Source of the DNA: Pontibacter deserti
Lineage (GTDB): Bacteria > Bacteroidota > Bacteroidia > Cytophagales > Hymenobacteraceae
Assembly: GCF_023630255.1 (NCBI RefSeq)
Contig: NZ_JALPRS010000001.1
Coordinates: forward strand, 1,736,001-1,800,000
Length of the DNA stretch: 64,000 nt
Reading direction: 5' to 3'
The position numbers and the translations under genes were made by a program. Position 1 is the stretch's first letter. Every line of letters starts with the position of its first letter. Shown piece after piece: positions 1-64,000 of this stretch. The notes below the pieces were generated by a model, which saw only the letters and a program-made list of their open reading frames with translations, ran no database searches and was not told where the DNA came from.

Positions 1-43
1 TCTGAAGTTCGGGCTATAGTCTAGAGGTGAGTTATAGTTTCTC

Positions 44-1105
44 CTAATTCCGCATTTTGGCTAGTTTCTCGGAGTTAAGTATAAAGATGCGGCTGCCCTG
101 GCTGTCAATCAGTTTCTCGTCTTTAAAGTCGGCTAAGGTACGGATGACAGTTTCTTTGGAAGCGCCAACTATACTTGCCAAGTCTTCGCGGGTTATACTT
201 ATCTGGGTCTTGTTTCCGGCCTGTTGCTGATACTGTTTTTCTACCAAAAGCAGGGCTTCGGCTACGCGTTTGCGCACCGAGTTGTAAGCCAGTTTCAGCA
301 GGCGTTCCTCACGATCAGCCAGGTTATCGGATAGAATTTTGATGAACTTGTTGGCGATGTCGCGGTTATGGTTCAGCAGCGAGAAAAAGTCTTCCTTCGG
401 AATGATATATACTTCAGAATCTTCCAGCGCCACAGCTGACTCACGATATGGAGTTTCTTCCAGCAGGTCCAGGTAACCTATAAAATCACCGTCTTTGTAG
501 AGGTTGGTGATGTACTCTCTGCCTTCTTCGTTTGCCTTAAAAGTTTTGATCTTGCCTTTGTTCAGGAAGTATAAAGCTGTCGGGCGGTAACCTTCCATGA
601 ACAGTTGCTGCTTCTTTTTGAACACTGTAACTTTCCGGTTATCAGAGAGCAGTTTGTTCAGGTCCTCAAAGCCGCGCGCCTCCTGTATAAAGTTATCTAT
701 ACCTTCCACACTCTTCGTAAATTCTGCCTTCAGGATCTCGTTCTTTTTCAGGCGCATTTCCACGGCATCCAGCAGTTCCAGGTCGTCGAAAGGTTTAGTC
801 AGGTAATCATCTGCACCCAGATTCATGCCTTTTCTAAAGTCTTCTTTCTCTGATTTAGCTGTCAGGAAAATAAAAGGAATGCTAGATGTTACCGGGTTTT
901 TGCTGAGCATGTGCAGCACGCCATAGCCATCCAGTTGGGGCATCATTATGTCGCAGATGATGAGGTCGGGGTGCTCGTTTTTGGCAAGCTCCACACCTAC
1001 TTTTCCGTTCTCGGCTTCAAGTACCTCATAGTTTGCCAGCGAGAGAATTTCGGCGGTGTTTTCCCTGATCTCCTGGTTGTCTTCTATCAGCAATATCTTT
1101 TTCAT
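44..1105 (-). CDS. Response regulator with fused receiver and Crp/Fnr-type DNA-binding module
   Basis: 353 aa cytoplasmic transcription regulator. Residues 1-120 are a receiver domain with acidic pocket E8/D9, phosphoacceptor D52 (in LIICDIMMP) and the K of TKP at 104. About 150-260 is a cyclic-nucleotide-binding fold (the stretch around FKKKQQLFMEG to PKEDFF). The C-terminus is a Crp-type helix-turn-helix (ITREDLASIVGASKETVIRT), whose recognition helix keeps the E-x-x-x-R spacing of Fnr/FixK. It is the last gene of a minus-strand run; its ATG overlaps the stop of the upstream hybrid kinase by 4 bases (ATGA), so the two are probably translationally coupled. In the Fix system receiver (FixJ) and Crp-like regulator (FixK) are separate proteins; here both modules are in one chain. 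Effector and target genes cannot be read from the sequence. Domain call is secure. Confidence 0.9.
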   Translation of the reverse strand: MKKILLIEDNQEIRENTAEILSLANYEVLEAENGKVGVELAKNEHPDLIICDIMMPQLDGYGVLHMLSKNPVTSSIPFIFLTAKSEKEDFRKGMNLGADDYLTKPFDDLELLDAVEMRLKKNEILKAEFTKSVEGIDNFIQEARGFEDLNKLLSDNRKVTVFKKKQQLFMEGYRPTALYFLNKGKIKTFKANEEGREYITNLYKDGDFIGYLDLLEETPYRESAVALEDSEVYIIPKEDFFSLLNHNRDIANKFIKILSDNLADREERLLKLAYNSVRKRVAEALLLVEKQYQQQAGNKTQISITREDLASIVGASKETVIRTLADFKDEKLIDSQGSRIFILNSEKLAKMRN

Positions 1106-2337
1106 GCGTCGGCTGTTGTGTTCGGAAATATTATCCTGAAAGTGGTTCCTTCGTTCAGTTCGCTTTCGTAAGTTAAGGTGCCGCCCATAATATCTACGTA
1201 GCGGTTCACGATGTTAAGGCCCAAACCGGTACCCTGTATGTTGGTTACGTTCTGCGCCCTGAAAAATGGGGTGAATAAATGGGCTTTATCGGCCTCGGGT
1301 ATACCAATGCCGGCATCTTTTACAGTTAAGTTTATACTTGGGTCTACTTTCGTATCAATGTAAATCGGCTTCCCTTCGCCGGAATATTTACTGGCGTTGG
1401 AGAGCAGGTTGATCATGATATTTTTGAGTAACTGCTTATCCAGCGTAACTATAGTTTCAGCGCCGTGATGCGTGTAGTGTATCTTCTGCCCAATCTTCAC
1501 CAGTCCCTGCATTTCATCCACAATATCAGCAGTAAACTCCTTCAGGTCAAAGGTAGTAGGTACGTTGTAAATCTTACCTTCTTCAATCCTGCTTATCGAC
1601 AGGAAATCGTTGAGAATATTGGTGAGGTTGCTGACTGCCGATTTTATGCGCTCTACGTGTTTCTGGCGTTTCTCGTCGTCTTCAGTTGTTTTATACTTGC
1701 TGATGAGCGAGGCAGACGAAAGCACAGTACTTAGCGGTGTCCGGAACTCGTGAGAGGCGATGGTTACAAACCTGGATTTAAGCTCGTGCAGTTCTTTTTC
1801 TTTTTGCAGTGCTTTTCTGATCTCTACCTGCGCCTCGTACAAACTGCGGTTAGAGGCTTCCAGTTTCCGGACCGCTTCGCCCAGTTCGCGGGTACGCTCC
1901 TCCACCCGGTGCTCAAGCTCTGTGTTCAGTTTTTGTATCTCGGCCAGACTTTTGGCGTGCTCTACACTATACCTGATAGAACGCTCCAGGGTATACGGGT
2001 CGAAAGTACCTTTAACCAGGTAATCGGCGGCCCCTACACGCATGGCTTTTTCGTCGGTTTCGCGGTCGCTTTGGCCAGTTAAAAGTATAAACGGAGCCAT
2101 ACTTCCGGTTTCTACTGCCTGCGAGATCAACTCCAGCCCGTCGTGCGCTCCCAGGCGGTAATCTACCAGGTACACGTCGTGCTTTTCCTGCTTTATCAAC
2201 TCCGCCGCTTCACTGAAAGAGGCAGTCCAGTCGAGCAGGTAGTTGCTCCCCGGAATATCTTCTATCGTATCCCGGGTAATGATGAAATCATCCTCATCAT
2301 CATCGATCAGCAGTACACGTGTCTTGTTGTCAGGCAT
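1102..2337 (-). CDS. Hybrid protein: N-terminal receiver plus histidine kinase
   Basis: 411 aa soluble signalling protein. Residues 1-125 form a receiver with D59 as phosphoacceptor (VYLVDYRLGAHDGLE). A coiled coil follows at about 130-185 (LEHRVEERTRELGEAVRKLE), then HisKA with phospho-His H196 in FVTIASHEFRTPLS, and a HATPase domain with N box (NIMINLLSNASKYS), G1 (VKDAGIGIP) and G2 (GTGLGLNIV). There is no membrane segment, so input is probably phosphoryl transfer to the N-terminal receiver. It sits between the single-domain response regulator and the REC-Crp regulator, overlapping the latter by 4 bases, which suggests it passes phosphate to that protein. The family is certain; partner assignment is inference from gene order. 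Confidence 0.9.
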   Translation of the reverse strand: MPDNKTRVLLIDDDEDDFIITRDTIEDIPGSNYLLDWTASFSEAAELIKQEKHDVYLVDYRLGAHDGLELISQAVETGSMAPFILLTGQSDRETDEKAMRVGAADYLVKGTFDPYTLERSIRYSVEHAKSLAEIQKLNTELEHRVEERTRELGEAVRKLEASNRSLYEAQVEIRKALQKEKELHELKSRFVTIASHEFRTPLSTVLSSASLISKYKTTEDDEKRQKHVERIKSAVSNLTNILNDFLSISRIEEGKIYNVPTTFDLKEFTADIVDEMQGLVKIGQKIHYTHHGAETIVTLDKQLLKNIMINLLSNASKYSGEGKPIYIDTKVDPSINLTVKDAGIGIPEADKAHLFTPFFRAQNVTNIQGTGLGLNIVNRYVDIMGGTLTYESELNEGTTFRIIFPNTTADA

Positions 2338-2479
2338 ATTTTATAGTTTGGAGTTTTGGAGTTAGAGAGTTTAGGAGCAGATGATTTTGAGGGTTTTTCT
2401 ATTGAAAGATAATCCAAACCCAACTATACTTTTCAACTCCATCATTAACACTTCTTTAACTCACAAACTCATTAACTCT

Positions 2480-2929
2480 TTAACTTTTTGGCAGTTCTAC
2501 GATCTCGAACCAGTATTTGCTCAGGGTTTTCATTACATCTACCAGCGAGCTGAAGGTTACCGGTTTGGTTATAAAAGAGCTCACGCCCAGGTCGTAGGTG
2601 CGCAAAATGTCTTCTTCGGCTTTGGAAGTGGTAAGCACCACCACCGGAATCATGCGCAGGTGCTCATCGTTCTTTATTTCCTTCAGGGCTTCGCGTCCAT
2701 CTTTTTTGGGCATGTTCAGGTCCAGCAGTATAAGGCCCGGTGTAGGGTACTGGTCCTTGTCTGTAAACTTGCCGCGGTTGTGCAGGTAGTCCAGCAACTC
2801 TTCGCCATTCTCCACAAACTGTATGTTGTTATTCAAACGGCTTTCTTCCAGCGCTTCCTTTACAAGCATCCGGTCTTCGGCATCATCATCGGCTATAAGT
2901 ATAATGATCGATCTTCTGTTTGGATTCAT
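2480..2929 (-). CDS. Single-domain response regulator (Rcp1-like)
   Basis: 149 aa stand-alone receiver with no output domain. Acidic residues lie in IADDDAEDR (13-20), D70 in LILLDLNMPKKDG is the phosphoacceptor, and the conserved Thr and Lys are in VLTTSK and TKPV. The long alpha-4 region and total length match the Rcp1/CheY-like regulators that commonly accompany PAS or phytochrome-type kinases. It starts 11 bases after the stop of the tandem-PAS kinase and is most likely that kinase's direct phosphoacceptor or a relay to the hybrid kinase downstream. No DNA-binding region is present. High confidence in family; partner is inference. Confidence 0.88.
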   Translation of the reverse strand: MNPNRRSIIILIADDDAEDRMLVKEALEESRLNNNIQFVENGEELLDYLHNRGKFTDKDQYPTPGLILLDLNMPKKDGREALKEIKNDEHLRMIPVVVLTTSKAEEDILRTYDLGVSSFITKPVTFSSLVDVMKTLSKYWFEIVELPKS

Positions 2930-2940
2930 GGGAGTATGGT

Positions 2941-4482
2941 TTATTCCTGAAGGTGTTTTTTTGCTAAGGTAATAATAAATCGGGTGCCTTCGCCGGGTTT
3001 GCTTCTAGCGGTAATATCGCCGCCGTGGCGCACGGCAATTTTGCGGCAAACGGCCAGGCCTATGCCCGAGCCTTCGTACTTCTGCCCTTCCAGGCGCTGG
3101 AAGATATTAAAGATGCGGTCCAGGTACTTCTCATCGAAACCAATACCGTTATCTTCTATACTTATCTCTACCAGTTCGTCGCCGGGCGTGGCGGTAAGGT
3201 GGGCGTGGCGCTGCACCATTTGTGCCGAGATACGAACCACCGGTGTAACCCCCTCTTTCCTGAACTTAATGGCATTGCTGATCAGGTTCTGGAAAAGCTG
3301 GCGCATCTGGGTGGGTTCGGCTTCAATAGTTGGCAGTGGTGTTCGCTCAATTACGGCTCCGGTCTGTTCTATAGTTACCTCAAGGTCCGAGAGCACCTCG
3401 GTCAGTATCTTGTCCAGTTTTACTTTTACAAACGCTTTGGATTTGCTGGTAACCCTCGAGAAATCGAGCAGGTCGTTTATCAGGTTCTGCATACGCGCAG
3501 CGGCGTTCAACATTCTGTCGATATAATCCTTGCCCTGATCGCTCAGCTTATCATATTCCTTAGTTTTAAGGCGGTCGCCGAAGGCCTGTATCTTACGCAA
3601 AGGTTCCTGCAAATCATGCGAAGATACATAAGCAAAGTCCTGTAGTTCGCGGTTGCTGCGCTCCAGCTCAGCGGCATAGCGGCGCAGGCGTTCTTCGCTT
3701 ACTTTCTGCTGGGTAATATCGTGTACAAAACCGGTGTATACTTTACGGTCGGCCAGCTGCACTTCGCTTATACTTAAAAAGAACGGGAAGATACTTCCAT
3801 CCTTCCGTAAACCCGAAACTTCACGTCCGATACCGATTATATGGGCTTCCCCAGTATGATGGTAGCGTTCCATATAGGCATCGTGATGGCTGCTGTCTGG
3901 TTCCGGCATCAACATACTGATGTTGTGCCCTATCAGTTCATGCTCCTCGTAGCCAAAAAGCTTTTCAGCCGATGGGTTCACCATTTCAATCAGCCCGCGG
4001 GTATTGATGGTGATGATGCCATCCACAGCCGTTTTAATAATAGAATTGAATTTATTCTCGCTTTCGCGCAGGGCGGCTTCCGTTTTTTTCTGCTCGGTTA
4101 TGTCATGTATGATTCCGGTAAATATCTGCTTGTCGTGCAACCTTACCTCGCTTATACTTAGCAGAAACGGGAAAATAGTACCGTCTTTTTTCTTACCCAG
4201 CACTTCGCGGCCAATACCAATTATTTGCCCTATACCTGTCTGGTGATAATTCTCGATATACACATCATGCAGGCTCCTGTCCGGCTCAGGCATCAGTATC
4301 TTAATGTTATTCCCGATCACCTCTTCCGGCTGGTAACCGAAAATGCGTGCTGCTGCCGGGTTCATGGTTTCTACCACTCCCCTGTTATCGATGGTAATAA
4401 TGCCATCAATGGCCGTATCGATAATGGCCTTCAGCCGTGCCTGACTGTCGATGTTGTTGCTACTGTTTTGCTGCTCTTCCAA
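2941..4482 (-). CDS. Soluble histidine kinase with two tandem FixL-type PAS domains
   Basis: 513 aa, no transmembrane segment. PAS1 (about 15-131) and PAS2 (about 143-259) are close copies, each carrying the FixL signature ILMPEPD followed by HD-x-Y and GIGRE. In rhizobial FixL the F-helix His ligates heme iron and an Arg 20 residues later contacts bound O2; both are kept here with the same spacing (H72/R92 in PAS1, H200/R220 in PAS2). The transmitter has phospho-His H289 in YVSSHDLQEPLRK, an N box (LFQNLISNAIKFRK), G1 (IEDNGIGFD) and G2 (GSGIGLAVCR). It heads a minus-strand signalling run. Gas sensing is inferred from residues only; similar PAS sequences exist whose heme content was never tested. 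Alternative: a redox or small-ligand sensing PAS kinase. Confidence 0.88.
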   Translation of the reverse strand: MEEQQNSSNNIDSQARLKAIIDTAIDGIITIDNRGVVETMNPAAARIFGYQPEEVIGNNIKILMPEPDRSLHDVYIENYHQTGIGQIIGIGREVLGKKKDGTIFPFLLSISEVRLHDKQIFTGIIHDITEQKKTEAALRESENKFNSIIKTAVDGIITINTRGLIEMVNPSAEKLFGYEEHELIGHNISMLMPEPDSSHHDAYMERYHHTGEAHIIGIGREVSGLRKDGSIFPFFLSISEVQLADRKVYTGFVHDITQQKVSEERLRRYAAELERSNRELQDFAYVSSHDLQEPLRKIQAFGDRLKTKEYDKLSDQGKDYIDRMLNAAARMQNLINDLLDFSRVTSKSKAFVKVKLDKILTEVLSDLEVTIEQTGAVIERTPLPTIEAEPTQMRQLFQNLISNAIKFRKEGVTPVVRISAQMVQRHAHLTATPGDELVEISIEDNGIGFDEKYLDRIFNIFQRLEGQKYEGSGIGLAVCRKIAVRHGGDITARSKPGEGTRFIITLAKKHLQE

Positions 4483-4544
4483 TACAAACGGATTTTACTA
4501 AATATAAGCTTTCTGCTTTAAACGGCAAAGTATAGCCGCCCGGG

Positions 4545-4552
4545 CAAAGATA
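4545..4552 (-). promoter_or_regulatory. Possible -7 element for the signalling cluster
   Basis: CAAAGATA on the plus strand reads TATCTTTG on the minus strand, a match to the Bacteroidota -7 consensus TAnnTTTG. It lies about 63 bases upstream of the ATG of the tandem-PAS kinase. No -33 TTTG at the usual 19-base spacing was seen, so support is only moderate. Confidence 0.35.
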
Positions 4553-4776
4553 CGTTTCGTCTGCCAAAGCGGGTTACCTCATCAAAAGTATAAACCAAAC
4601 CTCAGAGATACGCAAGCTATACTTTATATGCAATGATTCTTGTCATTTTTGAGGTTGATGCTGCTCATTTACCAGCCTTCACGGGCTGCCTACCTTGCGG
4701 TATGCTTAACGTGTGCCTGCACCAACTATATAGTTATACCTGCGGCACCCGGCGGCTTATACCTAACCTTATACCC

Positions 4777-6606
4777 ATGCAACTTACTACACCGCACACT
4801 TTTCATTTACCTGTAATGGGCCTTGCCTTTTCTATTGATTCGCCGGTTAAAGTCGCGCGTTTCGGTATTTCATCGGTAGTATCGCTCAGCGATGATGCCT
4901 TGCTGGAACACACCCGCTCGCATTACAGCCAGGTGTATAACCGCCCTTACGAGCCCATTACCGATAAAGAAGAAGACTACAGGGCTAAACGTACCACCGC
5001 TTTCCTGAACCTGTTAAATGAGATTGTGAAAGAGCAACTTCTGGAGATGCGCACCCAGGATTTTACCCCGGAAACTGACCTAACCAAATATTTTACGTTG
5101 TTGCCCGATGCCTCGCCGCTAAGTATAAAGTATAAGCAAATGCTGCAGGTTAAAGATGAGGCACAGAAAAAGCTGTTACAGGATGAACTGCGCAACGCAC
5201 TGGTAGCTGGTAAAATTGATGTGAACATCATGACCAAGCTGGACAAAACCAACTATAGCAAAACCGGCGAACCCCTGTCGCAGGAATATTCGGATGCGCT
5301 GGCTGCCTTACGTGGTTTCGCTAACAGTACGGTTAATTCGTCAGTGGTTTTCTCGGCGGGTATGAACATGCGCCTGTTCGCTTACCTGGAGCAGTTTCCG
5401 TGTTTTCTGCCGGATGCCAAAGGTCATTTTGAGAAGACGGTGATCATTAAAGTGAGCGATTACCGGTCAGCGTTGGTACAGGGCAAAATTCTGGCTAAAA
5501 AAGGAATTTGGGTATCGGAGTTTAGAATAGAATCAGGTTTGAACTGTGGCGGCCACGCGTTTGCTACCGATGGCTACCTGATAGGCCCAATACTGGAAGA
5601 ATTTAAGCAAAACCGCCAGACGCTGCAGGCAGAACTTTATAGTTTGTTCAGCTCGGCACTGGCCAGCAAAGGTTTACATGTACCGGTTGAGATTCCGGCG
5701 CAGCGTATAACTATGCAGGGCGGCATTGGTACGGCAGCCGAGCACGATTTTCTGCAGGACTATTATGGCATAGATGCCACCGGCTGGGGAACACCATTTT
5801 TACTGGTGCCCGAGGCCACTACCGTAGACGAACCAACCTTGCAGCAACTATCCGCTGCCAAAGCAGAAGATCTATACTTAAGCTCGATATCGCCTTTGGG
5901 TGTACCATTTAATGCTTTGCGCGGCACATCCAGTGAAGAACTGAAGCAGATGCGCATTGACAAAGGTAAACCCGGCAGCCCTTGTGTTAAAAAGCACCTG
6001 GTTTCCAGCACAGAATTTACCGAAGAACCTATCTGCACTGCATCACGCAAATACCAGCGCCGCAAGCTGGAACAACTACAGGAGCAGGTTCAGACACAAA
6101 CTATAACCCAGGAAGTATATTTATCGGAAGAAGCTAAAGTACTGGCCAAAGAGTGCCTGTGCGAAGGGCTGGCGAACTCTGCGTTGCAACTGTTCAATAT
6201 CGGCAAAAAAGCTGCTACAAAAGCTGTTACAATTTGTCCGGGTCCCAACCTGGCTTACTTCTCAGGGGTGTTTAAACTACAGCAAATGGTAGATCATATC
6301 TATGGTCGCTTTAATGCCCTCAATCAAACCTATCGTCCGCATATGTTCATCAACGAGCTGAAAATGTATGTAGAATACTGGAAAAACAAGAAAGCGGAGC
6401 AACTAGAAAATCTGACCGACAAGCAGGAAAAATACCTCAGTAGCTTTTGGCAGAACATGCAGGATGGCATTGCCTATTACAAACAGCTGTTGCCGGAGCT
6501 TTTCAGGAACCAGCTCGAGCGACAGGTACTTATGCTGGATGAACTATTGGATGCAGAAGATGTATTGCTGCAAGCCAGACTCAGCAAAGCCGAAGCTATA
6601 GTTTAA
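4777..6606 (+). CDS. Uncharacterised conserved protein with five clustered cysteines, upstream of a QueD-like gene
   Basis: About 609 aa from the ATG at 4777; an in-frame ATG at 4633 would add 48 residues of unconvincing sequence. I do not recognise a named family. The N-terminal half has glycine-rich segments (SGLNCGGHAFATDGYLIGP, MQGGIGTAAEHDFLQDY) that recall phosphate- or flavin-binding loops. The C-terminal half has cysteines at about 403 (PGSPCVKKH), 420 (EEPICTASRKYQ), 460/462 (KECLCEGL) and 487 (TICPGPN), a spacing that could hold an Fe-S cluster or metal. The last 120 residues are charged and helical. No signal peptide or membrane segment. Its stop is 5 bases before the QueD-like gene, so the two are surely co-transcribed and may share a pterin or deazapurine pathway; that link is inference. 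Confidence 0.75.
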   Translation: MQLTTPHTFHLPVMGLAFSIDSPVKVARFGISSVVSLSDDALLEHTRSHYSQVYNRPYEPITDKEEDYRAKRTTAFLNLLNEIVKEQLLEMRTQDFTPETDLTKYFTLLPDASPLSIKYKQMLQVKDEAQKKLLQDELRNALVAGKIDVNIMTKLDKTNYSKTGEPLSQEYSDALAALRGFANSTVNSSVVFSAGMNMRLFAYLEQFPCFLPDAKGHFEKTVIIKVSDYRSALVQGKILAKKGIWVSEFRIESGLNCGGHAFATDGYLIGPILEEFKQNRQTLQAELYSLFSSALASKGLHVPVEIPAQRITMQGGIGTAAEHDFLQDYYGIDATGWGTPFLLVPEATTVDEPTLQQLSAAKAEDLYLSSISPLGVPFNALRGTSSEELKQMRIDKGKPGSPCVKKHLVSSTEFTEEPICTASRKYQRRKLEQLQEQVQTQTITQEVYLSEEAKVLAKECLCEGLANSALQLFNIGKKAATKAVTICPGPNLAYFSGVFKLQQMVDHIYGRFNALNQTYRPHMFINELKMYVEYWKNKKAEQLENLTDKQEKYLSSFWQNMQDGIAYYKQLLPELFRNQLERQVLMLDELLDAEDVLLQARLSKAEAIV

Positions 6607-6611
6607 CAACA

Positions 6612-7061
6612 ATGGATTACATCAGACTTACCCGCCAGTTCTCTTTTGAGACGGCACATGCTTTATTAAACTATAATGGCCCGTGTAAAAATATACACGG
6701 GCATTCTTACAAACTGCAGGTAACTATACTGGGCAAACCTATTACCGATACTACAGACCCCAAATATGGCATGGTGATGGACTTCGGTGACCTGAAAAAA
6801 ATGGTGAATGAAACTATAGTTGCGCCACTCGACCACGCCCTGATACTTCGTGAAGATACCGACCCTGAACTGGTTGCTATGTTGCAGCAGCTTAACCATA
6901 AACTGGTGCTCACTTCCTATCAGCCTACCTGCGAAAACATGCTCATCGAGTTTAGAAAAAAGCTGCAAATCAGCCTCCCAAAAAGCGTACAATTACACAG
7001 CCTGCGGCTCTGGGAAACAGAAAACTCTTTTGCAGAATGGTTTGCTTCCGATAATGTATAA
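6612..7061 (+). CDS. queD: 6-pyruvoyl-tetrahydropterin synthase / 6-carboxytetrahydropterin synthase family (QueD-like)
   Basis: 149 aa, normal family length. Zinc-binding histidines are visible in SFETAHAL and KNIHGHSYK, with the active-site cysteine four residues before HGH (PCKNIHGH). DHALIL, PTCENM and the C-terminal ETENSFAEW match the conserved blocks of the family. QueD converts dihydroneopterin triphosphate to 6-carboxytetrahydropterin in queuosine/7-deazaguanine synthesis; some relatives instead make pyruvoyl-tetrahydropterin. The C-x3-HGH arrangement favours QueD-type chemistry. Starts 5 bases after the Cys-containing protein upstream, with which it forms a two-gene operon. Confidence 0.85.
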   Translation: MDYIRLTRQFSFETAHALLNYNGPCKNIHGHSYKLQVTILGKPITDTTDPKYGMVMDFGDLKKMVNETIVAPLDHALILREDTDPELVAMLQQLNHKLVLTSYQPTCENMLIEFRKKLQISLPKSVQLHSLRLWETENSFAEWFASDNV

Positions 7062-7358
7062 CTTAACTACAACCGTATGTTTTACCTGCTAAGTATAGTT
7101 GCCATTTATTTTGCTGCAACCGCCACTCACCGGCTATGCCATGGCTCCCACTCCAGCTAGCACCACGCTGCCTGCTTGTGTTCTACTTTTTGCATTATAT
7201 TCAGCCACAGTGTACACCAAACTTTGTTAAAAGCATTCTTTAAAACGATTTAAGGCACCTCCCGAAACTAATAAGTTGCATTATCGTTGCAAATACAATA
7301 TAGGTATTCAAAGATTTAAACATCTGACAAGAAAGCCTTTAGACTAAAACGCAATGCA
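7062..7358 (+). other. 297-base intergenic stretch, no gene seen
   Basis: Separates the queD-like gene from the M48 protease gene. It contains no ORF with coding character, no strong terminator hairpin and no convincing TTTG-N19-TAnnTTTG promoter. The protease promoter must lie here but could not be pinned down. Confidence 0.5.
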
Positions 7359-8795
7359 ATGAAAAAAATATCAATAACAGGTTTAATAGCCAGTGTGCTG
7401 CTGCTCTTTAACTCCTGCTCCACTAACCCGGTAACAGGTAAAAAAGACGTTATCCTGATGTCGGAAGGCCAGGAACTGGCTATGGGGCAGCAGGCAGACC
7501 CGCAGATCGTTGCCCAATTCGGGATGTATGATAACCCGGCCATGCAGCGGTTTATAAGCGATAAAGGCCAGAAAATGGCCGCCATCTCACACCGCAGCAA
7601 CATCAAATATGAGTTTAAGGTGCTGGACTCACCTGTACTAAACGCCTTTGCCGTACCAGGTGGCTATGTATACTTCACACGCGGTATTATGGCACACTTT
7701 AATAACGAAGCTCAGTTTGCCGGTGTACTTGGCCACGAGATTGGGCATATTGCCGCCCGCCACTCAGCACAACAGCAAAGCAAATCTATACTTGCACAGG
7801 TAGGTCTTATTGCTGGTATGGTCATCGCACCTGAGCTGGCACAATTTGGTGATATAGCTTCGCAGGGATTAGGTTTATTGTTCCTTAAATTCGGGCGTGA
7901 TGCTGAACGTGAATCTGACCAGCTGGGTGTGGAATACTCTACCAAAATCGGGTATGATGCAAACGAGATGGCAGACTTCTTTTTAACACTCCAGCGCAAG
8001 CAGGAAGAAAGTGGCCAGTCTATACCTGAGTTCCTGAGCACGCACCCTGACCCAGGTAACCGCTATAATACCGTGCACGAACTTGCCGACCAGTGGCAGA
8101 AAAAAACCAATGCAACAAACCTTGCCGTCGGACGTGATTCTTACCTGCGCATGATAGATGGTATTGTGTATGGCGAAGACCCGAAACAGGGATTTGTAGA
8201 GAATCAGATCTTCTATCATCCGGAGCTTAAATTCCAGTTCCCGATCCCGCAAGGCTGGAAATATCTTAACTCACCACAGGCATTCCAGATGGCTGAGCCT
8301 AATGGGAAAGCTATTATGAATCTGACCCTGGCACCGGGTACCTCGCTGGAAGATGCGGCCCGCAAAACACTGGAAGGCTATAAGCTAACGGCAGTAGAAT
8401 CGAAAAATGTAACTGTAAATGGTAATAATGCCCTGGCTATGGTAGCCGACCAGCAGCAGGAACAAGGTACTATCCGCACGCTTACTTACTTTATACAGTA
8501 TGGCAGCAATATTTATAGTGTAATGGGTATTACCACTGCCAACGATTTTAACAACTACTTTAACACCTTCTCCGGCACCATGACCAACTTTAAGCAACTT
8601 ACAGATCAATCCAAGATCAACAAGAAGCCGGAGCGTGTTCGTATAAAAACTATAGGTCAGAGCACTACCTTAGCACAAGCGCTTCAAACATTAAATATGC
8701 CTAGCAAACGAATGGAAGAACTGGCTGTGCTGAATGGTATGCAATTAAACGACCGTGTTGAAAAAGGAACTTTGATTAAAGTGATTTCGCAGTAA
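7359..8795 (+). CDS. M48 family metalloprotease lipoprotein with C-terminal LysM-like region
   Basis: 478 aa. The N-terminus is a lipoprotein signal with lipobox ending at C20 (LLLFNSC), so it is probably anchored in an envelope membrane facing the periplasm. HExxH is at 126-130 (GVLGHEIGHIAARH), and the third zinc ligand lies in the ERESDQLG motif near 183-185. VLNAFAVPGGYVYFTRG is typical of BepA/LoiP-type M48 peptidases that clear misfolded outer-membrane proteins. The second half has no clear enzyme domain, and the last 50 residues (IGQSTTLAQALQTLN to GTLIKVIS) resemble a LysM repeat. Monocistronic, with a strong shared terminator after the stop. Confidence 0.9.
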   Translation: MKKISITGLIASVLLLFNSCSTNPVTGKKDVILMSEGQELAMGQQADPQIVAQFGMYDNPAMQRFISDKGQKMAAISHRSNIKYEFKVLDSPVLNAFAVPGGYVYFTRGIMAHFNNEAQFAGVLGHEIGHIAARHSAQQQSKSILAQVGLIAGMVIAPELAQFGDIASQGLGLLFLKFGRDAERESDQLGVEYSTKIGYDANEMADFFLTLQRKQEESGQSIPEFLSTHPDPGNRYNTVHELADQWQKKTNATNLAVGRDSYLRMIDGIVYGEDPKQGFVENQIFYHPELKFQFPIPQGWKYLNSPQAFQMAEPNGKAIMNLTLAPGTSLEDAARKTLEGYKLTAVESKNVTVNGNNALAMVADQQQEQGTIRTLTYFIQYGSNIYSVMGITTANDFNNYFNTFSGTMTNFKQLTDQSKINKKPERVRIKTIGQSTTLAQALQTLNMPSKRMEELAVLNGMQLNDRVEKGTLIKVISQ

Positions 8796-8813
8796 AAGAG
8801 CATAACAAGTATA

Positions 8814-8857
8814 AAAGCAGCGGCCAAACTATAGATTTATAGTTTGGCCGCTGCTTT
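8814..8857. terminator. Bidirectional terminator hairpin between convergent genes
   Basis: A perfect 20-base-pair stem with a 4-base loop (GATT). The left arm begins AAAGCAGCGGCC and the right arm ends GGCCGCTGCTTT, so A and T tracts flank it on both sides. It lies between the convergent M48 protease and ABC-F genes. Confidence 0.9.
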
Positions 8858-8874
8858 CATACTTGTATTTATAC

Positions 8875-10803
8875 TTAACTCAGCTTTCCTTCCAGTTCTT
8901 CCACTTCCATCATCTGTTCTTCCCACTGGTTGTTTGCCTGTGCCAGTTCTCTCTGCACAGTTTCAAATTTCTGAGAGGTTTCCTGTAACAGGCTTACATT
9001 GCCATATACTTTCGGGTCGGCCAGCTCAACTTCATACTTTGCCAGTTCCTCTTCCAGTTGCTGTACTTTCTTTTCCAGCTCGGTCAGCTTTTTGTTTGCC
9101 TGCTTCAGTTGGTTATTTAACTGGTTGTACTCGTTGTTGCTGCGTTGTGGCTTTGGTTCTTCTTTTTTTGGTGCCGGAGAAGTGGCAGCCTGTGCCTTGG
9201 CTTCTTTCTCGCGCTTCTCCTGGAAGGCCTCGAACTCGTGGTAAGTACCTGGGTATTCTTTCAATTGATAGTCTTCGATATACCAGATCTTGGTGGCCAC
9301 ATTTTCTACAAAGTAGCGGTCGTGCGAGATCACTACAAACGTTCCTTCGTATTGCTCCAGTGCCTGAATCAGGATGTTTACCGACTGCATATCCAGGTGG
9401 TTGGTAGGTTCATCGAGCATCAGGAAATTGGCCTCCGAGATCAGTGTTTTAGCTAAGGCTACACGACTCTTCTCCCCTCCCGATAATACCTTTATCTTCT
9501 TGAACACGTCATCGCTGGTAAACAGGAAAGAACCTAACAGCGTACGCAGTTCCACTTCTGTTTTTTTTGAGCCGGCTTGCTGTAGCTCCTGCAGTATCTC
9601 GTTGTCCACGTTCAGCGATTCGAGCTGGTGCTGTGCGTAAAAAGACATGATCACGTTGTGGCCCAGCTCACGTTTTCCCTGTATCGGCTCGGTGCCTGCT
9701 ATAATGCGCAGCAACGTAGATTTACCTTTACCATTCGCACCAATTAAGGCAATTTTATCGCCACGTTCGATGTGCACGTTGGTATCCCGGAAGATGACTT
9801 TATCGCCATAGGCTTTGCTCATGTGCTCCAGGCGCAGAATGTGGCGGCCAGGCTGTGTGCTGAACTTAAAGCTGAAGTTTACCTTGGCTGCATCCGGCGC
9901 TACCTCCTCTATGCGTTCCATGCGCTCCAACTGCTTCATACGGCTTTGTGCCTGCTTTGCCTTGGTAGCTTTGGCTTTAAAACGTTCAATAAAACGCTCT
10001 GTCTGTCGTATCTGGGCCTGCTGGTTTTCGTAAGCTCCTTTCTGTATCTCGTTGCGCAGCGCCTTCTCCTCCAGGTAAAAACTATAGTTGCCCGGGTAGT
10101 AGTTCAGCTTGGCTCCCGATACCTCCACGGTAATATTGGTCGTGCGGTCCAGGAATTCGCGGTCGTGCGAAACAATGATAACAGCTCCTTCAAACCGCTC
10201 CAGGTATGTTTCCAGCCATTTAATAGATGGTAAGTCGAGGTGGTTGGTAGGCTCATCGAGCAACAACAGCGATGGTTTCTGTAACAGGATCTTGGCCAGC
10301 ATTACACGCATGCGCCACCCACCTGAAAACGATGCCAACGGTTGCTGTAACTCTTCGGTGCTAAAACCCAGACCCTCCAGTATTGCTTCTGCTTCGGCCT
10401 GCATGGTATAGCCGCCCAGTGCTTCAAAACGTTCCTGCAGATCGGCCAGTTTCCCTACCAGGTCGTCATGGAAATTATTTTCGAACTCCACCAGCACCTT
10501 GTCAATTTCGGCCTGCAAACCAATAGCTTCTTCAAAAGCCTGCATCGCCACCGAAAGTATACTTTCGTGTGTCTGGTAGCTGAGCAGGTCCTGATTCAGG
10601 AAACCGATGGTTGTTTCCTTACTCATTTGTATGCTGCCGCTATCCGGTTTATACTCGCCTACAATAATGCGAAGCAAGGTAGATTTACCGGTACCATTAA
10701 GCCCGATAAGACCTATTTTATCTTTCGGACGGATGTGCAGGCTGGCATCCTCGTACATCGGGCGGCTGCCAAAATGAAAGCTAAGGTTATTAATGGAGAT
10801 CAT
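8875..10803 (-). CDS. ABC-F family ATPase (YheS-like translation factor)
   Basis: 642 aa soluble protein with two ABC domains and no membrane part. Walker A motifs are GLNGTGKSTLL and GANGKGKSTLL; signature motifs are FSGGWRMRVMLAK and LSGGEKSRVALAK; Walker B lies in LLLLDEPTNHLD and FLMLDEPTNHLD. The inter-domain linker (ETERFIERFKAKATKAKQAQ type) is the ribosome-contacting arm of ABC-F proteins, and the C-terminus has a long coiled coil (ELEKKVQQLEEELAKYEVEL). The SGGWRMR signature favours the YheS/Uup group rather than EttA. Likely acts on stalled ribosomes. Confidence 0.9.
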   Translation of the reverse strand: MISINNLSFHFGSRPMYEDASLHIRPKDKIGLIGLNGTGKSTLLRIIVGEYKPDSGSIQMSKETTIGFLNQDLLSYQTHESILSVAMQAFEEAIGLQAEIDKVLVEFENNFHDDLVGKLADLQERFEALGGYTMQAEAEAILEGLGFSTEELQQPLASFSGGWRMRVMLAKILLQKPSLLLLDEPTNHLDLPSIKWLETYLERFEGAVIIVSHDREFLDRTTNITVEVSGAKLNYYPGNYSFYLEEKALRNEIQKGAYENQQAQIRQTERFIERFKAKATKAKQAQSRMKQLERMERIEEVAPDAAKVNFSFKFSTQPGRHILRLEHMSKAYGDKVIFRDTNVHIERGDKIALIGANGKGKSTLLRIIAGTEPIQGKRELGHNVIMSFYAQHQLESLNVDNEILQELQQAGSKKTEVELRTLLGSFLFTSDDVFKKIKVLSGGEKSRVALAKTLISEANFLMLDEPTNHLDMQSVNILIQALEQYEGTFVVISHDRYFVENVATKIWYIEDYQLKEYPGTYHEFEAFQEKREKEAKAQAATSPAPKKEEPKPQRSNNEYNQLNNQLKQANKKLTELEKKVQQLEEELAKYEVELADPKVYGNVSLLQETSQKFETVQRELAQANNQWEEQMMEVEELEGKLS

Positions 10804-10827
10804 GTAATCAAATCAAACTATAAAGTA

Positions 10828-10835
10828 CAAAGGTA
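10828..10835 (-). promoter_or_regulatory. Possible -7 element for the ABC-F gene
   Basis: CAAAGGTA on the plus strand reads TACCTTTG on the minus strand, matching TAnnTTTG. It lies 25 bases upstream of the ATG. No -33 TTTG at 19-base spacing was found. Confidence 0.4.
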
Positions 10836-10966
10836 CTTAAATAAACGTATACCGCGCAGCATGTGTGTTTCAGGTATACCAGAAGTGTACTTACTGCGTT
10901 TTAACCGTTTGGCTAAACAAATCCCTGCACCAGCCGTTTCATACAGAAATGCATGATATAAATGCA

Positions 10967-10974
10967 TACATTTG
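10967..10974 (+). promoter_or_regulatory. Possible -7 element for the 2'-5' RNA ligase-like gene
   Basis: TACATTTG matches TAnnTTTG and lies 33 bases before the ATG at 11008. A -33 element is not obvious. Confidence 0.4.
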
Positions 10975-11007
10975 CCGTTTGGCAAACCCAATATTTAGCA
11001 GGTAACT

Positions 11008-11559
11008 ATGATTGCGATAACTTCGCTGTTAGATAAAACCCATTCTGCTCGTGTTTCTGAACTGACAGAACATTTAGAAACAAAATTTGGGCTTAATGGG
11101 GTTAAAATAACTCCCTATCCCCACCTGACTTTGCTTACAGCGGAAGTCCCGGACATGGAAGAACTGAAGCAATACTTGGAGCTTACCTGTTTTGAGATGC
11201 CTGATTTTACGATACGTACTACTGGCTTAGGCATATTTCCTGGTCCATCTCCGGTGGTATACATACCAGTACTGCGCACGCCGCCTCTTAACCAGCTACA
11301 CTCTAAACTGCACCGCAATATATCTGAGATGAGCAGCGAAATGGGTGTTTATTATAACCCTAACATGTGGCTCCCTCATATTACGCTGGCTTTAGGCGAC
11401 ACCACTCCTGCCATGCTTGGTCCAGTGCTCTCGTTTTTGTGCCAGTATAACTTTAACTGGGAGATAACCCTGGATAATATTACCATCCTGCAGCAATGCG
11501 GTGATTATTACCTCAAAGAAGAAGAATTCAGGTTTGGCCGGCGCGAGCTGATCAGCTAA
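11008..11559 (+). CDS. 2'-5' RNA ligase / cyclic phosphodiesterase superfamily protein
   Basis: 183 aa. Two H-x-T/S motifs define the family: HLTLLTAE near residue 38 and HITLALGD near 123. Spacing and length fit the LigT-like two-histidine phosphoesterases, which open or form 2'-5' linkages or 2',3'-cyclic phosphates in RNA or small substrates. The real substrate cannot be inferred. Single gene, ended by a hairpin and convergent with the deoxyhypusine-synthase homologue. Confidence 0.85.
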   Translation: MIAITSLLDKTHSARVSELTEHLETKFGLNGVKITPYPHLTLLTAEVPDMEELKQYLELTCFEMPDFTIRTTGLGIFPGPSPVVYIPVLRTPPLNQLHSKLHRNISEMSSEMGVYYNPNMWLPHITLALGDTTPAMLGPVLSFLCQYNFNWEITLDNITILQQCGDYYLKEEEFRFGRRELIS

Positions 11560-11578
11560 ACTATAAGCTATAAAACAA

Positions 11579-11617
11579 GAGCGGCTGCAAGTATAAACCT
11601 GCAGCCGCTTCTGTTTT
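11579..11617. terminator. Bidirectional terminator hairpin
   Basis: AGCGGCTGCA pairs with TGCAGCCGCT across a loop of about 10 bases, followed by a T-rich run, between the convergent genes ending at 11559 and 11642. Confidence 0.8.
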
Positions 11618-11641
11618 ATAGTATAAGCCTCTCGGCCAGAA

Positions 11642-12619
11642 TTACATATCCAGCACGATCGCAAATACCAGTGGCGCAACTATAGTTGCATCCGATTCGA
11701 TCATGAATTTAGGGGTATCTTTACCTAGTTTACCCCAAGTAATTTTCTCGTTTGGTACAGCCCCAGAGTAAGAACCATAGCTGGTAGTAGAGTCAGATAT
11801 CTGTGCAAAGTAGCCCCAAAGCGGAACACCTGTGCGTTGAAGATCCTGGTGCAGCATTGGCACTACGCAAATCGGGAAGTCGCCGGCAATACCACCACCA
11901 ATCTGGAAGAAACCTACAGTAGACTCTTCTTTGGCATTCTGAGTATACCAGTCAGCCAGGTACATCATATACTGGATACCAGTTCTCATGGTATGCACAT
12001 TCTTGATGTCGCCTGCAATTACGTGGCCTGCATAAATGTTACCTAGTGTAGAGTCTTCCCAGCCCGGGCAAATAATTGGCAGGTTCTTTTTAGCAGCTTC
12101 CAGCATCCAGCTGTTCTTCGGGTCTATCTGGTAGTACTGCTCCAGCTCACCTGATAACAGGATCTGGTAGAAGAACTCGTGCGGGAAGTATGATTTGCCT
12201 TCCTGGTCTGCTTTCTCCCAGAACTTAAGTACCGTGTGCTCAATGCGGCGCATCGCTTCTTCTTCCGGAATACAGGTATCGGTTACACGGTTCATGTGGC
12301 GCTCCAGCAAGGCCTCTTCGTCGGCAGCTGAAAGTTCGCGGTAATGCGGCACGCGCTCGTAAAAATCGTGGGCTACCAAGTTAAAGATATCTTCTTCGAG
12401 GTTGGCACCGGTACACGAAATAGCATGTACTTTGTCCTGACGGATCATTTCGGCAAGTATAATGCCCATCTCAGCTGTAGACATGGCTCCAGCCAGCGTG
12501 ATCATCATTTTACCACCGTTGTTCAGGTGTGTTTTATAGCCTTCGGCAGCGTCTATCACAGAGGCTGCGTTAAAATGTTTGTAGTGTTTCTTTAAGAAAT
12601 TTGTTACTTCCATGTTCAT
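11642..12619 (-). CDS. Deoxyhypusine synthase family protein
   Basis: 325 aa. Strong similarity to deoxyhypusine synthase: ISCTGANLEEDIFNLVAH (NAD-binding TGAN motif), FFQIGGGIAGDFPICVVPM, and WGKLGKDTPKF containing the lysine equivalent to the catalytic Lys of the eukaryotic enzyme. Eukaryotic DHS moves the aminobutyl group of spermidine onto eIF5A, but bacteria lack eIF5A; bacterial members are thought to work on polyamines (homospermidine-synthase-like) or on an unknown acceptor. The catalytic Lys is kept, so it is probably active. Monocistronic. Either of two in-frame ATGs (12619, 12613) could be the start. Confidence 0.88.
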   Translation of the reverse strand: MNMEVTNFLKKHYKHFNAASVIDAAEGYKTHLNNGGKMMITLAGAMSTAEMGIILAEMIRQDKVHAISCTGANLEEDIFNLVAHDFYERVPHYRELSAADEEALLERHMNRVTDTCIPEEEAMRRIEHTVLKFWEKADQEGKSYFPHEFFYQILLSGELEQYYQIDPKNSWMLEAAKKNLPIICPGWEDSTLGNIYAGHVIAGDIKNVHTMRTGIQYMMYLADWYTQNAKEESTVGFFQIGGGIAGDFPICVVPMLHQDLQRTGVPLWGYFAQISDSTTSYGSYSGAVPNEKITWGKLGKDTPKFMIESDATIVAPLVFAIVLDM

Positions 12620-12849
12620 TAGCTTAAAGCACCCTTTTGCTCAGGGATACTTGAGTCTGCAAGTTATAAATTAATAATGATTTATACTTTACGGTTTATA
12701 ATCTGCAGCTGTTCGAACACCTGAACGGAGCAGGTGGAATAGGTAGCCTTGATTAGGTCTGCCGATTTCAGAAACGAAACATATTACAGCGCAAAAGATT
12801 CCATTTTAAGAACCCGGAATTTTAACTTTTGCACAGTAATACAAGCCGA

Positions 12850-13392
12850 CTATTTAGCAGGTTTTTCTATGATCAGGTTATGGTTGGTATAGATGCAGAT
12901 ATCAGCAGCAATATTGAGGGCTTCGCGCACCATTTCTTCTGCTGATAAATGCGGGGCATGTTTTTGCAAAGCCAGCGCTGCAGCGTGTGCATACATACTT
13001 CCCGAGCCTATAGCTGCGATCTGGTTATCAGGCTCCAGCACATCGCCTGTACCTGATATAATCAGTAATTCGTCTTTGTTGGCTACCACCATCATGGCTT
13101 CGAGTTTGCGCAGGTACTGGTCTTTACGCCAGTCTTTGGCCAGCTCTATGGCAGCGCGTTTCATGTTGTGCTGGTAGGCGTTTAGTTTCTCCTCGAAGCG
13201 TTCCAGTAAGGTAAAGGCATCGGCGGTGGAGCCGGCAAAACCGGTTACTACTTTACCATCCAGCAGCTTTCGTATTTTCTTAACGTTGCTTTTGGCGATA
13301 TGCTTGTCCATGGTGGCCTGGCCGTCGGCACCCAGTGCTACCTCGCCGTTATGGTAAATACCTAAAACAGTGGTCGATCTTATCTTGGTCAT
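12850..13392 (-). CDS. hslV: HslV (ClpQ) protease subunit of the HslUV complex
   Basis: 180 aa. The N-terminus MTKIRS precedes the pair TTVLGIYHNGEVALGADGQ, so the active-site N-terminal threonine (T7) would be exposed after removal of a six-residue leader. GKVVTGFAGSTADAFTLLERFE and the C-terminal CIYTNHNLIIE are family-typical. HslV forms a double hexameric peptidase chamber with the ATPase HslU. No hslU is adjacent; the left neighbour is the DHS homologue and the right is the cassette array. Family assignment is firm. Confidence 0.93.
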   Translation of the reverse strand: MTKIRSTTVLGIYHNGEVALGADGQATMDKHIAKSNVKKIRKLLDGKVVTGFAGSTADAFTLLERFEEKLNAYQHNMKRAAIELAKDWRKDQYLRKLEAMMVVANKDELLIISGTGDVLEPDNQIAAIGSGSMYAHAAALALQKHAPHLSAEEMVREALNIAADICIYTNHNLIIEKPAK

Positions 13393-13736
13393 GAGTTGCT
13401 TGTGTTTGTTAGCTGGGTATACGCAACTATAGTTTATACTTTGCTGCGGTACGCCTGTAAAACTACGGCATCCTCAAACAAAAAGCCAATTGTAGGGTTT
13501 ACGCCAAATTGTCGGTAAAAATTTTAAAGTGCGTGCAACCAATTCGCCTGGTTAAGCATCTATTGAGGTATATATAGCATAGCTACAATACAGCAACCTG
13601 ACTTCTTCAGGAAGTAAAGAAATATTACCCGCTCCAAATAGTATAGATTAGTTTGTATAAGAAAAGCCGCTCTCCTGGAGCGGCTTTCTCTTTTATGGCC
13701 AATTTTATACTTGCAGGCAAGTATAGCTTTTCCTAT
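13393..13736. other. Non-coding stretch between hslV and the cassette array
   Basis: About 340 bases with no convincing gene; the 61-codon minus-strand reading at 13560-13745 runs through a terminator hairpin and has no coding character. The stretch holds the hslV upstream region on its left and an unassigned terminator at 13663-13693. Confidence 0.5.
13663..13693. terminator. Orphan rho-independent terminator
   Basis: AAAGCCGCTC and GAGCGGCTTT form a 10-bp stem followed by CTCTTTT on the plus strand. No plus-strand gene precedes it and the nearest minus-strand gene (hslV) points away, so it ends no visible gene. It may close an unrecognised small RNA or be left from rearrangement at the array boundary. 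Confidence 0.7.
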
Positions 13737-13817
13737 ATTTAACATAAAGTTTATTTCGTTTAGCCGCCGTATTTGGGTGTATAAACGTAATAAACTCCGT
13801 TTATACAGTAGTTGGGC
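13737..13817 (+). other. Possible degenerate attC-like site at the left end of the array
   Basis: ATTTAAC at 13737 fits the RYYYAAC core and GTTGGGC at 13811 fits GTTRRRY, 81 bases end to end. A 10-bp inverted repeat (TGTATAAACG / CGTTTATACA) lies just before the right core, but the left arm of an ordinary attC stem is unclear. The right core is well supported because it matches the end of the first cassette; the left core is weak. Confidence 0.4.
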
Positions 13818-13837
13818 AACAAATCAAAACAAGATAA

Positions 13838-14842
13838 ATGAAACAAACATTACTGCTCTTTTTCCTTCCATTACTGTTTTGCTTTCATATCGCAGCCCAA
13901 GCTAAGAAACCAGAGGACTTCGGCTTCAGGCACCTGCAAACTCTTTACAAGCAGGATACGGTGGATATTCTGTTACTGTCGAAAAGAGGTGAAGAAGAGA
14001 TGGAGAAGCCGCTGTTCCTCTTCATCCAAGGGTCGCTCCCAAAGCCGCTCATCAAGCTTCAGGAGAATGGAAAGCCATACATGGTGTTCCCTTTTGAACC
14101 GGGAATTCTATTGAATGATTATCACCTTGCCATCATCAGTAAACCGTACGTGCCGCTTATCCGTGAGGCGAGCGAGTTGCGGAGGGATATGGCTTACGTG
14201 GACCCTGAAATCAACAGCTTCCCTGAGAAATACATCAAGCGGGATAACCTGTACTACTATGCCAACAGAAATAAGCAAGCTATAAAATTCCTGAAGAAGC
14301 AAAACTGGATAAGCGATAAAGAAGTAGTTGTTGCTGGTCACTCAGAGGGCGCTGCCGTGGCAGCTAAGCTAGCGGAGCTGTCAAAGGACGTAACGCGCCT
14401 CATTTTTGCAAGCACCAACCCTTTCGGGAGAATGATTACCATCATCTCGCAGATGAGGCAACAAGACGACTCATTGGGAACGGCAACAGAGAAGCAGTTT
14501 AAGTTGTGGCAAGAGCTGATCAACGACACAGAGAATAATCAGGTTCAGGGAGAGACTACATTCAAATCCATTTACAGCTTCTCCAAGCCACCTATAAATT
14601 CATTGCGCAAGCTGAAGATTCCTGTGCTGGTAGCTTATGGCACTGAAGACATCGCTGCGCCTTTTTTCGATTACATGCACCTAGAGGCCATTCGTAATAA
14701 AAAGAAGAACTTCACTTTCTTGCCCTATGTAGGCAGGGAGCATAACTTCTTCGGCTTGGACGAGAGTGGAAAGGTGAACTATGACGACTTCGGGTGGGAT
14801 AGCGTGGCACAGGACTGGAAGGAGTGGCTTAAAAAGAAATAA
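13838..14842 (+). CDS. Secreted alpha/beta hydrolase (cassette 1)
   Basis: 334 aa with an N-terminal signal peptide (KQTLLLFFLPLLFCFHIAAQA). The nucleophile elbow is VVVAGHSEGAAVA (G-H-S-E-G); the acid is probably the Asp in VAYGTEDIAAP and the base the His in GREHNFFG, all in the right order for a serine hydrolase. The N-terminal third (VDILLLSKRGEEEMEKPLF) has the usual strand pattern. Substrate unknown. It starts 20 bases after the left core and its stop is 6 bases before the attC-like site. None of the words AGTATA, TATACT, ACTATA or TATAGT, frequent elsewhere in the window, occurs in it, which fits foreign origin. Confidence 0.85.
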   Translation: MKQTLLLFFLPLLFCFHIAAQAKKPEDFGFRHLQTLYKQDTVDILLLSKRGEEEMEKPLFLFIQGSLPKPLIKLQENGKPYMVFPFEPGILLNDYHLAIISKPYVPLIREASELRRDMAYVDPEINSFPEKYIKRDNLYYYANRNKQAIKFLKKQNWISDKEVVVAGHSEGAAVAAKLAELSKDVTRLIFASTNPFGRMITIISQMRQQDDSLGTATEKQFKLWQELINDTENNQVQGETTFKSIYSFSKPPINSLRKLKIPVLVAYGTEDIAAPFFDYMHLEAIRNKKKNFTFLPYVGREHNFFGLDESGKVNYDDFGWDSVAQDWKEWLKKK

Positions 14843-14848
14843 TCCATT

Positions 14849-14913
14849 GCCCAACAAGGTGCAGCCTTAACCCTTGCTACGCTACGGGCTTCGGCTGCAC
14901 GAACACGTTAGAC
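14849..14913 (+). other. attC-like recombination site 1
   Basis: 65 bases: left core GCCCAAC (14849-14855), right core GTTAGAC (14907-14913). Between them GTGCAGCC pairs with GGCTGCAC, and the central part (TTGCTACGCTACGGGCTTCG) gives a folded middle. Both cores fit the RYYYAAC / GTTRRRY consensus. The best of the sites. Confidence 0.8.
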
Positions 14914-14937
14914 TTAATTACAACTATAAAAAAGCTT

Positions 14938-15531
14938 ATGAAAACACTTTATACCTTGTTTACGTCAATGTGCCTCTTGTTAGCAGTACAGGCGAACGGT
15001 CAGACCTATCATGAACAGCATGCAGAATGCTCCGTGGCTTTCAAAAACAAAGAAAGTCTAACCCCAGGATTAGTGGCAGACTTCAACGAATGTATGGTGG
15101 GAGCAGACGCTCCTAATTTCATTGTAACTACCTTGGATGGGGCAGAAATTGAACTGGCTAAGCTAAAGGGGAAAGTGGTAGTGCTTAATTTCTGGTCAAC
15201 TACGTGCAAGCCTTGCATAGAGGAAATGCCTGCCTTAAATGAGTTGGTACGCTTCTACAAGGACGCAAACGTAATATTCCTTTCATTAGCACCTGAAAAT
15301 GCAGAAACCCTTGAAAAATTCTTTGTTAGATTTCCATTTGACTACACTCCAGCAGCCGACGCGGAGAAAGTAAAATCAGAAATTTTCAAACTCCAAACTA
15401 TTGTACCTTACTCTGTAATCATTGACAAGGAAGGTAAGATTAAGAAAATGTGGTTTGGTTCGTTTCCCGGACGGGAGCATATATTTAGCCTTTATACCCC
15501 TCTTATTGACGAGTGCTTGGCAAAAAGATAG
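14938..15531 (+). CDS. TlpA-like periplasmic thioredoxin-fold protein (cassette 2)
   Basis: 197 aa with a signal peptide (LYTLFTSMCLLLAVQANG). After about 45 residues comes a redoxin domain with VVVLNFWSTTCKPCIEEMPA, i.e. a CxxC active site C-K-P-C, and a cis-Pro region in IVPYSVIIDKEG. TlpA/ResA-like proteins reduce or rearrange disulfides in the periplasm, and many Bacteroidota members take part in stress or cytochrome maturation. It carries none of the four AGTATA-type words common elsewhere in the window. Its stop is 9 bases before the next attC-like site. Confidence 0.87.
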   Translation: MKTLYTLFTSMCLLLAVQANGQTYHEQHAECSVAFKNKESLTPGLVADFNECMVGADAPNFIVTTLDGAEIELAKLKGKVVVLNFWSTTCKPCIEEMPALNELVRFYKDANVIFLSLAPENAETLEKFFVRFPFDYTPAADAEKVKSEIFKLQTIVPYSVIIDKEGKIKKMWFGSFPGREHIFSLYTPLIDECLAKR

Positions 15532-15540
15532 AACTACTTA

Positions 15541-15593
15541 GTCTAACAAGACCTATAAGGTAGCTACACCATCTTATAGCAAAGCCGTTACTT
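15541..15593 (+). other. attC-like recombination site 2
   Basis: 53 bases: left core GTCTAAC (15541-15547), right core GTTACTT (15587-15593). CTATAAG pairs perfectly with CTTATAG inside. The right core departs from GTTRRRY, but it equals the reverse complement of the end of the following cassette (AAGTAAC), which is the stronger criterion. The core region shares the pattern CTATAxGGxAGCTACxCC with site 3. Confidence 0.7.
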
Positions 15594-15606
15594 GCAATAA
15601 ATAATT

Positions 15607-16099
15607 ATGAATCCAGATATAGATTGGGTAAAAGAATTGATTAAGGTTTGTGAAAGTAGTACACTTAATAAGACCTTAAGCTGGTTGGGGCAAGTATATA
15701 AGACTGATGTTGACTACAAAAAGGTCCCAATTTATTTCCTCAAGCCAAACAACACACGGATTGATAGAATAATTGTTAATGGAGAAAATGGCAAAATTAG
15801 ATAGTATTGGAATAGAAGGGAACACGTTCTCACTCTCATTCGATTTTCTTCGCGGACTAACTGAAGACTATAAAAGAACTTTTAACACTTATGACCCAAT
15901 TTTGGATGAGCAGTACATGTTCTATCCAGCTAAAATTGAGTTTCCTTTTGTTGCAATTGACAGCTGGATTCCAGAAGAAGAACAAAAAAAGGATTTAGAA
16001 AATATAAGATTCAAAAATGTCAGCTTTTATTTTGGAAAGAATAAAGTCCCATACCATTATAGAGACGGGTGGATTTTAGAAAATCGGCAAATAAAATAA
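15607..16099 (+). pseudogene. Small cassette gene split by a probable frameshift (cassette 3)
   Basis: Two overlapping frames: 15607-15804 (65 codons) and 15773-16099 (108 codons). The first ends IIVNGENGKIR-stop, and the second continues a plausible protein with DSIGIEGNTFSLSFDFLRG; joining them near 15795-15805 by one shift gives a protein of about 160 aa. I do not recognise the family. The second part is rich in aromatic and charged residues (FPFVAIDSWIPEEEQKK). No signal peptide. Alternatives are two genuine overlapping small genes, or one gene needing programmed frameshifting. AT-rich compared with neighbours, as usual for cassettes. Confidence 0.55.
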
Positions 16100-16113
16100 A
16101 ATAAAATTAAAGC

Positions 16114-16166
16114 AAGTAACCACAGCTATACGGCAGCTACGCCACCCCAAAGCCCAGTCGTTGGCA
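16114..16166 (+). other. attC-like recombination site 3
   Basis: 53 bases: left core AAGTAAC (16114-16120), right core GTTGGCA (16160-16166). Internal pairing is weak (GGC with GCC around AGCTAC), but the stretch CTATACGGCAGCTACGCCACC is clearly related to the same part of site 2. The right arm may have lost bases. Confidence 0.6.
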
Positions 16167-16226
16167 GCAAGTATAGCAAACCAAAAGAATAAAAACTTAC
16201 TCGGAATTCTCATAAAACTAAATTGG

Positions 16227-16829
16227 ATGAACAAAATGACGCTGGTAGACGCTAATCAAGCTACAAAAGGCTCTGTAGAAGATTTACAGCACCTAAAAAA
16301 TGCCCAACAGGATATGCGGGAGGCCTACCTGAATGGTTACCCTGGTGTGGTAGTATCCGGTATGGTTTGGCTTATTTCAGCATTTGTAGCCATGTATGTG
16401 TCGCCAGACAAAGCAGTTTGGTCCTTACTTGTTGGAGGCATTTTTATACATCCTGTAAGCATGCTGCTCAATAAAGTTTTGGGAGCTGCTGGTGCACACG
16501 CGCGTAGTAATCCCTTGGGCAAGCTTGCCATGGAGGGAACTGTATTTATGATCATGTGCCTACCGCTGGCATATGGGCTGTCTTTTCAAAAAGTAGAATG
16601 GTTTTTCCAAGGCATGCTCCTCATCATCGGGGGCAGGTATTTGCATTTTGTAACGCTCTACGGTTCCAGGCTTTACTGGGCATTAGGCATCGGATTGGGT
16701 GCAGCAGCCTACCTGTTGTTTAACATGCATGCACCTTCCCATGCTACACTTTTAGTGGGTGCAGCTATGGAAATCTTGTTCGGTCTTGTCATGCTCGTAG
16801 CGATTAGCAGAAGAAGATCGCCATTATAA
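16227..16829 (+). CDS. Small integral membrane protein (cassette 4)
   Basis: About 200 aa from the ATG at 16227; a longer reading from a TTG at 16161 would begin inside the right core of attC-like site 3 and is unlikely. A hydrophilic start (TKGSVEDLQHLKNAQQDMRE) is followed by five or six hydrophobic segments: GVVVSGMVWLISAFVAMYV, SLLVGGIFIHPVSMLL, GTVFMIMCLPLAYGLSF, GMLLIIGGRYLHFV, ALGIGLGAAAYLLF and AAMEILFGLVMLVAI. It resembles small conserved membrane proteins of unknown function found in Bacteroidota (possibly DUF7010; from memory, not checked). None of the four frequent AGTATA-type words occurs in the coding part. Confidence 0.75.
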   Translation: MNKMTLVDANQATKGSVEDLQHLKNAQQDMREAYLNGYPGVVVSGMVWLISAFVAMYVSPDKAVWSLLVGGIFIHPVSMLLNKVLGAAGAHARSNPLGKLAMEGTVFMIMCLPLAYGLSFQKVEWFFQGMLLIIGGRYLHFVTLYGSRLYWALGIGLGAAAYLLFNMHAPSHATLLVGAAMEILFGLVMLVAISRRRSPL

Positions 16830-16855
16830 AGGTAATTGGGCTGCAAGGCAACAGC

Positions 16856-16911
16856 CACCAACAAAATGCATTGTATAGGTTACGCCCACACTATACACTG
16901 GTGCGTTATTC
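16856..16911 (+). other. attC-like recombination site 4
   Basis: 56 bases: left core CACCAAC (16856-16862), right core GTTATTC (16905-16911). TGTATAG (16872-16878) pairs with CTATACA (16891-16897) around GTTACGCC. The left core matches the cassette's own start only at 7 of 9 positions, so this site is less certain than sites 1 and 2. Confidence 0.55.
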
Positions 16912-16936
16912 CTAAAAAGATAACAATCACCTACAC

Positions 16937-17308
16937 ATGAAAATTAGCAGAGAAGAGGTTTTAAGTATAGAAGCCAAACTTATTGAGGCAATAAAATCAA
17001 GTGACATTAAGTTTTTGGATAGTATTCTATATGATGATCTGCTATTTATAGCACCCAACGGACAGGTGATTACGAAACAAATGGACCTGGATTCTCACCG
17101 GGCAGGTGAAATGTTGGTGGAACAACTCTTGCCAACTATTGAAGAAGTGAAAATTGTTGATGATACCGCCATTGTTATAGTTGTTTATGATACAAAGGGA
17201 ACAATGCTGGGCAACCCCATTGAGGGGCAGTTTCGCTATCTCAGGATCTGGAAACAGTTTAGTGACGGGTTAAAAGTAATCGGAGGTAGTTGCTTTAAGT
17301 TAACATAA
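16937..17308 (+). CDS. NTF2-like / DUF4440 family small protein (cassette 5)
   Basis: 123 aa, no signal peptide. The sequence has the shape of the SnoaL/NTF2-like alpha+beta barrel fold: an N-terminal helix (SREEVLSIEAKLIEAIKS), the stretch FLDSILYDDLLFIAPNGQV, then strands ending with FRYLRIWKQFSDGLKVIGG. DUF4440 proteins include isomerase-like and stress-linked members, so no reaction can be assigned. Unlike cassettes 1, 2 and 4 this gene does carry the frequent words AGTATA and TATAGT, so it could be an older or native gene. The right-hand border of the cassette is unclear. Confidence 0.75.
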   Translation: MKISREEVLSIEAKLIEAIKSSDIKFLDSILYDDLLFIAPNGQVITKQMDLDSHRAGEMLVEQLLPTIEEVKIVDDTAIVIVVYDTKGTMLGNPIEGQFRYLRIWKQFSDGLKVIGGSCFKLT

Positions 17309-17351
17309 CGCAGGTTTTCATAAATCTTATTAACCCCTTACCTACAACTCT

Positions 17352-17642
17352 ATGTTAGAAATAAGGCCCATTTGCGAGAACTGCGGCAAAGACTTACCAC
17401 CCGACAGCACAGAAGCTATGATCTGCACGTTTGAGTGTACGTTCTGCGCTGATTGCGTAAATAATGTACTGCATAACGTTTGCCCTAATTGTGGTGGCGG
17501 CCTCGAAAAGCGTCCGGTCCGTCCAGGAGTATTGCTAAAGAAGTACCCTGCTGAAACCGAGAAGTTGCTTAAAACTGTAAACCTTAAAAGTTTCGCTGTT
17601 TTACGTGATAAAAACAAACACATTGAACCCTCTGACAGGTAG
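17352..17642 (+). CDS. DUF1272 zinc-ribbon protein
   Basis: 96 aa. Two treble-clef-like cysteine sets are visible: ICENCGKDLP, ICTFECTFCADCVNNV and VCPNCGGGLEKRPVRP. This cysteine pattern is the DUF1272 family, which probably binds two zinc ions; function unknown. It follows the cassette region by 43 bases and is followed 37 bases later by the DinB-fold gene in the same direction. It may be outside the array. Confidence 0.85.
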   Translation: MLEIRPICENCGKDLPPDSTEAMICTFECTFCADCVNNVLHNVCPNCGGGLEKRPVRPGVLLKKYPAETEKLLKTVNLKSFAVLRDKNKHIEPSDR

Positions 17643-17679
17643 CATTACTTTCTAAAACTAAGATTACAGAACCTAAACT

Positions 17680-18216
17680 ATGGAAATTGAAAACCTTAAA
17701 TACCCGGTGGGCCGTTTTCAGAAGCCCGAGCAGATCTCAGGTGAAATGCTTGCCGGTTTTATTGCTGTAATTTCTGATTTTCCGGGTAAACTGCACAAGG
17801 AAGTACAGCACCTGAATGAGCAGCAACTGGATACCCCCTACCGCCCCGAAGGCTGGACTGTACGGCAAGTTGTAAACCATTGCGCCGATAGCCACATGAA
17901 TGCCTTGATCAGGCATAAACTGGCTCTGACCGAAGATAATCCAACTATAAAACCTTACCACGAAGACCTTTGGGCAGAACTTCCGGACACTAAAACAATG
18001 CCCATAGAACCGGCACTCCATATACTGGATGGTTTACATGCACGCTGGATTGCACTCCTAAAGGGGCTGTCGGAAACAGATTTAAACCGCACTTTTACAC
18101 ACCCTGAACACAACAAGGCCTTTACCCTGGATGAAAGTATAGGCTTATATGCCTGGCACTGCGACCATCACCTGGCACACATCACATCGCTGAAAGAAAG
18201 AAAAGGCTGGACCTGA
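17680..18216 (+). CDS. DinB-fold YfiT/BstA-like putative metal-dependent thiol transferase
   Basis: 178 aa. The starting block ENLKYPVGRFQKP is a hallmark of the YfiT group. Metal-binding histidines occur in VNHCADSHMNALIR and in WHCDHHLAHITSL, the classic three-His site of the DinB/YfiT four-helix bundle. Relatives transfer bacillithiol to electrophiles; whether this organism makes bacillithiol cannot be told here. Followed 24 bases later by the DUF1801 gene. Confidence 0.88.
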   Translation: MEIENLKYPVGRFQKPEQISGEMLAGFIAVISDFPGKLHKEVQHLNEQQLDTPYRPEGWTVRQVVNHCADSHMNALIRHKLALTEDNPTIKPYHEDLWAELPDTKTMPIEPALHILDGLHARWIALLKGLSETDLNRTFTHPEHNKAFTLDESIGLYAWHCDHHLAHITSLKERKGWT

Positions 18217-18240
18217 TACTACTTAACTGTATAACTTTTG

Positions 18241-18600
18241 ATGCACCAGATGAATATACAGAAACCTACCACATTTGAAGCTTATAGTGCTAACTTCCCG
18301 GAAGACATCAGCAAACGCCTGACGCAGTTAAGGGAAACTATAAAAGCTGCTGTGCCTGAGGCAGAAGAGATATTCAGCTACGGCATCCCCGGGTTTAAAG
18401 CCAACGGGAAAAAAGTTTGGTTTGCTGGTTATAAGCAGCACATCGGATTATACCCTATGTACGGCATGGAGGCACTGGAAGCAGAAATAGCTCCCTATAG
18501 AGGGAAGCGCACAAAAGATACGCTTCATTTCCCTCACAATAAGCCATTGCCATTAGACCTAATTGCTAAAATTGTAACGTATAAACTAACAAAACTATAA
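18241..18600 (+). CDS. DUF1801 family (YdhG/iron-chaperone-like) protein
   Basis: About 119 aa; either the ATG at 18241 or that at 18250 starts it (the TTG at 18238 is less likely). FEAYSANFPEDISKRLTQLR, EEIFSYGIPGFKANGKKVWF, AGYKQHIGLYPM and the C-terminal TLHFPHNKPLPLDLIAKIV are the conserved DUF1801 blocks. Members are small cytoplasmic proteins, one of which was described as an iron chaperone in Bacillus. Probably co-transcribed with the upstream YfiT-like gene. Confidence 0.85.
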   Translation: MHQMNIQKPTTFEAYSANFPEDISKRLTQLRETIKAAVPEAEEIFSYGIPGFKANGKKVWFAGYKQHIGLYPMYGMEALEAEIAPYRGKRTKDTLHFPHNKPLPLDLIAKIVTYKLTKL

Positions 18601-18716
18601 CAGGATATTGGCTGTAATTTAAAGTATAAAACGTGTGTTCTGGTACGTACGGTAAACTTTTGAAACAATTGGCTCGCTTTATGCTTACTACCTGTAAGCA
18701 TAAATAAAACTATAAA

Positions 18717-19259
18717 ATGAAAAGGCTTATTCTGTTATTTTTTGGTTTGGTATTGTCGTGGAGTGGCTTTGCGCAGAAGTATAATACGCTGGCTTATGAG
18801 CCCGGCAAAAAATTAACCTGGCAGGATTTTAAGGGAAGACCTAAACCAACCGACATACATAAAGGCGCTGAGATTACGGTAAGTATATTTTTAAATGTAA
18901 GAGAAACCAGTTTCTGGTCGGGCAGAGTAACTTACGATGCGTATGCTGTTGCCTTTAAAGATGAATCGTGGGTAAGGCCTGCCTACAGAGATGATTACTC
19001 TCTTAAACACGAGCAGTTGCACTTCGATATTGCTCACCTGTATGCCGAGACCCTGGAGATTAAATTAAACAGCCTCGACAGCAAAACCTCGAAAGACCAG
19101 GCCGAAGTAGAAAAGATCCTGAAAAACCACCTGGCTGAGATGCGTACATTCCAGGACCGTTACGACCGCGAAACCCATGGCGGTAACAACTATGCCAAGC
19201 AAAAGAAATGGGCCAATAAGATTGAGAAAGCCATTCGCATTCTTCACGCACCGGCTTAA
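18717..19259 (+). CDS. DUF922 predicted secreted zinc protease
   Basis: 180 aa with a signal peptide (KRLILLFFGLVLSWSGFAQ). The mature part begins YNTLAYEPGKKLTWQDFKGRP, the usual start of the family, and has an H-x3-H metal motif in LKHEQLHFDIAHLYAETLE. DUF922 proteins are predicted Zn-dependent peptidases of the envelope. The rest is a charged helical tail. Ends just before a strong terminator. Confidence 0.85.
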   Translation: MKRLILLFFGLVLSWSGFAQKYNTLAYEPGKKLTWQDFKGRPKPTDIHKGAEITVSIFLNVRETSFWSGRVTYDAYAVAFKDESWVRPAYRDDYSLKHEQLHFDIAHLYAETLEIKLNSLDSKTSKDQAEVEKILKNHLAEMRTFQDRYDRETHGGNNYAKQKKWANKIEKAIRILHAPA

Positions 19260-19285
19260 GCAATACATCACTTATACTTCAAACT

Positions 19286-19327
19286 AAAAAGCAGCCTTTC
19301 TGGTAACGGAAAGGCTGCTTTATTTTT
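19286..19327 (+). terminator. Rho-independent terminator
   Basis: AAAAAGCAGCCTTTC pairs with GAAAGGCTGCTTT and is followed by ATTTTT, directly after the DUF922 gene. Confidence 0.88.
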
Positions 19328-19440
19328 ACATGATGCTCAATTACAGCATTGCTAAAATATAATACATTTTATATTTTTATTGTATGTGCTTCAGCTCCAA
19401 ACTGTAGCAGCAATCTCTTACTTGAACCTAACCTTTATTT

Positions 19441-19986
19441 ATGAGAAACTATTATAAACTATTTATTGCAGCCCTGCTATTAATGGGTGGTTACAGCTTT
19501 ACAACCGACTACTTTAGTGATGAGAAAAAGCAACATCTGGAGGAAGATATAGCTGCCTACGAAAAACTTGTTGCTTCCCCTACTGAGGCAGTTGCCCTGC
19601 TTGATTCTGTTTACACAGAGAGAACGATCAAAATTATGGGTGCACCCATCAAAACCTACGAAACAACCTACTTCTTTGAAGCTAATGGTCAGAAATATAC
19701 AGGCCTTTATAACCCAACAGAACCGCCTACCATACCTGTTATACCTATACAGTACCTGGCCGAGGACCCAAGTATAAATTCTGCTGATGCGAAAAAGCAA
19801 CTGGCTTCACTCCATGAAGAAAGCACATCAAATCTCTCGTTATACCTCGGTTTGGGGTTGTTCCTATTCGGCGGAATATCAGCCTACTCAAATATTAGTG
19901 CTATCCGAAAAAGACGAAGAGATAAAGAGATGGCACTACAACAAGAGCTTGAAGAATTTAACAGAAGCAGAGGGGTTGTACAGTAA
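19441..19986 (+). CDS. Small membrane protein of unknown function
   Basis: 181 aa, not recognised. An N-terminal hydrophobic segment (YKLFIAALLLMGGYSFT) and a C-terminal one (LSLYLGLGLFLFGGISAY) enclose an extracytoplasmic region of about 110 residues; a highly charged tail (RKRRRDKEMALQQELEEF) follows. The middle (YETTYFFEANGQKYTGLYNP) reads like a beta-rich DUF3592-type domain, but this is a guess. Monocistronic, ended by the shared terminator at 20037. Confidence 0.75.
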   Translation: MRNYYKLFIAALLLMGGYSFTTDYFSDEKKQHLEEDIAAYEKLVASPTEAVALLDSVYTERTIKIMGAPIKTYETTYFFEANGQKYTGLYNPTEPPTIPVIPIQYLAEDPSINSADAKKQLASLHEESTSNLSLYLGLGLFLFGGISAYSNISAIRKRRRDKEMALQQELEEFNRSRGVVQ

Positions 19987-20036
19987 GGTCTTCTGCAGTT
20001 TGGCAGCCTCACAAGTATAATTTTTACCTGTAAAAC

Positions 20037-20070
20037 AAAAAAGCCTCTCCGTTTACGGAGAGGCTTTTTT
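20037..20070. terminator. Bidirectional terminator
   Basis: AAAAAGCCTCTCCG and CGGAGAGGCTTTTTT form a 14-bp stem with loop TTTA, between the convergent genes ending at 19986 and 20092. Confidence 0.92.
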
Positions 20071-20091
20071 ATACTTTATACTTTACTGCAG

Positions 20092-21807
20092 TTATACCAG
20101 TATTCTTACCGGGTTCTCCAGCAGGTTCTTAAACGTTTGCAGGAAGGCTGAACCTACGGCTCCATCCACAACGCGGTGGTCACAAGACAACGTAACTTTC
20201 ATAACATTACCGATCTGGATGTTACCGTTACGCACTACAGGCGTCTGCTTGATTCCACCAACTGCCATGATGCAGGCATCCGGCGGGTTGATGATAGCTG
20301 TAAATTCTTCGATGCCAAACATGCCCAGGTTAGAGATGGTAAACGTGTTACCTTCCCAGTCTGATGGCTGTAATTTTTTGCTCTTTGCTCTGCCACCCAG
20401 GTCTTTAACCTCAGCAGCTATAGTTGACAGCGACTTATAGTCGGCGTTGCGCACAACCGGTACCAACAGGCCTTCTTCTACTGCTACAGCTACACCAATA
20501 TTAATGTGCTTGTTATAACGGATCTTATCGCCTAACCACGACGAGTTAACTGCAGGGTGCTGACGTAATGCCGCAGCTGCCGCTTTAATTACTAAGTCGT
20601 TAAACGATACTTTAACCGGAGATACTTCATTTATACTTGCACGCGCTTCAATTGCCTTGTCCATGTCAATTTCCATGGTCAGGTAGAAGTGTGGAGCAGT
20701 AAACTTGCTTTCGGCCAGACGGCGTGCAATTACCTTACGCATCTGCGATACGGCAACTTCTTCGTAAGCCTCGCCTGGCGCACCAGGTATAGCTGCAGGA
20801 GCAGCCTGTGGAGCAGCAACCTGAGGAGCAGCCGCCGGTTGAGGCGCAACAGCACCTGGTGTAAAGCTTTCGATATCGCGAAGTACGATACGGCCACCTT
20901 CGCCGGTTCCTTTAACCTGCGTCAGGTTTATGCCTTTCTCTTTAGCCAGTTTCTTAGCCAGTGGAGATGCTTTGATACGACCGTTTGTTTCGGCTGGAGC
21001 ACTTGTAACAGCTGCACCTGTAGCAGGGACCTTGGTTTCCTCTACCTTACCAGACGTTACAGCACCAGTACTTGCCGCAATAGCTGCATCAGTCTGCGCA
21101 TTTTCCTGGCGCTCCTGTGTATCAGCAGTACCCTTGTTATCAGATGCACCACCCTCTAACAAAGCTTTATAGTCAGCACCTTCTTCACCTATGATCGCAA
21201 TAACTGCATCTACAGCTACTGAATCGCCGGCATTAACGCCAGTGTATAGTAGAGTACCATCTTCGTAAGATTCAAGCTCCATGGTAGCCTTATCGGTTTC
21301 CACTTCTGCCAGAATATCACCTGATTTTACTTTATCGCCAACTTTTTTCAGCCAGCTAACCAACACGCCTTCTGTCATGGTATCGCTCATCTTCGGCATT
21401 CTGATAACAGATGCTTTAATGTTGCTGGTATCAACAGCTGTTTTAGCGGCAGGAGCTTCTGCTTTGGCAGGGGCAGGTTTTACTTCTTCTTTTTTCTCTT
21501 CAGTTTTAGGAGCTTCGGCTGGCTTAGCACTTCCGCCTGCCTCGTTCAGCAATGCAGAAATATCTTCGCCTTCTTTACCAATAATAGCTATAACAGCATC
21601 AATAGGTACAGCTTCGCCTTTTTTAGGGCCAATGTAAAGCAGTGTGCCATCGTTATACGACTCCAGTTCCATGGTAGCCTTGTCGGTTTCCACTTCTGCC
21701 AGCACGTCGCCGGAACTCACCTTATCCCCTACATTTACTAGCCAAGATGCAATAACCCCTTCGGTCATTGTGTCACTCATCTTTGGCATTCTTATCACTT
21801 CAGCCAT
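20092..21807 (-). CDS. pdhC: Pyruvate dehydrogenase E2 (dihydrolipoamide acetyltransferase) with two lipoyl domains
   Basis: 571 aa. Two N-terminal lipoyl domains, each with the lipoylation motif ETDKATMELES (about residues 1-80 and 135-210), are joined by Ala/Pro/Glu/Lys-rich flexible linkers. A peripheral subunit-binding domain (KASPLAKKLAKEKGINL) follows, then the catalytic domain with LSCDHRVVDGAVG containing the active-site His. E2 passes acetyl groups from E1 to CoA in the cytoplasm. The two lipoyl domains are closely similar at DNA level, an obvious internal repeat. E1 and E3 genes are not adjacent. Preceded by the best promoter in the window. Confidence 0.93.
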   Translation of the reverse strand: MAEVIRMPKMSDTMTEGVIASWLVNVGDKVSSGDVLAEVETDKATMELESYNDGTLLYIGPKKGEAVPIDAVIAIIGKEGEDISALLNEAGGSAKPAEAPKTEEKKEEVKPAPAKAEAPAAKTAVDTSNIKASVIRMPKMSDTMTEGVLVSWLKKVGDKVKSGDILAEVETDKATMELESYEDGTLLYTGVNAGDSVAVDAVIAIIGEEGADYKALLEGGASDNKGTADTQERQENAQTDAAIAASTGAVTSGKVEETKVPATGAAVTSAPAETNGRIKASPLAKKLAKEKGINLTQVKGTGEGGRIVLRDIESFTPGAVAPQPAAAPQVAAPQAAPAAIPGAPGEAYEEVAVSQMRKVIARRLAESKFTAPHFYLTMEIDMDKAIEARASINEVSPVKVSFNDLVIKAAAAALRQHPAVNSSWLGDKIRYNKHINIGVAVAVEEGLLVPVVRNADYKSLSTIAAEVKDLGGRAKSKKLQPSDWEGNTFTISNLGMFGIEEFTAIINPPDACIMAVGGIKQTPVVRNGNIQIGNVMKVTLSCDHRVVDGAVGSAFLQTFKNLLENPVRILV

Positions 21808-21855
21808 ATATCTCGTATTGTTTTATCGCCCGGTCAGGGCTCCTTATAATCCGCC

Positions 21856-21886
21856 CAAAATTAGATTTAAAAATATTTTATTCAAA
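21856..21886 (-). promoter_or_regulatory. Bacteroidota-type promoter of the E2 gene
   Basis: On the minus strand: TTTG (21886-21883), a spacer of exactly 19 bases, then TAATTTTG (21863-21856). This matches the TTTG-N19-TAnnTTTG consensus of the Bacteroidota primary sigma factor and gives a leader of about 40 bases before the ATG at 21807. Confidence 0.75.
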
Positions 21887-21891
21887 CTATA

Positions 21892-22557
21892 CTACCTAAT
21901 TTGTTCGTGAGGATTATGTGCAGCCAGGTCAGGTAATTTTGTAACATGCAAATGTTGCAGATCGCAATACCGTTTTACCGTGAACATATTACCGGTATAA
22001 TCGAGCTGGTACAGGCACAGGTTCTGGTGTTCGAACTGGTCCATACAACGAAGGGGGTAGTGCAGCAACTGGCATAACAAAATACGCATGGCGCGCCCGT
22101 GCATACAGATAAGTATAGTTTCTTCTTCAGGCCGGCTAAGTATAGTTTCGATCACAGTTACCTGTCGGGCCGCTACCAGTTCAGGGCTCTCGCCACCTTC
22201 TATACAAACACCTGTTTCGCCATTGCACCAGGTTTGCAGCAGGTTGTGGTAGTAGGCATCTTCTTCGGGTGTAATGCGGGTACCTTCGCGGGTTCCCCAG
22301 TTTATCTCGTTCAACCCGGCGTGGGTTTCGTGGGGTAAGCCAAGTTCTAAAAAGCCCTGGACCGATTGTATGCTACGCTGTAATGTGGAAGTATAAACCT
22401 TATCAAAAGGAATGTGTTTATAGTGATCGAAGAACAGGTTTGCCTGCCTGCGGCCTTCATCGTTCAGATGTGCATCTACTCCACTGCCCTGCACTATGCC
22501 CTGCACGTTGTAATCGGTTTGCCCGTGGCGGATAAGGTATACTTTCTTAATACTCAA
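21892..22557 (-). CDS. Histidine phosphatase family protein (phosphoglycerate-mutase-like)
   Basis: About 221 aa from a TTG at 22557 (LSIKKVYLIRHGQTDYN), which is preceded by the purine-rich AGAAGAA. An open reading to 22812 exists but would overlap the divergent thioesterase gene, so it is rejected; an ATG at 22608 is the alternative start. The phosphohistidine motif is YLIRHGQTDYNVQG, the second His lies in ILICMHGRAMR, and STLQRSIQSVQ is the conserved Arg segment. The family includes cofactor-dependent mutases and phosphatases such as PhoE/CobC; specificity cannot be told. Confidence 0.85.
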   Translation of the reverse strand: MSIKKVYLIRHGQTDYNVQGIVQGSGVDAHLNDEGRRQANLFFDHYKHIPFDKVYTSTLQRSIQSVQGFLELGLPHETHAGLNEINWGTREGTRITPEEDAYYHNLLQTWCNGETGVCIEGGESPELVAARQVTVIETILSRPEEETILICMHGRAMRILLCQLLHYPLRCMDQFEHQNLCLYQLDYTGNMFTVKRYCDLQHLHVTKLPDLAAHNPHEQIR

Positions 22558-22573
22558 AATTCTTCTACTTTTG
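22543..22573 (+). promoter_or_regulatory. Promoter of the thioesterase / menaquinone genes
   Basis: TTTC (22543-22546), 19-base spacer, TACTTTTG (22566-22573): a near-perfect TTTG-N19-TAnnTTTG promoter about 44 bases before the ATG at 22617. It overlaps the translation start region of the divergent phosphatase gene. Confidence 0.6.
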
Positions 22574-22616
22574 CTTTTTAGGACCTTGTAAAACGCGAAA
22601 ATAGCCATCGCAGCCC

Positions 22617-23036
22617 ATGGATAAAAATATAAATACGTTAGAGCGCGTAAAGGAGTGGAATAAAAATACCATGGTAGAGCACCTGGGCATTGAAGTAACC
22701 GAAGTTGGCGAAGGCTATTTAGCTGGCAAAATGCCAGTCGATTTCCGTACGCACCAGCCCATGGGCCTGCTGCATGGCGGTGCATCGGTGGTGCTGGCCG
22801 AAACACTGGCAAGTATAGGCGCTGCCCTGCAGGTTGATTTATCTAAGAAAGCTTGCGTGGGTTTGGAGATCAATGCAAACCATATACGGGGCGTGAAAGA
22901 AGGCTGGGTGTTTGGCAAGGCAACCGTTTTGCACAATGGCCGCAGCACGCAGGTATGGGAAACTAAAATTACAAACGAAGCCGGCGACCTGGTGTGCATC
23001 AGCCGTATGACAGTAGCCGTTATTGACAGAAAGTAA
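22617..23036 (+). CDS. menI: Hotdog-fold thioesterase, probable DHNA-CoA thioesterase
   Basis: 139 aa. The PaaI/MenI-type hotdog signature is MGLLHGGASVVLAETLASIG, with the catalytic acid presumably the Glu of LAETLAS; GLEINANHIRGVKEG and VCISRMTVAV are also family-typical. In menaquinone synthesis the enzyme releases 1,4-dihydroxy-2-naphthoate from its CoA ester. The assignment rests on its position at the head of the menF-menD-menE run; from sequence alone it could be any PaaI-type thioesterase. Confidence 0.8.
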   Translation: MDKNINTLERVKEWNKNTMVEHLGIEVTEVGEGYLAGKMPVDFRTHQPMGLLHGGASVVLAETLASIGAALQVDLSKKACVGLEINANHIRGVKEGWVFGKATVLHNGRSTQVWETKITNEAGDLVCISRMTVAVIDRK

Positions 23037-23122
23037 GTTTGTTTTAATAATCTTATAATTTATCCGGTTATCTGCTTTAGTTTTTACTGATGATTGATAA
23101 CTGTTAACTGATAACTGAATTA

Positions 23123-24301
23123 ATGGGTGCAGATACCCCTATTTATACTTTAGAGAACATATTTTATGCAGCCATCGCACAGCAAAAGGCGGTGGCTGTA
23201 TGGCGCTTACCGCTTGAGCAGCAGGTGCAGCTCTGTGTATCGTTACAGCAGAACTACATTAACGGTCAGCCCAATCTGGAAAACAGTTCTCCCGGTTTCC
23301 TTTTCAGTCCGTTTATACCTGGCGAAGAGCAGCCTACTGTTTTTATAAAGGCAGATTTAACTTATACTTCTGAAACCGGCCGATTGCAGTATTCTCGTGA
23401 TGTTGACAGATCTCAGCAACAGGAATTTTCAGATGTTTTAGCTATATCTCAAAATTATAATTGGCACCTGAACGAGGTACAGCAACACGCTGAACAGACT
23501 GAATCAGGTTTTAAATACGCTGTAACAGAAGCAGTGCGAAGTATAAACAAGGGTGCAATGGAGAAAGTGGTGTTATCGCGTACCGCTTCCCGCAAACTGC
23601 CTGCCAGTTTTGATTTAGTTACAGCATTTAATGCCATGCTGGATGCCTATCCAAAAGCTTTTGTATCATTGGTTTCGGTTCCCGGAGTAGGTACCTGGCT
23701 GGGTGCTTCGCCGGAGATATTGGTAAGTATAGATCAGCAGCAGATCTTCAGAACAGTAGCTTTAGCCGGAACACAACCTGCTATAGATGGAGAATCAGTT
23801 GGCAATGCCATCTGGCGGCAAAAAGAGATTGAAGAGCAGGGCATGGTGGAACGTTATATTCTGAGCTGTTTTAAAAGACTGCGCCTGCGCGAGTACTCCG
23901 AAGTTGGCCCCCGTACTATAGTTGCCGGTAACCTGATGCACCTGCGTACTGATTTCAGCGTGGACATGAAAGAAGTGGATTTCCCGACATTAGGTACGGA
24001 TATGCTGCAACTACTCCACCCTACGTCAGCGGTCTGTGGTTTGCCAAAAGAGCCCGCACTTAATTTTATACTTGCTCACGAAGGTTATAACAGAAGTTAT
24101 TACAGTGGCTACCTTGGTCCGGTAAATAGCTCTGCCGGCACCCATCTATACGTAAACCTGCGCTGCATGCAGTTGTTAAAAGACCAGGTCATTCTTTACG
24201 CCGGCGCCGGTATTACAGCCGAATCAGATGCCGAAAAAGAATGGCAGGAGACCCAGCACAAAATGCAGACGATGGGTAAAATCCTTTCGGATTTTAATTA
24301 A
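23123..24301 (+). CDS. menF: Isochorismate synthase
   Basis: 392 aa. The chorismate-binding domain occupies the C-terminal 260 residues: KYAVTEAVRSINKGAMEKVV, FVSLVSVPGVGTWLGASPEI, VALAGTQ, LHPTSAVCGLPKEPAL, and the final VILYAGAGITAESDAEKEW. These carry the Mg and chorismate ligands of the MST family. It converts chorismate to isochorismate for menaquinone; a siderophore role is unlikely given menD next door. Follows the thioesterase by 86 bases. Confidence 0.9.
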   Translation: MGADTPIYTLENIFYAAIAQQKAVAVWRLPLEQQVQLCVSLQQNYINGQPNLENSSPGFLFSPFIPGEEQPTVFIKADLTYTSETGRLQYSRDVDRSQQQEFSDVLAISQNYNWHLNEVQQHAEQTESGFKYAVTEAVRSINKGAMEKVVLSRTASRKLPASFDLVTAFNAMLDAYPKAFVSLVSVPGVGTWLGASPEILVSIDQQQIFRTVALAGTQPAIDGESVGNAIWRQKEIEEQGMVERYILSCFKRLRLREYSEVGPRTIVAGNLMHLRTDFSVDMKEVDFPTLGTDMLQLLHPTSAVCGLPKEPALNFILAHEGYNRSYYSGYLGPVNSSAGTHLYVNLRCMQLLKDQVILYAGAGITAESDAEKEWQETQHKMQTMGKILSDFN

Positions 24302-24452
24302 TTTGAAGATGCTGAGATTTGAAAGTTTGAAGATGAACCTATAGTTGCAAATTTCCAATAATTTCAAATTTCTATCTTTATCAAAACTATTAGTCCGTAG
24401 AGCTGAAGAAATAAATTTTCACATCTTCAAATCTCCAAATTTTCAAATCCAC
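24302..24452. repeat. AT-rich imperfect inverted repeat between menF and menD
   Basis: TTTGAAGATG-containing repeats (24302-24333) face the inverted CATCTTCAAATCTCC (24422-24436), with about 90 bases between. Low-complexity text built from TTTGAA and TTCAAA words. It may fold in the transcript; no protein is encoded. Confidence 0.5.
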
Positions 24453-24455
24453 AAA

Positions 24456-26147
24456 ATGATACTACAGCCAGTTGTTAATATAGCCGAGATTTGTGCCCGC
24501 AAGGGAGTGGAAAATGTAGTGTTATCGCCGGGGTCTCGCTGTGCCCCGCTTACCATTGCGTTTGCCCGCCACCCGAAGCTGAAAGTAAAAACAGTGAGTG
24601 ATGAGCGCGCCGCTGCTTTTATAGCCCTGGGCATGGCTTTAACAACTGGAAAACCAACTGTACTGATTTGCACATCTGGTACTGCTGCACTTAACTATGC
24701 GCCAGCTGTGGCTGAAGCATTCTTTCAGCAGGTGCCGTTACTTATACTTACCGCCGACCGCCCACCCGAATGGATTGACCAACTGGATGGGCAAACCATA
24801 CGTCAGCAGAACGTGTATGGCCAGCATATCAAACAAAGCTATACTTTCCCGGTAGATTTCTCGCACCCTGACAGCGTGTGGCACAGCGAGCGCATGGTTT
24901 CCGAAGCGCTGAACGAAACTATAGCTTACCCTCCCGGACCGGTACATATCAACATCCCGTTACGCGAACCCTTCTACCCTGCTCCCGGCGAAGAGATTGC
25001 TTTTGATGCTGATGTCAAGATCATTGAAGAAGAACCTGCAAACTATAGTCTAAGCACTGCACAGGTGCAGCAACTAAAACAAGAGATCAGCAGCTATAAA
25101 TGTGTACTTATAGTTGCCGGCCAGCAGAACCATACGCTAGCGCTACAGCCTGTTTTACAACAATTTGTTAAGCAAAGTGGGGCTGTTATAGTTGGCGACC
25201 TAATCGCTAACCTGCACCAATTACCTGAAACTGTACGCCATCAGGATGCCATACTTGCCTGCCCTGATACTGAGAAACTGGAGAAACTGCAGCCTGATTT
25301 GCTGATTACTTTCGGTAAATCGGTAATCTCAAAAGCGCTGAAATTATACCTACGCAAGTATAAGCCAAAAGCACATTGGCACATACAACCAGCCGGCCAG
25401 GTGGCAGATACCTACCAGTCACTTACCCGCATAATCCGCTGCACACCAGAGGCATTTTTCGAAAGTGTACAGACTGCTTCTGATTCTACCTATAGCTCAG
25501 ACTGGGCTGAAATTGAGAAAAAAGCAAGTGCTTTTTTAAAAGACTATACTTCGGGAGCTGACTTGAGTGAGCTGGCTGTTGTTGCCCGGTTATTCCGAAG
25601 CTTACCAGCTCAAAGTAACCTGCACTTAGCTAACAGTATGGCCGTGCGCTATGCCAATATTATAGGTATAGATGCGGATAAAGACCTGGAAATTTATGCC
25701 AACCGGGGCACCAGTGGTATTGATGGTAGTAACAGTACTACTGTAGGCTGTGCACTTACCAGCCCTGCTATTACCACGCTCCTTACTGGTGATATGGCCT
25801 TCTTTTACGACCGCAATGGCTTGTGGCACAATTACCTGCATTCAAACCTGCGCATCGTTATCCTGAACAATCATGCAGGAGGTATTTTCAGGTTAATTGA
25901 TGGACCAAAACAGCAACCTGAACTGGAAGAATTCTTTGAGACCAGACAAGCTTTGGATGCCGAAAATACTGCCCGTGATTTTGGAATGAACTATACTTCG
26001 TGCAGATCTCTGGAAGAGTTGGAAAATGCTTTACCTGCTTTTTTTGCTGCTGATGCCGGAGCTGGTATTTTAGAGATCTTTACTGACAGTAAAGCCAATG
26101 CCACCTCCTTTGCCAACTATAAGCAGGCATTGTTGCAGGCGCTTTAG
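24456..26147 (+). CDS. menD: SEPHCHC synthase MenD
   Basis: 563 aa from the ATG at 24456 (an upstream in-frame ATG at 24345 would translate the AT-rich repeat). The N-terminus ILQPVVNIAEICARKGVENV and NVVLSPGSRCAPLTIAF are MenD-typical. The thiamine diphosphate motif is in TGDMAFFYDRNGLWHNYL with the final Asn of the GDG-like motif in ILNNHAGGIF. The conserved Glu that activates ThDP is in SDERAAAFIALG. Uses isochorismate and 2-oxoglutarate. Part of the partial menaquinone run menI-menF-menD-menE. Confidence 0.93.
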   Translation: MILQPVVNIAEICARKGVENVVLSPGSRCAPLTIAFARHPKLKVKTVSDERAAAFIALGMALTTGKPTVLICTSGTAALNYAPAVAEAFFQQVPLLILTADRPPEWIDQLDGQTIRQQNVYGQHIKQSYTFPVDFSHPDSVWHSERMVSEALNETIAYPPGPVHINIPLREPFYPAPGEEIAFDADVKIIEEEPANYSLSTAQVQQLKQEISSYKCVLIVAGQQNHTLALQPVLQQFVKQSGAVIVGDLIANLHQLPETVRHQDAILACPDTEKLEKLQPDLLITFGKSVISKALKLYLRKYKPKAHWHIQPAGQVADTYQSLTRIIRCTPEAFFESVQTASDSTYSSDWAEIEKKASAFLKDYTSGADLSELAVVARLFRSLPAQSNLHLANSMAVRYANIIGIDADKDLEIYANRGTSGIDGSNSTTVGCALTSPAITTLLTGDMAFFYDRNGLWHNYLHSNLRIVILNNHAGGIFRLIDGPKQQPELEEFFETRQALDAENTARDFGMNYTSCRSLEELENALPAFFAADAGAGILEIFTDSKANATSFANYKQALLQAL

Positions 26148-26154
26148 TTGGGTT

Positions 26155-26335
26155 TTCCAGCCCCCCTTTGTCCCTCCTTGTCTAAGGCGGGGAGTTTTGT
26201 ACTACTGCTATAGTTGGAGTTTTAGTTTTATAGTTACTATCCAACACCCCTGTGACCTGCGGTCGCAAGTTTCGAACTCCCGTTCTCACTTGTCCTCAAG
26301 GGGACACTTCTTCTATTGCAAATCACGAGCTTTAG
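26155..26335 (+). repeat. Dispersed intergenic repeat, partial copy (module A)
   Basis: Contains a GC-rich palindrome (CCCTCCTTGTCTAAGGCGGGG), then a stretch starting AACACCCCTGTGACC and ending CCTCAAGGGGACA. The second part recurs inverted at 32585-32655; the first and last parts recur at 56950-57080. A block of about 40 bases (26253-26292) is shared with the 32-kb copy but missing from the 57-kb copy. Fills most of the 328-base menD-DoxX gap; nothing else is seen there. Confidence 0.75.
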
Positions 26336-26475
26336 TTTAGAGGTACAGTATGGGGAATATTGCTGAGAAAAAGCTAAGCACTCATCCTAACTATAACTCT
26401 TTCAAACCTGTCCAAAAATTACACAAAATCGTTTAAACAATTATAAATCAATTTGTTTAACCAAATACTTTAGCC

Positions 26476-26931
26476 ATGAACTTAACACACGATATGCACC
26501 GTGTCGAGCACTGGGCCGACACCCATCATCCAATCTGGCTCGATTTCCTGAGAATGGGTTTGGGTATATTTCTGATGATAAAAGGCTTTATGTTTGTGCA
26601 GAACACTGATGCCTTATTTAGTATTCTGCAAAAGAGCCAGTTTCCATGGGTTTCAATTGGTTTAGCGCATTATGTTGCGTTTGCCCATTTGGTTGGTGGC
26701 TTCTTTATTGCTATTGGCCTGATCACACGGGTTGCTATCTTGTTCCAGATACCGATCTTATTAGGTGCCGTATTTTTCATAAACCCGGAACGTGGCTTTT
26801 ATTCTGAAAATACCGAATTGTGGTCATCTATTATTGTGTTACTACTTTTGATCGCGTTCCTTGTTTTCGGCTCCGGACGTTTCTCCGTAGACCGCCTGAT
26901 CCGTAAACCAAAACGCGACTGGCTCTATTAA
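26476..26931 (+). CDS. DoxX family membrane protein
   Basis: 151 aa with four hydrophobic segments (WLDFLRMGLGIFLMIKGFMF, YVAFAHLVGGFFIAIGLITR, ILFQIPILLGAVFFI, IIVLLLLIAFLVFGSG), the DoxX/SURF4-like topology. GxGxFLxxKG and GLxTRxA are family-typical. DoxX proteins are linked to thiosulfate:quinone oxidoreductase or to redox homeostasis; the exact role is unknown. Located between menD and menE, so a quinone-linked role is conceivable but not shown. Confidence 0.85.
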   Translation: MNLTHDMHRVEHWADTHHPIWLDFLRMGLGIFLMIKGFMFVQNTDALFSILQKSQFPWVSIGLAHYVAFAHLVGGFFIAIGLITRVAILFQIPILLGAVFFINPERGFYSENTELWSSIIVLLLLIAFLVFGSGRFSVDRLIRKPKRDWLY

Positions 26932-27093
26932 TCAGTTAGCAAGTAACAGTTATCAGAAAAAGAGTAACAATTCGTTATTCTTGAGTATATTTTATACATC
27001 TCTTTTCGCCATTTTTGCAGTACAGCGTAAAAGTTACTTCATGTTTAACAGTTAAGCTGTATTACTGTTAACGGATTACTGATAATTGCAAAG

Positions 27094-28206
27094 ATGGCTG
27101 AAAGATACCTGTTGCTGAATGGCAAAAAATTCTATTACGACGAGATTGCGGAATACTCGTTCCGGAACAGCATTGAACTGAACGGCTACGAAGCAAATAC
27201 GCTCGAATTTTGCCGCAACTGGCTGAATGGTGTTCAGGAATTTCCGATACAGACCTCCGGCTCAACAGGTACGCCCAAAACCATACAACTTACACGACAG
27301 CAACTCGAGGCAAGCGCCCGCAAAACTATAAAAATACTAGACCTGCGCCTTGGCGATACCACCCTTGTTTGCCTGAATACCGAATACATTGCCGGCATGA
27401 TGATGCTTGCGCGTGGTTTTCTGGCAGAGCTACAGATGATCATAGTTGAGCCCATCAGCAATCCTTTAAAGCTGGTGCCAGAAGGTATAAAATTCGATTT
27501 TGCCTCCTTTGTACCGATGCAGTTGCAGAAAATCATACAGGATACACCTGAAAATATACCGCAGCTTAACCAGATGAAAGGTATACTTATTGGTGGGGCA
27601 CCTGTAAACTTTACACTGCAACGTGAACTGCAGCAGTTAGCCGTACCTGTATACCATACATACGGCATGACCGAAACAGCATCTCATATAGCCCTCCGCC
27701 TGCTAAATGGCCCTAATGCAGCTGAATATTACAATGCACTGGAAAATATAAGACTCGGCCTCGATAACCGTGGCTGCCTGACCATACAGGGCGATGTGAC
27801 CAACAACGAGCTTATAGTTACCAACGACCTGGTGGAGTTGCTCACTCCTACCCGTTTCCGTTGGATAGGCCGTGTAGACAATACCATAAACTCGGGTGGT
27901 GTAAAAGTGCAGAGCGAGGTAGTGGAAGTTGCTGTCGCCGAAGCCTTGGCAGACCTGGATCCTATGCCGCGTTTTTTTATAGCATCTCAGCCGGATGAGC
28001 TATTGGGCGAGCATGTTATTTTAGTTTTAGAAACAGAGCCCTTTACCGAAGCCGAAGAAAAAGATCTGAAAAGTCGCATTAAACCGCTGCTTAAAAAGTT
28101 TGAACGGCCCAAAAGATATTATTACTGCCCTGCCTTTTCTGAAACCGCAACTGGTAAAGTATCAAAACAACGAACACTTCGCAAACTGGGCCTGGAAGTA
28201 CACTAG
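27094..28206 (+). CDS. menE: o-Succinylbenzoate-CoA ligase (AMP-binding), MenE type
   Basis: 370 aa, short for an acyl-CoA synthetase but typical for Bacteroidota MenE. ATP-binding motif TSGSTGTPKTIQLT, the TYGMTETASHI motif, and the hinge region RFRWIGRVDNTINSGGVKVQ; the catalytic Lys region is ETATGKVSKQRTLR. It activates o-succinylbenzoate with CoA in menaquinone synthesis. Identification is backed by menF and menD 1 to 4 kb upstream; menB and menC are not in the window. Confidence 0.85.
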   Translation: MAERYLLLNGKKFYYDEIAEYSFRNSIELNGYEANTLEFCRNWLNGVQEFPIQTSGSTGTPKTIQLTRQQLEASARKTIKILDLRLGDTTLVCLNTEYIAGMMMLARGFLAELQMIIVEPISNPLKLVPEGIKFDFASFVPMQLQKIIQDTPENIPQLNQMKGILIGGAPVNFTLQRELQQLAVPVYHTYGMTETASHIALRLLNGPNAAEYYNALENIRLGLDNRGCLTIQGDVTNNELIVTNDLVELLTPTRFRWIGRVDNTINSGGVKVQSEVVEVAVAEALADLDPMPRFFIASQPDELLGEHVILVLETEPFTEAEEKDLKSRIKPLLKKFERPKRYYYCPAFSETATGKVSKQRTLRKLGLEVH

Positions 28207-28269
28207 AAGCTGCCGTTAAACAGTTGGCCCGCTAAAGCGTAATAGCGAGTACTATCAACAGTCATCATC

Positions 28270-29136
28270 ATGCGGTTTATACTTCGTTATACTTTTATGT
28301 TGCTCATACTGGCAGCTTTATACGGTTGTGGATCTGTTTTCACGCCTAGAGGGCCAGTAGAGCTAAAGCAGGTCTGGGCAACAGACAATACATTACGAAC
28401 TCCCGAATCTGTACTTCACGACCCGGACAGGAACGTGCTCTACGTTTCCAACATTAACCAGAACCAGGAGCGCAAAGATGGAGACGGCTTCATCTCTAAA
28501 CTTAACGCTGAGGGCAAAATAGAAGAACTTTTTTGGGTAACAGGCCTCAACAACCCGAAAGGTATGGCCTTGCACAACAATGTGCTGTATGTAGCTGATG
28601 TAGATGAAGTGGTAACTATAGCTGCAGAAACGGGTGCTATACTTGGTCGTTACAAAGCTGAAAAAGCAGAAGGTCTGAATGATATAACCATAGACAATGA
28701 AGGCAACATCTATATCACGGACAAAGAGGAAAAAAGAATTTACCAGATGCGAAACGGGCGCATCAGCACCTGGCTTGATAAAACAAAGCGTGAAAACCCC
28801 AACGGAATTTACTTTGATGGCAACCGCCTGGTGGTAGCTTTTACCAGCAGCGGCGAAATTCGCTTTTTAGACCTGGACTCTAAAGAATTTACAGACCTGG
28901 CAAACAAGATAAATAATGCAGATGGCCTGACAAAAGCAGGTACGGATGGTTATTTCGTATCGAGCTGGGATGGCGAAGTATACTATGTTAACCAGGAAGG
29001 CAAAAAATGGAAAGTACTGGATACTAAAGGTAAAGACATCAATTCTGCAGACATTCATTACTCCGAGCAGACACAACTACTATATATTCCTACCTTCCGG
29101 GACAATAGAGTGGTAGCTTATTCCGTTACTTTTTAG
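28270..29136 (+). CDS. SMP-30/gluconolactonase-like beta-propeller lipoprotein
   Basis: 288 aa. Lipoprotein signal peptide with cysteine in LLILAALYGCGSVF. The body consists of propeller-like repeats (VLYVSNINQN, GFISKLNAEGKIEELFWVTG, LYVADVDEVVTIAAETG, IYITDKEEKRIYQM, YFVSSWDGEVYYVNQEGK). It is probably an envelope protein with a six-bladed propeller related to SMP-30 but without clear metal ligands. Substrate unknown. Single gene with a terminator after it. Confidence 0.8.
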   Translation: MRFILRYTFMLLILAALYGCGSVFTPRGPVELKQVWATDNTLRTPESVLHDPDRNVLYVSNINQNQERKDGDGFISKLNAEGKIEELFWVTGLNNPKGMALHNNVLYVADVDEVVTIAAETGAILGRYKAEKAEGLNDITIDNEGNIYITDKEEKRIYQMRNGRISTWLDKTKRENPNGIYFDGNRLVVAFTSSGEIRFLDLDSKEFTDLANKINNADGLTKAGTDGYFVSSWDGEVYYVNQEGKKWKVLDTKGKDINSADIHYSEQTQLLYIPTFRDNRVVAYSVTF

Positions 29137-29154
29137 AGAGTCTATTTTCATGAT

Positions 29155-29195
29155 GAAGGGCAGCCGGCTTTAGGTCAGGGTGCCCTTTATTTTTA
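29155..29195 (+). terminator. Rho-independent terminator
   Basis: GAAGGGCA pairs with TGCCCTT, followed by TATTTTT, 18 bases after the stop of the propeller lipoprotein gene. Confidence 0.75.
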
Positions 29196-29306
29196 CAGGC
29201 AACTATATGTTGTAGTTAACTAAAAATAAAATTTGAGCTAACTATAAAACTGGCCTCAAAAATGCAGTAGCGGATGCTATACACTTAATTTAACTGTGAG
29301 CTATTT

Positions 29307-29714
29307 ATGAAGATGAAACAAACCTATGCATGGGCTATAGTTGCAGCAGTTCCGTTTATGATGCAGGTATTGCCTGCCAAAGCACAGGCTCAGGATAAAA
29401 CCCCGACCGCCACCGAAAAAGAACATGAACCACATACTGCCTGCACCAACGATTCCGAAACCTTATCCGGCCTCTTCCTGACGCCAGCACCCAAAGGGAC
29501 CTTTAAACTTGATTTTGAACAGCAACTGAAAGAGGATGCCGTACTTGCCATTACAAATACAAAAGGCCAGAAAGTTTTTGAGAAACCGGTAAGTATAGCT
29601 AAAAAACAGCAGGCCTGGAGCTACAATGTGGGCAAATTAAAACCAGATACATACCTGGTAGAAGTAAAAACATCTGATACCACCTACTGGACCAAATTCA
29701 AGATCGGAAATTAA
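29307..29714 (+). CDS. Small secreted protein resembling a T9SS sorting domain
   Basis: 135 aa with a signal peptide (AWAIVAAVPFMMQVLPAKAQA), then a Lys/Glu/Thr-rich linker. The C-terminal 80 residues (GTFKLDFEQQLKEDAVLAIT, KGQKVFEKPV, LKPDTYLVEVKTSDTTYWT, KFKIGN) read like the T9SS type-A C-terminal domain (N..G..V...L..G.Y.V.......K). It may be a minimal secreted surface protein or a stand-alone carrier domain; function unknown. Confidence 0.75.
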   Translation: MKMKQTYAWAIVAAVPFMMQVLPAKAQAQDKTPTATEKEHEPHTACTNDSETLSGLFLTPAPKGTFKLDFEQQLKEDAVLAITNTKGQKVFEKPVSIAKKQQAWSYNVGKLKPDTYLVEVKTSDTTYWTKFKIGN

Positions 29715-29732
29715 GTAAATCTACAGTTGATC

Positions 29733-29777
29733 AAAAAAACAGCGGCCTTACAGAAAAATGTAAGGCCGCTGTTTTTT
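29733..29777. terminator. Bidirectional terminator
   Basis: AAAAAACAGCGGCCTTACA pairs with TGTAAGGCCGCTGTTTTTT around a GAAAAA loop, between convergent genes ending at 29714 and 29780. Confidence 0.93.
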
Positions 29778-29779
29778 GC

Positions 29780-30754
29780 TTATACCTGGCTCCACTGCTG
29801 TACCACATGATAGAGCAACGAGGCACCCAATTTCGCGGTCCGGTTATCAATATCCAGTTTTGGGTTGAGCTCCACTATATCCAGTGTAAGTAATTTGCCG
29901 CTGTTAATGATCTCCTGCAATGCCAGCAACACAATTTCGGGTTGCACGCCTAATGCTGTTGGCGCACTGACTCCCGGCGCATAGGCTGCTGCAAACACAT
30001 CCATATCAATACTCACATAAACTACATCTACCAGTGCTATAAACTCCTGTAACCGCTCCCGTAACGCCTGGAAATTAAATACCTGCAAAGCTGGTGCAAA
30101 AACATAATCTACGCCATAAGCTTCTGCAGTACTAAAAAGCTTTTGTGTATTACCAGCTTGTTGTATACCCAGGCACAGGTAATTAAAATCTATACTTGCC
30201 GCGGCAAGTTCATCTGCGATCTGCAAAAACGGAGTACCCGAGCTGGACTGCTTTTCATAACTCCGAAGGTCGAAATGGGCATCAAAATTAATGATACCTA
30301 ATTGCTGCCCTTCCGGTAATGCCTGTTTTATACCTAAAAAGTGACCATAGGCTGTTTCGTGCCCGCCACCAAGTATAATGGTTTTGTAGGTGTTTGATAG
30401 TAATGCATGTACTTTTTTGCCAAGTTGCTTTTGTGCCTCCTCCAGGTTCTGGTTGGTACAATATACATCACCGGCATCTAGCAGGGCTATATTATCATCC
30501 AGGTGCCATGCAAACGATGCCATAGCCTGTCGTAACGCTGCCGGCCCCTCCACAGCCCCTTCCCTGCCCTGGTTGCGGCGCACGCCTTCATCGCAGCAGA
30601 ACCCTAAAAAAGCAATGGCCTGTGTAGCATCTGCCGGTTCAGTTTCGTCTGTCAGGTTCAGTAATTTTATACCCTGGTGCCAGCGTTTTCCTTCTTCGCC
30701 GTCGTGTGCATCTACTCTGCCTCTCCAGGTACCGGCTGCAGTTGGTTTATACAT
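29780..30754 (-). CDS. hutG: Formimidoylglutamase HutG (arginase family)
   Basis: 324 aa. Begins MYKPTAAGTWRGRVDAHDGE, the usual HutG N-terminus. Mn-ligand motifs are GGGHETAYGHF, INFDAHFDLR and VYVSIDMDVFAAAYAPG; LDIVELNPKLD is the last conserved block. It hydrolyses N-formimidoyl-L-glutamate to glutamate and formamide, the last step of one histidine-degradation route. Its start lies 48 bases after hutI, so the two are co-transcribed. Confidence 0.92.
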   Translation of the reverse strand: MYKPTAAGTWRGRVDAHDGEEGKRWHQGIKLLNLTDETEPADATQAIAFLGFCCDEGVRRNQGREGAVEGPAALRQAMASFAWHLDDNIALLDAGDVYCTNQNLEEAQKQLGKKVHALLSNTYKTIILGGGHETAYGHFLGIKQALPEGQQLGIINFDAHFDLRSYEKQSSSGTPFLQIADELAAASIDFNYLCLGIQQAGNTQKLFSTAEAYGVDYVFAPALQVFNFQALRERLQEFIALVDVVYVSIDMDVFAAAYAPGVSAPTALGVQPEIVLLALQEIINSGKLLTLDIVELNPKLDIDNRTAKLGASLLYHVVQQWSQV

Positions 30755-30802
30755 AGCTTCTTATGGTTGAATAGCTGAAATCTTTTAATCGTAAATTATA
30801 CC

Positions 30803-32047
30803 TTAAACCTGCTCTCCCCGCTTCCAGACTTTTGTTGGTTTGAGTTTCCCCTGAAAGTAAAGAATCTCTTTATAGTTATCTGTCGGGAAGGCTATCATAT
30901 CTGCTTTTTGTCCTTTTACGATGCATCCACGATCCGAAAGATTAAGAGCACGTGCTGCGCGGGTGGTAATGGCTGCAAGTGTTTCGGCTATAGTTAATTT
31001 TTCTGCTGCGCCAATCAAAGCAGCCTGTACGAGCAGATCTCCCATAGGTGCTGAACCAGGATTCCAGTCGGTGGCAATAGCCAGGCAAAGACCATTATCC
31101 AGCATTTTACGGGCTGGGGCATAATGCATGCCTAACCCCAACGACGCCCCAGGTAAAACGGTAGCAACCACACCAGCATTTCTAAGCAAAGCAAACTCTT
31201 CTTCGCCACTCGCTTCCAGGTGATCGGCACTTACGGCCCCTACTTCTGCTGCAATACGGCTACCACCGGTACTAAACTGATCTGCATGAACCGTGATCTC
31301 GAAACCTTTCTCTTTAACCGCCAATAAGTACTCCAGGGAATTCTCTTCGTTAAAAGCAGTATCTTCAATAAAAATATCTATCCTATCTGCCAAGCCCTGC
31401 TCCTTTACCTGAGGCAGCAGTTCATCTAGCAAACACTGCAGATAAACCCTGGAGTCTGTAAATTCTGGTGGACGCATGTGCGCCGCAAGGCAGGTTGGCA
31501 CCAGGTCAAGGGCATGGTGCTTATTTACCAGGTTTATCACATGAAGCATTTTCAGCTCATCATCTACCGTAAGACCATAACCACTTTTTACTTCACAAGT
31601 TGTTACACCTTCTGCCAGATGTCTGTCACAGCGTTTTTTCAGCAGTTCAACCAGCTCTATTTCCGACGCTTCACGTGTTTTGCGTACGCTATCTAAAATG
31701 CCCCCACCACTTCTGGCTATCTCCAGGTAGGTTTTACCGGCAACACGCATAGCATAATCGTTGGCTCTAGAGCCTGCAAAACAAATGTGAGTATGGGCGT
31801 CGATCAGGCCAGGCAGCAGCACCATCGGCTCACTGATCTTTTCAAGTTTATAGTTTTCTTCCTGTGCTACTTTCAGCAGAACGCTATACTTCCCTACCAG
31901 CTTAATTTTACCTTCACAAACTATAACTCCTCCGTCTTCCAGCACTTCCAGTTTTTCATCGGCTATGGGTCCCGTTTCAGGAAGTTCTCCCATGGGCAGG
32001 ATTTGTGTGAAGGGGCCGATTAAAATATAGTTTTGATGTTGATTCAT
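30803..32047 (-). CDS. hutI: Imidazolonepropionase HutI
   Basis: 414 aa amidohydrolase. Metal ligands H-x-H in LIDAHTHICFAGSRANDYAM; further conserved segments are GVTTCEVKSGYGLT (catalytic region), EITVHADQFSTGGS, SADHLEASGEEE and CLAIATDWNPGSAP (metal Asp). Hydrolyses imidazolone-5-propionate to N-formimidoyl-glutamate. It is followed closely by hutG; the 743 bases between it and hutU are filled largely with a dispersed repeat. Confidence 0.94.
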   Translation of the reverse strand: MNQHQNYILIGPFTQILPMGELPETGPIADEKLEVLEDGGVIVCEGKIKLVGKYSVLLKVAQEENYKLEKISEPMVLLPGLIDAHTHICFAGSRANDYAMRVAGKTYLEIARSGGGILDSVRKTREASEIELVELLKKRCDRHLAEGVTTCEVKSGYGLTVDDELKMLHVINLVNKHHALDLVPTCLAAHMRPPEFTDSRVYLQCLLDELLPQVKEQGLADRIDIFIEDTAFNEENSLEYLLAVKEKGFEITVHADQFSTGGSRIAAEVGAVSADHLEASGEEEFALLRNAGVVATVLPGASLGLGMHYAPARKMLDNGLCLAIATDWNPGSAPMGDLLVQAALIGAAEKLTIAETLAAITTRAARALNLSDRGCIVKGQKADMIAFPTDNYKEILYFQGKLKPTKVWKRGEQV

Positions 32048-32189
32048 AGTTCAGGGGTAAAAGTTCTTCTTTGTTATTTATACTTGAAAGATCGGAATTG
32101 TTGTTGTTTTTATTGTCCTAAAGTATGTGTTATGTCATTCAGAAGGAAATAAAGGTATTTTGTATGTACTACTGTTGTCTTATACTCTA

Positions 32190-32670
32190 CTGTCATCCAG
32201 AGCAAAGCCGAGGGATCTTATATGTCTTATAGTTAGGGTCTATAGTTACATGAACCAAGCTGTCCTTTCATAGTTGCTCTTCATCCTGGGAGCTTTACTT
32301 CCCTATAGTTGTCATAGCTTGCTTGGCTCCCTCACGGCCGGGAGGCCCCGTCATTGGGCATCGCGCTGCTGATTTGAAGCTACCCTCGCTGTGCTCGTGT
32401 TGCCTTCGGCACCGCAACAAATCAAAGGCGCTCCACCCAAAGACTGAAATCAATTCGATAGCTAAATTTTAGTGAATTAGAGATGCTCCAGTTGCATCGC
32501 CTTTTCAACAATGTATTTCCGTAGGGACAGGTAAACCTGTCCTGCTCTTGGTTTGTAACTATAGCTTTGATTATAGCAGTTACAGAACTGTTCCCTTGAG
32601 GACAAGTGAGAACGGGAGTTCGAAGCTTGCGACTGTAGGTCACAGGGGTGTTACAACAGGAACTATAAAA
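32190..32670 (-). repeat. Composite dispersed intergenic repeat, copy 1
   Basis: Read on the plus strand it carries modules D (32191-32220, starting TGTCATCCAGAGC), C (about 32225-32448, with GGAGGCCCCGTCATTGGGCA and GGCGCTCCACCCAAAGACTG), B (about 32506-32535, AATGTATTTCCGTAGGGACA) and A (about 32583-32655). The same modules occur in reverse order and orientation at 56945-57472. It fills most of the 743-base hutI-hutU gap; the remaining flanks (32048-32189 and 32671-32712) show no gene. Reading frames here are not coding. Confidence 0.85.
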
Positions 32671-32712
32671 CTCTCACAAACTGCAGCATCTTTTCTAATC
32701 GAACCCTTAAAT

Positions 32713-32761
32713 GAAGAAGCTGGTGCAAGAGTATAATTTATCCTGATGCACCAGCTTCTTC
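32713..32761 (-). terminator. Hairpin after hutU
   Basis: GAAGAAGCTGGTGCA and TGCACCAGCTTCTTC form a 15-bp perfect stem with a loop of about 19 bases, 30 bases downstream of the hutU stop. The T run is poor. Confidence 0.6.
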
Positions 32762-32790
32762 TCATCATCCTAGATTTTAAAAATCTTAGT

Positions 32791-34503
32791 TTATAGTTTC
32801 AAACCAAATTTCTCTGCATTAGCTTGGGCAGTTTCATAACCGGCATCGGCGTGGCGGAAAATACCCATAGCCGGGTCGTTATGCAGCACGCGGCTCAAGC
32901 AACGGTCGGCACGCTCGGTACCATCTGCCAAGATTACCATACCCGCATGTTGAGAATAGCCTATACCTACCCCACCACCGTGGTGGAAAGAAACCCAGGT
33001 TGCCCCACCTGCCGTGTTCGACATGAGGTTAAGTAATGGCCAGTCAGACACCGCATCAGAGCCATCCAGCATACCTTCAGTTTCGCGGTACGGTGACGCT
33101 ACAGAGCCACAGTCCAGGTGGTCACGGCCGATCACAATAGGTGCTTTTACTTTGCCATCACGCACCAGTTGGTTGAACATCAGGCCGGCTTTTTCGCGCT
33201 CGCCCATACCCAGCCAGCAAATGCGGCACGGCAGCCCCTGGAAAGCAACTTTCTCTTCGGCCTCGTCCAGCCACTTGATCATGTGCGTATTCTCCGGGAA
33301 AAGTTCTTTCAGCGCTGCATCCGTTACGCGGATATCTTCAGGATCGCCGGAAAGGGCAGCCCAGCGGAAAGGACCTTTGCCTTCGCAGAACAGTGGTCGC
33401 ATGTATTCCGGAACAAAACCCGGTATGTTAAAGGCATCTTTCTCACCACCCTGCTGTGCAAATTCGCGCAAGTTATTGCCATAATCGAAGGTGCGGCTGC
33501 CACGTTTCTGTAACTCCAGCATAAATCCTACGTGGCGAGCCATACTTTTCAGAGATCGGGCTTTATACTCCTGAGGATCACTTTCGCGCAAGGCTTTGGC
33601 TTCTTCCAACGTCAGGCCATTCGGCACATACCCATTGATTGGGTCATGGGCAGAAGTCTGGTCGGTAAGGATTTCGGGGGTGATATTATCTTGTATTAAC
33701 TTTTCCAGCACATCGCCGATATCACCTACTAAACCTATAGAGATTGCTTCGCCTTTTTCTTTGGCTTCCAGGGCCCAGCGCTTCGCTTCTTCGTAGTCGT
33801 AAGTCATTTTGTCGATGTAGCGGGTTTCCAAGCGCTTTTTGATGCGCTCCGGATCAACATCAACGCCTAAAAAAGTAGCACCGGCTATAGTTGCTGCCAG
33901 TGGCTGCGCACCACCCATACCGCCAAGTCCGCCTGTTACCAGTAGCTTGTGGCGCAAATCATCGTTAAAATGGATTCTTCCGCAAGCTGCAAAAGTCTCG
34001 TAAGTTCCCTGTAAAATTCCCTGTGTACCAATGTAGATCCAGCTACCGGCTGTCATCTGGCCATACATCATCAGGCCACGCTCGCGCAACTCGTTAAAGT
34101 GCTCCCAGGTTGCCCAATGCGGCACCAGGTTAGAATTGGCAATGAGTACGCGGGGCGCTTCGGCATGCGTTCTCACTTTACCAACTGGCTTACCCGACTG
34201 CACCAGCAAACTTTCGTTTTCTTCCAGGTTCAGCAACACTTCGATTATCTTCTGTGCATCAGCCACCGTGCGCGCTGCCTGGCCAATGCCACCGTAAACT
34301 ACTAAACGGCTAGGGTCTTCGGCTACTTCGTCGGTCAGGTTGTTCAGGAACATACGAAGCGCTGCTTCACACTGCCAGTTTTTGGCATTCAGTTCGGGAC
34401 CTGTTGGCGGAATGTACGTTGGATGGTTAGCATATTTCTGGATAAACTCGCTCACCGAAAGGCCTGAGCGTTGTATTGTTGCTGTTTCTGGTGCAGTATT
34501 CAT
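32791..34503 (-). CDS. hutU: Urocanate hydratase HutU
   Basis: 570 aa. NAD-binding and catalytic blocks are all present: [65 protein letters not shown], and the C-terminal [15 protein letters not shown]. It converts urocanate to imidazolone-propionate using tightly bound NAD. hutH is not seen in the window, so the first step must be encoded elsewhere. Confidence 0.95.
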
Positions 34504-34623
34504 AGTTGATCAGATCATAGATTGTCTTTCAATATTCTTAAAAATAAAGCAAAAAGGATAGGAAAATCGTGCTTAATTTCGGCTGTATACTTTTCTGTTG
34601 TCTCTGTCAAAATTATAAATACC

Positions 34624-35247
34624 ATGTTTCACATTCCCATTACATCCCTGAAAGCTCAATTTGGCGATATAGATATTTACTTGTTCGATCAACTCCTGAA
34701 AGGAAGAATACAGAAAGGCATGAAACTGCTGGATGCCGGATGTGGCAATGGTCGCAACATACAGTACTTGATGCAGGCAGGTGTAAAAGTATACGGTGCT
34801 GATGTATCGGAAACAGCTATCGAACAGGTAAATCAACTGGCAAAAGAACTGGCTCCCACCTTGCCTGCCCGTAATTTTATAGTTGCCGACCTGGAGAATT
34901 TACCTTTTGCTGATACTGAATTTGATGTGGTAATCTGTAGCGCCGTTCTTCATTTTGCCCGCAGCGAAGCACATTTCAGCAGTATAATTACCGAACTATG
35001 GCGTGTATTAAAACCGGGTGGCCTGTTGTTTAGCAGGTTAAGCACCACGATTGGCCTGGAAGGAAAATTACAGCAAATGGAAGGAAGATTCTACCAGATG
35101 GCCCATGGGCCAGTTTGGTTTTTAGCTGATGAAGCCATGTTGGTTAAATTAGAAAAACAACTTGGCTTTATGCGGTTAGACCCGCTGAAAACTACTGTGG
35201 TAGAGCAAGACCGAAGTATGACAACGTGGGTGCTGCGGAAAGTATAA
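34624..35247 (+). CDS. SAM-dependent class I methyltransferase
   Basis: About 207 aa from the ATG at 34624 (MFHIPITSLKAQFGDID); a start at 34522 would add 34 residues with no similarity. Motif I is KLLDAGCGNGRNIQYL, motif II includes FIVADLENLPFADTEFDVVI, and motif III ELWRVLKPGGLLFSRL. A methyltransferase_11-type fold with unknown substrate. Divergent from hutU across a 120-base gap. Confidence 0.87.
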   Translation: MFHIPITSLKAQFGDIDIYLFDQLLKGRIQKGMKLLDAGCGNGRNIQYLMQAGVKVYGADVSETAIEQVNQLAKELAPTLPARNFIVADLENLPFADTEFDVVICSAVLHFARSEAHFSSIITELWRVLKPGGLLFSRLSTTIGLEGKLQQMEGRFYQMAHGPVWFLADEAMLVKLEKQLGFMRLDPLKTTVVEQDRSMTTWVLRKV

Positions 35248-35288
35248 ATATCGAACTTCCCCTCCTTATCCAGTTAGTTTAAATTAAC

Positions 35289-35318
35289 ATGGCGCGAGTG
35301 ACTACGCTTGCGCCATGC
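35289..35318. terminator. Hairpin between convergent genes
   Basis: CATGGCGCGAG and CTTGCGCCATG pair (one mismatch) around TGACTACG, between the genes ending at 35247 and 35344. There is no strong T tract. Confidence 0.55.
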
Positions 35319-35343
35319 AATAAACTATAATTCACAAATTTAA

Positions 35344-35778
35344 TTACTCCATCTCTACAAAATCAGCGCTGCGGCGCATGTGTACAAAATGTTCTGCGAG
35401 TTCTTCGGGTAGTGTAGCCAGTTTACGTTTCAGTACATCAATCCAGGCACCTTCAACTACTATAATTGCAGCCTTTACGCCGTCTTCTTTAAACAACTCG
35501 TGGCGGATGGTCCAGCGGGAAGCGTCTTTTTTGCTTTTTACCAGCTCCGTGGTAACAGTTATAGTTTCGTTTACACCCACTTCGCGCAGGTAAGTAGTTT
35601 CTTCCCTGAAAAGTATAGGCCCGATGTGCAGCTTCTGAAAAGTTTTCATATTCAGTCCCATTTCATCTAATACTTCAATACGGGCTTGTGCAGCAAAATC
35701 GGCATAGGCAGAGTGGCGCATGTGCATATTGGCATCTAAGTGCGCCCACATTACTTTCCCTTTATAGGTATGACTCAT
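35344..35778 (-). CDS. Acyl-CoA thioesterase (hotdog fold, 4HBT type)
   Basis: 144 aa from the ATG at 35778 (MSHTYKGKVMWAHLDANMHM); the reading to 35844 runs through a terminator hairpin. The catalytic Asp and active-site segment is WAHLDANMHMRHSAYADFAAQAR, the usual 4HBT signature (D-x-N-x-H-M). Hydrolyses acyl-CoA or an acyl thioester; chain length cannot be told. Lies downstream of the alcohol dehydrogenase gene but is separated from it by a terminator. Confidence 0.85.
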   Translation of the reverse strand: MSHTYKGKVMWAHLDANMHMRHSAYADFAAQARIEVLDEMGLNMKTFQKLHIGPILFREETTYLREVGVNETITVTTELVKSKKDASRWTIRHELFKEDGVKAAIIVVEGAWIDVLKRKLATLPEELAEHFVHMRRSADFVEME

Positions 35779-35805
35779 GTTGGTTATAGTTGGAAAATGA
35801 TCAAA

Positions 35806-35841
35806 TAAAACGGCTCCCGCTTTAGCAGCAGAAGCCGTTCT
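35806..35841 (-). terminator. Terminator after the alcohol dehydrogenase gene
   Basis: On the minus strand GAACGGCTTC pairs with GGAGCCGTT and is followed by TTATTT, 18 bases after the stop at 35860. Confidence 0.75.
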
Positions 35842-35859
35842 CAATATAAGTTATAGTTC

Positions 35860-36903
35860 TTACAAACTGGCCATGTCAATCACAAATCTGTACTTCACAT
35901 CGCTGCGCAACATGCGCTCGTAGGCGTTATTTATCTCTGAAATCGGGATCAGTTCGATATCGGACATGATGTTGTGCTCAGCACAGAAATCCAACATTTC
36001 CTGCGTTTCCGGGATACCGCCGATCATCGAACCAGCCAGGCGTTTACGGCGCGCAATTAAACTGAAACCTGCTACGGCAGATGGTTCCGGCGGCGCACCC
36101 AGCAATATCATAGTTCCATCACGTTTCAGCATCGACAAGTATAAATTATAGTCGTGCGGCGCTGATACGGTGTCGATAATAAAGTCGAATGAGTTACGAA
36201 GCTCTTTTAGGGTTTCAGGGTCTTTGGTAACAGCAAAATTATGGGCACCTAAGTCTCTTGCATCCTGCTCTTTAGTAGGCGAAGTACTCAGCACGGTAAC
36301 ATCGGAACCTTTGGCAGCAGCAATTTTAACAGCCATATGCCCCAGTCCGCCTAGGCCAACTATACCTACCCTGTGACCCTTGCCAATATTCCACTGCATA
36401 ATGGGCGAATAAGTAGTGATACCGGCGCAAAGCAACGGTGCTGTTCGGGCCAGGTCCAGGTTCTTCGGCACTTTCAACGTATAGTTCTCATCCACTACTA
36501 CCTGCGAAGAATAGCCACCATAGGTAATAGTTTTGTTATCACGCTCGTAGCTGTTGTAAGTACCTACGTTATGTACTTCGCAGTATTGCTCCAAGCCCTC
36601 TTTGCAGCTATAGCACTCCCGGCACGAATCAACAAAACAGCCAACTCCGGCAAGATCGCCTTCTTTAAACTTTTTTACTTTGCTGCCTACTTTGGTTACC
36701 ACGCCCACAATTTCATGGCCTGGCACCAGCGGGTACATAGAGCCACCCCACTCGTTCCGTACCTGGTGCAGGTCTGAGTGACAAACGCCGCAATATTTAA
36801 TTTCAATCTGTACATCGTGCTCCCCTACTTCGCGGCGCTCCAGGCTCCAGGGTCCTAACGGGCTTTCCGCATCGAAAGCAGCATAAGCTTTAGCTTGACT
36901 CAT
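35860..36903 (-). CDS. Zinc-dependent NAD(P)-alcohol dehydrogenase (YahK/cinnamyl-alcohol dehydrogenase-like)
   Basis: 347 aa. The catalytic zinc site begins CGVCHSDLHQVRNEWG with PGHEIVGVV following; the structural zinc site is CRECYSCKEGLEQYC. The nucleotide-binding motif is GIVGLGGLGHMAVKIAAAKG, with downstream VTVLSTSPTK suggesting NADP preference. Closest to the YahK/AdhA group of aldehyde reductases of broad range. Single gene with its own terminator. Confidence 0.92.
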   Translation of the reverse strand: MSQAKAYAAFDAESPLGPWSLERREVGEHDVQIEIKYCGVCHSDLHQVRNEWGGSMYPLVPGHEIVGVVTKVGSKVKKFKEGDLAGVGCFVDSCRECYSCKEGLEQYCEVHNVGTYNSYERDNKTITYGGYSSQVVVDENYTLKVPKNLDLARTAPLLCAGITTYSPIMQWNIGKGHRVGIVGLGGLGHMAVKIAAAKGSDVTVLSTSPTKEQDARDLGAHNFAVTKDPETLKELRNSFDFIIDTVSAPHDYNLYLSMLKRDGTMILLGAPPEPSAVAGFSLIARRKRLAGSMIGGIPETQEMLDFCAEHNIMSDIELIPISEINNAYERMLRSDVKYRFVIDMASL

Positions 36904-37001
36904 AGTTTATAGTTATTGTTAAAGGTTATAAGAACAGTATAACGTGTATTTTGTTAAGTATAGCTGTTACATATTGCCGTAATGCCATCCGCTTATGGGT
37001 A

Positions 37002-37898
37002 TTACTGCTTTGTTTTACAGAAATTAGCGGGCACTCCCCTGACTCCGGGCTTTACGGCAAATAAACCGCCGCTGTCAGGATATTGCTGCAGTTGTTCTTC
37101 CGACAGCCCCTCTGTTCCCGAAGTAATATAGAGTATATCCAGGTCTTTTCCGCCAAAGGCACAGGAAGTAGTTTGCGGGGCAGGAACCGTGATCTTACGC
37201 AACATTTTTCCTGTTTCAGGATTCCAGCACCCGACAGCTCCTCCTTTATGCAATGCGACCCACAAATTTCCATCCGCATCAATGGCCATGCCGTCCGGTG
37301 ATCCTTCAGAATCAGGAATTTCTATTACTACGCTGCTGTTACTGATTTCTCCGGTTTCAAGGTTATAATCAAAAGCCCGCACCTGATGGGTTGGGGTATC
37401 AATGAAATACATCTTTTTATTATCAGCTGACCAGACAATGCCATTCGAAATAGTCAAATCATCCAACACCAGGTTTATACTTTTATCAGTACCTATCCTG
37501 TAGAGCACTGCTGCGCCTTTACGGGTATCTAAAGCCATTGTGCCCACCCAAAATCTGCCGGCAGCATCGCACTTTCCATCGTTAAACCGGATGTCGTTTT
37601 CGTTTATGGGATTAAGTATAAAAGTGAGCTTTCCTGTTTCAGTATCCAGTTTATGTATCCCGTTCTGGAGCGCTACTAGCACACCATCCTCTTCAAGAGG
37701 TACTACCGTACCAATCCTTTCTTTTACAGTGAACACTTTATCCTGCTCAGTTTTCGGGTCGAAAATGTGCAGCTTTCTTCCTTCAATATCAACCCAGTAA
37801 AGCACCTGCTCGCGTGGGTGCCATAACGCTCCTTCTCCTACTATAGCTTTCGCGTTAAGTATAAGTTTGGCTTCAGTTAATTGCTGTGTTATGCTCAT
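37002..37898 (-). CDS. SMP-30/gluconolactonase/LRE family protein
   Basis: 298 aa cytoplasmic six-bladed propeller. Metal and catalytic residues are in VGEGALWHPREQVLYWVD (Glu), DIRFNDGKCDAAGRFWVGTM (Asn), TISNGIVWSADNKKMYFIDT and EGSPDGMAIDADGNLWVALH (Asp). It hydrolyses sugar lactones such as gluconolactone. Start lies 27 bases after the DUF1080 gene; they belong to a four-gene minus-strand run with the cytochrome c and membrane protein (39883 to 37002). Confidence 0.9.
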   Translation of the reverse strand: MSITQQLTEAKLILNAKAIVGEGALWHPREQVLYWVDIEGRKLHIFDPKTEQDKVFTVKERIGTVVPLEEDGVLVALQNGIHKLDTETGKLTFILNPINENDIRFNDGKCDAAGRFWVGTMALDTRKGAAVLYRIGTDKSINLVLDDLTISNGIVWSADNKKMYFIDTPTHQVRAFDYNLETGEISNSSVVIEIPDSEGSPDGMAIDADGNLWVALHKGGAVGCWNPETGKMLRKITVPAPQTTSCAFGGKDLDILYITSGTEGLSEEQLQQYPDSGGLFAVKPGVRGVPANFCKTKQ

Positions 37899-37925
37899 GC
37901 GCGGTTTATAGTTAAAGTATATACT

Positions 37926-38585
37926 TTATAGTTTCCTGACCTTGATATTTCTAAACCATACTTCGTCGCGGTGGTCCTGCAGTACAATATGCCCGGATCG
38001 GAAAGTGCCAAAGTATGGATAATCTTTAAACTTGCTGTTGGCTATCAGTTGTCGCCAGTGATCGTCCCAAAGGGTAGTTGTAAGTATCATTTCACCATTC
38101 TGATAAAATTTTAGTTGGTTATTTTTGCATATGATCTCGGCCTCATTCCAGGTGCCAGCAGGGTTTGCATTGTCCGGGTTGCCTGCTACTATATCATAGA
38201 GGTCGCCGGCCTTGCGTTTCGGAATTCTGGCATCAGGGTGCCGCTCGTTATCCAGCAATTGCATTTCTGGTCCTGTCATCCAGGTACGCTTATACTTTTC
38301 CGGCTCGTCCTGCACATGAATCAGAATACCGCTATTACCGCCGGGTGCCACTTTCCACTCCAGTTTCAGGTGAAACTCCTCAAAAACAGCATCCGACACC
38401 AGGTCCCCGCTGTCTTCGTCGTATGCTTTGGATGCAGCAGCTAAGTATAAGGTGCCGTTTTCAACTTTCCAGGCGCCGGCTGCGGTTTGCTTTCCATAGC
38501 TATGCCATCCATTGGTGGTTTCGCCATCAAAAAGCACCACCCAGCCTGCCTCAGCAGTAACTGAGTTATTCTTATCTTTCTTCAA
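37926..38585 (-). CDS. DUF1080 (3-keto-disaccharide hydrolase-like) protein
   Basis: 219 aa. DUF1080 is recognised from GWVVLFDGETTNGWHSYGK, the FHLKLEWKVAPGGNSGILIH region, MQLLDNERHPDARIP and the C-terminal GTFRSGHIVLQDH. A concanavalin-like sugar-binding or hydrolytic domain. The start is uncertain: the only ordinary start in frame is a TTG at 38585, and no signal peptide is present although most relatives have one, so the N-terminus may be truncated. It sits between the cytochrome and SMP-30 genes. Confidence 0.8.
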   Translation of the reverse strand: MKKDKNNSVTAEAGWVVLFDGETTNGWHSYGKQTAAGAWKVENGTLYLAAASKAYDEDSGDLVSDAVFEEFHLKLEWKVAPGGNSGILIHVQDEPEKYKRTWMTGPEMQLLDNERHPDARIPKRKAGDLYDIVAGNPDNANPAGTWNEAEIICKNNQLKFYQNGEMILTTTLWDDHWRQLIANSKFKDYPYFGTFRSGHIVLQDHRDEVWFRNIKVRKL

Positions 38586-38635
38586 AATTTTCCGGATCAG
38601 GATTCAGGTAATAAAGGCCTACCTGGTTTATAATT

Positions 38636-39151
38636 TTACTTTTTAAGCGACAACACGTAACGGGCCATCTCTTTGGCATCTTCTGGTTTCAGGTCAGGGT
38701 GTGGAGGCATTGGTATCTGTCCCCAAACACCTGCGCCGCCTTTTATGATTTTTTGCGCCAGGTAGTCTACATTTTTGTCGTTAAACTCATACTTATCGGC
38801 AACTTCGGTGTAGGCTGGTCCAACAACTTTCTGGTCATCTTTGTGGCAGGTAAGGCAATCAGATTTGGAGATAAGCGAGGCGCCGAGTTCATAGGTTTTT
38901 TTGCCTTCGGCAGAGGCAGCAGAGGCTGTAGCAGTAGTTGTAGTGGCGGCCGGTGCAGCAACAGAATCTGTTAAATCGTTAACGGCAGCATCTGAGCCTA
39001 CTCTGGTTTGTGTATTTGTTGGCCTTTCGGGAGTGATGGTGGCTACGGAGTCCTTATAGCCCTGTTCATAGTACTCATCATACTCTGTTTTCTTGTTTTC
39101 GCAGGCTACCAGCAGTGAGCCGCAGGCAAGTAAAAGAATCGCCTTTTTCAT
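38636..39151 (-). CDS. c-type cytochrome lipoprotein
   Basis: 171 aa. Lipoprotein signal with cysteine in LLLACGSLLVACENK, an Ala/Thr-rich linker (residues about 40-85), then a single heme c domain with the CxxCH motif (SDCLTCHKDDQKVVGPAYTE) and axial Met likely in IPMPPHPDL. It probably hands electrons in the envelope, perhaps with a dehydrogenase acting on sugars. 50 bases separate it from the DUF1080 gene. Confidence 0.9.
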   Translation of the reverse strand: MKKAILLLACGSLLVACENKKTEYDEYYEQGYKDSVATITPERPTNTQTRVGSDAAVNDLTDSVAAPAATTTTATASAASAEGKKTYELGASLISKSDCLTCHKDDQKVVGPAYTEVADKYEFNDKNVDYLAQKIIKGGAGVWGQIPMPPHPDLKPEDAKEMARYVLSLKK

Positions 39152-39292
39152 AGTTTTCCTGTATGTCTTAATGTATTACAGGGTTTACGGATGTAGTGGG
39201 TGGGTGTTTTATGTTGCTCATTCAGAATGGTGCAGTTGCAGTTACGGCGCCAGTTATATCTCCTTAAACTATACATTTCATGCTTTGGCATC

Positions 39293-39883
39293 TTAGTTAA
39301 AAATCCAGTTCAGCATTAAATGAGAGGGCAGAAAAACAACTACGGGGAAGAAAATCAGAACAAGTATAAAGTATAGATTGGGTGTTATAGTATGTTGTGG
39401 TTTGTTGCCTATACCAAATACCCAGTTAATGTTTTCTTTAGGGTCTGAAAATAGGTAAGTTGTCAGAAGTATAAGCCATGCCAGCCCCGTTTGGTAGTAA
39501 ATAGCTTTTGTATCATATCCCCACTCCCAAAGCAGCCAGATAACGATACTTGGTAGAAAAACATGGAAAAGCGACAGCCCGCGCAGAAACAGGCTCAGGT
39601 CCTGCCGGAACATGTACTCACTTAGCCCCAGCAGTTGCCTTCCGGTCAGCAGCCTTCCGAAGTAGTCGATGTTCCATATTATCTCAAGTCCCAGCACACC
39701 TACCGCCATCATACTTAGCAGCAGCCGGTTACCCGTCCAGAGCGCTACTCCCACCGAAAATAAAGCTACATCCGAAAACCAAAGGAAATTAGCGGGACCA
39801 TAATGCTTCCAGTAAACCGGTACCAGTACAAGCAGAAACAAAGTATAAATTACCGGCAGCCAGAGGGGAATAGTGTTGTTCAT
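39293..39883 (-). CDS. Conserved integral membrane protein of unknown function
   Basis: 196 aa with about six hydrophobic segments (PLWLPVIYTLFLLVLVPVYW, FLWFSDVALFSVGVALWTG, LLLSMMAVGVLGLEIIWNID, LFHVFLPSIVIWLLWEWG, AWLILLTTYLFSDP, LYFILVLIFFPVVVFLP). Not recognised as a named transporter or enzyme. First gene of the probable run with the cytochrome c, DUF1080 and SMP-30 genes. Confidence 0.75.
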   Translation of the reverse strand: MNNTIPLWLPVIYTLFLLVLVPVYWKHYGPANFLWFSDVALFSVGVALWTGNRLLLSMMAVGVLGLEIIWNIDYFGRLLTGRQLLGLSEYMFRQDLSLFLRGLSLFHVFLPSIVIWLLWEWGYDTKAIYYQTGLAWLILLTTYLFSDPKENINWVFGIGNKPQHTITPNLYFILVLIFFPVVVFLPSHLMLNWIFN

Positions 39884-39948
39884 GATGCGGTTTATACTTC
39901 GGATTTATATTTTATACGTGCAACCCTTCCAAACCGTAAATAAAGAAA

Positions 39949-39984
39949 AATGCCCTGCTATAACTACTTATAACAAGGCATTCT
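39949..39984 (-). terminator. Hairpin downstream of the small gene at 40004
   Basis: On the minus strand GAATGCC pairs with GGGCATTTTT, with additional TTATAA pairing in the loop, followed by T-rich sequence. Confidence 0.6.
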
Positions 39985-40003
39985 TGCTTATTAAAACTTA
40001 GCT

Positions 40004-40261
40004 TTATGATATGCTTAAGTCCTGAACATCAACTTGATCGAGGTAAGGATCAAAAATGGCAGAGGCATTTGCAGACTTTTTAAATGTGCTGAAAACCTGT
40101 ACATTATCGCCACTCCACAACTCAACAAATGTATTATTGAATTCATACAGTGTAACCAGCCACTTGTTGTATTGGCGCTGGGCAAGTATAGTACCGTCTT
40201 TTGCTATCGCTTCGGCCTGGCTCCTGAACGGGAGCCTTTCAAACATCGAATATTCCAGCAT
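40004..40261 (-). CDS. Small conserved protein of unknown function
   Basis: 85 aa from the ATG at 40261, chosen because a strong Shine-Dalgarno AAAGGAG sits 8 bases before it; a GTG at 40300 would extend it by 13 residues. Soluble, with no signal peptide or recognised domain. Residues such as MFERLPFRSQAEAIAKDG and KWLVTLYEFNNTFVELWSG suggest an alpha/beta fold. Monocistronic. Confidence 0.7.
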   Translation of the reverse strand: MLEYSMFERLPFRSQAEAIAKDGTILAQRQYNKWLVTLYEFNNTFVELWSGDNVQVFSTFKKSANASAIFDPYLDQVDVQDLSIS

Positions 40262-40478
40262 GCTTATTTCTCCTTTGTATGCTAATTTAAGCGTTTGCAC
40301 CGCCGAATAGTTTCATTTGTGATGCAGCAGCTGTTTATAGGTTACGCCAATTATACAGGTAGTTCTTCAGCTAAAAAATGACTAATTCAAATATTCAGCA
40401 TTCGATATTAAATCTTGTTACCTAATTTTACTCCAACCCCTAAACTAACGCTAATTAAATCAATCTTTACTAACCCGA

Positions 40479-42035
40479 ATGAAGAAGAAATTACAATCTT
40501 TTGCCGTACTGCTGTTTCTTTCCGGCAGCTTTGCCCATGCGCAGGCTCCCAAAGACCCGGTAGTAGAAAACATTGTTAAAGAAGCCACCCAAAACTCACA
40601 GCTCGAGACCCTGGCGCATGAACTGCTAGACGGCATTGGTCCACGCCTGGTAGGTACCCCTGAAATGCAGCAGGCCAATAATTGGGCAATTGCCAAGTAT
40701 AAAAGCTGGGGCATTGATGCCCGCAACGAAAAGTGGGGCGAGTGGCGTGGCTGGCAGCGCGGCATTACGCACATTGATATGGTGCACCCACGTTTGCAAA
40801 CCCTGGATGGTATACAACTGGCCTGGAACCCTGGCACAAAAGGGAAAGGCGTAACGGCAGAGCTCATTATACTTCCGGAGTTTCAGGATTCTATTGCTTT
40901 CCAGAAGTGGTTGCCTGCCGTTAAAGGCAAACTGGTCATGATCTCGATGAACCAGCCAACCGGCCGCCCGGAGTATAACTGGAAAGAGTTTGCTACCGAA
41001 GAGTCTTTCAAGAAAATGCAGGCAGCTAAAACTGCTGCCACCGAAGCCTGGAACAACCGCATTAAAAATACCGGCAAAACTACCCGTACCTTACCTGTTG
41101 CCCTCGAAAAAGCCGGTGCTGCCGGTGTAGTTACATCGAACTGGTCTGGTGGATTTGGCGTGAACAAAATATTTGGCGCTTATACCAAGAAAATACCAAC
41201 TGTAGACATTGAATTGGAAGACTATGGCATGCTGTACCGTTTGGTAGAGTCTGGTAAAAAACCACAGATCCGCATACAGGCTGAAGCAAAAGAGCTGAAG
41301 AATGCCCCGGCATTTAACACCATTGCAGAGATAAAAGGCACTGAAAAACCGAACGAGTATGTTATCCTATCTGCTCACTTCGACTCCTGGAACGGTGGCA
41401 CCGGCGCAACCGATAACGGTACCGGAACTATAGTGATGATGGAAGCCATGCGTATCCTGAAAAAGATGTACCCGAATCCTAAACGAACTATACTTGTAGG
41501 TCATTGGGGCAGTGAAGAGCAGGGCCTGAATGGCTCGCGAGCATTCGTGGCAGATCATCCGGAGATCGTGAAAAATGTGCAGGCGGTATTTAACCAGGAT
41601 AACGGTACTGGTCGTGTGGCCAACATTTCTGGTCAGGGCTTTTTGCACGCTTACGATTACCTGGGCCGCTGGCTGAGTGCTGCGCCACAGGAAATTACAA
41701 GCTCTATACAGACGCAGTTTCCCGGGTTTCCGGGTGGTGGTGGCTCGGACCATGCCTCGTTTGTGGCAGCTGGTGCACCGGCCTTTATGCTGAGCTCGCT
41801 TAACTGGTCGTATGGCAGCTATACATGGCATACCAACCGCGATACCTATGACAAAATTGTATTTGATGATGTGCGCAGCAATGCCATTCTGGTAGCTATA
41901 CTTGCTTACAAAGCCAGCGAAGAGCCGGAGCTGTTTAACCGTAAGCGCATCAACATGCCAACAGATACACAAACTGGTAAGCAAAGAACCTGGCCAGAAC
42001 TGCGCCAGCCAACCCGTAAAGGTGGCTTAGACTAA
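40479..42035 (+). CDS. Secreted M28 family zinc aminopeptidase/carboxypeptidase
   Basis: 518 aa with a signal peptide (KKKLQSFAVLLFLSGSFAHAQ). The di-zinc site is complete: VILSAHFDSWNGGTGATDNG (His and bridging Asp), WGSEEQGLNGSRA (catalytic Glu), FNQDNGTGR (Asp) and GGGGSDHASFVAAGAP (His). Between the first and catalytic parts lies a PA-like inserted region (about 110-270). Resembles M28 peptidases of the PGCP type that clip dipeptides; periplasmic or extracellular. Single gene ended by a strong hairpin. Confidence 0.92.
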   Translation: MKKKLQSFAVLLFLSGSFAHAQAPKDPVVENIVKEATQNSQLETLAHELLDGIGPRLVGTPEMQQANNWAIAKYKSWGIDARNEKWGEWRGWQRGITHIDMVHPRLQTLDGIQLAWNPGTKGKGVTAELIILPEFQDSIAFQKWLPAVKGKLVMISMNQPTGRPEYNWKEFATEESFKKMQAAKTAATEAWNNRIKNTGKTTRTLPVALEKAGAAGVVTSNWSGGFGVNKIFGAYTKKIPTVDIELEDYGMLYRLVESGKKPQIRIQAEAKELKNAPAFNTIAEIKGTEKPNEYVILSAHFDSWNGGTGATDNGTGTIVMMEAMRILKKMYPNPKRTILVGHWGSEEQGLNGSRAFVADHPEIVKNVQAVFNQDNGTGRVANISGQGFLHAYDYLGRWLSAAPQEITSSIQTQFPGFPGGGGSDHASFVAAGAPAFMLSSLNWSYGSYTWHTNRDTYDKIVFDDVRSNAILVAILAYKASEEPELFNRKRINMPTDTQTGKQRTWPELRQPTRKGGLD

Positions 42036-42054
42036 GTATAATCTTATTAAGTAT

Positions 42055-42096
42055 AAACCAGAAAAGGCTGCCTGATTAGGCAGCCTTTTCTGGTTT
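42055..42096 (+). terminator. Rho-independent terminator
   Basis: AAACCAGAAAAGGCTGCC pairs with GGCAGCCTTTTCTGGTTT around TGATTA, after the M28 peptidase gene. Confidence 0.9.
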
Positions 42097-42147
42097 ACTA
42101 AATTATCTGAGAGAACTCAAACTGCCGTAGAAACCAATCCTTTCCTG

Positions 42148-42155
42148 TACCTTTA
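42148..42155 (+). promoter_or_regulatory. Probable -7 element of the first rluF-type gene
   Basis: TACCTTTA fits TAnnTTTG at 7 of 8 positions, 56 bases before the ATG. The preceding AAACCAATCCTTT also occurs before the paralogue at 50.4 kb. Confidence 0.45.
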
Positions 42156-42210
42156 CCTTTTTATAAAGCTGGCGTAACAAATCAAACCTGTTATTGCACT
42201 TACTCAACCT

Positions 42211-43203
42211 ATGGAACCTATCAGATTAAATAAATTTATAAGCGATACCGGCACCTGCTCACGCCGCGAAGCCGACAAACTGATTGAGCAGGGCCGCGTG
42301 ACTGTAAACGGGAAGCAACCGGAAGTGGGAGCTAAAGTAACGGCCCGGGATAAAGTGCGTGTTGATGGCAAACTGCTGGAAGTGGACGCTGTAGAATCCG
42401 TTTATTTATTGCTTAATAAGCCTGCGGGCATCGAAACCACTACCGATACTTCGCAGCGCGACAATATCATCAGCTTTGTAAATTATCCTGAACGCATTTT
42501 CCCGGTTGGCCGCCTCGATAAAGATTCTGAAGGACTGATTATACTTACCAATAATGGCGACATTGTAAACAAGATTCTAAGGGCCGGCAACAAGCACGAG
42601 AAAGAATATATTGTAACTGTAGATAAGCCCATTAACCAGAGCTTTGTTGACAGGATGAGTGGCGGCGTGTCTATACTTGGTGTGAACACGAAGAAGTGTT
42701 TTGTTGAGCAGTTGGGGGCAAATAAATTCAGGATTATACTTACCCAGGGCATGAACCGCCAGATTCGTCGCATGACAGAAGCGCTTGGCTACGAAGTACA
42801 AACCCTGCAGCGCACCCGAATTATGCACCTTTCGCTGGCAAAAATTCCGCTGGGTCAGTGGCGCGAGATGACGGAAACAGAAATAGCTGAAATGATGCGT
42901 CTGGTGGCAAGCTCTACTAAAACCGAAGAAGCTTCAACGGCTAAGAAAAGTGGCAGCTCCGGTAAAAGCGGTGGTGCAACAACTGGCAATAAACCTAAAC
43001 CACGTGGCGGTACTTCTTTTTCTGGCAAACCATCCAGAACAGGCAGTGCTCCTAAAAGCGGCGGTAAAAGTGCAGCTGGTGGTAAACGCGACAAACCTAA
43101 ATCATCTGGTAGTAACCGTGGTTCGCGTGGCGCGGCAAAAAGCAGTACAGGCGGCAGAGCCGGGGGCAGAAGCGGTAGTTCAAGAGGTGGTAAGCGCAGG
43201 TAA
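42211..43203 (+). CDS. rluF: RluF-type 23S rRNA pseudouridine synthase with basic low-complexity tail
   Basis: 330 aa. N-terminal S4 domain (MEPIRLNKFISDTGTCSRRE, ADKLIEQGRVTVNGK) and RluB/E/F-type catalytic domain with the active-site Asp in VGRLDKDSEGLIILTN and the RIILTQGMNRQIRRM motif. The C-terminal 90 residues are Ser/Gly/Lys/Arg-rich and probably disordered (KSGGKSAAGGKRDKPKSSGS), an RNA-binding-like tail. RluF modifies U2604 of 23S rRNA in E. coli. A diverged paralogue lies at 50.5 kb in the same orientation. Confidence 0.85.
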   Translation: MEPIRLNKFISDTGTCSRREADKLIEQGRVTVNGKQPEVGAKVTARDKVRVDGKLLEVDAVESVYLLLNKPAGIETTTDTSQRDNIISFVNYPERIFPVGRLDKDSEGLIILTNNGDIVNKILRAGNKHEKEYIVTVDKPINQSFVDRMSGGVSILGVNTKKCFVEQLGANKFRIILTQGMNRQIRRMTEALGYEVQTLQRTRIMHLSLAKIPLGQWREMTETEIAEMMRLVASSTKTEEASTAKKSGSSGKSGGATTGNKPKPRGGTSFSGKPSRTGSAPKSGGKSAAGGKRDKPKSSGSNRGSRGAAKSSTGGRAGGRSGSSRGGKRR

Positions 43204-43259
43204 CTATAAATCTTTTCCAAGGCTAAAGTTCTATTGATTTTTTTAGCCTAATTATAAAG

Positions 43260-43300
43260 AAGCACCAGCCTGCCGGGTATACTGGCAGGCTGGTGCTTTT
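43260..43300. terminator. Bidirectional terminator
   Basis: AAGCACCAGCCTGCC pairs with GGCAGGCTGGTGCTT around GGGTATACT and is followed by TTTT, between the convergent rluF-type and T9SS protein genes. Confidence 0.9.
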
Positions 43301-43320
43301 AGTTAATATGTAATTGCGTT

Positions 43321-46300
43321 CTACTTCTTCAGTATTAGTTTAATTGTTTTGGATTCGTTAGCGCTCATGATTCGTGCAATGTATAAGCCACCTTTCAGGC
43401 CATTGCCATCCAGCTCTACAGTTACTAACTCTCCGGCAGTGGCATGTCCTGCTTTCAGTTCCCGGATAAGATTGCCTTTCAGGTCGTAAAGTTCAACCAC
43501 ATAGTTTCCGCTGGTAAGCAATTTAAACTCTACTGCACCTTTCCTTTCGATCGGGTTCGGGAATACTGTTGCCTGACTGATGGCACTTGTCTGGGTTGTG
43601 GCCTGAGGCGCTACCGTAACTGTTGCAGTGGATGTACAGCCATTTTCTACATCTGTAACCGTTAACGTATATTCGCCTGCCACACTTACTACAGGGTTTT
43701 GCTCTGCGGAAGTATAACCATCAGGCCCAGCCCAACTATAAGCTACCCCTTCTGTGGTAGATGAACCTGTTAGTTGCACTGTTCCGGTTTCGCTGCTTAA
43801 CGTGCCGCCTTGGGCTGTAACATTCGGTGCTTCCATGTCAAGGGTTACTACCACTGTATCTGTTTCGGTGCAGCTGGTTTCTAGATCAATGGCCGTTATC
43901 ACATACGTACCAGGCATATCTACAACTAGATTTTTATCTCGTTGCCCGGAAACGATGTGCCCATCTGTTGTAGACCAGATAACTGCAAATGTATTTGCTG
44001 AACCAGTTAAGGTTACAGTCTTGTCTTTACATGTTAACACCTTGTCAGGGCCTGCATTGGCATTCAGATCAGGAATAAATTCGCCGATAAACACACTTTT
44101 AGTAGCCTGGCAACCAGTAATAGTATCTGTAAGTGTTAAAGTATAAGTACCCGGAACAGTGGCTGAGAAGCCGCTTTGGTCTGATGTAAATCCATTCGGC
44201 CCTGTCCAGCTATAAGCTGATCCTCCCAGCAATCTTTTAACTATAACTCTTACTTCAGAGTTGTTACAGGTCAGGTAAGTGTCATAGCCTCCAGAAATTC
44301 CCTTTTCAATTTCAAAATCAGGTGTTTCAACATCAAGCAATACCAGCACATTATCAGATGCAGATGCTCCGGTTGCAGGATCTGTTACTGTTAAGGTATA
44401 AGTACCGGCCACACTAACAGTTGGCGTAGCACTGGTAGAAGTAAAACCACCAGGACCAGACCACGCAAATGTAACGCCCTCTGTGGCAGATGAACCTGAA
44501 AGCATGACCTCAGATACTTTGCAGTTAAGAAACTTGTCTGGCCCGGCACTTACAGTCAGAGGGGTTTCTGTTTCTATACAAAACTTAATATCATCAATGG
44601 CACCCGATCCCGCCAGCATGCCTGCTGCGTTAAAGCCATCCAGTACTACTTTCATTTTCATCACACCTTTGGTGTTACCCAAGTCAATTTCTTGTTTGCT
44701 GTTGTTGCCCAAGCTATGGATCTGTACCTTATACAGCTCATTGCCTTCGCCATCATAGAGGTATACCCACGAGTTGTCTTCATACACATCAAAGTCCAGT
44801 GCTTTTAGGGATGTCATCGTCACCGGTCCGAAAGCTGAGAAATCAAGGGTAATCTCCCCACCCCAAGGGTTGTCGTTTGGTTCATCTCCCAGATCCTGAT
44901 TAATGATAAGTACATTTCCCCAGTCTTCTGTGTAAAGGTCAGAATCATCGCCGGTAGGCGAAAGTGTGTTGAAGATAGCAGCATGGTTTCCAGTAGCATA
45001 AGTACCATCCTGGTTGCGTTTCCGGGCATGGATCAGTACATCTCCTTCAATAGCGAAGGTGGAAAAGGTAAGACCTAACGCATCATGTTCAAAATCTATA
45101 GTGCGGCAGGTATAAGGTGGTAACGGTGAAACTTCAGGAGTTAATTTTACGACCCAATAGTCTGTATCGCCACGCGATAGTTCTGTTTTGTCTCCTCCTA
45201 TACCGGAGCCTGTAGATCCAGCTACAATATAGCTCCCATCTTTGGTCTGCACTCCGATTCCATCAGATTCATAGTTGCGTCCGCCTAAGGTCTTATCCCA
45301 TACCTTGTTTCCGGAGGCATCCATTTTTACCATCCAAAAATCATAATCTCCCCTAGAAGCTTCGGTTTTGTCTCCGCTTATCCCGGAGTTTGATGTTCCT
45401 CCCAATAAATAACCTCCATCATGGGTTTGTTGTACTGATGCTAAACTTTCTGTCTCAGTTCCACCAAATGTTTTATCCCATTCTTTATTACCGTTCTCAT
45501 CTAATTTTAAAACCCAATAGTCTGCGCTTCCTAATGCTGGTTGACTTTTGTCCCCGCTTATATCTGAATAAGAAATTCCTCCTGCAACAATACCTCTATC
45601 ACTCGTTTCAGAAAGGTCAAAAAGCCATTCCGTATCATTTCCGCCATAGGTTTTATCCCATACTTTGTTTCCGTCCTCATCCAGCTTAACTATCCAGTAA
45701 TCGGACCCGCCTCTTAAGGCTTCACTTTTATCTCCACCTGCACCAGAATTAGATTCCCCACCTATTATAAAACCACCATCTGTTGTAGCTATAATGTCGC
45801 GCATAAACTCTGAACTTGTTCCTCCAATGGTAAAGTCCCATACTTTGTTTCCGGAAGCATCTACTCTCACCACCCAGTAATCATTACTTCCTTTAGAGTT
45901 TTCACTTTTATCGCCACTTATATTTGAATGAGAACTGCCCCCTAAAATATAGCCCTCATCCTGGGTTTGACTTACTGCAATAAGCCAATCCAGATCTGAT
46001 CCTCCAAAGGTCTTATCCCATACTATATTACCTGCAGCATCCAGTTTAACAATCCAGTAATCAGCATCGCCACGGGAGTCCTGTGTTTTATCTCCACTTA
46101 TGCCTGAGTTAGACATGCCACCTAAAATATACCCCCCATCTTTTGTCTGTTGCACTGAAGACAAATAATCCGAAAATTCCCCTCCAATGGTTCTGTCCCA
46201 TACCTTATTGCCTGAGGCATCTAATTTTACAATCCAGAAATCATCCCCTCCCTTACTATTTTCACTCTTTTCAGCGCTCGCATTGGAATTGGATGTTCCT

Positions 46301-46503
46301 CCAAGAATAAAACCACCATCAGTTGTCTGCTGGATAGATGAAAAGTTTTCCATTCTGCTTCCGCCAAAGGCTTTGTCCCACTCTTTTTCCTGAGCCTGCG
46401 TCTGTAGCATGAGTGAAATCAAAAAACAGAATGTAGCGAGTAGCCGCTTGTGATGCTTGAATTTCAGAAGCCTGATAACTGCCAACAAGTAGATGTTTTT
46501 CAT
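43321..46503 (-). CDS. Large T9SS-secreted surface protein with seven 60-residue repeats and Ig/PKD-like domains
   Basis: 1060 aa. Signal peptide at about 20-37 (LLATFCFLISLMLQTQAQ). Seven tandem repeats of exactly 60 residues follow, each holding WDKTFGG, a GGYILGGTSNS motif, SGDK and DYWIVKLDASGNK; they may form a seven-bladed propeller. Next is a module of about 175 residues beginning CRTIDFEHD and ending FCIE, then three or four Ig/PKD-like domains (SAGPDKFLNCK, WTGPNGFTSDQ, TVSVAGTYTLTVTD) and a T9SS type-A C-terminal domain (VFPNPIERKG to KTIKLILKK). It should be exported through the Por/T9SS outer-membrane machine. Binding target unknown. Shares modules with the next gene. Confidence 0.88.
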   Translation of the reverse strand: MKNIYLLAVIRLLKFKHHKRLLATFCFLISLMLQTQAQEKEWDKAFGGSRMENFSSIQQTTDGGFILGGTSNSNASAEKSENSKGGDDFWIVKLDASGNKVWDRTIGGEFSDYLSSVQQTKDGGYILGGMSNSGISGDKTQDSRGDADYWIVKLDAAGNIVWDKTFGGSDLDWLIAVSQTQDEGYILGGSSHSNISGDKSENSKGSNDYWVVRVDASGNKVWDFTIGGTSSEFMRDIIATTDGGFIIGGESNSGAGGDKSEALRGGSDYWIVKLDEDGNKVWDKTYGGNDTEWLFDLSETSDRGIVAGGISYSDISGDKSQPALGSADYWVLKLDENGNKEWDKTFGGTETESLASVQQTHDGGYLLGGTSNSGISGDKTEASRGDYDFWMVKMDASGNKVWDKTLGGRNYESDGIGVQTKDGSYIVAGSTGSGIGGDKTELSRGDTDYWVVKLTPEVSPLPPYTCRTIDFEHDALGLTFSTFAIEGDVLIHARKRNQDGTYATGNHAAIFNTLSPTGDDSDLYTEDWGNVLIINQDLGDEPNDNPWGGEITLDFSAFGPVTMTSLKALDFDVYEDNSWVYLYDGEGNELYKVQIHSLGNNSKQEIDLGNTKGVMKMKVVLDGFNAAGMLAGSGAIDDIKFCIETETPLTVSAGPDKFLNCKVSEVMLSGSSATEGVTFAWSGPGGFTSTSATPTVSVAGTYTLTVTDPATGASASDNVLVLLDVETPDFEIEKGISGGYDTYLTCNNSEVRVIVKRLLGGSAYSWTGPNGFTSDQSGFSATVPGTYTLTLTDTITGCQATKSVFIGEFIPDLNANAGPDKVLTCKDKTVTLTGSANTFAVIWSTTDGHIVSGQRDKNLVVDMPGTYVITAIDLETSCTETDTVVVTLDMEAPNVTAQGGTLSSETGTVQLTGSSTTEGVAYSWAGPDGYTSAEQNPVVSVAGEYTLTVTDVENGCTSTATVTVAPQATTQTSAISQATVFPNPIERKGAVEFKLLTSGNYVVELYDLKGNLIRELKAGHATAGELVTVELDGNGLKGGLYIARIMSANESKTIKLILKK
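45121..46400 (-). repeat. Seven in-register 180-bp direct repeats inside the T9SS protein gene
   Basis: The phrase ending TCCCA recurs at 46380, 46200, 46020, 45840, 45660, 45480 and 45300, exactly 180 bases apart. Each unit encodes one 60-residue repeat. Exact phase without indels points to a defined fold or recent expansion. Confidence 0.9.
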
Positions 46504-46942
46504 AGATAGAGAATTTAATAAATAGGGATTGAATAAAAATAGGTAGCCTTACCTGGAAGTAAACTATATACTACATTAAACAACTATACTTTTGTATTTA
46601 TCAAAGAGTTAGCTTTTTATAAAACTATAATTTATACTTTGGCGAAGAGCGTTTTTTAAGGGGTAAACAAGTTTAATAAAGAAGACAATAAAATTTATAA
46701 ACAATAATCAGGACATTCTAAATGGCATAAGTTTACATTTCCTTGCAGATAGTTCGATACTACTTCCTTGGGGTCTACATCAAAGCACTTAAAAACCTGA
46801 GCTCTTTAATTAGCGGGTTCGTATCCAGAGTAACAGAAAATATTCTAAGCTATTACCTGCCTGATTGCCGTTCTTTCAGGTATTTGCAATACTTGAGTTG
46901 GTGGTTCTGTAACAGGCTGTGTGCCTGCAACCTTTAAAAGAA
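46504..46942. other. Non-coding stretch between the two T9SS protein genes
   Basis: Nearly 440 AT-rich bases. No credible ORF (a 64-codon plus-strand reading at 46743 has no coding character), no RNA gene and no confident promoter were seen. Confidence 0.5.
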
Positions 46943-46985
46943 AAGCGCTACCCAGCTTTTCAACCAGGTAGCGCTTCTGCTTTTA
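46943..46985 (-). terminator. Terminator of the second T9SS protein gene
   Basis: AAGCGCTACC pairs with GGTAGCGCTT, directly after the stop at 46997 on the minus strand, with A-rich (minus-strand T-rich) flank. Confidence 0.75.
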
Positions 46986-46996
46986 CTTTGTTGGTG

Positions 46997-49960
46997 TTAC
47001 TTTTTCAGCAGCAGCTTAATTGTTTTAGACTTGGAGCTGCTGATGATGCGGGCAAAGTATAATCCGTTGTCCAGCGTTCTGGCATCCAGTTCTATAGTTA
47101 CCAACTCCTCTGCTTTGGCATGACCTGTACTTAACTCGCGAATTAAGTTACCTTTCAGGTCGTAAAGATTCACCACATAGTTATCGGCGTTTTTAAGCCT
47201 GAACTCCAGCTTCGATTTCTCTTTAACAGGGTTTGGATAAGCTGTTACCTGGCTGATGCTTTCTGTGGATGTTACAGCCTGCTCTTCTACTGTTACCGTT
47301 GCAGTGGCAGTGCAGCCGTTGGTAGGGTTTGTTACCGTTAAGGTATACTCTCCGGCTATACTTACTACCGGGTTTTGCTCTGTGGAAGTATAACCTTCTG
47401 GTCCTGTCCAACTATAAGCTACCCCTTCGGTAGTTGAAGTTCCCATTAGTTGCACGGTTCCGGTTTCACTGCTTAACGTGCCGCCTTGGGCTGTAACGTT
47501 CGGCGCTGCGTTGTCAAGTGTTACTTCTACAGTGTCTGTATACTCACAGCCTGTTTCAGATTGGAAAACACTCATAACGTATTTGCCTGGTTTATCTACA
47601 ACTAGGTTAGCAGCAAATTTAATGTGCTGCCCTTGTTCTGTATACCAATGTATAAATGGAACAGTTCCAGTTACTGAACCAACAAGTGTTACTGTTGTAT
47701 TTTTACAGCTAAGCACTTGATCCGGTCCGGCACTTACTGTTACATTTAGTTTAAACTCTGATACTGAAGTATACTTAGTTGTCTGACAGCCAGTAACAGG
47801 ATCTGTTACTGTTAACCAATAATCTCCTACTGCAGTAGCACGTATATAAGACTGATCAGAAGTAAACCCATTCGGGCCTGTCCACGCATATGTTACACCT
47901 GCTGGCTGATATCTTGTACCTATTCCTACCTCCTTATTTCCGCATGTTAAGAAATTATCTCTAGTGTCACGATAAAACTCAAAATATGGCGCTGGACCGC
48001 CGCTTATTGTTACCGTATCTGTAACTGCACAACCAGTAATCTGATCTAATGCGGTGAGTACATACGTTCCTGGAGTTGACACATTGAAATTCAAAGAAGT
48101 ACTAAGAATTAAATCGTTACCTGCTTTGCGCCATCTAATTAATGGGCTTCCGGTCACTGAACCTTCTAAGGTTACGGTTGTAACATCACACGTTACCACT
48201 TTATCTGGTCCGGCATTGACGTTTAAATCAGGCGGAGCTAATTCTGTAACTTCTCTGGTCTCTGTTGCCTGGCATCCGGTCTGGGGGTTAGTTACTGTTA
48301 ATGTATACTTACCCGGCATAGTTGCATAGATAGATGAAGACAAAACGCCTTCCTCACGTTTAATAAACCCATTGGGGCCCGTCCACTCATAGTTAGCAGC
48401 TATTGATGTAGCAGAGCGGAGTTGAACCTGTCTGTTTTTGCACGTAAGGTAAGCTTCATATGGCGTTATATAAATCACATTAACTATACTAACCACAACT
48501 TGATCAGATGCTGTTGCTCCGTTGACAGGGTTAGTTACTGTTAAAGTATATGTACCAGGTACAGTAACTGTAGGCTTGGCAATGTCAGAGGTAAATCCAT
48601 TAGGTCCTGTCCATTTGAAAGTTGCACCATCTGTGTGCGATGCTCCGTTGAGAGTTGCCTTTAACGAAGTACAAGTAAGAAAAACATCTGGTCCTGCATT
48701 AGCATCAACATAATTTTCGTCTTCCACACAGAATTTAATATCGTCGATAGCACCAGAACCTGCCAGTTCACCAGCTGCATTACGGCCATCCAGCACTACT
48801 TTGAGTTTATACACGTTTCTGATATTATTCAAATATATTTCCTGTTTGCTGTTATTGCCTTTGCTGCTAATACGTGCTTTCCATAGTTCTTCACCATTAA
48901 CATCATACAAGTATACCAAGGCATTGTCTTCATACACATCAAAATCCAGTGCCTTTAAAGAGTACACCGATACCGGCCCTATGGCCGAAAAGTCTATGGT
49001 AATCTCACCGCCCCAAGGGTTATCATTCGGCTCTGCGTTCAGATCCTGGTTAATGATTAAGGCATTACCCCAATCTTCAGTATATAAGTCAGAGTCATCT
49101 CCTGTAGGCGACTGCGTATTGAAGACAGATGCGTGGTTTTCGGTAGCATACGTGCCATCCTGATTGCGTTTTCTGGCATGAATGGCAACTGTTCCTTTCG
49201 TAGTAGCATATGAGTTGATTAAGCCAGGTGCAGCTTTCTCAAAGCTTATTATGTCGCAGGAAGGTGGAGTTGTAGGTGGTGTCGTTTCTTCTATGCAGAA
49301 CCTGATGTCGTCGATGGCACCAGAGCCTGCCAGTACACCTGCAGCGTTAAGGCCATCGAATACCACTTTCATCTTCATCACACCTTTGGTGTTACCTAAG
49401 TTAATTTCCTGCTGGCTCATGTTGCCTTTGCTCGGGATCTGTACTTTGTGCAGTTCGTTGCCAGCGCCATCATAAAGGTATATCCACGAGTTGTTTTCAT
49501 ACACATCAAAGTCAAGGGCTTTCAGAGAGGTCATGGTTACCGGCCCCATAGCGGAGAAGTCCAGGGTGATATCCCCACCCCATGCATTATCATTGGGTTC
49601 GGCTCCTAAACCCTGATTGATGATCAGCACATTTCCCCAATCTTCTGTGTAAAGGTCTGAATCGCCTCCGGTTGGTGTGAGCGTGTTAAAGATGGAAGCA
49701 TGGTTCGCTGCAGCATAGGTACCGTCTTCATTTCGTTTTCGGGCGAAAATGGAAACTGTTCCTTTTGAAGTAGAGGAAGATGTAACTAAGCCGGGCGTAT
49801 CCTGAGAAAAGTCTAGTATGCTGCAGGAAGAAGGGGTTCCTATTTGCTGGGCCTGTGTTTGAAGGCCTGTAGCAAAAAATAATAGAGCCATTAGCTGTAA
49901 ACACCTGTTTTTTAACAATTGCCGGGATTCAGCAATAAAAATTAAGTACAATTGTTCCAT
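46997..49960 (-). CDS. Large T9SS-secreted surface protein with two copies of a 175-residue module and Ig/PKD-like domains
   Basis: 987 aa. The signal peptide is probably around 20-40 (LQLMALLFFATGLQTQAQQ). Two copies of the same 175-residue module found once in the neighbouring protein follow (starting CSILDFSQD and CDIISFEKA, each ending with an FCIE/FCVE). Then come five or six Ig/PKD-like domains with GPNGFTSD and GTYTLTVT motifs, and a T9SS type-A tail (AYPNPVKEKS to KTIKLLLKK). The last 200 residues are nearly identical to those of the protein encoded at 43.3-46.5 kb. Probably an adhesin or surface-layer protein; ligand unknown. Confidence 0.88.
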   Translation of the reverse strand: MEQLYLIFIAESRQLLKNRCLQLMALLFFATGLQTQAQQIGTPSSCSILDFSQDTPGLVTSSSTSKGTVSIFARKRNEDGTYAAANHASIFNTLTPTGGDSDLYTEDWGNVLIINQGLGAEPNDNAWGGDITLDFSAMGPVTMTSLKALDFDVYENNSWIYLYDGAGNELHKVQIPSKGNMSQQEINLGNTKGVMKMKVVFDGLNAAGVLAGSGAIDDIRFCIEETTPPTTPPSCDIISFEKAAPGLINSYATTKGTVAIHARKRNQDGTYATENHASVFNTQSPTGDDSDLYTEDWGNALIINQDLNAEPNDNPWGGEITIDFSAIGPVSVYSLKALDFDVYEDNALVYLYDVNGEELWKARISSKGNNSKQEIYLNNIRNVYKLKVVLDGRNAAGELAGSGAIDDIKFCVEDENYVDANAGPDVFLTCTSLKATLNGASHTDGATFKWTGPNGFTSDIAKPTVTVPGTYTLTVTNPVNGATASDQVVVSIVNVIYITPYEAYLTCKNRQVQLRSATSIAANYEWTGPNGFIKREEGVLSSSIYATMPGKYTLTVTNPQTGCQATETREVTELAPPDLNVNAGPDKVVTCDVTTVTLEGSVTGSPLIRWRKAGNDLILSTSLNFNVSTPGTYVLTALDQITGCAVTDTVTISGGPAPYFEFYRDTRDNFLTCGNKEVGIGTRYQPAGVTYAWTGPNGFTSDQSYIRATAVGDYWLTVTDPVTGCQTTKYTSVSEFKLNVTVSAGPDQVLSCKNTTVTLVGSVTGTVPFIHWYTEQGQHIKFAANLVVDKPGKYVMSVFQSETGCEYTDTVEVTLDNAAPNVTAQGGTLSSETGTVQLMGTSTTEGVAYSWTGPEGYTSTEQNPVVSIAGEYTLTVTNPTNGCTATATVTVEEQAVTSTESISQVTAYPNPVKEKSKLEFRLKNADNYVVNLYDLKGNLIRELSTGHAKAEELVTIELDARTLDNGLYFARIISSSKSKTIKLLLKK

Positions 49961-50406
49961 AGAATTTTATTAAATTAAGTATATAAAAAGAAGAATATTA
50001 TGTATATGATTTTTCCCTGAGAAGCAGAGATTAGAAACATATACTTTGAAGCGAGAAGAAAAGATATATTTTAAATATATAGGGAAGAGCTAATCTGGCT
50101 AACAGCTTATTAAGAAGGATAAACAGAAGTGTTATGAAAGTAAATCTAATTTAAGGCAGCTGTAGAGCGTGTAATTTACAATCTGGTACAATTTGCTGGT
50201 GGCTCGTACTTTTTTGTATTGTAATATAGCAGGTAATTAACCCAAAAGGGTTTTAGTAACCTTTAAAAATTCATAAACAGAATATTAAACCGATATCTAT
50301 AGTTTATATCTTCTATCTCTTTTAGTACCATAATCTGCCGAAGTATAACCCACACGTTTGCCCGCCTCATTTCTAAAACCTAATAGGTAAACCAATCCTT
50401 TTACTT
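49961..50406. other. Non-coding AT-rich stretch
   Basis: About 450 AT-rich bases upstream of the second T9SS protein gene (minus) and the rluF-type paralogue (plus). It must hold the promoter of the T9SS gene, but no clear element was found; no gene is visible. Confidence 0.5.
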
Positions 50407-50414
50407 TACTTTTG
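50407..50414 (+). promoter_or_regulatory. -7 element of the rluF-type paralogue
   Basis: TACTTTTG fits TAnnTTTG, 60 bases before the ATG. Upstream AAACCAATCCTTTTA resembles the matching region before the 42.2-kb gene. Confidence 0.5.
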
Positions 50415-50473
50415 CAGCTTGTTTAAACTGGCGTGGCTTAAAAACAGTACCTATACCATACGCCATACTTACC

Positions 50474-51478
50474 ATGGAACCAAAGAGATTAAATAAATTT
50501 ATAAGCGATACCGGTTTCTGCTCCAGGAGAGATGCAGACAGGCTGATTGAAGAAGAACGCGTAACAGTGAACGGTAAATTACCAGCGCCAGGCACAATGG
50601 TTACAGCCAAAGACAAAGTCCGGATCGACGACCAGATTCTGCGTGTGCGCGAAGAGCTGCCTGTTTTCCTGGTATTTAACAAGCCTTCCGGTATGTCAGC
50701 CAAATCAGATCCATCGGTAAGAGATAACGTGGTGCGGGCCATTAACTACCCTGCTACTCTGGAACCAATCGGCTATCTTGACAGAGACAGCGAAGGGGTT
50801 ATGTTCCTGAGTAACGATACCGAGCTGGTGCGCAGAATGACCAAATCTGACAATCGTTATGAGAAGGAATTTATAGTTACTGTAGATAAGATCATCAGCC
50901 AGGACTTTATAGCCAAGCTGATTGGCGGCGGTGAGAATGAGAAAGGCGAAAAACTGCAGAAAACCTTTATCTCAAAAGAAGGCTCTACCCGTTTCAGGAT
51001 TGTGCTGACGCCGGGCTCCAACCATAACATAAAGATGCTTTGCGAGAACCTGGGCTACAAGGTAGTGCACCTGCAGCGCATCCGTATCGAAAACTTCTCA
51101 TTGGTTAAACTGCCTACCGGCCATTGGCGCGCCTTAACTGCAGGCGAAGTAGAAGGATTAAGAAGTATAGCTACCGGTAAAGCAACCATAGAAGAAAATA
51201 CCAGAAGCCGTGGTTCTAATTATACTTCGGAAAGGGCTGGCAAAAAAGATAGCGCTAAAACTACTGGCGGAGCTAATAAAATAAGTAAAGCAGGCAGCAC
51301 ACCCAGAATTGGTAAAAGTAAGCCTAAAGTGAGCGGACCTAAAAAAGGCGGGGCAGCCAGTACCAAAGGTGCACGCGGTTCCAGCCGGACAACAACTACA
51401 CGAACAACTCCGGGCAGAAGCAGTTCCCCTCAATCCGGAGAACGTAAAGGTCCATCAGGTCCGAAACGAGACAGATAA
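50474..51478 (+). CDS. RluF-type pseudouridine synthase paralogue with basic tail
   Basis: 334 aa, diverged copy of the gene at 42211. Same N-terminus (RLNKFISDTGFCSRRDAD, RLIEEERVTVNGK), the catalytic Asp kept in IGYLDRDSEGVMFLSN, and the RIVLTPGSNHNIKMLCENLG segment, where the usual Q-x-R-R is replaced by H-N-I-K. The C-terminal 90 residues are again Ser/Gly/Thr/Lys-rich. The changed motif suggests a different RNA target or reduced activity. Both genes begin with 29 bases of identical DNA shortly after the ATG. Confidence 0.8.
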   Translation: MEPKRLNKFISDTGFCSRRDADRLIEEERVTVNGKLPAPGTMVTAKDKVRIDDQILRVREELPVFLVFNKPSGMSAKSDPSVRDNVVRAINYPATLEPIGYLDRDSEGVMFLSNDTELVRRMTKSDNRYEKEFIVTVDKIISQDFIAKLIGGGENEKGEKLQKTFISKEGSTRFRIVLTPGSNHNIKMLCENLGYKVVHLQRIRIENFSLVKLPTGHWRALTAGEVEGLRSIATGKATIEENTRSRGSNYTSERAGKKDSAKTTGGANKISKAGSTPRIGKSKPKVSGPKKGGAASTKGARGSSRTTTTRTTPGRSSSPQSGERKGPSGPKRDR

Positions 51479-51482
51479 GTAT

Positions 51483-51520
51483 AAAAGAAAAGGTGTGGTT
51501 TAGGCCACACCTTTTCTTTT
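51483..51520 (+). terminator. Rho-independent terminator
   Basis: AAAAGAAAAGGTGTGG pairs with CCACACCTTTTCTTTT around TTTAGG. Confidence 0.9.
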
Positions 51521-51629
51521 ACCAATCCTGTTCAGGAAGTTTACTTTGTTATCAATTTATACTTGTTGAACTCAGTTTGCCTTTCAACCCGATTGAGAAA
51601 TCATAATTCGTAATTCTTAATTTCAAATC

Positions 51630-52484
51630 CTATCCCTGCCATACTCCCATTTTGCCTAGCTGGTAATCCCGGAAGGCTTCGTGTATTTCTTCTTCTGTGT
51701 TCATCACAAACGGCCCATGCGATACTACTGGTTCGTTAAACGGTTTGGCATGACCAAGCAGAATATAACTGTCCTCCAGAGCTTCTACTTTCAGTTCCTC
51801 CCCGTCGTTTTCAAACTCAACCAGGTGTAGTTTTTCAGCTGTTTCGCCATTCACTTTTACAGCGCCGCGAACTACATAAAAGAAAATATTACGATCCGAG
51901 GCTATACGTGTGGTAAAGCTGCCACCGGCTTTTAGTTCTATACTTGCCATGTGTATGTCGCTCAGCGACGGGATCGGACCTTCAGTAGCACCCCAATTAC
52001 CAGAGATCACATTCACTTTTACATTGCCATTATCTTCTGTAACTACAGGTATAGCATCTTTTTGCAGGCCTATGTAATTTGGTTTGGCCATTTTATACTT
52101 TGCGGGTAGGTTAAACCATAACTGCAGAATCTCCAGCGGGCCTCCCTCCTTTTTAAACTTCTCCGAAGACACCTCTGCATGTATCAACCCTGAGCCGGCT
52201 GTCATCCATTGTACACCACCTGCCTCTATCACATCCTTTCCACCGCCGGTATCCTGGTGCATAATGTCGCCGTCAAGCATAAATGTAAGAGTTTCGAAGC
52301 CACGGTGCGGATGCGGCCCGAAAGGTAGCCCACGGTTACCCGGCTTATATACCTGCGGCCCATGGTGGTTCAGGAACAGGAACGGATCAATATATTCTAC
52401 TTCCCGGGTTGGCAACGCCCGATACGTTACCAGGTCATCCATCGGGGCATAAACGGCTTTATATTTCTTTTTGATCTTTCTCAT
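51630..52484 (-). CDS. Pirin family protein
   Basis: 284 aa from the ATG at 52484 (MRKIKKKYKAVYAP); the longer reading begins at a TTG (52508). Bicupin fold with the iron ligands in LPFGPHPHRGFETLTFML and AGSGLIHAEV (three His and a Glu). The family includes quercetinase-like enzymes and transcription cofactors; role here unknown. First of three minus-strand genes (pirin, DJ-1/PfpI, SDR) that look like stress-response functions, though each has its own gap. Confidence 0.88.
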   Translation of the reverse strand: MRKIKKKYKAVYAPMDDLVTYRALPTREVEYIDPFLFLNHHGPQVYKPGNRGLPFGPHPHRGFETLTFMLDGDIMHQDTGGGKDVIEAGGVQWMTAGSGLIHAEVSSEKFKKEGGPLEILQLWFNLPAKYKMAKPNYIGLQKDAIPVVTEDNGNVKVNVISGNWGATEGPIPSLSDIHMASIELKAGGSFTTRIASDRNIFFYVVRGAVKVNGETAEKLHLVEFENDGEELKVEALEDSYILLGHAKPFNEPVVSHGPFVMNTEEEIHEAFRDYQLGKMGVWQG

Positions 52485-52605
52485 AGATTCTGATGTCAAC
52501 TTATTCAATGTAGGTACATAAAACTAAGCATATTGTTTAAGATTGTTACGCGTCAACTATAAATTTATACTTGAGTGATGCACAAAACAGTAGCTATAGT
52601 TACCA

Positions 52606-52649
52606 TAAAAAAATCCCACCAAAACTAAAGTAAGCCTGATGGGATTTTT
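52606..52649 (-). terminator. Terminator after the DJ-1/PfpI gene
   Basis: AAAAAATCCCA pairs with TGGGATTTTT with a long loop, 34 bases from the stop at 52683. Confidence 0.6.
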
Positions 52650-52682
52650 CGCTACACTGATGTTATAGTATACGTTTATAGT

Positions 52683-53381
52683 TTATTTAGTGCTAACCTG
52701 CCGTTGCTGCAGCATTTTTAGCAGTTGCTCCGCAGCCGGCTCCGACGATGCCGGGTTCTGCCCTGTAATCAGCAATCCATCTGTTACCACATAAGGTTTC
52801 CAGTCGTCAGCTTTGCTATAGTTGCCGCCCAGTTCTTTTAGCCTGTCTTCTACCAGAAAAGGAACAATGTTGGTCAACTGCACTGCTTCTTCTTCGGAGT
52901 TTGTAAAGCCTGCTACTTTCTTGCCTTTTACAAGTGGTTCGCCACCCGGCGCTTTGGCTTCTGCCAATACAGCGGGTCCGTGACAAACAGCAGCTACTGG
53001 TTTCTGCAGTTTGGTAAACTCTTCAATCAGCCTGATAGAGTCCTTGTCCTTAGCCAGGTCCCACAGCGGACCATGTCCACCCGGATAAAAAACAGCATCA
53101 TAATCTTCGGCGCGTACTTCGCTTAACTTTTTGGTACGGGATAGTTTATGCTGTAGGTCTTCGTCTTCGTAAAAGCGTTTGGTGGCAGGTGTCTGGGCAT
53201 CAGGTTCGGTACTTTTAGGATCGATGGGCGGCTGACCACCTTTAGGCGAAGCCAGGTCGATCTTAACCCCTTCGTCGGCTAAGGTATAATAAGGAGCCGC
53301 AAATTCTTCAACCCAGAAGCCAGTTTTCTTACCGGTATCGCCAAGTTTGTCGTGCGAAGTCAGAACAAATAGTACTTTCAT
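52683..53381 (-). CDS. DJ-1/PfpI family protein (Hsp31-like)
   Basis: 232 aa. Nucleophile Cys in KPVAAVCHGPAVLAEAK, the Glu of GFWVEEFAAPY as expected for Hsp31/HchA-type enzymes, and YDAVFYPGGHGPLWDLA. Such proteins act as glyoxalase III or as repair/chaperone enzymes on glycated or oxidised proteins. A type 1 glutamine amidotransferase fold without a partner domain. Confidence 0.88.
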   Translation of the reverse strand: MKVLFVLTSHDKLGDTGKKTGFWVEEFAAPYYTLADEGVKIDLASPKGGQPPIDPKSTEPDAQTPATKRFYEDEDLQHKLSRTKKLSEVRAEDYDAVFYPGGHGPLWDLAKDKDSIRLIEEFTKLQKPVAAVCHGPAVLAEAKAPGGEPLVKGKKVAGFTNSEEEAVQLTNIVPFLVEDRLKELGGNYSKADDWKPYVVTDGLLITGQNPASSEPAAEQLLKMLQQRQVSTK

Positions 53382-53595
53382 AGCTTATAGTTTTTAGTTG
53401 ATATAAAAGAGCGTGTTTACTTATTATCTAACCCGTGTGCCTGAAATAAGTTTTACAGCTGTATCTGATTCTATTGCTTTTCAGCTGCCATACTTTACTT
53501 GCCGATATGCAGGCCATGTTTTGCACTTTAACTCACATCCTGCTAAACAATAAAGAAATAAATACAGGCGTAGCCACCGGAGTATTATACTTGCC

Positions 53596-54432
53596 TTACT
53601 GACTATATGAGGTATTGGCAGCTACTTCTTCCCATGCACTCAGATCCTGTTCTACCTGTTTTAGTTTGTTTCTTACAGCTGTGAATGCGGTGCTGCCAAG
53701 TGGCAGGCGCAACGGCGGGTTTTCAGCATTTACAACCTGAAGTATAACCTGTGCTGCTTTCTGAGGGTCGCCTTCCTGCTGTCCGGCATAGCCTAAAATG
53801 TTATTCTTGAACACACGAGCCGAAGCATCGTATTCCGGCATTTCCTGTTTTGCAGCCTTTATACTTGATCCGGCAAAGTTTGTGCGGAACGGGCCGGGCT
53901 CTACTATGGTAACGTGTATGCCCAACGGTGCAACTTCCAGGGCAAGGGCTTCGCTCATTCCTTCCAGGGCAAACTTACTGGCATTGTACACCCCAAACCC
54001 GGCAGTAGACCTGAACCCAGCCGCCGAAGACATCTGTATGATCCGGCCACTTCCCTGTTTTCGCATGTAAGGCAGCATAGCCTGCGTTACCTGAAGCGCC
54101 CCAAAAAAGTTAGTTTCCATTACCTCCCGGAAGTCCTTTATGGTTGCTTCTTCTACGGCTCCCAGAAACCCGAAACCAGCGTTGTTGACCAGCACATCCA
54201 GGCGGCCAAAATGGTTAAAAGCAGCGTCTATAGTTGCCTTTATACCGTCAGGGTTAGTTACATCCATCAGGTAAGCAAATGTGTTACCCGGCGATATGTC
54301 ATTAAACTCCGCCAGTTGCCCGAGTTGCCTTACAGTGCCAATTACTTTATCGCCGTTGCGGGCAACTTCTTCGGCCAGCGTTCTGCCAAATCCGCTTGAT
54401 ACTCCTGTTATAAACCAGACTTTATCACTCAT
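53596..54432 (-). CDS. Short-chain dehydrogenase/reductase
   Basis: 278 aa classical SDR. Cofactor motif TGVSSGFGRTLAEEVARNG, NNAGFGFLG, active-site Ser in IQMSSAAGF and YxxxK in VYNASKFALEG. The adjacent PGPFRTNF fits the PG motif. Substrate unknown; the DNA upstream region carries no obvious promoter. Lies before the DJ-1 and pirin genes on the same strand but with a 214-base gap. Confidence 0.9.
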   Translation of the reverse strand: MSDKVWFITGVSSGFGRTLAEEVARNGDKVIGTVRQLGQLAEFNDISPGNTFAYLMDVTNPDGIKATIDAAFNHFGRLDVLVNNAGFGFLGAVEEATIKDFREVMETNFFGALQVTQAMLPYMRKQGSGRIIQMSSAAGFRSTAGFGVYNASKFALEGMSEALALEVAPLGIHVTIVEPGPFRTNFAGSSIKAAKQEMPEYDASARVFKNNILGYAGQQEGDPQKAAQVILQVVNAENPPLRLPLGSTAFTAVRNKLKQVEQDLSAWEEVAANTSYSQ

Positions 54433-54587
54433 AATTAGTTAATTTATACTTCCGCAAACTATAGCTATACGATGAAGCTATGGTTATAGTAGTAGCAGAT
54501 AGCAATAGTTAAACCTTGCTTAAATCAGTATAAAGTTTAATACAGAATCTGCCTGTTTTTAAAGCACATTTCTACACAGGATATTGT

Positions 54588-54595
54588 TAAATTTG
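54588..54595 (+). promoter_or_regulatory. Probable -7 element of dinB
   Basis: TAAATTTG fits TAnnTTTG and lies 20 bases before the TTG start of dinB, implying a very short leader. A -33 element is not clear. Confidence 0.45.
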
Positions 54596-54615
54596 TAGTT
54601 ACAATCCACATTACC

Positions 54616-55698
54616 TTGAGCCAGCCCATCCGCAAGATTATTCATATAGATATGGACGCCTTTTTCGCGTCGGTGGAGCAGCGCGATAACCCGGAACTGC
54701 GCGGCAAACCGGTGGCAGTTGGTGGTTCCCGGGCGCGTGGCGTGGTGGCTGCGGCGAGCTACGAAGCCCGCAAATTTGGTGTTCATTCTGCCCTGGCATC
54801 CAAGATTGCAGCGCAGCGCTGTCCGCAGTTAATATTCGTAAAAGCACGCTTTGATGTGTATAGTGCCATATCCAGGCAGATCAGGGAGATCTTCTTTTCT
54901 TATACCGACTTGGTGGAGCCGCTTTCGCTGGATGAAGCTTACCTGGATGTGACGGAGAACAAGATCGGGATGCCATCGGCTACTATAATTGCCAACCAGA
55001 TACGGCAGCGCATTTTTGAAGAAACCGGCCTCACGGCATCTGCGGGTGTGTCTTATAATAAATTCCTGGCCAAGATCGCTTCGGACATGAATAAGCCCAA
55101 TGGTTTCACGCTCATCACCCCTGATAAAGCTGAAGAACTGGTTGCGAGCTTGGATATCGGCAAGTTTCATGGCATCGGTAAAGTAACGGCAGCTAAGATG
55201 CAAAACATGGGTATACTTACCGGTGCTGATCTTAGGGAGCGATCTGAAGAAGAACTGGTACGCAACTTCGGCAAGGTTGGCCGCTATTACTACCGCATTG
55301 CCCGCGCCCAGGACGACCGCGACGTACAGCCGCACCGCATCCGTAAATCTATTGGCTCGGAGCGTACTTTCGAAACCGACCTTGCCGAAGAAGAAGCCAT
55401 GCTGGAACAGTTACAATACCTGGCTAAAGAAGTAGCCCATGATATGGAACGGCTAAAAGCCACTGCAAAAACTATTACCCTCAAAATCAAATATTTCGAC
55501 TTTACCCTGAACACCCGCAGCAAAACGTTCCTCAGTGAGTTTAGTACCGAAGATGCGATCTTTACTGTTGCCCGCGACCTGCTGCGCACTCCACAACTAC
55601 CACCATATCCTGTTCGCCTGCTCGGAATATCTGCTAGTTCCCTCCTCTACCAGCACGACCGCTTGCAGGAGGGTTATCAACTGACTATAGATTTTTAA
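54616..55698 (+). CDS. dinB: DNA polymerase IV (Y-family)
   Basis: 360 aa beginning with TTG at 54616 (SQPIRKIIHIDMDAFFASVE); no ATG lies early enough to keep the catalytic Asp of HIDMDAFFAS, so the TTG start is accepted. The second acidic pair is in EPLSLDEAYLDVT, the helix-hairpin-helix in GKFHGIGKVTAAKMQNMG, and the little-finger domain follows (SIGSERTFETDLAEEEAM). No beta-clamp pentapeptide was seen with certainty at the C-terminus. Error-prone or lesion-bypass replication. Confidence 0.93.
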   Translation: MSQPIRKIIHIDMDAFFASVEQRDNPELRGKPVAVGGSRARGVVAAASYEARKFGVHSALASKIAAQRCPQLIFVKARFDVYSAISRQIREIFFSYTDLVEPLSLDEAYLDVTENKIGMPSATIIANQIRQRIFEETGLTASAGVSYNKFLAKIASDMNKPNGFTLITPDKAEELVASLDIGKFHGIGKVTAAKMQNMGILTGADLRERSEEELVRNFGKVGRYYYRIARAQDDRDVQPHRIRKSIGSERTFETDLAEEEAMLEQLQYLAKEVAHDMERLKATAKTITLKIKYFDFTLNTRSKTFLSEFSTEDAIFTVARDLLRTPQLPPYPVRLLGISASSLLYQHDRLQEGYQLTIDF

Positions 55699-55774
55699 TT
55701 TCTTTTCTCGGTTTTCATTTTCAAAACTAATTTATTTAGTAAAACTAATTATATTAGCACAAGTATAACTAAGA

Positions 55775-56836
55775 ATGAAACCGGAAGAATTTTTAAAAGG
55801 CCGAGGAGCGCAGTATAATCCGGCTAACAAATACCTGAAGCAGGAGTATGTGGCTGAACATATAGAAGGATTAGATGAGCCCATGCTTACAGATGCCAGA
55901 ACTGAGTTTCTGCCAACACACCCTAAAACTATAGTTAACAATATTAGTAGCCCGGATTTGGGAAACGGTTATTCTTTAAACCCATATCAGGGCTGTGAGC
56001 ATGGCTGCGTGTATTGTTATGCCCGCAATACCCACCAGTACTGGGGCTATGGCGCCGGTCTGGATTTTGAGCGCAAAATTATAGTTAAAGAAAATGCCCC
56101 GGAGTTACTGGTAAAACAACTCGAAAGCAAAAACTGGCAGCCCATGCCTATCATGCTCGCCGGCAACACCGACTGCTACCAGCCCATAGAAGCCAAAAAA
56201 AAGATCACGCGCCGTATCCTGGAAGTGCTGCTGAAGTATAAACATCCGGTCAGTATCATTACAAAAAATGCCCTTATCCTCCGAGACCTCGATATCCTGA
56301 CGGAATTAAATAAACTGGATTTGGTGCACGTCAACATCAGCATTACCACCCTGGAAGAAAAGCTGCGCCAGAAATTGGAACCGAGAACTGCCACCGGTGC
56401 CAAACGCCTGGAAGTAGTGCGCCAGCTAAGCGCAGCCGGATTGCCAGTAAATGTTATGGTTGCGCCAGTAATTCCGGGTCTAAACGATTCCGAGATTCCA
56501 CAGATTATAAAACAGGCCGCAGAAGCCGGAGCTAAAAATGCAGCTTATACTATAGTTAGGTTAAATGGCGAGGTTGGCCCTATTTTCGATGACTGGATAA
56601 AACAGGCTTTTCCGGACCGGGCTCAGAAAGTATTGAACCAGATAGCCGACTGCCACGGCGGCCAACTGAACGACAGCCGCTTCGGCACCCGCATGAGCGG
56701 CGAAGGTAAATTTGCCGAAACAATAGCTAAGCTGTTTAAGATGAGCAAGCAGAAGTACATGGCCGGCCGAAGCATAAAACCCTACAACTATAGCCACTTC
56801 TGTACTTCTAAGGGCAAACAATTGGGGTTGTTTTAA
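55775..56836 (+). CDS. PA0069-type radical SAM protein
   Basis: 353 aa. Fe-S cluster motif C-x3-C-x2-C in YQGCEHGCVYCYARNTHQYW, followed by KIIVKENAPELLVKQLES and the family sequence LAGNTDCYQPIEAK. Members are annotated PA0069/Rv2578c radical SAM proteins of unknown function, related to the spore photoproduct lyase-like SPL group. Placed 76 bases after dinB in the same direction, which may hint at DNA repair; that is inference only. Confidence 0.88.
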   Translation: MKPEEFLKGRGAQYNPANKYLKQEYVAEHIEGLDEPMLTDARTEFLPTHPKTIVNNISSPDLGNGYSLNPYQGCEHGCVYCYARNTHQYWGYGAGLDFERKIIVKENAPELLVKQLESKNWQPMPIMLAGNTDCYQPIEAKKKITRRILEVLLKYKHPVSIITKNALILRDLDILTELNKLDLVHVNISITTLEEKLRQKLEPRTATGAKRLEVVRQLSAAGLPVNVMVAPVIPGLNDSEIPQIIKQAAEAGAKNAAYTIVRLNGEVGPIFDDWIKQAFPDRAQKVLNQIADCHGGQLNDSRFGTRMSGEGKFAETIAKLFKMSKQKYMAGRSIKPYNYSHFCTSKGKQLGLF

Positions 56837-56944
56837 TTTTGGATGAGTGATATTTGTCTGAATCTTTAAGTAGAGCCACTACCTAGGGATTTACAGGGTT
56901 TATGGATTGGCAGGATAAAGGCTTAGTTTTGTTTTATAGTTGCT

Positions 56945-57472
56945 GTGGTCCAACCACCCCTAGCCCCTCCTTATCTAAGGAGGGGAGTTTTTATTGTTAC
57001 TGCTATAGTTGCTGTTATAGTTCTATAGTTGCTGTTTTAACACCCCTATAGTCCCCTCAAGGGGACAATTCTGTCATTGCTATAGTTTTGGTTATTGTTT
57101 TATAGTTACAGTACATGAGCAGACAGCTCGCGACCTGTCCCTACAGAAATACATTGCTGGAAAGCTATGACAACTATAACAGTTCTAATAACTAAGGTAG
57201 CAGCTATCGAAAGATCTCAGTCTTTGGGTGGAGCGCCTCGAGAGGTTCCGGTGCCGCTAAGGCATTGCGAGGCAGGAGCAAAGGAAGCGAAAGCAGCGCG
57301 ATGCCCGAAGACGGGGCCTCCCGGCCATGAGGGCACCAAAGTCAACTATAGAACTGTAGGTGAGTAAAGCTCCTAGGATTAGAAGCAACTATGAAAGTAT
57401 AGCTTGGTTATGAAAGTAAAACAACGCCAACTATAGGACAAATAAGATCTCTCGCTGTGGCTCGAAATGACA
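56945..57472 (+). repeat. Composite dispersed intergenic repeat, copy 2
   Basis: Modules A (56950-57080, with palindrome CCCCTCCTTATCTAAGGAGGGG at 56964-56985 and ACCCCTATAGTCCCCTCAAGGGGA), B (57119-57165, CGACCTGTCCCTACAGAAATAC), C (57215-57415, GTCTTTGGGTGGAGCGCC and GACGGGGCCTCCCGGCC) and D (57443-57472, TAAGATCTCTCGCTGTGGCTC). Together they are the inverse of the copy at 32190-32670. Fills most of the 826-base gap before pyrG; the flanks (56837-56944, 57473-57629) show no gene. Confidence 0.85.
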
Positions 57473-57629
57473 CAGAAAAGGAATTTCAACTATAGCTTAG
57501 GTAATAGCAAGAGTTGATTATGTTGCCAGATTAAACTCTGCTAATCATAAACTCCCATTCAGACAAACCGACTCCATTAAAATTCATAACTATACTTTCC
57601 CTGTTTACCGGATAATCAAATAAATCCCG

Positions 57630-57637
57630 TACCTTTG
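57630..57637 (+). promoter_or_regulatory. -7 element of pyrG
   Basis: TACCTTTG fits TAnnTTTG, 25 bases before the ATG. No -33 TTTG at the ideal spacing (a TTTA lies 22 bases upstream). Confidence 0.5.
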
Positions 57638-57662
57638 TAGCCCATAAAGTTTAACCTAACTT

Positions 57663-59276
57663 ATGGCTACTAAATATATCTTCGTTACCGGTGGTGTAAC
57701 ATCCTCGCTTGGAAAAGGCATTATTTCCGCTTCACTCGCTAAGTTGCTGCAGGCAAGAGGGTTCTCTGTAACCATCCAAAAATTCGACCCATATATTAAT
57801 ATCGATCCGGGTACCCTGAACCCGTACGAACACGGCGAATGCTATGTAACCGAAGATGGCGCTGAAACCGATCTGGACCTTGGCCATTACGAAAGATTTT
57901 TAAACGTACCTACCTCGCAGGCTAATAACGTAACCACCGGCCGCATCTACTATAACGTGATCATGCAGGAACGCGAAGGCGCGTACCTTGGCAAAACTGT
58001 ACAGGTTGTGCCACACATCACCGATGAGATCAAGCGTCGTATGTTGCTGCTGGGTCAGTCGGGTGAGTATGATATCGTGATTACAGAGATTGGTGGCTGT
58101 GTGGGTGATATTGAGTCTCTGCCGTTTATTGAGGCCCTGCGCCAGCTGCGTTGGGAACTTGGTGTAAACGAGACATGTGTCATTCACCTGACGCTGGTAC
58201 CTTACCTGAAAGCTGCCGGCGAACTTAAGACCAAGCCAACCCAGCACTCTGTACGTGACCTTTCAGAAGCTGGTGTGCAGCCGGATATACTGGTGTGCCG
58301 CTCTGAGTACCCAATCCCATCTGATCTTCGCAAAAAAATAGCCCTTTTCTGTAATGTTAAGGTAAATTCAGTGATCGAATCGCTGGATGCCGAGACGATT
58401 TACGATGTGCCGTTGCTGATGCGCAAAGAAAAACTGGACGAGCGCGTGATCAGCAAACTGAAGCTTGCCCAGAAAGGTGAGCCGGAACTGGAAAGCTGGA
58501 AAGAATTCCTGGGCAGACTTAAAAACCCTACTGCCGAAGTAAAGATAGGCCTGGTAGGTAAATACGTTGAGTTGCCGGATGCCTATAAATCTATAGTTGA
58601 GTCTTTTATACATGCAGGCGCAGCTAACGAGTGCAAAGTAAACCTGAAGTGGTTCCAGTCGGAAAACATTAACGACGAGAATGTGGCAAATACACTGCAG
58701 GGGCTAGATGGCATATTGGTAGCTCCTGGCTTTGGTGAGCGTGGCTTCGCAGGTAAACTGGAGGCTATCCGTTTTGCCCGTGAGTCTAAAATACCATTCT
58801 TCGGCATTTGCCTGGGTATGCAGTGCGCTACTATAGAGTTTGCCCGTAACGTGCTTGGCCTGGAGCGTGCCAATTCAACCGAAATGGACCCTGAAACGCC
58901 GCACCCGATCATCGACCTGATGGAAGACCAGAAGGAGATAACACAGAAAGGCGGCACCATGCGACTTGGCTCATACGCTTGTGAACTTAAGAAAGGCTCA
59001 AAAGCGTATTCTATATACGGTAAGTCAAAAATCACGGAGCGTCACCGTCATCGTTATGAGTTTAACAACCAGTACCTGCAGGCTTTTGAAGAAGCAGGCA
59101 TGTTGGCTACTGGCAAAAACCCGGAAACAGGACTTGTAGAGATAGTTGAACTGCAGAACCACCCTTGGTATGTGGCAGCACAATACCACCCTGAACTGAA
59201 AAGCACTGTGCTTAACCCACACCCGTTATTCACTAAATTTGTGAGGGCGGCCATGAACTATACACAAACCAAATAA
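57663..59276 (+). CDS. pyrG: CTP synthase
   Basis: 537 aa, normal length. Synthetase domain starts [20 protein letters not shown] with the P-loop-like motif; glutaminase domain carries the Cys nucleophile in [18 protein letters not shown] and the His/Glu in [12 protein letters not shown]. Converts UTP to CTP with glutamine ammonia and ATP. Followed after 29 bases by yidC. Confidence 0.96.
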
Positions 59277-59305
59277 CACCAATAACACTTTACACACTTT
59301 ATTAA

Positions 59306-61144
59306 ATGGATAGAAATCAAGCTATTGGCTTCGGACTGATTGCCCTCCTGCTACTGGCATATTCGTTCTTTTTTACCGGAACGGACGAAAAAGCAGCTAC
59401 AAAACAGGCAACAGAACAGGTAGCCAAAGTAGAGCAACTGCAAAATACACCCGCAGTTGCAGACGATTCGCTGGCGCAGACGCGTAAGGCCGCTACGTTG
59501 GGCTCTTTTGCCACAGCCGCAACAGGCACAGCCAGCACAACTACTCTGGAAAACCAGAACATCCGCATCTCTTTTAACTCTAAAGGCGGACAGGTAGAAG
59601 AAGTTGTACTGAAGAACTATAAAACCTACCAGGGCGACCCGCTTATACTTATAGATAAGGAAAGCAGCAAAACTGATGTAGCTTTTACAACTAAAGATGG
59701 CAAAACCATTAAGCTGTCGGATCTGTACTTTACGCCTTCTGCTATCAGAAAAGGTACCGATAAGAATGTGAGCACGCAGGTTATCACTTTCCGTGCAAAC
59801 GTGGGCAATGGTCAGTACATCGACCAGATCTATACTTTGTATGATGAGTCTTTCCAGTTAGGGTATAAGCTTGATTTTGAAGGCTTACAGGGCCAGATCA
59901 GTGGCAATAACCTGACCTTTACCTGGACTGACCGCATTAAGCAGTTGGAGCGCGACATTAAGCAGAACCGCGCTAAAACAACTATAAATTACGCAACTGT
60001 TGAAGACGGGCACGATTATCTGTCAATCTCGGAAGAGAAAGAAGAGCTTGCCTTGGAAGAGCCTGTAAAATGGATCTCGAACAAGCAGAATTTCTTTACA
60101 GCAGGTATTATTGCTGACAATAGTTTTGCAAGCGCTAAGCTGGAGTCGTCTTCAGACCTGGCTGATTCTACAATCGTAAAAACGCTGGCATCGCAGGCCC
60201 TTATTCCGGTGCAGGATGTACTAAATGATAAGGCTTCGTTTACGTACTACTTCGGTCCTAACGATTATAAAATACTGAAGCACGTTGGAGAGGACTTTGA
60301 AAAGAACCTGGACCTGGGCTGGGGTATTTTTGCGTGGGTAAACAAGTGGCTGATCATCCCGGCATTCGACTTCCTTGAAAACTACTTCAGCAGCTATGGT
60401 ATCATCATTATTTTGCTGGTACTATACATCAAAACCATCCTGTTCCCGCTTACTTACAAGTCGTTCTACTCGATGGCAAAAATGAAGGTGCTGAAACCTG
60501 AGATTGATGCCATTAAAGAGCGTAACGGCGGCGACATGCAGAAAACGCAGATGGAGACCATGAAGTTGTACAACGAAATGGGCGTGAATCCATTGAGCGG
60601 CTGTATACCAATGCTGCTGCAGATCCCGATCCTGTTTGCGATGTTCAACTTCTTCCCGAACTCCATTGAGCTTCGCCAGGAGCCGTTTTTGTGGGCTACT
60701 GACCTTTCGACGTACGATGTATTTGCAAAACTGCCATTCACGATTCCGTTCTATGGCGACCACGTAAGTATGTTTACCTTGCTGATGACGGCTTCTACAA
60801 TACTTTATACCTGGTCTAACAACCAGATGAACGCCCAGATGCAGGGTGCTATGAAGTTCTACAGCTACCTGATGCCGGTTATCTTTATGTTCGTTCTGAA
60901 CTCGTTCCCGGCAGGTCTTTCTTTCTATTACTTTGTATCTAACATGGTAACATTTGGCCAGCAGGCTATCATCCGCAGATTTGTGGACGAAGGTAAAGTG
61001 CGCGCCAAACTTGAAGACAACAAAGAGAAGCGCAAAGACAAAAAGAAGACCAGCGGTCCATCTTTTACAGAGCGTATGCAGGAAGCAATGCGCGCAGCCG
61101 CTGAAAAAGAACAGCAGAAACGTAACAAAGGCGCTAAGAAATAA
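59306..61144 (+). CDS. yidC: Membrane protein insertase YidC
   Basis: 612 aa. First TM about residues 6-24 (IGFGLIALLLLAYSFFFTG), a large periplasmic beta-domain (about 70-340), then the insertase core with FDFLENYFSSYGIIIILLVL, PLTYKSFYSMAKMKVLKPE, MNPLSGCIPMLLQIPILFAM-like segment and SFPAGLSFYYFVSNMV. A Lys/Arg-rich C-terminal tail contacts the ribosome. Inserts proteins into the inner membrane with or without SecYEG. Probably co-transcribed with pyrG. Confidence 0.96.
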   Translation: MDRNQAIGFGLIALLLLAYSFFFTGTDEKAATKQATEQVAKVEQLQNTPAVADDSLAQTRKAATLGSFATAATGTASTTTLENQNIRISFNSKGGQVEEVVLKNYKTYQGDPLILIDKESSKTDVAFTTKDGKTIKLSDLYFTPSAIRKGTDKNVSTQVITFRANVGNGQYIDQIYTLYDESFQLGYKLDFEGLQGQISGNNLTFTWTDRIKQLERDIKQNRAKTTINYATVEDGHDYLSISEEKEELALEEPVKWISNKQNFFTAGIIADNSFASAKLESSSDLADSTIVKTLASQALIPVQDVLNDKASFTYYFGPNDYKILKHVGEDFEKNLDLGWGIFAWVNKWLIIPAFDFLENYFSSYGIIIILLVLYIKTILFPLTYKSFYSMAKMKVLKPEIDAIKERNGGDMQKTQMETMKLYNEMGVNPLSGCIPMLLQIPILFAMFNFFPNSIELRQEPFLWATDLSTYDVFAKLPFTIPFYGDHVSMFTLLMTASTILYTWSNNQMNAQMQGAMKFYSYLMPVIFMFVLNSFPAGLSFYYFVSNMVTFGQQAIIRRFVDEGKVRAKLEDNKEKRKDKKKTSGPSFTERMQEAMRAAAEKEQQKRNKGAKK

Positions 61145-61172
61145 GCTTTCGTTATAGTTAAAAGTTATACTT

Positions 61173-61206
61173 AAAAAGCCTGTCCATAGTCCGGACAGGC
61201 TTTTTT
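61173..61206 (+). terminator. Rho-independent terminator after yidC
   Basis: AAAAAGCCTGTCC pairs with GGACAGGCTTTTTT around ATAGTCC. Confidence 0.92.
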
Positions 61207-61257
61207 GTTTAGCTATACTTGCTACAACTGCGTATGTAGGATTATAACAAAAAAGCT

Positions 61258-61845
61258 ATGTATAAGAACCTGAAGTACCCGCTCCTGCTGCTCTTAACCA
61301 TTTCTTTTCTGGGTTGCAACTCTGGCACCAACGAAGACAAAAGTATAAGCAGCACCCACCCTAAACTGGAGAAACAACTAGCACGCGATACTGCAAATCT
61401 TGCTATGCGCAACGAAGAGAATGCAGACCTATACCAGCGTTACCGCATTACCACCGAAGAATATGAGAAAAGCGGCAACTATAACGTGCCCAACATGTAC
61501 CGGGGCAAGTTGGCCTCTGTAGATGAAAGCAGCCACACCGATGCCCGCACCTTTAAAACAGCCCTACGCGAAGGCTTAGCCAAAGGCGTTAATTTTGCCG
61601 GAAAGTATACTGTAGTTACAGTTGGTTGCGGAACCGCCTGTCAGCAACATTTTATAGTTGATCGTGAGAGCGGTAAAATTGTAGAGAAGATACAAGGAAG
61701 TGCCGGAGCCAGGTATAACGCAAACAGCCGTGTATTTATACTTAACCCACCCGACTCTACTATAAACTATAGAGATTGCCGGAACTGCACACCCCAGGCT
61801 TATGCAATGGAAAATGGTAAACTGAAAAGGATAGAAAAGAAATAG
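61258..61845 (+). CDS. Conserved lipoprotein of unknown function
   Basis: 195 aa. Lipobox with C20 (LLLTISFLGC). Mature region with NFAGKYTVVTVGCGTACQQH, QGSAGARYNANSRVFIL and YRDCRNCTPQAYAME; four cysteines suggest disulfides in the envelope. The KYTVV.VGCGT.CQ block is a conserved domain often found in secreted proteins of Bacteroidota and Proteobacteria, function unknown. Confidence 0.8.
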   Translation: MYKNLKYPLLLLLTISFLGCNSGTNEDKSISSTHPKLEKQLARDTANLAMRNEENADLYQRYRITTEEYEKSGNYNVPNMYRGKLASVDESSHTDARTFKTALREGLAKGVNFAGKYTVVTVGCGTACQQHFIVDRESGKIVEKIQGSAGARYNANSRVFILNPPDSTINYRDCRNCTPQAYAMENGKLKRIEKK

Positions 61846-61965
61846 CTCAACGGCTGCTACTTGAGGTACTGATGTTTAGCTCAGCAAAGTATAAACAGCA
61901 CCTGCAGCAGCTTTTATTGAAGATAACTTTATAGTCAGCATACTTTAATACTTATACCTGCTACC

Positions 61966-62463
61966 GTGAACAGCTTTATACTTAACATAACAAAACAACT
62001 ACTGCTATTAACTATAGTGGTAGCAGGTATAAGTTTGTTAAGTTGTAAGAGTACAGGTGCAAAGGCTGCATCGGTTTCAGGAGGTGATGTCCCCCTGCTG
62101 ATGTTCCAGAAAACTCCCTGCTTTGGTACCTGCCCCTCCTACGAAGCGTTGATCTACACAAATGGCCACGTACGGTTTATACCCTGGGAGCATGTACCAG
62201 TTACCGACACCCTCACCTTTCAGCTAACCGGCAAAGAACTAAATGAGCTAACAGCAGCTATTGTTGACCTAAACTATAAAACCCTGGAAAACCTGTATAA
62301 AACTGAGTGGACCGACATGCCTGCTACCCATTTATACTTTTATGAAGCCGGCAAAGAAGTAAAACACATCAAACACGAAGAAGGCGGACCCGAAAAGCTG
62401 ATTAAGTTTAACGACAAAGTGCATCAGTTGATCTGGAAATATGTGGCTACGCCAGCTAAGTAA
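61966..62463 (+). CDS. DUF6438 lipoprotein
   Basis: 165 aa with GTG start at 61966, the only start upstream of the lipobox (LLLLTIVVAGISLLSC). DUF6438 motif FQKTPCFGTCPSYEALIYTN. The rest is a mixed alpha/beta domain. Function unknown. Monocistronic. Confidence 0.8.
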   Translation: MNSFILNITKQLLLLTIVVAGISLLSCKSTGAKAASVSGGDVPLLMFQKTPCFGTCPSYEALIYTNGHVRFIPWEHVPVTDTLTFQLTGKELNELTAAIVDLNYKTLENLYKTEWTDMPATHLYFYEAGKEVKHIKHEEGGPEKLIKFNDKVHQLIWKYVATPAK

Positions 62464-62637
62464 CTATAGCTTCCAAAACCTTTATTTTCCATGATTATCT
62501 GGGTCTTGGTTATGGTAATAAATTCGATCAATCTCCATTTAAAGCTATAGTTCAGCGAAGCATTTGTTTCACTGCTGTCGAGTAGTTGGCGTTAATGAAT
62601 AATTGACAAATTCTCAATCAGTTATGTTGCAACAAGG

Positions 62638-63798
62638 ATGAAAAGAAAGAAGAAACATAGTTTTATTCTAACAATGCTTTTTGCTTTAGTGATAACCGTG
62701 GCAGTACTTACTCATTTTCTCACGCAGTACAAACATTTGGTCTGGATATCTATAGCCTTTGTTCTGCAGTTACTTGCTGGCATTTACTGCATTGTTAAAA
62801 CGGCTAAAACAATCGGTGCGGTTTCACAATCGCTGAAATATCAGACTGGCATTGCAGCAGGGGTTCTGCAGGCTATCGGCACTGCCCTTCCTGATATGGC
62901 CATCGGTATATTGGCCGCTATCCTTAGCGTACGTGAAGCATCGGGCGATTATTACCGATCTATACAATATGGAATGGTTGCTGGCAGCACAACCCTGGGT
63001 TCTAACATTTACAACATCCTGTTCGCCTCTTGGTGTGTTTGGAGACAAGACAAATCGGACAGGGTAAAGCGGGAAGTATTAATGTTCCCCTTGATTAAAA
63101 AATGGGGAAGACTCACACCATTGTCACAACAGGAACTTAAACCAACCCTGAGAGAAATATCATCTTCATTAACGTTGCTTTTAATTCTTTCTGCAATTAC
63201 AGCCCTGGTTGCCATTAGCGTAGTTTTCTCAGGAATCATTGAAAGCAGCCCCGAATTATTTCAGCAAGACATATATAAATTCGATAAAGGTATGGCATTG
63301 TTCATATTGATGGCCTGCCTTTTTCTCATATACGAATTCCGGAAAGCACAATCAAGCAGCAATGTTAAAGAAAAAACAAATCTAGAAGATACTGGCAATT
63401 CTGTGATCAGAAACTGGTTCTTTTTATTAGTTGCCACATTTATTCTTTTTATATCTGCATATATGGTTATCGAGGCAATTACCCGTATTTCAGAGCTTAC
63501 CAATATCCCTATCGAAGTACTGGGAATGGCAACCGCCCTTGTCGGATGTCTGGGAGAAATGACTGTTATTTACGATTTTTCCATACATCAAAGCGGCACA
63601 ATCATTGACGCAATTACTGGTGTGACTATGGATAATTTTTTTACGATTGTCGGTACATGTCTTATTGCCCTAATTGGTGGAATCTACTTAGGAAGTAGTA
63701 CTGCCATTATAATTTTTATATGTATTATGCTGGCCAATACAGTTCTGATCGTGCAAACAGCCAAACTTAAAGATGAATATCTGGCCTTCAATGAATAA
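62638..63798 (+). CDS. Sodium/calcium exchanger-like (CaCA superfamily) membrane protein
   Basis: 386 aa with about 10 membrane segments. Two inverted alpha-repeat-like parts: AIGTALPDMAIGILAAILSV with GSTTLGSNIYNILFASW (N-terminal half), and VLGMATALVGCLGEMTVIYD with GVTMDNFFTIVGTCLIALIG (C-terminal half). The acidic residues in LPDM and LGEMT sit where the ion-binding Glu/Asp of CaCA proteins are. A cytoplasmic loop of about 60 residues (KWGRLTPLSQQELKPTLREI) lies between. Ion and direction unknown. Confidence 0.75.
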   Translation: MKRKKKHSFILTMLFALVITVAVLTHFLTQYKHLVWISIAFVLQLLAGIYCIVKTAKTIGAVSQSLKYQTGIAAGVLQAIGTALPDMAIGILAAILSVREASGDYYRSIQYGMVAGSTTLGSNIYNILFASWCVWRQDKSDRVKREVLMFPLIKKWGRLTPLSQQELKPTLREISSSLTLLLILSAITALVAISVVFSGIIESSPELFQQDIYKFDKGMALFILMACLFLIYEFRKAQSSSNVKEKTNLEDTGNSVIRNWFFLLVATFILFISAYMVIEAITRISELTNIPIEVLGMATALVGCLGEMTVIYDFSIHQSGTIIDAITGVTMDNFFTIVGTCLIALIGGIYLGSSTAIIIFICIMLANTVLIVQTAKLKDEYLAFNE

Positions 63799-64000
63799 AA
63801 ATAAAACGATAGGATAAAAACGTTGCCACTTATACTGTATTAGCGTTAGTAGGCTGACTCTAGGAATATAAACATTTGAGCAAGAAATTAACTTTGGTGT
63901 TGGTAGACGTTTACAGATATAAAGCCCCGACACATTGCCAAAACCATTAGCTACTCCCCCACTTCACCTACATAATTTATCAAATAAGCCTACCTTTGCA
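63799..64000. other. Window end, no complete gene
   Basis: Two hundred bases after the exchanger-like gene. No terminator or reading frame with support was seen, and the next gene lies outside the window. Confidence 0.5.

Follow-up and report, generated by a model that had tools for sequence, protein, structure and literature searches.

The cassettes in the window, i.e., the analyzed stretch of 64,000 nucleotides of the Pontibacter deserti genome, are very probably integron cassettes behind an attI-like site, forming one of about 20 scattered arrays in a genome with no matching integrase, and they probably entered the chromosome in folded, single-stranded form through an integrase of the type that most relatives still encode. 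Comparative analysis demonstrated attC hairpins with compensatory changes, matching cassette ends, cassettes behind different neighbors elsewhere, and attI-like heads on nearly all arrays of this genome. Judged from its sequence, the system works like an integron but departs from the definition in one feature, the IntI-specific insert of the integrase.

The cassette array beside hslV

The array is located on the forward strand beside hslV (positions 12850 to 13392, reverse strand; Pfam Proteasome), which served as the synteny anchor and whose DNA was matched in all 50 same-genus genomes. It starts with an attI-like head (13751 to 13813; match of model R3 at G000:C1:1749753-1749816, the site itself being among the 30 rows of R3) with the palindrome TGTATAAACG..CGTTTATACA and the putative crossover in G|TT at 13811-13813. 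The attC sites that follow were scored with covariance models of type 1 (R1) and type 2 (R2) sites, to neither of which the window supplies rows; these rows were collected by an HMM search whose seeds included some window sites. Cassette 1 (13812 to 14907) encodes an alpha/beta hydrolase-like protein (open reading frame [ORF] 13838-14842; Pfam PF01738 over the cut-off) and contains the type 1 site attC1 (14848 to 14914; R1, 72.2 bits, E = 1.2e-16), the bottom strand of which was matched by the model. Cassette 2 (14908 to 15587) encodes a TlpA/ResA-like thiol-disulfide oxidoreductase (ORF 14938-15531; PF00578, 4e-21; NCBIfam ResA score below the cut-off), followed by the type 2 site attC2 (15540 to 15594; R2, 59.8 bits, E = 1.4e-12). 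In cassette 3 (15588 to 16160), two small overlapping frames of the ORF list (15607-15804 and 15791-16099), with no Pfam or NCBIfam family over the cut-off and no PADLOC match, precede another type 2 site, attC3 (16113 to 16167; R2, 49.7 bits, E = 4e-10). Cassette 4 (16161 to 16905) carries the gene of a DUF7010 protein (ORF 16227-16829; PF22765, 1e-34) and attC4 (16855 to 16912), a diverged type 1 site with a weak R1 score (17.0 bits, E = 0.069) and a core match of 7/9. A possible fifth cassette (16906 to 17308) encodes a DUF4440 protein (ORF 16937-17308; PF14534, 5e-22); no closing attC was detected for it, nor any R1 or R2 match downstream.

An earlier note on this DNA had proposed an integrase-less cassette array (a CALIN in the terminology of IntegronFinder) with three to four attC-like sites, a claim that low covariance scores at all sites would have spoken against; three of them score high, and only the fourth is weak. 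The definition of a CALIN (a minimum of two attC with spacing below 4 kb, no integron integrase) applies, with three attC of 49.7 to 72.2 bits within 1.4 kb and no integron integrase over the cut-off in the whole genome. The array resembles CALINs in its clustered attC without an integrase and differs from them in its attI-like head and its counterparts at many loci of the genome. This head, the many similar arrays of the same genome, and the unusual integrase heading the equivalent arrays of relatives had been missed by the note.

Dispersed attI-like sites

The P. deserti genome contains about 20 to 24 attI-like sites (24 matches of R3, 22 listed) and at least 42 attC, 40 of the 42 being chained to an attI-like head and two unpaired. 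A same-strand attC lies no more than 1.5 kb downstream of 20 of the 22 listed attI-like sites, 10 of which are rows of R3; of the other 12, 10 are paired. Random placement yielded a mean of 0.117 and a maximum of 2 pairings in 2000 draws. Over 90 bp, the head in the window shares 92% identity with a head of another genome (G049), and the identity between one head of the P. deserti genome and the attI next to the integrase of G028 is 96% along 50 bp. Heads and integrase-adjacent attI have a common stretch, beyond which similarity ends, and some contain a strong palindrome; the flanks around the heads are mostly unrelated to each other.

Such flanks would also be expected if the heads were attG-like secondary targets, i.e., ordinary genomic sites where cassettes landed, and attG sites were reportedly published by Loot in 2024 as genomic landing sites of cassettes. 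The common stretch shared with integrase-adjacent attI, in some cases with a strong palindrome, is unexpected for random landing sites, and the near identity of one head to the attI of G028 argues in the same direction, so that this explanation is improbable. Cassettes or a recurring attI sequence outside the platform are also a likeness to attG sites and delta-attI cassettes. The latter are described in the accessible text of PMC12901181 as attI fragments downstream of an ORF in class 1 and 2 integrons, whereas the attI-like units of the present study (some 40 to 90 bp) head arrays across the chromosome.

The integrase of the relatives

In the P. deserti genome (99.92% complete), no protein exceeded the cut-off of TIGR02249, and the profile of the genus integrase matched only Xer-like and phage-type recombinases. 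The earlier observation that no integrase is within reach of the array can thus be extended to the entire genome for integrases of the integron kind, and therefore cassettes would not move here without an outside enzyme. The array may be relict or may depend on a distant integrase, as the note had suggested. An integron-like integrase, a tyrosine recombinase of about 485 amino acids, was matched in 42 of the 50 same-genus genomes, with a long open frame in 35. Among 44 named integrase loci of Hymenobacteraceae, an attI-like site (in some cases a row of the model) is located 135 to 161 bp past the integrase stop in 40 of the 41 with at least 200 bp, and attC are present downstream in 27 of the 32 with at least 1 kb and absent from 5. 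All 97 attC at these loci are downstream of the integrase and on its strand, with none upstream or on the other strand; 4 of 17 distinct integrase frames, with short flanks, are without attC. The attI adjoining the integrase, as required of an integron, is accordingly present in relatives, and the window has an attI-like head without the enzyme.

Taken together, the system is similar to sedentary chromosomal integrons in its attC with AAC/GTT ends and hairpin, its G|TT junctions, the attI near the integrase of relatives, and arrays in a single orientation. It differs in the 11 to 24 attI-like sites per genome in the ten genomes scanned and in the integrase, which aligns with IntI apart from the region of the IntI-specific insert (two motifs are separated by 65-66 residues where measured, versus 107 in 10/10 canonical IntI), carries an N-terminal extension of about 200 residues, and is encoded on the cassette strand. 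Matches of TIGR02249 to the genus integrases were piecewise (around 180-241), in line with the absence of the IntI-specific additional domain. This insert has been reported as necessary for integron recombination, and its absence could possibly mean a different reaction. Integrons with integrase and cassettes in the same direction are already known, so that direction alone is not new. In the accessible text of PMC11551772, the integrase gene is described as being read opposite to the cassettes.

An ordinary CALIN, i.e., a fragment of a canonical integron that recently lost its normal IntI and has no special organization, would fit the definition, and among the 395 genomes sampled from the phylum, 105 encode a canonical IntI over the cut-off. 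It is nevertheless unlikely, even slightly more so than the attG-like reading, because only one genome of the window's class (G086) is over the cut-off among the matches listed, none of the 50 same-genus genomes is, and the genus has another integrase and dispersed attI-like sites at the heads of its arrays. Movement of cassettes by the host recombinases XerC and XerD, with no need for a dedicated integrase, could be suspected from the XerC- and XerD-like proteins that the P. deserti genome encodes alongside its at least 42 attC. The genus integrase itself resembles XerA/Xer in its catalytic half, which aligns over the full length without the IntI insert, and in its NF040815 score (210.5, slightly below the cut-off of 220); it differs in its link to attI and attC arrays and in its C-terminal end SPLDxL. 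Host Xer activity is highly improbable since arrays of relatives adjoin a dedicated integrase, always downstream of it, and since no type 1 match was obtained in three genomes that belong to another genus of the family and lack the dedicated integrase, the presence of Xer in them being assumed.

For the preferred reading, cassettes inserted by an integrase of the relatives' type, the enzyme would recombine folded bottom-strand attC with attI at G|TT and would act in trans on the dispersed attI sites; it may have been lost from the P. deserti genome or have acted before the cassettes reached it. More speculatively, repeats in its N-terminal part might recognize the attC hairpin in place of the IntI insert that it lacks. 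A wider proposal is somewhat less than an even bet: in Pontibacter and its kin, a distributed integron may exist, with the whole chromosome as platform, 11 to 24 attI docking sites with few cassettes each, and an integrase without the IntI domain working in trans, while folded attC would be read by paired N-terminal XPB-like distortion-sensing domains. Insert-less members of an integron-like subgroup of tyrosine recombinases are described in PMC8138268, in the accessible text of which no link of the subgroup to attC was found. Both the dispersal of attI sites and the integrase that lacks the insert appear to be new, and a search of the open literature found no account of either.

According to their accessible text, published surveys used the extra domain to select integron integrases (PMC2426708, PMC9668308), and therefore such systems would probably be classed among arrays without an integrase or be overlooked. 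Should the enzyme prove active, folded attC could be recombined without the additional domain, and the structural basis of hairpin recognition would be open to direct testing. With attI sites dispersed, cassettes could be expressed from many chromosomal positions rather than one.

attC hairpins and matched cassette ends

In the stems of 50 type 1 sites, 93.7% of cells are paired compared with 78.7% after shuffling, and covariation is 0.425 versus 0.172; neither value was reached in 500 shuffles. G-T cells outnumber A-C cells on the bottom strand by 83 to 20 in A3 (26 to 8 once the outermost pair and a constant wobble pair are excluded) and by 34 to 1 in A4, counts that are biased toward this outcome by the prediction of structures on the bottom strand. 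The sites thus have the inverse core, core, and bottom-strand hairpin of integron attC, and from these features we infer the choice of strand. R1 matches were present in all 50 same-genus genomes (12 to 70 per genome) and in none of 14 other genomes in a search that misses weak sites; a separate search of loci yielded R1 matches of 20 to 39 bits for five other genomes, two of them (G160 and G125) among the 14.

The first core of a cassette pairs with the closing inverse core of the same cassette, as expected for insertion from circles, e.g., GTTGGGC/GCCCAAC in cassette 1, GTTAGAC/GTCTAAC in cassette 2, GTTACTTGC/GCAAGTAAC in cassette 3, and GTTGGCAGC/GCCACCAAC with 7/9 matching positions in cassette 4. 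The earlier note had read such ends as the signature of circular intermediates, and this is corroborated by a mean match of 4.75/6 in 120 pairs of adjacent sites taken from the window and 14 loci (one pair counted twice, L022 lying inside L044; 13 of 163 sites without clear AAC and GTT left out), versus 2.06/6 for random pairs and 2.21/6 within one site, with 0 of 5000 permutations reaching the observed value. Two-end matching of cassettes is general in the genus.

Cassette 1 has copies in G032 and G022 (91% and 90% identical) with other neighbors in each, the homology beginning at G|TT, and a copy of cassette 4 in G049 (85% identical) is preceded by a different attC. The cassettes of the window are absent from all 20 examined hslV loci of relatives; the gene order is therefore not conserved, which disposes of the counterargument, envisaged in the note, of one fixed order in all relatives. 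That the hairpins are REP-like dispersed intergenic repeats without a role in recombination, as the scatter of type 1 hairpins over 50 of 50 genomes might suggest, is hardly credible given the core matching within cassettes, the cassette-precise homology, the single attC orientation per array in every examined locus except L043 (attC on both strands), and the longest ORF being in sense in 105 of 108 cassettes.

attC sites and cassette ends of the window array

The stretch 13811..17309 had been proposed in an earlier note as an array of integron cassettes without an integrase (CALIN) with matched cassette ends. An HMM search over the window and 36 loci of relatives yielded 163 attC-like sites in the window and 28 loci, a few of them counted twice through overlapping loci, and these hairpins sort into type 1 (~67 bases) and type 2 (~56 bases). 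Covariance models were built from 50 type 1 and 24 type 2 sites, to which the window contributed none, and since they matched the proposed positions, the attC sites of the window are real, i.e., attC1 (14848-14914, 72.2 bits), attC2 (15540-15594, 59.8 bits), attC3 (16113-16167, 49.7 bits), and the weak attC4 (16855-16912, 17.0 bits). Neither of the two models detected a further attC in the window at an E value of <1. The DUF1272, DinB-like, and DUF1801 genes located between the array and the DUF922 gene (17352-18600) lack attC according to both models and are unmatched in 20 hslV loci of relatives.

Paired cells accounted for 93.7% in the 50 type 1 sites versus 78.7% in shuffled ones, the covariation score of 0.425 (0.172 after shuffling) was reached in none of 500 shuffles, and the paired fraction dropped to 21-37% when the structures were slid. 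Canonical attC sites recombine through the bottom strand, to which the wobble pairs also point, with the caveat that the structures were predicted on this strand, a choice that leans the same way. Cassette ends were compared over 120 pairs of neighboring sites by setting the six bases that lie outside the first core against their counterparts in the closing site of that cassette. The mean match of 4.75 of 6 bases (random pairs, 2.06; within one site, 2.21) was reached by none of 5,000 permutations, and five or six bases agreed in 94 of the pairs. The median core-to-core distance was 576 bases (109 cassettes), and the longest ORF was in sense orientation in 105 of 108 cassettes with an ORF of at least 60 residues and antisense in 3. 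The window array is a CALIN by definition, it looks, as judged from its sequence, like the product of integron-type recombination, and it may represent a platform whose integrase was lost there.

The integrase of the genus and its linkage to arrays

The genome of Pontibacter deserti (G000; 4.15 Mb, seven contigs, 99.92% complete), which contains the window at C1:1736001-1800000, encodes no IntI above the TIGR02249 cutoff, and the only matches are Xer-like and phage-type recombinases. Among the 50 searched genomes of the group called Pontibacter, G000 included, TIGR02249 matched in 42 at an E value of at most 1e-25, in most cases as two separate segments (positions 7-180 and 241-315), and in none of these 42 above the cutoff. 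The analysis is limited by assemblies in draft state, with arrays located at the ends of contigs. An open frame of at least 465 residues was counted manually in 35 of them and a shorter one in seven. The genus integrase of ~485 residues consists of an N-terminal part of some 200 residues and a catalytic half, in which the catalytic R, K, HxxR, H, and Y are conserved (15 aligned sequences). In public records, the named ones among 120 listed of 7,982 matches are designated tyrosine-type recombinase, integrase, or XerD, and a few hypothetical. The spacing from K to the HxxRH motif is 65-66 residues, compared with 71 and 73 in XerC and XerD of G000 and 107 in canonical IntI (ten sequences from the phylum), and the alignment to the solved IntI4 structure (2a3v) is interrupted at the position of the IntI insert. 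According to PMC9668308, integron recombination requires this insert, and PMC8138268 presents it as essential, though not fully conserved in the integron-like subgroup. Because the genus system fails on the IntI domain, it is classed not with the canonical integrons but as a variant set apart from them, which, with respect to the open papers checked, is described here as new.

The 22 integrase frames in the fetched loci were reduced to 17 by removing overlapping loci. Same-strand attC sites followed 13 of them and preceded none, and L043 was the sole locus with one site on the opposite strand. A scan of named genomes provided 80 loci, from which 44 of Hymenobacteraceae (Pontibacter, Rufibacter, Adhaeribacter, and Botryobacter) were counted, while L190 and 35 more distant loci were omitted. 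An attI-like site was present 135-161 bases beyond the integrase in 40 of 41 loci with at least 200 bases, and at least one attC was present in 27 of 32 loci with at least 1 kb. All 97 attC sites of the 44 loci were located downstream on the integrase strand, none upstream or on the opposite strand; these loci partially overlap the sampled genomes, some sites are model rows, and the sets are thus not independent.

A divergent gene of ~125 amino acids is located just upstream of the integrase (L020:375-758, L021:344-730, L029:338-715, L101, and L102), and its cysteine-rich copy in L029 has a weak DUF2116 likeness (E value of 0.0017). It is possibly a partner or regulator of the integrase.

Dispersed attI-like sites and probably mobile cassettes

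Many attI-like sites per genome, together with an integrase that lacks the insert, are the most surprising property of the system. The head of the window array aligns with the integrase-adjacent attI, and such a head lies one cassette ahead of the first attC in all ten examined G000 arrays, including the window; that of L051 was weak by blastn and yet matched by the attI sequence model. This model identified 24 sites in G000, 11-22 in nine other genomes of the genus irrespective of the presence of an integrase, and none in four outgroup genomes. A same-strand attC follows within 1.5 kb in 20 of the 22 listed G000 sites, compared with a mean of 0.117 and a maximum of 2 for random placement. The model rows include ten of these 22 sites, and ten of the other twelve were paired with an attC. 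Conversely, 40 of the 42 G000 attC sites, a lower bound with only the best candidates scored, are chained to an attI-like head. Across 17 compared heads, the similar stretch mostly extends back from the crossover for 37-63 bases in one type and 57-97 bases in the other, with unrelated sequence farther out, apart from 212 bases shared by L059 and L062 and a distant stretch of 68% identity between L052 and L059, so the dispersed entity is a short unit rather than a segment. A palindrome, whose sequence differs by type, was observed 2-7 bases ahead of the crossover in the heads of the window, L043, L048, and L056-L061; palindromes scoring at least 8 occurred in 10 of 30 heads versus 0.8% of shuffles.

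Cassette 1 of the window (13812..14907) has copies in the relatives G032 (91% identity) and G022 (90%), and it is directly preceded by one kind of attI-like site in the window, by another kind in G032, and by an attC in G022. Agreement among the copies begins at GTTGGGCA, upstream of which the neighbor in G022 is different and G032 aligns over only ~13 bases of the common attI tail. Cassette 4 (16161..16905) is preceded by a different attC in G049. Gene order around the array, whose conservation in relatives would have spoken against the earlier proposal, is not conserved, as the window cassettes were found in 0 of 20 examined hslV loci, DUF922 in 7, and pdhC in 14. In two of the 20 relatives, an integrase is located 1.6-2.7 kb past hslV (G048:C3:1-4466 [L101] and G030:C1:1-5702 [L102]), in the same neighborhood and orientation as the window array.

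Distribution in the phylum

The type 1 model matched 12-70 sites per genome in all 50 genomes of the genus and none in 14 others, of which three represent a different genus of the family. Weak sites escape this search, as the model gave 11 matches of 20-39 bits on loci from elsewhere in the Bacteroidota, some in genomes where the search had come up empty. A canonical IntI above the cutoff is encoded by 105 of the 395 genomes sampled across the phylum, with G086 as the only one from the window's class among those listed. A close relative of the genus integrase (E value of 1e-50 or better) is present in 115 of the 395, and 54 of these belong to the window's class or order (manual count). Downstream of related integrases, 29 attC-like pairs with matching cassette ends were detected in 13 of 37 loci, and none were detected upstream (249 kb) or in shuffled sequence. 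In the eight loci with strong pairs, site length is mostly 119-124 bases. Arrays of such ~120-base attC-like sites with matching cassette ends were observed beside related integrases of other Bacteroidota in L129, L139, L190, and L209 (Flavobacterium lotistagni), among others.
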